From the IMG/VR virus record IMGVR_UViG_3300021519_000077, positions 1-23,270 of that record: 23,270 bases of DNA; one strand, written 5' to 3'. The DNA comes from a virus. A model generated the notes under the pieces. It was not told the DNA's origin. It was given only the letters and a program-made list of their open reading frames with translations, and ran no database searches. Shown piece by piece: positions 1 to 23,270 of this stretch. Position 1 is the first letter of the stretch. Every line of letters begins with the position of its first letter. The translations under genes and the position numbers were made by a program.

Positions 1-539
1 ACTCTAGGTAATTCAGGTAATACTTCATGATAAATATTAATAATCTCAGAATGAGGGCATGGGGGAATCTTAGAGTCCACCAATATAGTCTTTGACTTAT
101 CTTCTCTTATCTCCTCTTCTCTTATCTTCTCTTCTCTATCTAACGATTCGTGTAATGGTTCATCGTTACTTACAGCGTTACATTCATCGTTACTTATCTT
201 GTTTTTACGATGCTTTGATACTCTTTTAGCTGTTAAAGCCCTATCTTTGGCAGTTTGACTGTTATGTCGGTCATAGTTAGGTAGATATAAATTTGTATCA
301 TCTTTTTCCATCCAACCAGCTTTTAACATAGCATTACAGAACCCTTTGATACCACAGTAACGGTCAAGTAACGATTCTGTAACGGTTGGTGTAACGCCAT
401 TTACTGTATTTAAATCAAACCATGACCAAACACGACAACACTTTCCAACAACTGAATCAGGGTCAATATTCAATTCTTCAGCTATTTTAAATATTTCTAG
501 CTTGTCAAAAATATGAGTTTCAAGTTTTATCCAAGACAT
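1..539 (-). CDS. Phage replication initiator-like protein, partial (C-terminus beyond left edge)
   Basis: An open frame runs from ATG at 539 to the window edge (179 codons, no stop), preceded by GGAGTGAG at good spacing, so the start is firm. The N-terminus (MSWIKLETHIFDKLEIFKIA, then an acidic D-P-D segment, a VWSWFDLNT core, and LPNYDRHNSQTAKDRALTAK) matches, from memory, a conserved N-terminal domain of phage replication proteins that act like lambda O: they bind the origin and recruit host replication factors. A basic stretch (AKRVSKHRKNK) follows, then a charged E/K/R low-complexity linker. It lies three bases downstream of a Cro-like gene, the same order as lambda cro then O. Clustered GTAACG hexamers within the gene support an origin-binding role. 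The initiator role is inference; the conserved phage family membership is fairly sure. Confidence 0.7.
   Translation of the reverse strand, partial: MSWIKLETHIFDKLEIFKIAEELNIDPDSVVGKCCRVWSWFDLNTVNGVTPTVTESLLDRYCGIKGFCNAMLKAGWMEKDDTNLYLPNYDRHNSQTAKDRALTAKRVSKHRKNKISNDECNAVSNDEPLHESLDREEKIREEEIREDKSKTILVDSKIPPCPHSEIINIYHEVLPELPR
100..142. repeat. Period-15 pyrimidine-rich tandem repeat
   Basis: Bases 100-114 and 115-129 are 15-mers differing at one position, and a third degenerate copy follows. On the coding strand they specify repeated E-E-x-I-R pentapeptides. The unit length keeps the frame. It is part of the charged linker of the initiator-like protein and of the strand-asymmetric tract of the candidate origin. 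Confidence 0.6.
164..193. repeat. Iteron-like cluster B: three CGTTAC at 12-bp spacing
   Basis: CGTTAC occurs at 164-169, 176-181 and 188-193, exactly 12 bp apart. The outer two are part of a perfect 14-bp direct repeat (TTCATCGTTACTTA at 159-172 and 183-196). Orientation is opposite to cluster A. A 12-bp period is in frame, so here a protein-level repeat (SNDE) could also explain it. Confidence 0.5.
357..396. repeat. Iteron-like cluster A: four GTAACG at 11-12-bp spacing
   Basis: GTAACG occurs at 357-362, 368-373, 379-384 and 391-396, with spacings of 11, 11 and 12 bp. Because 11 is not a multiple of three, the copies fall in different reading frames of the gene they lie in. The repetition therefore cannot come from a repeated peptide and points to a DNA-level function such as initiator binding sites (iterons). 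Confidence 0.6.
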
Positions 540-542
540 ATC

Positions 543-740
543 TCACTCCTTGTTAAATACATCTGGTCTAAGCATTTCCCTAGTAACTCGGTTCTCTGAT
601 AGCCTCTCAATTTCCTTAATATACTTAAATGGGATATGAGTTTGACCCCATAGCACAACAGTATTGGGTCTAAGTTCTAAAGCCTCAGCCAAGTTTCTTA
701 GTGAGCCAAATTCAATCTTTAATAAATCCATTGGTTTCAT
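543..740 (-). CDS. Cro/YdaS-like helix-turn-helix regulator
   Basis: This 65-aa protein fits the YdaS/Cro family: an N-terminal helix, an HTH segment (FGSLRNLAEALELRPNTVVLWGQ cut by the recognition helix), then IP-x-x-Y-I-x-EIERL and the family's typical LRPDVF ending. In-frame codons extend to 791, but ATG at 740 sits just behind AAAGGA and begins with the normal MKPMDLLKIEF, so it is the better start. Such proteins bind operators as dimers and switch phage early transcription. The gene is the first of a leftward operon and ends three bases before the initiator-like gene, as cro precedes replication genes in lambdoid phages. It probably acts on the inverted repeats at 805-841. Confidence 0.8.
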   Translation of the reverse strand: MKPMDLLKIEFGSLRNLAEALELRPNTVVLWGQTHIPFKYIKEIERLSENRVTREMLRPDVFNKE

Positions 741-804
741 AATTAATTCCTTTCTTTCGTAGAATATACTATACTTAATGAATGTTTGCATATATTATTC
801 GTAT

Positions 805-819
805 TAGGGAAATCCCCTA
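805..819. promoter_or_regulatory. Candidate operator: TAGGG-AAATC-CCCTA inverted repeat
   Basis: TAGGGAAATCCCCTA pairs at six of seven positions around its centre. It lies in the divergent control region between the Cro-like gene and the rightward early operon, where a Cro-like protein would bind. Binding is inferred. Confidence 0.45.
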
Positions 820-821
820 TA

Positions 822-841
822 AAAATATGTGAAAATATTTT
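822..841. promoter_or_regulatory. Candidate second operator: AAAATAT/ATATTTT inverted repeat
   Basis: Exact 7-bp arms (822-828 and 835-841) are separated by GTGAAA. The site lies just upstream of the rightward -35 box. AT-rich palindromes arise easily by chance, so confidence is low. Confidence 0.3.
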
Positions 842-850
842 AAAAAAGTG

Positions 851-879
851 TTGATTTATGAGAATAAATGGAATAATAT
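851..879 (+). promoter_or_regulatory. Rightward early promoter
   Basis: TTGATT (851-856) and TAATAT (874-879) are separated by 17 bp, close to the sigma-70 consensus. They lie about 45 bp before the first start codon of the rightward operon, which is consistent with one promoter serving the whole 926-3822 gene chain. A comparably clear leftward promoter was not found; TATAGT/TATATT boxes near 756-768 on the minus strand lack a good -35. Confidence 0.6.
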
Positions 880-925
880 CTAGTCATGCAGTAAATTTTA
901 TTAAATGAAACGAAAGGGAAATGAG

Positions 926-1012
926 ATGAGAGAATTTATAGAGGCACTAGTAGGATTTGCAGTAATGTTTGGCCCTGCACTAACAATTTGGTTACTACAA
1001 GGAGTTAAATAA
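926..1012 (+). CDS. 28-aa membrane peptide, first gene of early operon
   Basis: ATG at 926 follows AAAGGGAAATGAG. The reading MREFIEALVGFAVMFGPALT continues to a stop at 1010-1012, giving 28 codons. About 18 central residues are hydrophobic, so it could span the inner membrane once. Its stop overlaps the next start (TAATG), and the next gene's AAGGAG lies inside it, which supports real translation. No family is recognised. The alternative is a leader peptide that couples translation into the operon. Confidence 0.55.
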   Translation: MREFIEALVGFAVMFGPALTIWLLQGVK

Positions 1013-1296
1013 TGACTACCTTATGGATTGACCCACTATCTGACGATGGTCAAGAACTAATTGATGATCGTATCAACCAACTTATCAAGACTACTTACAA
1101 TCCAGCTAACTTAGTTAATGAGGCTGTTGCTGAGTTTACAGTTAAAGAAAACCAACAAGTAGCTGACTATATAAACGAAAACAATATGACAGGTCTAGGC
1201 AATTACATTTACTTAAAAACCTATGACTATGCTTATACATTAGCTACACAACAAGCCGAACGCGAATTTCACAATGGAGATTTAAACGATGAGTAA
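1012..1296 (+). CDS. Hypothetical early phage protein, 94 aa
   Basis: The start is well supported: AAGGAG lies about ten bases upstream and the ATG overlaps the preceding stop by one base. The protein is acidic and predicted mostly helical, with no cysteine, membrane segment or recognised motif. It ends eight bases inside the Sak3-type annealing gene, so the two are translationally coupled. That position suggests a role near recombination or host takeover, but nothing in the protein itself shows a function. Confidence 0.7.
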   Translation: MTTLWIDPLSDDGQELIDDRINQLIKTTYNPANLVNEAVAEFTVKENQQVADYINENNMTGLGNYIYLKTYDYAYTLATQQAEREFHNGDLNDE

Positions 1297-1837
1297 ATAC
1301 TTAGAATTACGCAAGATTAACATTAACGAACACACAGAGAAAAAAGGTAAATTTACCTATCTTTCGTGGGCTTGGGCAGTAGATCAGCTATTACAACTAG
1401 ACCCATTAGCTACTTGGACTTATGATCAACCAATGGCTTTTGGTGATACTTTGATGGTGTTTTGCACAGTTGAGGCATTTGGTAAGAAGATGACTGCACA
1501 GTTACCAGTTATGAATAATCAGAATAAAGCTATGTCTAACCCTGATAGTTTTTCAGTAAATACAGCTATGCAACGATGTTTAGCTAAGGCAATAGCGTTA
1601 CATGGTTTAGGTCTTTATATCTACGCTGGAGAGGATATACCAAGTGATGCAATAGATGAGGAGACTCCTGATCTAACTGATTTATGCACTAATTGGTGCG
1701 ACATGATTAATGAGTGCTTAGATATAGATACTTTAAAAGGTGCATACGGACAAGCATATAAAGAGTTAAGTAAAGATAAGGCAGCGATAGATCGGATTTC
1801 TAAAGCCAAAGATAAAAGAAAGGCAGAACTAATATGA
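1289..1837 (+). CDS. Sak3-type (DUF1071) single-strand annealing protein
   Basis: The N-terminal third carries the family signature: an EHTEKKGKFTYLSWAWAV stretch (about residues 14-31) followed by an aromatic-rich segment and, around 85-105, SVNTAMQRCLAKAIALHGLG. These are features of Sak3/DUF1071 annealing proteins, which bind ssDNA and pair complementary strands in phage recombination. Length (182 aa) is close to the compact members of the family. The C-terminal 60 residues are acidic/helical and probably variable. Together with the exonuclease at 2608 and the SSB-like protein at 3227 it forms a lambda Red-like recombination set. The gene overlaps its upstream neighbour by eight bases and its downstream neighbour by four (ATGA). 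Confidence 0.85.
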   Translation: MSKYLELRKININEHTEKKGKFTYLSWAWAVDQLLQLDPLATWTYDQPMAFGDTLMVFCTVEAFGKKMTAQLPVMNNQNKAMSNPDSFSVNTAMQRCLAKAIALHGLGLYIYAGEDIPSDAIDEETPDLTDLCTNWCDMINECLDIDTLKGAYGQAYKELSKDKAAIDRISKAKDKRKAELI

Positions 1838-2022
1838 CATTTAATGAGCAAATAGACTCTTTATTAAGTAAGCAAAAAGAGGTGGATTATCTTGTGATTA
1901 CAACATTAGTCAAAGAATATATTGTTACATGGCCTCAAAATGCAGATTCTAAGTTATGGAATCATCGTGTTGAATCTTTACTGAGGAAAATAGATGAAAA
2001 GTTTGAAAGAACACAGAAGTGA
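1834..2022 (+). CDS. Hypothetical early protein, 62 aa
   Basis: ATG at 1834 overlaps the TGA of the annealing gene (ATGA), so it is probably translated by coupling; AAAGAAAGGCAGA lies upstream. The sequence is helical and charged, with a central hydrophobic patch (YLVITTLVKEYIV) and no recognised domain. Its 3' end overlaps the sigma-like gene by 29 bases and holds that gene's GAGG ribosome binding site. Function unknown. Confidence 0.65.
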   Translation: MTFNEQIDSLLSKQKEVDYLVITTLVKEYIVTWPQNADSKLWNHRVESLLRKIDEKFERTQK

Positions 2023-2158
2023 TAACCATTTTACGCAAGAAGAAGTCGCTTATATCTTGCAAATACCAAGGTTCAAGGTAGAGCAAATAGAAAGAATGGC
2101 ACTTAGAAAACTAGCTTTTATTTTTAAACGCAAGTACAAAAAGGAGGATGTGTTATGA
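1994..2158 (+). CDS. 54-aa stand-alone sigma-70 region 4-like protein
   Basis: ATG at 1994 follows TGAGGAAAATAG. The protein reads MKSLKEHRSDNH, then FTQEEVAYILQIPRFKVEQI, then ERMALRKLAFIFKRKYKKED. The TxEEVxxILxxxRxxVxQIExxALRKL pattern is that of sigma-70 region 4.2, the helix-turn-helix that reads the -35 box and contacts the RNA polymerase beta flap. Regions 1 to 3 are missing, so it cannot be a complete sigma factor. It may be a promoter-specificity appropriator, an activator or an inhibitor of host polymerase. It overlaps the previous gene by 29 bases and the next by four (ATGA). The fold is a confident guess; the role is inference. Confidence 0.75.
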   Translation: MKSLKEHRSDNHFTQEEVAYILQIPRFKVEQIERMALRKLAFIFKRKYKKEDVL

Positions 2159-2343
2159 GTCGAGAATTCTTTTGGTCAATAGTAATAGGTATTCTACTGT
2201 GTGGATTTGTCATTTATTTGACTGAATTAGGTAGAAAATCAGAGGTAAATTGTGCAATGTTAATGGGAGGTTGGCATCCAGACATTCCTAAAAAGTATGC
2301 TGAAATGTGTATCGCTGCTAAACAAGAGAGGAACGACAGGTGA
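2155..2343 (+). CDS. Small single-pass membrane protein, 62 aa
   Basis: AAGGAGG lies six bases before ATG 2155, one of the strongest ribosome binding sites in the window. Residues 5-24 form a clear transmembrane segment (FFWSIVIGILLCGFVIYLT), followed by a polar tail with two cysteines and the motif GGWHPDIPKKY. An N-terminal anchor with a soluble C-terminal domain of about 38 residues is predicted. No lipobox is seen. Its stop overlaps the GTG of the next gene (GTGA). Function unknown. Confidence 0.7.
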   Translation: MSREFFWSIVIGILLCGFVIYLTELGRKSEVNCAMLMGGWHPDIPKKYAEMCIAAKQERNDR

Positions 2344-2618
2344 TTCAACATTATGTAACTGACCAAATATGGTTTCCTTGCGAAACTTGTGGTAAACAAA
2401 TAACGCATCATTCTATGCACGATTGTTTTGTAATGAACCCTGACATTTTACCTACTCAAGAAGAATGGAGATTAGTTTGTAAGATGGTTAAGCAGCAGCG
2501 TGAACTAACCGATGAGGAAATAAATCAAGTTGTTTGGCAACAGAACTTATTGCTTGGTAATGATGATTTAAGAAAGTTTGCAAGAGCAATTTTAAAGAAA
2601 GCGAAAAATGATATATAA
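2340..2618 (+). CDS. Putative zinc-binding early protein, 92 aa (GTG start)
   Basis: The start is GTG at 2340 (GTGA overlap), behind GAGAGGAACGACAG. Residues about 13-29 read FPCETCGKQITHHSMHDC: a CxxC pair followed by HH and HxxC, which could hold one zinc ion. The remaining two thirds are charged and helical, with a W-QQNLLLGNDDLRKFARAIL segment. No family is recognised with certainty. It overlaps the exonuclease gene by 11 bases, so it may be translated together with the recombination proteins. Zinc binding is inferred from spacing only. Confidence 0.65.
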   Translation: MIQHYVTDQIWFPCETCGKQITHHSMHDCFVMNPDILPTQEEWRLVCKMVKQQRELTDEEINQVVWQQNLLLGNDDLRKFARAILKKAKNDI

Positions 2619-3225
2619 AGAAATAGAACAAGGAACTGATGCTTGGTTGCAGATCAGAAAAGGCAAAGTTACTGCATCAAGAGTTGCCGATGTCATGGCT
2701 AAAACTAAAACAGGTGTTTCAGCATCAAGAGGTAATTATCTAATAGAGTTAGCGTTACAAAGGGTTACAGGGGTTATAGAAGCCTCGTATACCAATGATG
2801 CTATGCAATGGGGCAAAGACAATGAACAGACTGCTAGAACAGCGTTTGAGGTTGCTCATAATGTGTTTGTAGATCAAGTTGCGTTCGTTGATCATCCTAC
2901 GATTAAAGACTTTGGATGTAGTCCTGATGGGGTTATTGGTGATTCTTTACTGGAATTGAAGTGTCCGTATCAGAGTGCAGTACATTGGTCATATTTTAAG
3001 GATGGTTGCCCATCTAAATACTATACCCAAATACAAGCACAGATGAGTTGTACAGGTGCTAAGTCGGTCTGGTTCGTATCATTTGACCCAAGGATGCCTC
3101 CTCGATCACAGTTATACATAGAAGAAGTTATGCGTGAAGAAGAATTTATTAAGAAGATGGAAGAAGAAGTTTTGAAGTTCTTGAATGAAGTGGAAGTAGA
3201 AATGCAATTAATGAAAGGTGAATAA
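2608..3225 (+). CDS. YqaJ/lambda-type recombination exonuclease
   Basis: The 205-aa protein matches the YqaJ viral recombinase family of PD-(D/E)xK nucleases, which resect one DNA strand 5'-3' to expose ssDNA for an annealing protein. Visible landmarks: QGTDAWLQIRKGKVTAS (8-24), WGKDNEQTAR with a conserved acidic residue (about E73), GCSPDGVI with catalytic D107, LELKCP giving E116 and K118, and YYTQIQAQM (138-146) with the usual glutamines. All expected catalytic residues are present. The C-terminus is a charged helix. It partners the Sak3-type protein at 1289. Its start lies within the previous gene's last codons, and the next gene begins one base after its stop. Confidence 0.9.
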   Translation: MIYKEIEQGTDAWLQIRKGKVTASRVADVMAKTKTGVSASRGNYLIELALQRVTGVIEASYTNDAMQWGKDNEQTARTAFEVAHNVFVDQVAFVDHPTIKDFGCSPDGVIGDSLLELKCPYQSAVHWSYFKDGCPSKYYTQIQAQMSCTGAKSVWFVSFDPRMPPRSQLYIEEVMREEEFIKKMEEEVLKFLNEVEVEMQLMKGE

Positions 3226-3226
3226 T

Positions 3227-3472
3227 ATGGCCATCAAATGGTATCTGAAAGCAGCAGTATCCGAGTATCAAGATAAAGATGGAAAGGCAAAGAAGAAGTA
3301 TCAATCAATAGGAATCATCTTAGAGACTAAAAATGGGCTTATGTTGAAGTTAGAAACAATCCCCTTATTCTCCCTTAAAGATGGTTGCTTGATTGCTTAT
3401 TTGAACGATCCTGAGCCTAAAGATGCCTTTCCTAAGACTTTAGCTGATATACCTGACGATGTACCTTTCTAG
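3227..3472 (+). CDS. SSB-like small protein with acidic C-terminal tip
   Basis: ATG at 3227 (81 aa) has AAAGGTGA at good spacing and is preferred over an in-frame GTG at 3218 inside the exonuclease gene. The body alternates charged and hydrophobic beta-like strands (IKWYLKAAV, KKYQSIGIILET, LMLKLETIPL, CLIAYLNDP), suggesting a small OB-like fold. It ends in DIPDDVPF, close to the DDDIPF tip by which bacterial SSB recruits partner proteins. Placement directly after an exonuclease and annealing protein supports an ssDNA-binding role. Overall similarity to phage proteins with this architecture is recalled; ssDNA binding is inferred. Confidence 0.65.
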   Translation: MAIKWYLKAAVSEYQDKDGKAKKKYQSIGIILETKNGLMLKLETIPLFSLKDGCLIAYLNDPEPKDAFPKTLADIPDDVPF

Positions 3473-3481
3473 GAGAATATA

Positions 3482-3670
3482 ATGAAACAATACGAATTGA
3501 TTGTTATTGCACTTAGTAAATGGATTAGCCCACTTGATGCACTTCACAAAGCTGGTACTATGAAACTATCAACTAGAGTTGGTGAACTGCGATCTAAAGG
3601 TTACATTATTGAAGATAGATGGCATGAAAGTAGGAAGTTCAAAATGTATAGATTGGTAAAGAAACCATGA
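3482..3670 (+). CDS. HTH_39-like winged-helix protein
   Basis: This 62-aa protein has the layout of the phage HTH_39 family: a first helix (YELIVIALSKW), then ISPLDALHKAGTMKLSTRVG, then ELRSKGYIIEDRW and a short beta wing ending in MYRLVKK. The pattern is a helix-turn-helix with a wing, so DNA binding is expected, but the target is unknown. TAGGAGAATATA precedes the ATG. It overlaps the next gene by four bases (ATGA). It may tune early transcription or act with the recombination proteins. Confidence 0.75.
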   Translation: MKQYELIVIALSKWISPLDALHKAGTMKLSTRVGELRSKGYIIEDRWHESRKFKMYRLVKKP

Positions 3671-3822
3671 CTCCATATATGACTAAAACAGGTGTTCAAA
3701 TAGGTATTAATTGCCAACCTAGGGCATATTTTGAGAATGATCGAGATATGCTCAATCTTCAAAAGGCTCTGTTAAAAAAGGATGTTTCTTGGTGGATGTT
3801 ATTTAAAAACTGGTTTTGGTAA
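3667..3822 (+). CDS. 51-aa hypothetical protein at end of early operon
   Basis: ATG at 3667 overlaps the previous stop (ATGA). The frame reads MTPYMTKTGVQIGINCQPR, a middle segment ending LNLQKALLKKD, then VSWWMLFKNWFW to TAA at 3820-3822. The N-terminus resembles short phage proteins that I recall only loosely, with no known role. The C-terminal dozen residues are very aromatic (four Trp, two Phe), suggesting membrane-interface contact or a hydrophobic docking tail. The gene ends directly against the stop codon of the convergent endolysin gene with no base between them. Confidence 0.6.
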   Translation: MTPYMTKTGVQIGINCQPRAYFENDRDMLNLQKALLKKDVSWWMLFKNWFW

Positions 3823-4359
3823 TTAACCAATCATGGTTGAGGCAGATGTTTGTACATCAGCTACACGCTTCAACCATCCTTTACCATAAGTCTGAAATGT
3901 TGGTAGAGACTTGTAAAAAGCCTCTTTGCTATGACTAAACTTATCTAATAAGTCCTTACCATCAGCCTCTTGAATCGCTTTCATAGTAGCAGGGCCAATA
4001 GCACCATCAGCAGTAACACCAAGGGCTTTTTGTATCATCTTGCGAGCAGCCGATGGGCCAGCGTTGATAGCAAAATCAAATACTGCATAATCAACTCCAA
4101 CAGGTAAATCATCACCCTTTACAGCATCCCAGTAGTCACGCTTATACAGAGGTTTTACATCTTCTTTCTTTAATGCTTTCATATCATCTTGAGTAACTTC
4201 ATGTCCTATATACTTTTCCCAGTTAGCTTGAGTACAACCTAGCATAGTTGAACCTTTACGACCATCTGGTAACTTATTGCCAGGGTCTCTTTCATCATTA
4301 GTAAATCCACCTTCGTGAGCAATAACCATCTCAAACGACTTATCCCAATTACTTAGCAT
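3823..4359 (-). CDS. Endolysin, GH108 glycosidase with C-terminal peptidoglycan-binding domain
   Basis: The 178-aa protein fits the GH108 lysozyme family, which cuts the glycan chains of peptidoglycan at the end of infection. The N-terminus has the characteristic VIAHEGGFTNDERDPGN with the catalytic glutamate at about E16, then GCTQANWEKY and LYKRDYWDA. From about residue 90 the C-terminal half (DYAVFDFAINAGPSAARKMI, DGAIGPATMKAI) matches the peptidoglycan-binding domain usually fused to GH108. No signal peptide is seen, so release needs the holin upstream. It overlaps the holin gene by seven bases; AAGGGTAAAAA precedes the ATG. It is the last gene of the late operon. Confidence 0.9.
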   Translation of the reverse strand: MLSNWDKSFEMVIAHEGGFTNDERDPGNKLPDGRKGSTMLGCTQANWEKYIGHEVTQDDMKALKKEDVKPLYKRDYWDAVKGDDLPVGVDYAVFDFAINAGPSAARKMIQKALGVTADGAIGPATMKAIQEADGKDLLDKFSHSKEAFYKSLPTFQTYGKGWLKRVADVQTSASTMIG

Positions 4360-4754
4360 TTTTTACCCTTCATATCCATGATTTTTTCTAGCGTTCTACC
4401 ACCAAAATAGAATGACATAATTAACATCCCCCATTGACCTAATAACTCTACATAATTGTTATTTACTTCAATATCCCATGCACTCATCATAGCAAAGGTA
4501 GTATAGGTCATTAGAATGAATACAAGCGTCATAGGGCGAATGTTCTTAGATAGCCAAGAGTCAGACATCATGTCAGCTTGAACCCGTTTAGTCAGTTCTT
4601 GTTGCTCGTTCATGTCTGCTTGCAGTTGGGCTAACTCACCGTTCTTTTGCATCTCTAACAGTTTGATTTGAGCCTCTTGTTTAGCCTGTGGGTCTGGGAC
4701 AAACTTATCTACAAGTTTCATCCCAACGCTTAAAATATCATCTATTCCAAACAT
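4353..4754 (-). CDS. Holin, three-TM gene-transfer-agent-release type
   Basis: The 133-aa protein has a helical charged N-terminal domain (about 20-65, rich in K/E/Q) followed by SWLSKNIRPMTLVFILMTY and two or three hydrophobic segments (about 73-92 and 103-118), ending FYFGGRTLEKI. This arrangement, including the SWLSKNIRP and FYFGGRTLEK signatures, is that of the GTA_holin_3TM family. Such proteins form inner-membrane holes that let endolysin out. It lies directly upstream of the endolysin, as expected, and starts in a TAATG overlap with the previous gene behind AAGAGGAAATA. Confidence 0.85.
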   Translation of the reverse strand: MFGIDDILSVGMKLVDKFVPDPQAKQEAQIKLLEMQKNGELAQLQADMNEQQELTKRVQADMMSDSWLSKNIRPMTLVFILMTYTTFAMMSAWDIEVNNNYVELLGQWGMLIMSFYFGGRTLEKIMDMKGKKC

Positions 4755-5017
4755 TATTTCCTCTTTTCTCGTTCTTCAAGCAACTGCACCTTAACCTGTA
4801 GCTGGTGAATATCTTTATAAACTTCTTCTTTTAGTTTATGCCTTGCCTCTGCACTTAAAAATGAGTCTGTAGGTACATTTTCTTTAGTAATTAAAGCAGG
4901 CATTTGACCTTCAATCTTTGTTAATCTAGTAGAAAAGTCTGATACTTGACCTAATAACCATGCTAAACACGCTACAACAATAGGTAATACTGCTTTTAGG
5001 ACATCTTGAATATTCAT
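4754..5017 (-). CDS. Small membrane protein with coiled-coil tail (lysis cassette)
   Basis: Residues 6-23 form one hydrophobic segment (VLKAVLPIVVACLAWLLG). Polar coil-forming sequence follows (FSTRLTKIEGQMPALI, then a K/E/Q-rich helix to the C-terminus). N-terminal anchor plus periplasmic coiled coil is the layout of an inner-membrane spanin, which helps breach the outer membrane, but sequence similarity to known spanins is not evident. VVAC at 14-17 could pass as a lipobox, yet hydrophobic residues continue past the cysteine, so a plain TM anchor is more likely. It overlaps both neighbours (TAATG, ATGA) in the lysis cluster. Confidence 0.7.
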   Translation of the reverse strand: MNIQDVLKAVLPIVVACLAWLLGQVSDFSTRLTKIEGQMPALITKENVPTDSFLSAEARHKLKEEVYKDIHQLQVKVQLLEEREKRK

Positions 5018-5160
5018 TTTTTATTATAAAGTTCAAACAAAGTTTTTACTTTTTCTTCAAGAACAGATACTTTATTATCCATTTTAGCAAGCACAATAAC
5101 AAGCGTTACAAACCCTACTAACAAAGGCCAAATCTTTGCTAGTATGTCTACTGTTTCCAT
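5014..5160 (-). CDS. 48-aa membrane protein in lysis cassette
   Basis: ATG at 5160 shares one base with the previous stop (TAATG) and its own TGA overlaps the next ATG (ATGA), so it sits snugly in the coupled chain. The sequence METVDILAKIWPLLVGFVTL continues with a hydrophobic run to about residue 25 and then a heptad-like charged helix (MDNKVSVLEEKVKTL). One TM plus a short coiled coil is predicted. No strong ribosome binding site is seen, so reinitiation is likely. It could be an extra holin-like or regulatory (pinholin/antiholin) protein. Function is inferred from position only. Confidence 0.6.
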   Translation of the reverse strand: METVDILAKIWPLLVGFVTLVIVLAKMDNKVSVLEEKVKTLFELYNKK

Positions 5161-5366
5161 TATTTAACAGTAAAGTAATGAGAGAAAAACCCTACAAAAC
5201 TAGAAAGTGCAGAGACAAATATCATACCAGCCCATAATGAGCCTTTAGATCGTTCTGCCATTGCTAATAGTGTTTTTACATCAGCACGCAATTCAGAGAT
5301 TTCTTTTTCCATAGTCTCTACCTTGTGCCACATAACACCAACTTTTATAGGGTCTATTTCTGCCAT
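5160..5366 (-). CDS. XhlA-like small membrane protein (coiled coil plus C-terminal TM)
   Basis: The 68-aa protein has an N-terminal charged coil (KVETMEKEISELRADVKTLL) and one C-terminal hydrophobic segment (about 43-64, SLWAGMIFVSALSSFVGFF). This is the layout of the XhlA/hemolysin family, small tail-anchored proteins in phage lysis modules that cooperate with holins. It opens the five-gene lysis cassette just after the S74 fibre gene (13-bp gap). Family assignment rests on architecture rather than a distinctive motif. A weak GAAAG precedes the start. Confidence 0.7.
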   Translation of the reverse strand: MAEIDPIKVGVMWHKVETMEKEISELRADVKTLLAMAERSKGSLWAGMIFVSALSSFVGFFSHYFTVK

Positions 5367-5379
5367 ATCAACTTTCTAA

Positions 5380-6348
5380 TTAAGGATGACTTGCTTTGTA
5401 AGCATCAAATTCTGTTTTTAATTCTTGAATTGCTTTAATAAGCATAGGGACAAAAACAGAGTATTTAACTGACTTTGTTGTTGTACCAAGGTCATTTCCT
5501 TCATTATCTTTATCAGGTGTTTCATCAATCATTGATGGAAATACAGTTTCTAATTCTTGAGCAACAACACCAATTTGTTTTATTGTGCTATTAATTAAAT
5601 TGTAGTTACGAACTTTTACTTGCATTAAATTAGCAAGTTTTGGTGTAGCATCAACAATATTTTCTTTTAGTTTAATATCTGATAATGAACCATAACTATT
5701 ATTTGAGTTTAAAACATTACCATTGCCAAGAACTTTAAAAGTAACTCCAACGCCACTTAATGCACCTGTAATATAAGTTGAAGCAGTATCATTACAATTA
5801 GCACCTAGATAAAAAGCACCAGCAGCATCACCACTTACATTATGTGCATTTTGGAAAGTAGCAACTACTGAAGTATCTGCTGTGTTGTAAGCAGCTAATC
5901 TTGTTCCAGAATCAGTAGCAGTTGTTCTACCTATTAATAAAATACCACTAGAGTCTATACGCATCCGTTCTGTAGAATTAGTGCTAAATCCTAAAGTATT
6001 TGTTGTTGGTAAAAACATTCCATTAGTTGCTACTGTTGAGCCTGATGGAATAAATCTAGTTGCTGTATTTGTGCCACCAGTTGTTAAGTTTGTACCATCA
6101 AAAGTTAAATTAGCACTACCAGCTAATGATCCACTTGAATTGTATTGAACTTGTGTAGTTGAACCACCTATTGAGCCTGTGCTTTTAGTAGCTAATACTT
6201 GAACTACTCCACTAGAATCTTTGTAATATAACTTTCCATCATTTGTGTTTATAGCAAGTTCGCCAGAGACAAGATTAGCTGCAGTAGGAACTGCACTTGC
6301 AGTCGTAGAATAATACAGACTTATCGGTGTATAGTTAGTCTGAGCCAT
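5380..6348 (-). CDS. Tail fibre/spike with C-terminal S74 intramolecular chaperone
   Basis: The N-terminus (about 1-55: a TPISLYYSTTASAVPTAANL stretch, then GELAINTNDGKLYYKDS) is a common phage fibre module. The middle is Gly/Ser/Thr/Asn-rich beta sequence with FDGTNLTTGG and ERMRIDSSGILLIG. Residues about 221-322 form a peptidase S74 chaperone: SLSDIKLKENI with the expected serine and lysine, VRNYNLI, IGVVAQELETVFP and a C-terminal helix. Such domains trimerise the fibre and then cut themselves off. The protein probably contacts the host surface. Its ribosome binding site GGAGG (6358-6362) lies in the last codons of the previous gene, and the start overlaps that stop (TAATG). Confidence 0.85.
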   Translation of the reverse strand: MAQTNYTPISLYYSTTASAVPTAANLVSGELAINTNDGKLYYKDSSGVVQVLATKSTGSIGGSTTQVQYNSSGSLAGSANLTFDGTNLTTGGTNTATRFIPSGSTVATNGMFLPTTNTLGFSTNSTERMRIDSSGILLIGRTTATDSGTRLAAYNTADTSVVATFQNAHNVSGDAAGAFYLGANCNDTASTYITGALSGVGVTFKVLGNGNVLNSNNSYGSLSDIKLKENIVDATPKLANLMQVKVRNYNLINSTIKQIGVVAQELETVFPSMIDETPDKDNEGNDLGTTTKSVKYSVFVPMLIKAIQELKTEFDAYKASHP

Positions 6349-6587
6349 TAGAATGATCCTCCAAAGATGCCTGTTACGGCTGTTATAGTTCCTGCATTTG
6401 TTATGTTATTTCCACCCATTGCAAGATTTCCTGTCATTGGTGTTTGACCATCACTTGCTATTGATCCTGTTAATGCACTTGCAATATCGTTTAATGTCGT
6501 ATTTGCCCATGTACTTGATATTGTAGTACCTGTTACTACAGGATTGCCTGCTGGTAACGAATATGTACCCGATCCATTGCGTGACAT
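6348..6587 (-). CDS. Short fibre-associated protein, 79 aa
   Basis: The sequence begins MSRNGSGTYSLPAGNPVVTG and continues with a TWANTTLNDIASALT segment, DGQTPMTGNLAMGGNNI, and ends GTITAVTGIFGGSF. It is a conserved small protein seen next to podovirus fibre genes, probably an N-terminal-type fibre module or attachment piece. The last residues nearly match the end of the 464-aa fibre-like protein at 20767 (TGIFGGTF). The GGA GGA codons of that peptide form the ribosome binding site of the S74 fibre. Its own start follows AAGGAGAATAGATA. Function is inferred from neighbours. Confidence 0.7.
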   Translation of the reverse strand: MSRNGSGTYSLPAGNPVVTGTTISSTWANTTLNDIASALTGSIASDGQTPMTGNLAMGGNNITNAGTITAVTGIFGGSF

Positions 6588-6590
6588 TAT

Positions 6591-8141
6591 CTATTCTCCT
6601 TGCGTTGTTTGTTGTAAGGATGTACCTTGATTTAATAACCTTACTAAATTTCTTTGTTCAGGAGTTAAGTTTACTCGTGATTGTAAATCAGTTCCTTTTC
6701 CACCTGATCTCATTAACTCTGCTAGTGTTTCTAGTTGATTCTTACGCATTGCTGTAGCACCTTCTCGTGCTAAACCACCAATTATAGGTACTACTGCACC
6801 ACCTAGTGCTGCTCCACCAGTACCACCAATCATTGAACCTATTGCTGCACCTGTACCACCACCCAAACTTGTATTTATAACGCTTGTAGGTGCAAATTTA
6901 CCAACAAATCGTAAAGCATTTTGAAAACTTCCACCTTTTGCAGCTTCTTCGATTGCTTTTTGTTCTTCAGCAGTAAATAAACGCATTTGTTTATTATTCT
7001 TAGCTAAGTTACGCAATTGCATAGTTAAAGAATTTTCTTCGCCTGATTGCGTATATTTAGTTTTATCTAATTCTGCTCGTTTAAGCATATCTTCAAATAC
7101 TTCTGCTTTACTCATCTTTGAATAAGTATCTCTAGCTTCTTTCCAAGCCTCTAATCCTTCTTTTGATCCACTTTTAATTGATGATTCAGGTATGTTAGCA
7201 ACATAATTATCAAATTCATTCTTCAGTATTGTTGCTAAACGCTTTTCTTCTAAATCTGAACTCTTTTGAGCACCTTGAATAAACTTACGCAAAGTACGCA
7301 ATTCATTAAAATCTTTAGGCATTTTAACATTTTGCAATTCACTTAATGCAACATCTAATTTAGGATATAAGCGTGGATCATAGCCTTCTTGTCGTAAATC
7401 TGCACCAATAGTTTTCATGGTATTGGCAAAATCTTTGGTATTTAATACAACACCAGAATCTTTAGCTTTAGTAAATAATTCTGTTGCTTTATTAGATAAA
7501 AACTCAGCAGTCGGAGATTCAGCTATTTTAGGCAATATTTTCTTGCCAGCTTCTTCTAATGCTCTACCAGCTAAAGGAATAGCACCACCTACAGCAGTAT
7601 TTATTGCTACTGCAGGCATTCTTTCTTCAACAGAGCCAGGGGTAGTACCTAATGCAACAGTCCCACCAACTGCACCTGATCTAAGTAAATTAGGTAGTAA
7701 AGTTTGTGCTGCAGGTGCTATTTTTGATGCTACTTTAACAGCCATATTTGTAGGAATTACATAAGAACCTATTTGACCTATTGTTGATGATATAGGGTTA
7801 GCCTCACTAGCTACATTAGTCATAGCTTCACCATATTGCGTAATTGGCTTGCCATATTTAGGACTAACTAACTCAGTTAAAGCACCTACATTTTTAATAG
7901 TTTCACCACCCAAACCAGCAATCATTCCACCCATTACTTTTTTGGATTCAGGTATAAATGCTAATGCTTCTCTTAAATTTGCCTCATAAGGGTTTACTTC
8001 TTTATTTTCATCAGTTTTAGCACTTGGATTATATAATCTTTGTGCTTGAGCAATAATCTCACTATTACTAGCACCCTCTGGCCCAATAATCTGTATTTCT
8101 TTACCATCAGGTGCAACTACTGTATAAATTTTTTCTTTCAT
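6591..8141 (-). CDS. Putative internal virion/DNA-ejection protein with glycine zipper
   Basis: ATG at 8141 (516 aa) is chosen over an in-frame ATG at 8153: it has GGAGGG at ideal spacing and forms an ATGA overlap with the previous gene. The protein begins with YTVVAPDGKEIQIIGPEGAS, a short domain common at the N-terminus of phage virion proteins. A long helical region follows (LRTLRKFIQGAQKSSDLEEK, EAWKEARDTYSKMSKAEVFE, RLFTAEEQKAIEEAAKG) that I recall from other phage ejection-type proteins. A Gly/Ala-rich membrane-like stretch sits near 424-457 (GTGAAIGSMIGGTGGAALGG). Membrane-active ejection proteins often carry such segments. No enzymatic motif is seen. The role is inferred. Confidence 0.65.
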   Translation of the reverse strand: MKEKIYTVVAPDGKEIQIIGPEGASNSEIIAQAQRLYNPSAKTDENKEVNPYEANLREALAFIPESKKVMGGMIAGLGGETIKNVGALTELVSPKYGKPITQYGEAMTNVASEANPISSTIGQIGSYVIPTNMAVKVASKIAPAAQTLLPNLLRSGAVGGTVALGTTPGSVEERMPAVAINTAVGGAIPLAGRALEEAGKKILPKIAESPTAEFLSNKATELFTKAKDSGVVLNTKDFANTMKTIGADLRQEGYDPRLYPKLDVALSELQNVKMPKDFNELRTLRKFIQGAQKSSDLEEKRLATILKNEFDNYVANIPESSIKSGSKEGLEAWKEARDTYSKMSKAEVFEDMLKRAELDKTKYTQSGEENSLTMQLRNLAKNNKQMRLFTAEEQKAIEEAAKGGSFQNALRFVGKFAPTSVINTSLGGGTGAAIGSMIGGTGGAALGGAVVPIIGGLAREGATAMRKNQLETLAELMRSGGKGTDLQSRVNLTPEQRNLVRLLNQGTSLQQTTQGE

Positions 8142-9460
8142 TTTACCCTCCATACACTCGCATCAGGCATAGGTGGAACAGTATAAATTGGTACAACACC
8201 TGAAGTATTTGGGTCTTTTCTTAATACATCTAACCTATTTTCATGTTGTTTATAGGTATATTCTGCTGCTCGTTTTGCAGCGTTTGCAAGTATTCTTAGT
8301 TCTGCTGATGTAAAGTCTATTTTTCCACTCATTGCTTGTTCAGCTAAATTACTTTCACCTTGAGTAATAGCACCCTCACCACGCATTTGTTGTCTGCCTT
8401 GCAATGTTAATTGTGCCAAACTTTGTATTGCTACTCGTGTATTTGCTAACTTCTCTTGTGAGTCTTTCCCTGCTATTCCTAACGCATCGCCTACTTGAGT
8501 CAAAGCTACCTTAACATTAGCACCAGTACCAGTAAACACTTTATTAGAATCTATTGCAGCAATTAAACGATTAGAAGTATCTATTTGCTTAACTGCATTT
8601 TCTGCTTGTTCCATTGATTTAGTTAATATTGGCCCGACTTCGCTAATTATAGATTTACCCATATTTACAGATGGGTTAAATGTTACAGGAGATGCACCAG
8701 CTTTGCGTTTTTCTATTTCGTCAGCTTGTATTTTCTTATCTATTGCAGCTAGTTGTTGTGCAGTATATTGTGCTGGATCAGTACCAAAACCTAATTTCAT
8801 TCCTGCTGATTTAATATCAGGTGGAAATGTCTCTCTTTTAACATTACCTTGTCCGATAGTTTCTGTTTGTCCTGTTCTAGGATTTATTTGTTGTCTAATG
8901 CCACCCTCAGTTAAAGTAAATGGCTTTAATTGCTCTTGAACTTGTGCAATTAGTGTTGGATTACCTGTGGACTGTGCATATTTAAGAGCCTCTAGTAAAT
9001 TACCTTTAACTTCTGTACCTTTTACAGCCTCTTGTGCAGGGTTTACAGCAAAGTTAGGTAATAAGTTACCCATGTCATCTCTTGAAACCATAGCATTTGG
9101 TGCAACTCGTTCACCTGTTGGTGTTGTTATAGTCTCAGGCATTGCCTCAACATCAGGAGTGCCAGCCTTACCATACATTAAATCTGTAAACTTATTAGCT
9201 TGCTCTGTTTGTTGTCCACGAATAAGATTAGCCAACTTAGCTTGTTTACTTTCGACATCTTCCCCTGCTTGCCTACCCATATAAGCATTAGCTAAAGGTG
9301 CTAACTGTTGTAATAAACTAGGTGCAACATAACGACCACTTACCATTTGTCCTTGTGGTTGTTCTAATGCCCTTGATTGCAATAAATCTGCAAGTTTCTT
9401 CTGTCTTTCAAGAGCCAATATCTCAGGTGCATTTTGATCAAGATAGGGAGATTGTGCCAT
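8138..9460 (-). CDS. Putative internal virion protein, 440 aa
   Basis: The N-terminus (about 1-95) is strongly helical and Q/L/A-rich, with LERQKKLADLLQSRALEQPQ and GRYVAPSLLQQLAPLANAYM, a pattern I recall from ejection-region proteins of related podoviruses. The middle is Pro/Thr/Gly-rich and the C-terminal half helical, with TRVAIQSLAQLTLQGRQQMR, a GEGAITQGESNLAEQAMSG segment and EYTYKQHENRLDVLRKDP. No transmembrane helix or enzyme motif is evident. GAGGACAGCATA precedes the ATG. It overlaps both neighbours (TAATG upstream, ATGA downstream), so all four large virion genes appear translationally linked. A role in DNA ejection or the internal core is inferred from position. Confidence 0.65.
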   Translation of the reverse strand: MAQSPYLDQNAPEILALERQKKLADLLQSRALEQPQGQMVSGRYVAPSLLQQLAPLANAYMGRQAGEDVESKQAKLANLIRGQQTEQANKFTDLMYGKAGTPDVEAMPETITTPTGERVAPNAMVSRDDMGNLLPNFAVNPAQEAVKGTEVKGNLLEALKYAQSTGNPTLIAQVQEQLKPFTLTEGGIRQQINPRTGQTETIGQGNVKRETFPPDIKSAGMKLGFGTDPAQYTAQQLAAIDKKIQADEIEKRKAGASPVTFNPSVNMGKSIISEVGPILTKSMEQAENAVKQIDTSNRLIAAIDSNKVFTGTGANVKVALTQVGDALGIAGKDSQEKLANTRVAIQSLAQLTLQGRQQMRGEGAITQGESNLAEQAMSGKIDFTSAELRILANAAKRAAEYTYKQHENRLDVLRKDPNTSGVVPIYTVPPMPDASVWRVK

Positions 9461-11598
9461 TATGCTGTCCTCAATAATTTTACTAGTGCGTTTGTATCTT
9501 GCACAGGTGTTGCTTGTTGTCCAAAGTTAAATGGATTTGCTTGTTTATAAATAGGGGGTAATGCTGTCTGTGGCATTTGTGAGCCTCTAAGAATATTTGC
9601 TAAATTAGACTGTTGTTGCGTTGCTATTGCTTTAGGTAACGCACTAGGAGTAGATTTTAATATATTACTTAGTATTTTAGGTGTTGTTAAAGGTGCTGTT
9701 TCATCAGGTTGTAAAGGGAAATCTTCTTCAAATGGCTCGTAAGGAAGTGGAAAATTTTCCTCAAATGGTACATAAGGTCTTTCACCTGTAACTGTTAATT
9801 CCCCTGCACTTAAATCAGGATTCTTAAAGCCTATATCCATTCCAGTTGTATCAAATGGTACATCAAGACCACCTAAATCTGTAGGTACTCCTGTATAGCC
9901 TCCTAAGTTTGTTCCTAGATTAGTTGGAATATTATCAAAGCCACCTAAATCATTTCCTCCTATAGTTGAAATATTGTCAAAACCACCTAAATTACTACCA
10001 ACCACGCTAGGTTGAAAATCTAATCCACTTAAATCAGTTGAAATATAAGGTGTAATTTCACCTAAATTAGTAGGGATATTAGTTAAATTATTAGGTAAAT
10101 AAGCACTAGGATCATACTTAGGTGATACATCTAAAGTAGGAAAAGTAGGACTTGCATCAAAATATGGTGTTGCATCAGGTGTGCCAATAGTTACATTTTC
10201 AGGTGCTACATCAATTAAGCCTGGATCTAAATAAGCCTCATTCTGTAAATCTTTAGGAACATTAGGCAATCCGTATGACTCGTCTACTGTTGCATTACCT
10301 AATTCAACTGTAGGATTTGATGCCACATCTATAGTTGGCCCTGTCAATTCTGTAGGGTTCTCAAATGCTCTTACTAAATCTGCTAATCGTGTTGCATCGT
10401 CAGAACTAGCCAAGTTGGTCATTGCTTGACCTGTATACATATCATCGGCTGTTAATGGGTCTGCACCACCAGCACCACCTAGACCATAAGATAACGCTGC
10501 ACTTGTTGCTAACCCTAAAGGATTAAATTGACCATCTATTCCTTGTTTTAATGCACCTAATCCTGTATTTAAAGCTATATTGCCACCAACAGTTCCAAGT
10601 CCTGTAGCACTTCCTAACGCTGCACCAGCACCTAATGCTGTAGCACCAAGACCACCTATTGTTATTAAGCCTTTAAGACTGTCTTTAATAAAGTTTAAGC
10701 TATTATTTGCATGACTACCATATTGAGATTGTTGTTCACTAGTGATTGGATTTACAAAACCATTAGGGTCTGTAGATACATAATTATTAAAATATCCACT
10801 TGAGTTAGGATCGGCTGCAACTATATTAAAAATACCTTTACTTGCATCAATAGCAGTTATATTTGGTTGTACTACTTGACCTGTTCTTGAATCAACAACA
10901 TTATATTCATTACTTTGCCTACCCATTACATCAGGTGCAGTAGATGGAACTATCATTAATTGACCAGTATTTATTTGATCAATTATTCTTTTTTGGTCTG
11001 GATTACCTTCGTTAAAAGTATTTATTCCTTGTCCAACAGGTGTTTCTCTTGTTTGTACAAAGTTCTTTGGATTATTGTAATAAGCATCTATTACTTCGGC
11101 TGGTGCATATTGAAAATATCCTGCAGGATAATCTTCAGTTGCATCTTTTATTGTTTTACCATACCCAGCTTTTTGCTTAATTTCTTCAGTATAATCTGCA
11201 CCTGTGCCCATTACTAAAGGTTTATATTCATTAAACCCTTGTTGTTGGAGGTATTCTTCTAAAGACTTAGGTGTTGGTAAAGCAACTGGCTGTGGTGCTT
11301 GAGGTTGTGGTGCTTGTGGTGTTGGTTGTGGTGTTGGTTGTGCTACTACAGGCTCAGGTGTGGGTTGTGGTGTTGGTTGCTGAATATCATAATAACTTTG
11401 TATTAAATCAGTAGGTGCTCTTTGAAAATAATTATAGGCTTCGCCACCTTCCCAATCTGGATGATTTCTATCCATTCTAAGCATACGACCATATTCCATG
11501 CCAGGCTGATTTGTTTGCCCACCATTTTCATCGAATTGGACATCTTGCATCCTAGCAATGTCATAGCCTTGCTGTCGTAGGTATTCTTCTAATGTCAT
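9460..11598 (-). CDS. Large virion protein with N-terminal tandem duplication, 712 aa
   Basis: Residues 2-71 and 111-175 are diverged copies of one domain: each starts LEEYL(R/Q)QQG(Y/F) and ends YFQ(R/Y)AP-(T/A)-(D/E)-(L/V)-I-x-(S/A)-YY. They are joined by a Pro/Gln/Thr linker (about 72-110). A Gly/Ala hydrophobic stretch (about 309-345) could enter a membrane. Residues 501-580 hold NLGG/DLGG-FDN-type repeats, and PFEE(N/D)FPL occurs twice near 611-629. No enzyme signature is visible. Position between tail and ejection-type genes suggests an internal or tail-associated protein that acts during DNA entry. It abuts the upstream gene directly and has only a weak ribosome binding site. Confidence 0.6.
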   Translation of the reverse strand: MTLEEYLRQQGYDIARMQDVQFDENGGQTNQPGMEYGRMLRMDRNHPDWEGGEAYNYFQRAPTDLIQSYYDIQQPTPQPTPEPVVAQPTPQPTPQAPQPQAPQPVALPTPKSLEEYLQQQGFNEYKPLVMGTGADYTEEIKQKAGYGKTIKDATEDYPAGYFQYAPAEVIDAYYNNPKNFVQTRETPVGQGINTFNEGNPDQKRIIDQINTGQLMIVPSTAPDVMGRQSNEYNVVDSRTGQVVQPNITAIDASKGIFNIVAADPNSSGYFNNYVSTDPNGFVNPITSEQQSQYGSHANNSLNFIKDSLKGLITIGGLGATALGAGAALGSATGLGTVGGNIALNTGLGALKQGIDGQFNPLGLATSAALSYGLGGAGGADPLTADDMYTGQAMTNLASSDDATRLADLVRAFENPTELTGPTIDVASNPTVELGNATVDESYGLPNVPKDLQNEAYLDPGLIDVAPENVTIGTPDATPYFDASPTFPTLDVSPKYDPSAYLPNNLTNIPTNLGEITPYISTDLSGLDFQPSVVGSNLGGFDNISTIGGNDLGGFDNIPTNLGTNLGGYTGVPTDLGGLDVPFDTTGMDIGFKNPDLSAGELTVTGERPYVPFEENFPLPYEPFEEDFPLQPDETAPLTTPKILSNILKSTPSALPKAIATQQQSNLANILRGSQMPQTALPPIYKQANPFNFGQQATPVQDTNALVKLLRTA
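11269..11385 (-). repeat. PTPQ-repeat linker coding sequence
   Basis: On the plus strand this reads as repeated GGTGTTGGTTGTGG units. On the coding strand it gives QPTPQPTPEP, VAQPTPQPTPQ and APQPQAPQP. It joins the two duplicated domains of the 712-aa protein and is probably an extended, flexible hinge. Confidence 0.75.
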
Positions 11599-13407
11599 TT
11601 AATTACCAAATCCAAATGAACTATTAAATAAATCACTTAAATTTTGATCAGGACTTAACCCATTTGTATATAAGTTTGCTAAAGGATCAGTAGTCATTCC
11701 ACCTGTACCTGAACCATAAGTTGAACCACCTAAACCAATACTATTTAAATAACTTTGATCTCCAGTTATTTTAGGCCCTGTACCAAATAATGAGTTCCAT
11801 AAACTAGAATTACCTAATGCAGTCAAACCTTGATTACCAAGTCCTAATAATCCACCTAATGCACTATTAGCACCTGTTCCACCTAGGATTGCACTTGAGC
11901 CTAATCCACCTAATGTACTTAAAAGTGATGATCTTTGGGCTGCATCTGCATTTGCTTTAGCTATATCTGTAGCGTTTTGACTTGTATAAGCACTTAAATA
12001 ATCAGGCCCTGCTACTGCTGCTTGGTTATAAGGAGTTACATAGCCTGGTGTTGCTAAATTACGAATATTCGCTGCAGTCGTATTCTGTAGTCCTTGTGCT
12101 TGTAAACCTGTATTCATTCCACCAACAATAGCACTTGTAAGAGCATCATTTTGAGTTTGACCTTGCAATACTTTTGCACGATTGTAAGCCTCAGAGCCAG
12201 GCATAATACCTTGATTAGCTAACTGAGCATCAAGAGCCTCTCTTGCTTGAGATTGTTGTGGTGCTAACCTTTGCATGATTGCATTGGAATATGTATCGCC
12301 AGGGTTAATTCCATACATCGGATTTGCTTGCGATGCTTGTAATCCAGCTAATGAACTCTGAGTAAGTTGTTGCAACTCAGGGCTTAGATTTTGATTAGCA
12401 CTCCAAATAGGATTACCTTGAGCATCTGTACCTGTTTGTTGATAACTTAGACTTCCGTAAGGTGTTTGTTGATTAACTCGATTTGCTGAAGTTGCTTGCA
12501 ATGCACCAGCTAAATTACCTTGAGCATTAGCTTGAGCAGCTTGTACAAAAGGATTAGAAGAACTGTATTGACTTGTCTGTGGTTGCCCAAATGGTGTTTG
12601 TCCTAAGAAATTAGGTTGCACAGTTTGAGTATTTACAGGATTACTAGGTTGTTGTTGCATAGGTTGTTCAAACATCTGAGGAGGTTGTGGTGTAGGATTT
12701 AAAGCAGGAGTTGTGCTTGTAGGTAATGTTTGCGATGGAAATGTTGGTGGTTGATAACTATCATCACGCACCATTTCACCATTCACCATTTGATACCCTC
12801 GAGGAACTTGACCTGCGTTAGAGCCTTCAAAGAATGATTGCAAAGGTTTTGCTTGAGGTTGTTCCATACGAGGCATACTTAAAGGTAAAGCACTAGTGCC
12901 TTGAGGTTGTTGATAACCAATCTGTTGTATACCAATTGTATTTCCATTATTAGTTTGAGTATTTGTAGGTTGTCCCATAAAATTAGATTGTTGTGGGTAC
13001 TCGTAACTTCCACCTTCACTATTTCTTGTGCCATCAGGTAAGGTACTTGCAGGATTAAATCGACCTAAAGGTCGCCCTATTGGTGGCATATTGCCTTGAG
13101 GTTGTCCCCCTCCAACTTGATTCATTGGACTAGTGTACTGAGGTTGTTCCATAGGAGGCAACATATCATTTTGTGGTTCGAATTGATTATAGTTTAGACT
13201 AGACCAATCTTTCCAACCTTGCGTACCACCTTGATTTGCATAATTTTGCCATCCAGCAAATCTAGCTACATCACTTGGATTTTCTATATATTGTCTTTGA
13301 TTTTGATTCATAGGACTAGTATATTGAGGCTGTCCTTGTTGAGGTTGTTGTCCTAACCCCATTAACCCTTGATTTGACTGTGATGTTGCTTGATCAAATA
13401 AACCCAT
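11599..13407 (-). CDS. Gln/Pro-rich virion protein, 602 aa
   Basis: The first 280 residues are Q/P/N-rich low complexity, including two copies of QPQYTSPMNQ (26-35 and 88-97). The second half is more ordered, with NPFVQAAQANAQGNLAGALQ, RVNQQTPYGSLSYQQTG, SPELQQLTQSSLAGLQASQ and EALDAQLANQGIMPGSEAYN. This region I recall from structural proteins of many phages, usually near tail or ejection genes. A Gly/Leu/Ser-rich hydrophobic segment (about 495-545) lies near the C-terminus. AACAGGAGAGAG precedes the ATG. A 68-bp gap separates it from the upstream tail gene and may hold a promoter. Exact virion position unknown. Confidence 0.65.
   Translation of the reverse strand: MGLFDQATSQSNQGLMGLGQQPQQGQPQYTSPMNQNQRQYIENPSDVARFAGWQNYANQGGTQGWKDWSSLNYNQFEPQNDMLPPMEQPQYTSPMNQVGGGQPQGNMPPIGRPLGRFNPASTLPDGTRNSEGGSYEYPQQSNFMGQPTNTQTNNGNTIGIQQIGYQQPQGTSALPLSMPRMEQPQAKPLQSFFEGSNAGQVPRGYQMVNGEMVRDDSYQPPTFPSQTLPTSTTPALNPTPQPPQMFEQPMQQQPSNPVNTQTVQPNFLGQTPFGQPQTSQYSSSNPFVQAAQANAQGNLAGALQATSANRVNQQTPYGSLSYQQTGTDAQGNPIWSANQNLSPELQQLTQSSLAGLQASQANPMYGINPGDTYSNAIMQRLAPQQSQAREALDAQLANQGIMPGSEAYNRAKVLQGQTQNDALTSAIVGGMNTGLQAQGLQNTTAANIRNLATPGYVTPYNQAAVAGPDYLSAYTSQNATDIAKANADAAQRSSLLSTLGGLGSSAILGGTGANSALGGLLGLGNQGLTALGNSSLWNSLFGTGPKITGDQSYLNSIGLGGSTYGSGTGGMTTDPLANLYTNGLSPDQNLSDLFNSSFGFGN
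13117..13332 (-). repeat. Pair of imperfect 30-bp direct repeats
   Basis: Bases 13117-13146 and 13303-13332 match at about 26 of 30 positions by eye. They encode the two QPQYTSPMNQ copies in the 602-aa protein, so they probably reflect an internal duplication. Confidence 0.55.
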
Positions 13408-13451
13408 AACTCTCTCCTGTTAAAAGAAACCAAGTTATCGGTCTTGTACCA

Positions 13452-13457
13452 ATTATA
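13452..13457 (-). promoter_or_regulatory. Possible internal late promoter -10 box
   Basis: The minus strand carries a perfect TATAAT in the 68-bp gap before the 602-aa gene, one of the few gaps in the late operon. No convincing -35 box is seen at 16-18 bp, so it may be fortuitous or need an activator. Confidence 0.25.
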
Positions 13458-13475
13458 CTCGATTTTCTTAAAAAA

Positions 13476-15230
13476 CTATATAACTCCACCAGATTCCATT
13501 ACGAAATCGGTAGATGTCCAATGTACTTCAATTCCTTGACTTGCAATACTTAAATTTAACCCTGCACAGTAACCTATTCCTGTTACTCCTTGCCAATCTT
13601 TGTTAATTGTCAATGTTCCACCCCATGTTGCTTGATCCCATAATGCTGAATCCCACTTACCTATTGCATACGCACCAGGGTTAAACTGTACTGCACCTAG
13701 ATTATTCTGTTGTTGAAAGTCTGTCGATACATTGCATAAAACAGTCGGTACACCATTATCTGTCAGTAGCATAGGTCTTACCATTGTGAATCTTTTTTGT
13801 TGCCCTCTAGTCTCGAAATAGCTATATGCTTGTTGAACTTGACCGACTATATTCGCACCATTATCTGCAAATGTGTCCCAAAACTTACCAACATAGCCAT
13901 CGCCACCAAAGTACATATTTTGATTGCTTATCTGAAAGGTATAAGCCTCAATACCTGTGAATTGTCCCCATGACTTTGTAATCGTGTGCATGACATATTG
14001 TTGCATTCCAACATCTGTCGGAATGTTTAATATAAGCATATTCTCACCAGCGTAATACGAAATCTGCCAATTAGGTAAACTTGAAAAAGAACTAGCAGCT
14101 TGACTTACAGCATAATAAATTTTATCTGTTAAATTAACTCTAGGGTCAAGTCGTGATGACTGTAAAGCACTAGCAAGTGGTACAAGTCCGTCTTGAGTTA
14201 GTAATAAAACATCACCACCCCACTTAAAAAAGCATCTTCTAGTGAATGTTTGACCTAATTGCCATACTCCTTTTAATGCCCATGTTGCTACATTACTAGG
14301 ATCAGTACCTAAATAAACAATTGTTTCACCATTAGATGTAACAAATACAGCATAATCGTCTGCACCCTCGCCTGCGTCTATTGTCCATGTTGCCATTGCT
14401 TGTAAATAGCCACCATTTCTTGCAATACTACCGAAATCTAACTGACTTGCTGCACCACCGATGCTTTGAACAGGCATATACCAACAATTTAAACTGTCTT
14501 TTTGCGTAAAATACAGTCTGTTTTTAAAGAGATTAACTCCTATAAATGTATTTGAATTAACTCCTGTAATCCCTAAGACTGTGTATGTTCCTACTACACT
14601 TGCATTAAGTGCAGGGGTAGTTAGCATTGTGTAAGTAAATGTTGTTGCACCTGTTACTGTAATTCTAAAGTTTCCGTTATATTCACTACTTAATGCACCA
14701 GTAATTGTTACTTGATTATTTGTAACTAACCCATGAGCAGATGCAGTTGTTAAAGTAGCTGTAGTTCCACTCTTTGTAATCGTTAAAATAGTCTGTGCAG
14801 TCGATGTTGTAGCTACATAAGACCAAAATGTTCCGTTATAGACTAGAACTGGGTCTGCACCATTACACGCTATGAGAAAACTACCACCAGAGTTAGTTAA
14901 AGATACAAACTGAAGCCTATTATTAGTTAATCCTGTAAATACGCTTGTTGCTGTGCTTGTAGATGCGTCATAAATGATTGAAGTACCTACTGCAAACAGT
15001 TTATTACCTGTAGGACTTGAGTAATTCATCAAAGTATTAACTTTGCCTGATATACCTATTGAATACTTGGTGTAGCCTTTTCTAAAAGTAATGTCTGTAG
15101 GTGTAGGAAACCAGTTATTCATGGTAACAGCATCCATAGCATCCATATTAGCTAATGAATCTCTTGCGTTCCAACCCCCAATAGGTGATGGAATACTAGC
15201 AGTCTTAGCACTAAACTTTTGTGGAATCAT
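13476..15230 (-). CDS. Beta-rich tail/stabilisation protein, 584 aa
   Basis: The N-terminus (SIPSPIGGWNARDSLANMD, AVTMNNWFPTPTDITFRKGY) and the repeated beta segments after it (KLFAVGTSIIYDAS, NRLYFTQKDSLNCWY, DDYAVFVTSNGETIVYLGTD) match a family of podovirus tail proteins with a beta-propeller-like body, analogous to gp10 of P22 or the tail tubular B class. Residues about 145-218 look like an inserted beta-sandwich module (TASAHGLVTNNQVTITGAL, SEYNGNFRITVTG). It likely extends the head-tail connector. It starts in an ATGA overlap with the adaptor gene, its natural partner. Assignment to tail is sound; the precise role is inferred. Confidence 0.75.
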   Translation of the reverse strand: MIPQKFSAKTASIPSPIGGWNARDSLANMDAMDAVTMNNWFPTPTDITFRKGYTKYSIGISGKVNTLMNYSSPTGNKLFAVGTSIIYDASTSTATSVFTGLTNNRLQFVSLTNSGGSFLIACNGADPVLVYNGTFWSYVATTSTAQTILTITKSGTTATLTTASAHGLVTNNQVTITGALSSEYNGNFRITVTGATTFTYTMLTTPALNASVVGTYTVLGITGVNSNTFIGVNLFKNRLYFTQKDSLNCWYMPVQSIGGAASQLDFGSIARNGGYLQAMATWTIDAGEGADDYAVFVTSNGETIVYLGTDPSNVATWALKGVWQLGQTFTRRCFFKWGGDVLLLTQDGLVPLASALQSSRLDPRVNLTDKIYYAVSQAASSFSSLPNWQISYYAGENMLILNIPTDVGMQQYVMHTITKSWGQFTGIEAYTFQISNQNMYFGGDGYVGKFWDTFADNGANIVGQVQQAYSYFETRGQQKRFTMVRPMLLTDNGVPTVLCNVSTDFQQQNNLGAVQFNPGAYAIGKWDSALWDQATWGGTLTINKDWQGVTGIGYCAGLNLSIASQGIEVHWTSTDFVMESGGVI

Positions 15231-16129
15231 GAGCCGTACCCTGTGTCCGGAATGTTTGCATACCCTATCAATACTTTGCTTGGATAAGGTGCAAAACTCA
15301 ATGTAGCACTACCCTTATCGTTTGCTTTAGCTACACTCAAGTACCTTTCGTAATCTTGTTGTAGGCTTGTAGTATCAAAGTTCTTAATTTGGAAGAACTT
15401 GAGTTTAGTAGCAAGCACCATGATTGTATCGTCAAGGAAAGTCGTGTCAGTATCAGCAGTAAAGCTGTTTTTAACAGTTCCACTTGAACTTTCAGCCCAC
15501 CCTTTTGATCTGTATTCATATCCTAGATACTCCTGTGTGTTCATTATTGGCCATATATTGAAATATTCGCCATAAATTCGCCATCTTACCCTTGGGCCTG
15601 TCGAAATATAACCCGATTTTAGCCATTGCCATTGCTGTGCATCCTCTGGCCCGAGCATTTCCCAATGTTTTGTCTTATCCCACTGCGTTCTATCGGTAAT
15701 AGTCTCGTAATCAGTAGGTAAATCGTATGCAGTTTGACCAAATGTAAGTGCTATACCGACATTAGTTGCTTGTAATGGTTGATTAAGCGTGACAGTAGAA
15801 CCAGCAACAGAAACCACATAACAATCTTGTGGTATTCCTGTGCCAGTTACTTGCCATTTGGAATTCAAACCTGTTGTATTTGCTACATTTAACAGATTGT
15901 AAGAACCATTTACACCATCGCCAGTCGTACTAATAGCTTGTGTATAGAAACGATACTCCTTTTGCAATGCTCGCCAATCGTATTCTTTAATCAGGTTATA
16001 ACCAGCACGATTCATTAAAGCTAATAACTGAATTACATCTTGTTGGGTATTGCCTGCGACATAAGTTGGTGCAACTAGACCTAGTTCACTAGATGTTTGT
16101 TGCATGAGTTCGAGCATTGTCGATGACAT
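15227..16129 (-). CDS. Head-tail adaptor / tail tubular A-like protein, 300 aa
   Basis: The helical N-terminus (MLELMQQTSSELGLVAP, VIQLLALMNRAGYNLIKEYD) and C-terminal half (AYDLPTDYETITDRTQWD, RVRWRIYGEYFNIWPIM, LDDTIMVLATKLKFFQIKNF) match podovirus adaptor proteins that dock under the portal and carry the tail. Residues about 69-131 are a beta-rich insertion (WQVTGTGIPQDCYVVSV, GSTVTLNQPLQATN) not found in the smallest members. Gene order agrees: capsid genes upstream, the beta-rich tail protein downstream with a four-base overlap. GAGGAATAAT precedes the start, within the end of the previous gene. Confidence 0.75.
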   Translation of the reverse strand: MSSTMLELMQQTSSELGLVAPTYVAGNTQQDVIQLLALMNRAGYNLIKEYDWRALQKEYRFYTQAISTTGDGVNGSYNLLNVANTTGLNSKWQVTGTGIPQDCYVVSVAGSTVTLNQPLQATNVGIALTFGQTAYDLPTDYETITDRTQWDKTKHWEMLGPEDAQQWQWLKSGYISTGPRVRWRIYGEYFNIWPIMNTQEYLGYEYRSKGWAESSSGTVKNSFTADTDTTFLDDTIMVLATKLKFFQIKNFDTTSLQQDYERYLSVAKANDKGSATLSFAPYPSKVLIGYANIPDTGYGS

Positions 16130-16130
16130 A

Positions 16131-16754
16131 TTATTCCTCTACTTTTGGTTTCCTACCTCTTTTTTGACCAACGGCTGCAAGTAGAGATGTCATTTGGGAT
16201 TCAAACTTAGTTTGCATTTCCAACATCTTTGCATCTGTTTCTTGCCTTATTTTAGCATTTTCTTCTTGAAGTTTGTTTATTTCTTCTTCTCTTGATGCTA
16301 CATCTGCACCCTCTTTAGCCATTTTAAGGAAAGCCTTAGCTTTATCTCTAAATGTATGTGGTGACATTCCTGCCAACATACCTAGCTTTTGGATGCTGTG
16401 ATCGGTTGCCATTGCAATAGACTCGACTGTATGAAATTTAATTCCTCGCAATTCTTCAGCTTGAGTAGAAGTAATCAAAGGCCATTCTTTTAAAGATGTC
16501 CCTGAATAACTTGCATCATCGCCTATGCGATTCATAAAATTAGCCCATTGTATTGGAAACCTATTTTTATCTTCATCTCTTACTTTGCGATCTATCTCTG
16601 ATAGAGAATCGCCTGGTACTACTATCTTAATAAAGATTTGTTCTTCAAAGATTGGTCTACCTTCTTCTAATGTCCTATCAGCGTTTTGTACTTCTCGCTT
16701 TTCAAACTTAATTGCTAATCGTGTATCTGCGTTGTTAATATCTGAATCAATCAT
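16131..16754 (-). CDS. Conserved virion-region protein with C-terminal coiled coil, 207 aa
   Basis: The N-terminal two thirds (RPIFEEQIFIKIVVPGD, SGTSLKEWPLITSTQAEELR, VESIAMATDHSIQKLGMLAG) form a conserved block I recall from phage head modules without a known function. Residues about 150-195 are a charged coiled coil (REEEINKLQEENAKIRQETD). The tail RGRKPKVEE is basic and resembles an AT-hook, so weak DNA binding is possible. The gene follows a strong terminator, so it should be made at lower level than the capsid genes. GGGAG lies six bases before the ATG. Confidence 0.65.
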   Translation of the reverse strand: MIDSDINNADTRLAIKFEKREVQNADRTLEEGRPIFEEQIFIKIVVPGDSLSEIDRKVRDEDKNRFPIQWANFMNRIGDDASYSGTSLKEWPLITSTQAEELRGIKFHTVESIAMATDHSIQKLGMLAGMSPHTFRDKAKAFLKMAKEGADVASREEEINKLQEENAKIRQETDAKMLEMQTKFESQMTSLLAAVGQKRGRKPKVEE

Positions 16755-16781
16755 TTAAAACTCCCAAGTATTTAGGTTTTT

Positions 16782-16812
16782 AAAAAAAGAAAGGTTGCCA
16801 TCTCTGACAACC
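16782..16812 (-). terminator. Rho-independent terminator after capsid/decoration genes
   Basis: On the minus strand GGTTGTCA-GAGA-TGGCAACC forms an 8-bp stem (one T-G pair) with a four-base loop, directly followed by TTTCTTTTTTT. It lies 11 bp after the stop of the 98-aa gene. Only the minus orientation has the T-tract, so it stops late transcription after the capsid genes. Confidence 0.9.
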
Positions 16813-16822
16813 CTTCGACTAC

Positions 16823-17119
16823 TTAAACAGATGCTTTGCTGAACCAGCCATAGTCACCTGATGCCATTGCAGTTGCTGGACTTGTATAAGTTCCACCACT
16901 TGCTGTAGCTACAAAAGTTGATGCGTTTACTGTGCAAGTTGTTAGTGTTGCTGTAATAGCTGCACCAGCTACTGCAAATACATAACGCAAACCATCTGAA
17001 CCAAAAGTTTCTGCACCTAGTGGGCCAAATGTAGGAATACTTGTACCAGCCGAGTTTAGATTAGTGGTTGTTAGGTTTGTTAAATCAATCCCTGCAATAG
17101 GGAGAACTGAATAAGCCAT
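16823..17119 (-). CDS. Probable capsid decoration protein, 98 aa
   Basis: This small Gly/Ala/Thr-rich beta protein begins MAYSVLPIAGIDLTNL and includes FGSDGLRYVFAVAGAAITATLT and ATAMASGDYGWFSKASV. It lies 15 bp after the major capsid gene and directly before a strong terminator, so the two should be expressed at similar high level. That position and size are typical of head decoration proteins that stabilise mature capsids. AGAAAGGAAAATAATC precedes the ATG. No specific family is recognised; a head fibre or tail piece is less likely. Confidence 0.6.
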   Translation of the reverse strand: MAYSVLPIAGIDLTNLTTTNLNSAGTSIPTFGPLGAETFGSDGLRYVFAVAGAAITATLTTCTVNASTFVATASGGTYTSPATAMASGDYGWFSKASV

Positions 17120-17134
17120 GATTATTTTCCTTTC

Positions 17135-18118
17135 TTAGGCAATTAACTTGCCCTGTAAAAATTGGTTAGAACAAGTGAGATTGCCAGCCCATCCATACAA
17201 CTTAACAATCGCATCTTGGTTGATCGCTTGTCTTTCGCCACCAATAGGAACGAAATTGCGTTCTTTATGTGGGCGTAAGAAAATGTAATCAGTATTCAAG
17301 AAGAACATTGTGTTAGTAGTCTGTTGTGAGCCTACACCACCACCTAGAACCACATCGGCACTTGTACCACCACCATAGAACTTGAGGGATGCGAAACCTG
17401 ATGCACCTGATTCCTCAGAAGTAATACGCTGAATAGCTTGTAGTGCTTGGACATAGAAAGAGTAGTAGTTGTTATCAGCAACGATTAAGTCAGCTTTGTC
17501 TGTTCCACGAACTAATTGAATAGCTGTAGAAGTCATCTTAGCCAAGATAGTTGTTGCACTAACTGCTGCACCACCAGTAGTAACGATTGGTCTCCAGAAT
17601 GTCCAGTTGGCACGATTAATACCACCATAAGTTCCAGTAGATGCACTATCAGGAATTGCTGCTGCCAAACCTGTAATGTTCTTACCACCATTACCTGTTC
17701 CATCAAGGTACAAGTCACCAGAGATTCGGTTTAGTAATCGAGCCTCAGATACTTGCATACGACCATCTAGTAAGTCGATAATCGCCTCTTTAGAACTGTT
17801 CTGCAACATTTCTAGACCACTCATTGTTACGCTATCAGCGTACTGAGTAATTGAATACTGAGCAGCACTAATTGGTGAATCAGGAGAGATATTTAAAACT
17901 TCATATCCTGAATAAGAATTAGCATTGTTGGTTGATGGATCGTTATACATGATCTCTTGGAGAATCACATTACCACCTGAGAAAGGCTTGATGTTACCTT
18001 TTTGGTCAAGTCTTTGTAGTATTGCATTGTTTTGTGTTAAGTTATCTGCCAACTCACCACTACGACTTTGAATAGTCGTTGCGATAATATCGGTGATAGC
18101 ACTATTAGCGAAAGCCAT
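17135..18118 (-). CDS. Major capsid protein, 327 aa
   Basis: The N-terminal helix (MAFANSAITDIIATTIQSRS, ELADNLTQNNAILQRL), the PFSGGNVILQEIMYND strand region, the spine-like segment AIIDLLDGRMQVSEARLLNR with ISGDLYLDGTGNGGKNITGL, and the C-terminal NQDAIVKLYGWAGNLTCSNQ strand match phage major capsid proteins of podovirus-like genomes, presumed HK97 fold. Codons look well optimised and the gene lies between scaffold and decoration genes, as expected for the shell subunit. AAAAAGGATATTATT precedes the ATG. No N-terminal delta domain is present, in agreement with a separate scaffold gene. Confidence 0.9.
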   Translation of the reverse strand: MAFANSAITDIIATTIQSRSGELADNLTQNNAILQRLDQKGNIKPFSGGNVILQEIMYNDPSTNNANSYSGYEVLNISPDSPISAAQYSITQYADSVTMSGLEMLQNSSKEAIIDLLDGRMQVSEARLLNRISGDLYLDGTGNGGKNITGLAAAIPDSASTGTYGGINRANWTFWRPIVTTGGAAVSATTILAKMTSTAIQLVRGTDKADLIVADNNYYSFYVQALQAIQRITSEESGASGFASLKFYGGGTSADVVLGGGVGSQQTTNTMFFLNTDYIFLRPHKERNFVPIGGERQAINQDAIVKLYGWAGNLTCSNQFLQGKLIA

Positions 18119-18140
18119 AATAATATCCTTTTTAGTTTAG

Positions 18141-19103
18141 TTAAACCCGACCACCCATAGATTGATTTAATTGTTCTTCAATCACAGATCGTCTATCCTT
18201 TTTATCAACTGTTGAACTTATTCCGCTAGGTGTAACGGATCGAGGACTTAATGCAGTCGATTTTGCTTTAGCTACTCGTTGTGCTTGGCTTTGTGTAGAA
18301 CCTTGTTTGAGAAGTCGTTCTCTCTCAAGTTCCCATACATCGTCTTGTAAACGCACAGCTTTTGCATAAGCACCTTCAAGGTCTTGGGCATAACCTTTCT
18401 CAAGTAATTGAGCCATAGTTTCCCTAACCGATTCAAAATGTGGAAACTTCTCCACATTCGTTGCTACTCGATTGATTTCTGACATCAACCGATTGTTTTC
18501 TTCTTGCTCATACCTAGACTTAATAGTACCAACTTCTTGGTTCATATGTTGAAGTTGTTGCATTAATTGCTGAGTATAAGGGTCAATTTGTTGCTTTTGC
18601 ATCTGACCTTGGTTTAATTGTATACCATAGTCTTGTGCAAGTCGATGAAACATTTGGATTTTTTGCTCAGGAGGTGCTTGACTTAGTATCAAATGAGCCC
18701 TTCCTAAGTTATTAATCCATTGTGCCTCATTAATGTTCTGTTGTTTAAGGTGTTCTCTAAAAGGTGCAATAGCCTCATCTAGTGGTTTAAATCTATCTGC
18801 CTCAGCCTTATAGGTATTTACCCCTTTTTTGTATTCAGACTCCCTCTGATTTAAGTATTCAAGGTGTTTCTTGCGTTCATCGCTAGATAATTCTTCACCA
18901 TTCTGAATCTTGTCCCAAATCGGAAGATACTCTTTTTTCCATGTTGTAGGTCTAATAGGCTTAACTTCTACAACTTCTTCAACTTCTTGTGGCTCATCAT
19001 GTGAGCTTTCTTCTACCTCAATAGGCTCTGGTTGTTGTTCTTCCCTAACTTCTACAGGTTCATTGCTAAACGCTTCTTCTAGTGCTGATCGTAAATCTGC
19101 CAT
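18141..19103 (-). CDS. Scaffold protein, 320 aa
   Basis: ATG at 19103 with GGAGAG five bases upstream is preferred over an in-frame TTG at 19115. The first 50 residues are highly acidic (VEVREEQQPEPIEVEESSHD, EPQEVEEVVEVKP). A long helical Q/E/K-rich body with coiled-coil character follows (YTQQLMQQLQHMNQEVGTIK, RYEQEENNRLMSEINR), then a basic C-terminal region (SQAQRVAKAKSTALSPRS, KKDRRSVIEEQLNQ). An acidic, helical, coat-adjacent protein with a basic C-terminus that can hold coat subunits is the scaffold pattern of P22-like phages. It lies 22 bp before the major capsid gene. Confidence 0.8.
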   Translation of the reverse strand: MADLRSALEEAFSNEPVEVREEQQPEPIEVEESSHDEPQEVEEVVEVKPIRPTTWKKEYLPIWDKIQNGEELSSDERKKHLEYLNQRESEYKKGVNTYKAEADRFKPLDEAIAPFREHLKQQNINEAQWINNLGRAHLILSQAPPEQKIQMFHRLAQDYGIQLNQGQMQKQQIDPYTQQLMQQLQHMNQEVGTIKSRYEQEENNRLMSEINRVATNVEKFPHFESVRETMAQLLEKGYAQDLEGAYAKAVRLQDDVWELERERLLKQGSTQSQAQRVAKAKSTALSPRSVTPSGISSTVDKKDRRSVIEEQLNQSMGGRV

Positions 19104-19124
19104 TTTTCTCTCCAAGTAATCGGA

Positions 19125-19430
19125 TTAATACTTCAATTTAGAATAAACAATCTCACCAATCTTAGCTTTAAGACTAGGATCGTAATATTGTTTAGGCTTA
19201 TGCTCTTGCTTTTCGTTACCTACTTCTATACAACCATGATCTTTTAAATGTGTTCTATGTCGTGATCTTGAGGTTATCCAACTACCATCAATCATTGACT
19301 TATAAGGTTGTATATCACTCATTACCATGTTAGCTTGTCGCTTGACATCTTTCATAGCCCATGACTTTTCAGCCTCCTCTTGACCGATTGTAGGAGTCCA
19401 ATGTGCTAAAAATGCCTCTTTATCTGTCAT
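19125..19430 (-). CDS. Conserved head-module protein, 101 aa
   Basis: The central motif (DIQPYKSMIDGSWITSRSRH, then RTHLKDHGCIEVGNE) recurs next to scaffold and portal genes in many phages, as I recall, but has no assigned function. The protein is charged and has two H-rich positions in this motif that could bind metal, though no cysteine pairs support it. It begins in a TAATG overlap with the glycosyltransferase-like gene behind AAGGAGAATG, and ends 21 bp before the scaffold start. A role in head assembly is inferred from gene order only. Confidence 0.65.
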   Translation of the reverse strand: MTDKEAFLAHWTPTIGQEEAEKSWAMKDVKRQANMVMSDIQPYKSMIDGSWITSRSRHRTHLKDHGCIEVGNEKQEHKPKQYYDPSLKAKIGEIVYSKLKY

Positions 19431-20338
19431 TACATTCTCCTTATAAGTTCTGGTATCTGATCGTAGTCTTTCTCATCAACAGGTATTACAGAGTCGTACC
19501 AAGTTCCATGTTTCCATCGCCAACATTTAAACTCGTCTCTAGGCATAAGCACAATACACTTAACTCCTAATGCACCAGCTAGATGAGCAGTAGCAGTATC
19601 AACTGTGACTACTCCTTTCATGGCCTTAATGTGTCGTGCAGTCTTTGACCAATCTGTTTTCCAACCATCGTTAGGTAATGGATACCAAAACTCGTCACCT
19701 TCAGGATTTAAAGAGTAAGCATTTGTACCTACCAACTCAAGCATATTCTTAGGGTGCATAGTCCTTACATAATGCAAAATACCCTTAGAAGTAGCCCAAT
19801 TTACTCCTATCTTACTTGGAATATTCGATGGTATTGCCTCAAAATAACCCTCACTACCGACAATTTTCTGCAAATTACATGGAAATAATGATTTAACACC
19901 AGGGTGTTGTAACGAAAGGTAATAGGGTAAAGATATAGCACCAATCCAATAATCTGATTCAACTGCTGTTCCTTCTTCTGTTGCATTGGTAAACACATCT
20001 ATGCTACTGATCTGCCCTAAAAGGTGATGTAATGAGCCATGATTAAGACTAACGACTTTTCTAGCACCTAAGACTTTTAATGCTGGTAAGAATCTAGCAT
20101 ATTGAATAATATCGCCAAAGCCTTGTTCATGCACAACTGTTATTGACTTACCTATAAGACATTCGCCTCGCCAAACAGGTATTTTTAAAGGTTTTACATA
20201 ATCTGCAGCTTGATTCGCCATTACCTCTGGATGCCATCTGTATTCAAATAGTCTAAAACCAGCGTCTAATCTACCAGCGTGTAAATGCTCATAAGCCTTT
20301 TTATATTCGTTATGAGGATTTAATGGAGAAGTATTAAT
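19430..20338 (-). CDS. Glycosyltransferase family 9 / heptosyltransferase-like protein, apparent AUU start
   Basis: The 302-aa frame carries the marks of the heptosyltransferase fold: GESLIG-like lead-in, HEQGFGDIIQYARFLPAL (about 70-87), and VTVDTATAHLAGALGVKCIV with LMP (about 244-266), the nucleotide-sugar side of family 9. A TPR-like N-terminal helix pair (NEYKKAYEHLHAGRLDAGFR, LFEYRWHPEV) precedes it, as in family-9 proteins from phages and bacteria. This conserved part lies upstream of the first ATG (20221), and no ATG, GTG or TTG occurs back to the frame's stop at 20348-20350. ATT at 20338 lies four bases after AGGAGG, so an AUU start is proposed. It might modify virion or cell-surface glycans; substrate unknown. 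Confidence 0.7.
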   Translation of the reverse strand: MNTSPLNPHNEYKKAYEHLHAGRLDAGFRLFEYRWHPEVMANQAADYVKPLKIPVWRGECLIGKSITVVHEQGFGDIIQYARFLPALKVLGARKVVSLNHGSLHHLLGQISSIDVFTNATEEGTAVESDYWIGAISLPYYLSLQHPGVKSLFPCNLQKIVGSEGYFEAIPSNIPSKIGVNWATSKGILHYVRTMHPKNMLELVGTNAYSLNPEGDEFWYPLPNDGWKTDWSKTARHIKAMKGVVTVDTATAHLAGALGVKCIVLMPRDEFKCWRWKHGTWYDSVIPVDEKDYDQIPELIRRM

Positions 20339-20766
20339 ATAGCCTCCTCATCATCTTGGTCTGCTCTAGTCTTGGCATTTTGAATAGCCAATTCCATATT
20401 AAGTCTGTATATTTCTTGTCGAGCATTAATTGCATAAATAAGTTTCTGTCGTTCATTTTCAAGTGATTGAATGTCAAAATCGACTTTATCTATCTTTGGT
20501 TGTATAGATTTTACTTTAACTTCAATGACTTTGCGTACTTCTTTTGGGTCAATTAAGTTAGTTAATGCCTCTTTTCTTGCTCGTATCTTCTCAATTCTTA
20601 GTCTATTGCGTTCATTCTCTGCTTGTTGTCGTTTCTTGAGTAATGCTCGAATCCTTCTTAATTCTTCTTTAGTAATACCATCGTGCATATCCATTTCAGG
20701 TATAACGCTAATAGTCTGAAACGCATTATTCTGAAAAGCATTGACTTGGAACGCTGCTTGAAACAT
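20320..20766 (-). CDS. Coiled-coil protein with FQ/NAFQ repeats, 148 aa
   Basis: The N-terminus (MFQAAFQVNAFQNNAFQT) is a short repeat of F-Q/N-A-F-Q units, a pattern I recall at the start of small proteins near phage fibre genes. From residue 32 it is a long charged helix (EELRRIRALLKKRQQAENER, NRLRIEKIRARKEALTNL, QSLENERQKLIYAINARQE) with strong coiled-coil character. It starts at TAAATG after the fibre-like gene, whose GGTGGG codons serve as ribosome binding site, and overlaps the glycosyltransferase-like frame by 19 bases. It may trimerise or attach the neighbouring fibre-like protein. Function is not known. Confidence 0.65.
   Translation of the reverse strand: MFQAAFQVNAFQNNAFQTISVIPEMDMHDGITKEELRRIRALLKKRQQAENERNRLRIEKIRARKEALTNLIDPKEVRKVIEVKVKSIQPKIDKVDFDIQSLENERQKLIYAINARQEIYRLNMELAIQNAKTRADQDDEEAILILLH
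20339..20348 (-). promoter_or_regulatory. AGGAGG ribosome binding site for an AUU-initiated gene
   Basis: AGGAGG (20348-20343) then CTAT precedes ATT at 20338. The site also codes for E-E-A near the end of the upstream gene. It is the only strong Shine-Dalgarno sequence that could serve the full-length glycosyltransferase-like frame. Confidence 0.5.
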
Positions 20767-22161
20767 TTAAAAAGTCCCACCAAAAATTCCTGTTGTTGCT
20801 GTAATTGTCGTACCTTTAATTGTATTTGCTGAAGTACCACCAATAGCTGGAGGACTAGACAAGTCTAATGTGCCACCTAGTGTAAGACTTCCTGTAGTTG
20901 TAACTGTACCACTTAGTGATATACCTGAGACTGTACCTGTGCCACTTACGCTAGTTACAGTTCCATTTGTATTAGACTTATTGTTGAATGTTGTCCAATC
21001 AGTTGATGTTAGATAACCATTAACGCTTGCTGTAGCTGCAGGCATACTAATCGCTGGTGTTGCACCACCACTTGAGACTACAGGACTTGTACCTGTAACG
21101 CTTGTAACAGTTCCTACGCTGATCGAGCCACCTAAACTTGTGCTAGTACCATTTATAGTAATTGCTGAGTTAGTTAAACTTGCGTTAGCTATGTTAGTAA
21201 GGGTATTTGTAGAACCTGATATGGACTTGTTTGTTAGCGTATCTGTTGTTGCTTTACCAACTAAAGTGTCTGTAGCATCAGGTAATGTAATAGTGCGATC
21301 TACAGTTTGCACAGAAGAAATCATAGTTCTTGTGTTAGTAGTTGACCCATTAGGATTAAACATTAATCTTTTAGTATCGTCTAAACCACCTTGTACATTG
21401 ACATATCCACTTGTACCTTTTGGAGCTAAATGTATGCCTATGTTTGTATCTGTTCCTGTAGCTGAAATATGCACAGGATTGCCAGTTGCAGAGTTTTCTA
21501 TGGTGACTTGATTTACAGCACTTGCAATAGCTGAAAACTTTAATTCAGCATTTCCATTAGCATCATTAATTTGATTAATAATAGGTGTAGTTAATGTCTT
21601 GTTTGTTAGGGTTTGTGTTCCTGTTAGCGTTGCAACTGTACTGTCGATTGCTATAGTTCCACTAGTTGTTATCGTTCCACCAGTTAAACCAGTTCCTGCT
21701 GTAATACTCGTTACAGTACCACCACTTGATGGACTTGTATTTGTAACTGTAAAACTAGGGTAAGTACCTGTAACGCTTATACCTGTGCCACTTGCTATAG
21801 CGACAGTTTGATCAGGTGCAGTATTCGTAATTGTTAAAGTCCCACTTGTTGTTATTGGACTTCCACTTACACTTATGCCTGTTCCACCACTAGCTGCAAC
21901 ACTTGTCACAGTTCCTAAAGGATTTGTAGCCCAAGAAGTATCTGTGCCATCTGTTGTTAGATACTTACCTGTATTCCCTGTTTGACTAGGTGCAAGTGCA
22001 TTAAACGCAAGATTAGCAGTAGTTTGACCAGTTCCACCATTTACAATAGGAATAGTACCTGTTAATACATGGTCTGCGTTCCAATCACTAGGTCTTACTA
22101 GACTTGTATCTGCCTCATCAGGTATTGCTGATACTTTTAAATGCTTAACTGTAATAGCCAT
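20767..22161 (-). CDS. Fibre-like beta-repeat protein between portal and scaffold, 464 aa
   Basis: ATG at 22161 has AGGAG about nine bases upstream and overlaps the portal stop (TGATG); an in-frame GTG at 22164 is the alternative. After a short N-terminal module (ITVKHLKVSAIPDEADTSLV, RPSDWNADHVLTG) come phage fibre hallmarks: GGTGQTTANLAFNALAPSQT, GKYLTTDGTDTSWA, and four GTVTS(V/I) units near 83, 148, 350 and 400. TLTNKTLTTP and TLPDATDTLVGK segments also occur. It ends GTTITATTGIFGGTF, matching the 79-aa protein at 6348. Such repeats make trimeric beta fibres. Its location in the head module, far from the S74 fibre, suggests a head fibre or appendage; this is inference. Confidence 0.75.
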   Translation of the reverse strand: MAITVKHLKVSAIPDEADTSLVRPSDWNADHVLTGTIPIVNGGTGQTTANLAFNALAPSQTGNTGKYLTTDGTDTSWATNPLGTVTSVAASGGTGISVSGSPITTSGTLTITNTAPDQTVAIASGTGISVTGTYPSFTVTNTSPSSGGTVTSITAGTGLTGGTITTSGTIAIDSTVATLTGTQTLTNKTLTTPIINQINDANGNAELKFSAIASAVNQVTIENSATGNPVHISATGTDTNIGIHLAPKGTSGYVNVQGGLDDTKRLMFNPNGSTTNTRTMISSVQTVDRTITLPDATDTLVGKATTDTLTNKSISGSTNTLTNIANASLTNSAITINGTSTSLGGSISVGTVTSVTGTSPVVSSGGATPAISMPAATASVNGYLTSTDWTTFNNKSNTNGTVTSVSGTGTVSGISLSGTVTTTGSLTLGGTLDLSSPPAIGGTSANTIKGTTITATTGIFGGTF

Positions 22162-23270
22162 CACTGGACTCCTACGATTTTGCCTTGCTCATCCCTAATA
22201 ACTTGTTTTGGTCTGTTTGATGCCTCTTGCTGTTGTTGTAAAGTGCCTATTAACTGTCCTATTGTATTAGTCATACTCTGATTACCTTGACTAATTGCGT
22301 TCGCTATAGGTGCTAAAGGATGTTCTTGTGCTTTTATCATATCTTCATCATTCTGATACTCTGCATAAGCCATTGCACCATCGTCTAAGCCACTAGATAT
22401 TCGTGCAGTTTCAATCTTCGCACCATTATTGATGTATGCAAGAAGAATCTGTGTGTTCCTCTCTGTCATCATCTTCATTTGGGCTAACTTCATCTCCATC
22501 TCACGATCCATAGTCTGTCGTTGAGCCTCTAACTGGTTGCGTAGAGTGTTTTCTTGGGCTTGCATCTCTTGTTTATGTTGCTCAACTTGCATCTGTTGTT
22601 GCATCTTAGCTTGCTCTAACTGTGCGTTCATCTGCATTTCAGCTTGTTTAGCCTGGGACTGTGCTTGAATCTTCATCATCTCAGGATTAGGCTGTGGCTG
22701 TCGTGGTTGTTTAGCCATTTCTTTAAGTTTATCTGCTGTTTCGTCAATTAAACCCTCTAAACCCTTACCAACTTTGAACCCTGTTACCCCAAACTTGAGC
22801 ATTTCCATCGCCATAGGTACTAATTCAGGTGCATTTTGTCCTAAAGGTATGATGTTTTGCATAAAATTACCTACTGCACTCAAAAACTCCATGCGATCTT
22901 GCTTTTCTTGCATCTCATCTTGGTAAATCATCGAATCTGAGGTGACTTCTATCCTAAAATTCTTCGCACTTTCGTCTTTGAGTAATGCTAACGCTTGAGG
23001 TACAAGTTGCTTATCGTTGTCTGATAGTTGCGATGCACCACTTATCCGTACTATAGTTTCTTCTGTAAAGTGTCTGCAAATGATCTGTGCTTTGATATTC
23101 AAAATCTTAGTCGCAAAGTTCACGACATTGTGTTGCATAGTCTTTAATCGACCAGCAGCGTTATTACTCTTAATTATCTGAGCACCTAGTGTTTCATTAG
23201 GGTCTGTTTGACCCCTTTGAATGTCAGCAATTCCCATAATCTCGTAAATTTGGGACTTTACTTGTTCCAT
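22161..23270 (-). CDS. Portal protein, P22-like, C-terminal part (N-terminus beyond right edge)
   Basis: The 369 visible residues begin with an internal methionine at the window edge, and the frame is open, so the gene continues outside. SQIYEIMGIADIQRGQTDPN, ETLGAQIIKSNNAAGRLKTM and the following helices (NFATKILNIKAQIICRHFTE) match the core and wing of P22-type portals, the dodecameric DNA gate at the capsid vertex. Residues about 195-275 form a long Q/M/E-rich coiled coil (QMNAQLEQAKMQQQMQVEQH), comparable to the barrel region of P22 portal. The C-terminal tail is Q-rich and polar. It is the first late gene in the window; terminase should lie further upstream. Confidence 0.85.
   Translation of the reverse strand: MEQVKSQIYEIMGIADIQRGQTDPNETLGAQIIKSNNAAGRLKTMQHNVVNFATKILNIKAQIICRHFTEETIVRISGASQLSDNDKQLVPQALALLKDESAKNFRIEVTSDSMIYQDEMQEKQDRMEFLSAVGNFMQNIIPLGQNAPELVPMAMEMLKFGVTGFKVGKGLEGLIDETADKLKEMAKQPRQPQPNPEMMKIQAQSQAKQAEMQMNAQLEQAKMQQQMQVEQHKQEMQAQENTLRNQLEAQRQTMDREMEMKLAQMKMMTERNTQILLAYINNGAKIETARISSGLDDGAMAYAEYQNDEDMIKAQEHPLAPIANAISQGNQSMTNTIGQLIGTLQQQQEASNRPKQVIRDEQGKIVGVQ

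Follow-up and report, generated by a model that had tools for sequence, protein, structure and literature searches.

AUU is among the rarest start codons in bacteria. The E. coli gene infC, which encodes the initiation factor IF3, starts with AUU (PMC5472188). In S. aureus, cvfC1 also starts with AUU, and ccpN and the S. aureus infC start with AUA; ribosome profiling and reporters have shown that, compared with AUG, the cvfC1 and ccpN starts leave about 10% of the expression, up to 30% in the case of ccpN (PMC13009471). A comparison of ATG, ATA, and ATT in Listeria rsbW has found ATT to be the weakest of the three (PMC13068326). Bacteria are thus able to initiate at AUU when a Shine-Dalgarno sequence is present. 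Besides, ribosomes that terminate on one gene may start again at an initiation codon close by, a process that is enhanced by a GAGG Shine-Dalgarno sequence and inhibited by excess IF3 (PMC2268962).

AUU starts of phage genes were sought in the literature, and no case was found within its partial coverage. The present study concerns a glycosyltransferase-like gene (HT) of an uncultured phage, whose start would be an AUU initiation of the infC type. A preliminary description of this locus had named E. coli infC as the known AUU case, to which S. aureus cvfC1 has to be added.

A phage gene without a standard start codon

The window, i.e., the whole stretch of 23,270 nucleotides analyzed here, is a 23-kb phage fragment whose capsid protein shares 51% identity with its counterpart in Myxococcus phage Mx8. 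HT and the coiled-coil gene upstream of it (CC; Table 1) are adjoined by genes that match portal and head families. A glycine/threonine-rich virion-like protein (20767-22164) is located between portal and CC, and the CC N-terminus carries FQxNAFQ repeats that are common to many relatives. Downstream, the TAATG at 19428-19432, where the HT stop meets the next start, indicates that the operon goes on with tight coupling. No phage tRNA was found in the window, and an Rfam search gave no match.

Table 1. Features of the HT/CC locus in the window
Feature	Position	Strand	Details
HT, putative GT9-like glycosyltransferase gene, proposed CDS	19430..20338	minus	ATT to TAA, 302 aa
Proposed AUU start codon	20336..20338	minus	invariant across the clade
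Shine-Dalgarno sequence	20343..20348	minus	AGGAGG, spacing of 4 nt to ATT
CC, upstream coiled-coil gene	20320..20766	minus	148 aa, C-terminus DDEEAILILLH-stop
Overlap of CC with HT	20320-20338	minus	last 19 nt of CC, HT in -1 frame
Upstream stop closing the HT frame	20348..20350	minus	TGA
First in-frame standard start of HT	20219..20221	minus	ATG, place not kept in relatives
HT stop	19430-19432	minus	TAA
Next gene after HT	19125..19430	minus	101 aa, ATG shares one base with the HT stop (TAATG)

The HT frame is open from stop to stop between 20347 and 19433 on the minus strand. As the preliminary description had stated, no ATG, GTG, or TTG lies between the upstream stop and the conserved N-terminus, and the residues NEYKKAYEHL and GFRLFEYRW are encoded 5′ of the first such codon, the ATG at 20221-20219. 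Its observations that AGGAGG stands four bases 5′ of the ATT, and that the frame of HT is -1 with respect to CC, which ends at 20320, were likewise reproduced. The window also contains a mini-ORF, ATGATGAGGAGGCTATATTAA, with a stop codon overlapping the ATT; this candidate was dropped because it is missing from many relatives.

AlphaFold2, run on a 63-row alignment, modelled HT with a mean pLDDT of 88.5 as an N-terminal helix pair followed by a GT-B domain that spans residues 58-302. The solved structures nearest to this model are GT9 enzymes (3tov, Z 15.4; WaaF, 15.1; WaaC, 14.7; TibC, 14.5), with a best Foldseek E of 6e-7. The Pfam GT9 family (PF01075) was matched by 55 of the 63 HT relatives at E<=0.01 (best 1.1e-5); the window HT itself scored 20.8 bits, below the curated cut-off of 22. 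The earlier label "heptosyltransferase-like" is upheld in the sense of a GT9 fold match, the Pfam score being just below the cut-off, and we regard HT as a putative GT9-like glycosyltransferase. Neither a sequence search of the PDB with the HT profile nor a PHROGs search with HT gave a match. A search for HT relatives among genome contigs found none. The contig L449, filed in a Saccharibacteria MAG, has a capsid gene 71% identical to that of the window and no HT-like protein among its open frames; it is probably a misbinned phage contig and not trustworthy for host assignment.

Conservation of the ATT and the ATG-started sister lineages

Searching IMG/VR with the HT protein yielded 31 loci, and an HT profile search yielded at least 420 relatives; the 80 best-scoring ones were retained. 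The sample was widened by further queries from other branches, and deduplication of the junctions by their 80-nt context left 164 distinct ones in the ATT clade. The same aligned ATT was present at every one of these 164 junctions (TATTA in 162 and TATTT in 2). Each of them also has a Shine-Dalgarno match, 3 to 6 nt long and at a spacing of 4-9, in the form of AGGA, GAGG, GAGGT, AGGAGG, or shorter anti-Shine-Dalgarno matches. None has a standard start before the conserved body, within which a few members, e.g., L128, contain an in-frame TTG. The CC stop of the relatives begins 10, 13, or 16 nt past the A of the ATT.

By parsimony on a protein tree with 114 ATT tips, the four bases T (-1), A (+1), T (+2), and T (+3) have never changed, and +4 has changed twice; the other CC third positions scanned on the same tree, upstream and further down the overlap, had undergone 11-47 changes. 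Position +1 is the third base of an Ile/Leu/Val codon of CC, and position +2 is the first base of a Leu codon (TTA or CTN). Since both could vary synonymously in CC, their invariance is not explained by the CC protein. Not every invariant base counts as a separate piece of evidence, because CC coding alone fixes the T at -1 and at +3 and part of the rest. The sequences of the clade are not independent of one another either, and the measures least affected by this are the parsimony counts on the tree and the one reversion nested in the clade, described below.

L253 (602-704), a counter-example, is an HT relative without CC upstream and without the ATT, in which no standard start is met until a TTG at 34 codons into the frame; this may be a junction created by recombination or by assembly, or else a further unusual start. 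In L015 (5935-6020), a 17-codon insert that repeats "ATT AAT ACT" stands right behind the ATT, and there is still no standard start.

In a sister clade and in more distant relatives, both genes are present and HT begins with ATG (M-T-[PA]-Y...). This ATG mostly forms a 4-nt overlap with the CC stop (TTATGA) and otherwise lies 16-42 nt beyond it. Among 54 distinct ATG-started junctions, 31 show the ATGA overlap and only 8 an ATT at the homologous place, which is thus free to vary in these lineages; in the window, no ATG lies on the CC stop. The energy of the anti-Shine-Dalgarno duplex averaged -2.3 kcal/mol over 47 ATG starts versus -6.4 kcal/mol over the 164 ATT junctions, and is -12.3 kcal/mol in the window. 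L424 (1200-1235), as well as L425, L428, L429, and L432, is ATG-started and in addition has an in-frame ATT 5′ of the ATG, an arrangement that is possibly a picture of the intermediate state.

In a 58-row tree, all ATT sequences fall in one clade (support 100/99), outside which stand the ATG lineages L444, the pair L438/L439, and the L298 group. L264, which starts with ATG, is nested within the ATT clade (support 96/92). The tree needs two changes, a gain of ATT and a later switch back to ATG; read on this topology, ATT is a start codon that arose once and reverted once. HT of L264 begins ATG AGT TCT AAC TTA AAT CCA CAT, aligned to ATT AGC ACT AAT ... CAC of its relatives. The preliminary description had suggested looking among homologues for ATG in place of ATT, and the outcome was as predicted, with the ATG of L264 exactly at the ATT place. 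L264 has kept the CC tail as protein (DDEESILALFL-stop, with the codons AGC ATT CTG) and has lost both the CC-HT overlap and the ATT. A 13-codon ORF in L264 (1357-1410), with a GTG start, AAGGAG ahead of it, and an end that overlaps the HT ATG, suggests a new coupling leader.

Alternative explanations and the coiled-coil tail

By comparison of these sequences, AUU is almost certainly the start of HT. This start had been proposed in the preliminary description, and it is upheld here by the invariant ATT with its Shine-Dalgarno sequence, by the lack of a slippery site or RNA structure, by the ATG-started sisters, and by the replacement in L264. Initiation at AUU is by far the best-supported reading when set against its rivals. 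A programmed -1 frameshift near the CC end, producing a CC-HT fusion in which HT has no start of its own, would agree with HT lying in the -1 frame of CC without a standard start and with the 25-28 nt over which both frames overlap free of stops. However, an X_XXY_YYZ heptamer in the CC frame of the overlap was present in 0 of 351 loci; the preliminary description, too, had seen no classical slippery site. RNAalifold predicted no consensus pairs in pseudoknot-free folding of 30 junctions, and five single junction sequences folded no better than shuffled ones (z-scores near 0). Furthermore, HT is a separate ATG-started protein in the sister lineages and L264, and a fusion linker would need no invariant ATT preceded by a Shine-Dalgarno sequence, all of which makes frameshifting very unlikely. 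We give an equally small chance to reinitiation at the NTA codon (GTA, TTA, CTA, or ATA) that overlaps the CC stop at the site of the ancestral ATG. The ATG of the sisters is indeed aligned with this codon, but any of the four bases can occupy its first position, NTA codons with the exception of AUA initiate less well than AUU, and the invariant ATT with its Shine-Dalgarno sequence would be left unexplained.

A start of HT at the downstream ATG (20221), with the stretch upstream of it untranslated, is more improbable still. In its favor, no standard start precedes this ATG, and a codon of this kind is probably what automatic annotation picks, as in the UniProt entry A0A6J7WM20; this nearest viral model is 71% identical to HT and annotated with 250 aa, about 50 residues shorter, as would be expected if gene callers miss AUU. 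Among relatives, however, the position of the earliest standard start ranges from codon 15 to codon 73 or beyond and is thus not conserved. The HT stretch between the CC stop and most standard starts is, moreover, under strong constraint at the protein level: its dN/dS is about 0.11, its variability is 0.48 at third positions versus 0.19 and 0.11, and in 114 of 114 sequences one of the two remaining frames is interrupted by stops. In the AlphaFold2 model, the helices 8-20 and 24-35 precede Met40, and a start at ATG 20221 would lose both of them. As for a sequencing error or a decayed gene, the missing start speaks for it and nothing else. Hundreds of contigs from many metagenomes show the same arrangement, their frames intact and under purifying selection, so that the homologues refute this reading and leave it next to no probability.

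Returning to AUU initiation, we infer that the Shine-Dalgarno sequence directs initiation at this codon, which would be read by initiator fMet-tRNA. The AUU lies within the CC 3′ end, and the CC stop follows it by 10-16 nt; ribosomes completing CC would therefore be nearby and may feed the HT start. The consequence would be a probably modest (low to moderate), CC-linked expression of HT. Ancestrally, the two genes probably overlapped by the 4 nt ATGA, and a strong Shine-Dalgarno sequence was lacking. In the ATT clade, the ancestral ATG would have been lost, with CC ending at TAA or TAG, and the upstream AUU with its Shine-Dalgarno sequence would have taken over.

The CC tail offers a reason for AUU instead of AUG. 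From the genetic code and the observed tails, an NTG start in this register makes a CC codon TGN, i.e., Cys, Trp, or stop; ATT makes it TTN, which is Leu when A is next. At this site, the CC tail is "(Ile/Leu/Val)-Leu" read as NTA TTA, with the ATT covering the second half, and TTA accounts for 39% of the other Leu codons of CC. The hydrophobic tail persists in lineages with a detached HT (L298, L332) and in one without HT (L344), which indicates that it matters to CC itself. It is likely that AUU has been retained since NTG would put Cys, Trp, or stop into the conserved hydrophobic tail of CC. In our judgment, the explanation as a whole, namely a Shine-Dalgarno-directed AUU inside the CC 3′ end that is retained through overlap constraint, is very probably correct. 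In L344 (3474-3600), CC has the usual Leu tail, and in place of HT the next operon gene comes directly.

The AUU could also serve as a control, in that HT would be translated according to host IF3, or to how many initiation factors there are per free ribosome, and according to the translation of CC. We consider such a role unlikely; if true, a phage gene would be tied to the state of the host translation apparatus. Irrespective of this, an AUU start appears to be fixed across a large, deeply branching clade of uncultured phages. A single clade makes visible its origin, probably an ATGA overlap, its reversion to ATG, and a simple reason for it in the form of two overlapping coding frames. In other words, a coding overlap may hold a weak start codon in place. 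The natural ATT/ATG pairs are available for work on initiation and reinitiation, and gene callers probably truncate AUU-started genes of this kind.

Comparison with known systems

At the protein level, HT shares the GT-B fold with the GT9 enzymes WaaC, WaaF, Veillonella 3tov, and TibC (Z of about 15). It differs from them in its sequence (10-15% identity), in its score below the Pfam cut-off, and in the short N-terminal helical pair ahead of the fold.

With respect to the start codon, HT resembles infC in having a conserved AUU and no standard start in its place. However, the infC product is IF3, with AUU serving autoregulation, whereas HT has a product with a GT9-like GT-B fold and an AUU inside the upstream gene, for which coding constraint would be the explanation. 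The preliminary description had mentioned the autoregulation of infC; nothing here suggests it for HT, since the product is glycosyltransferase-like, and constraint from the overlap accounts for the AUU more directly. The cvfC1 and ccpN genes of S. aureus share with HT conserved non-canonical starts and strong Shine-Dalgarno pairing (PMC13009471). They are bacterial genes with experimental proof, in contrast to HT, a phage gene whose start is deduced by comparison.

The Listeria rsbW mutants, in which ATG was changed to ATT or ATA, are similar in that the start lies in a 17-bp overlap with rsbV, the gene upstream, and that ATT lowers translation of rsbW (PMC13068326). These are recent laboratory mutants, whereas the AUU of HT is fixed clade-wide. 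The coupling by ATGA overlap in the sister lineages involves the same two genes in the same -1 frame relation, with the start near the upstream stop. Where the sisters have a standard ATG and little Shine-Dalgarno sequence, HT would use an AUU together with a Shine-Dalgarno sequence, placed 10-16 nt before the CC stop.
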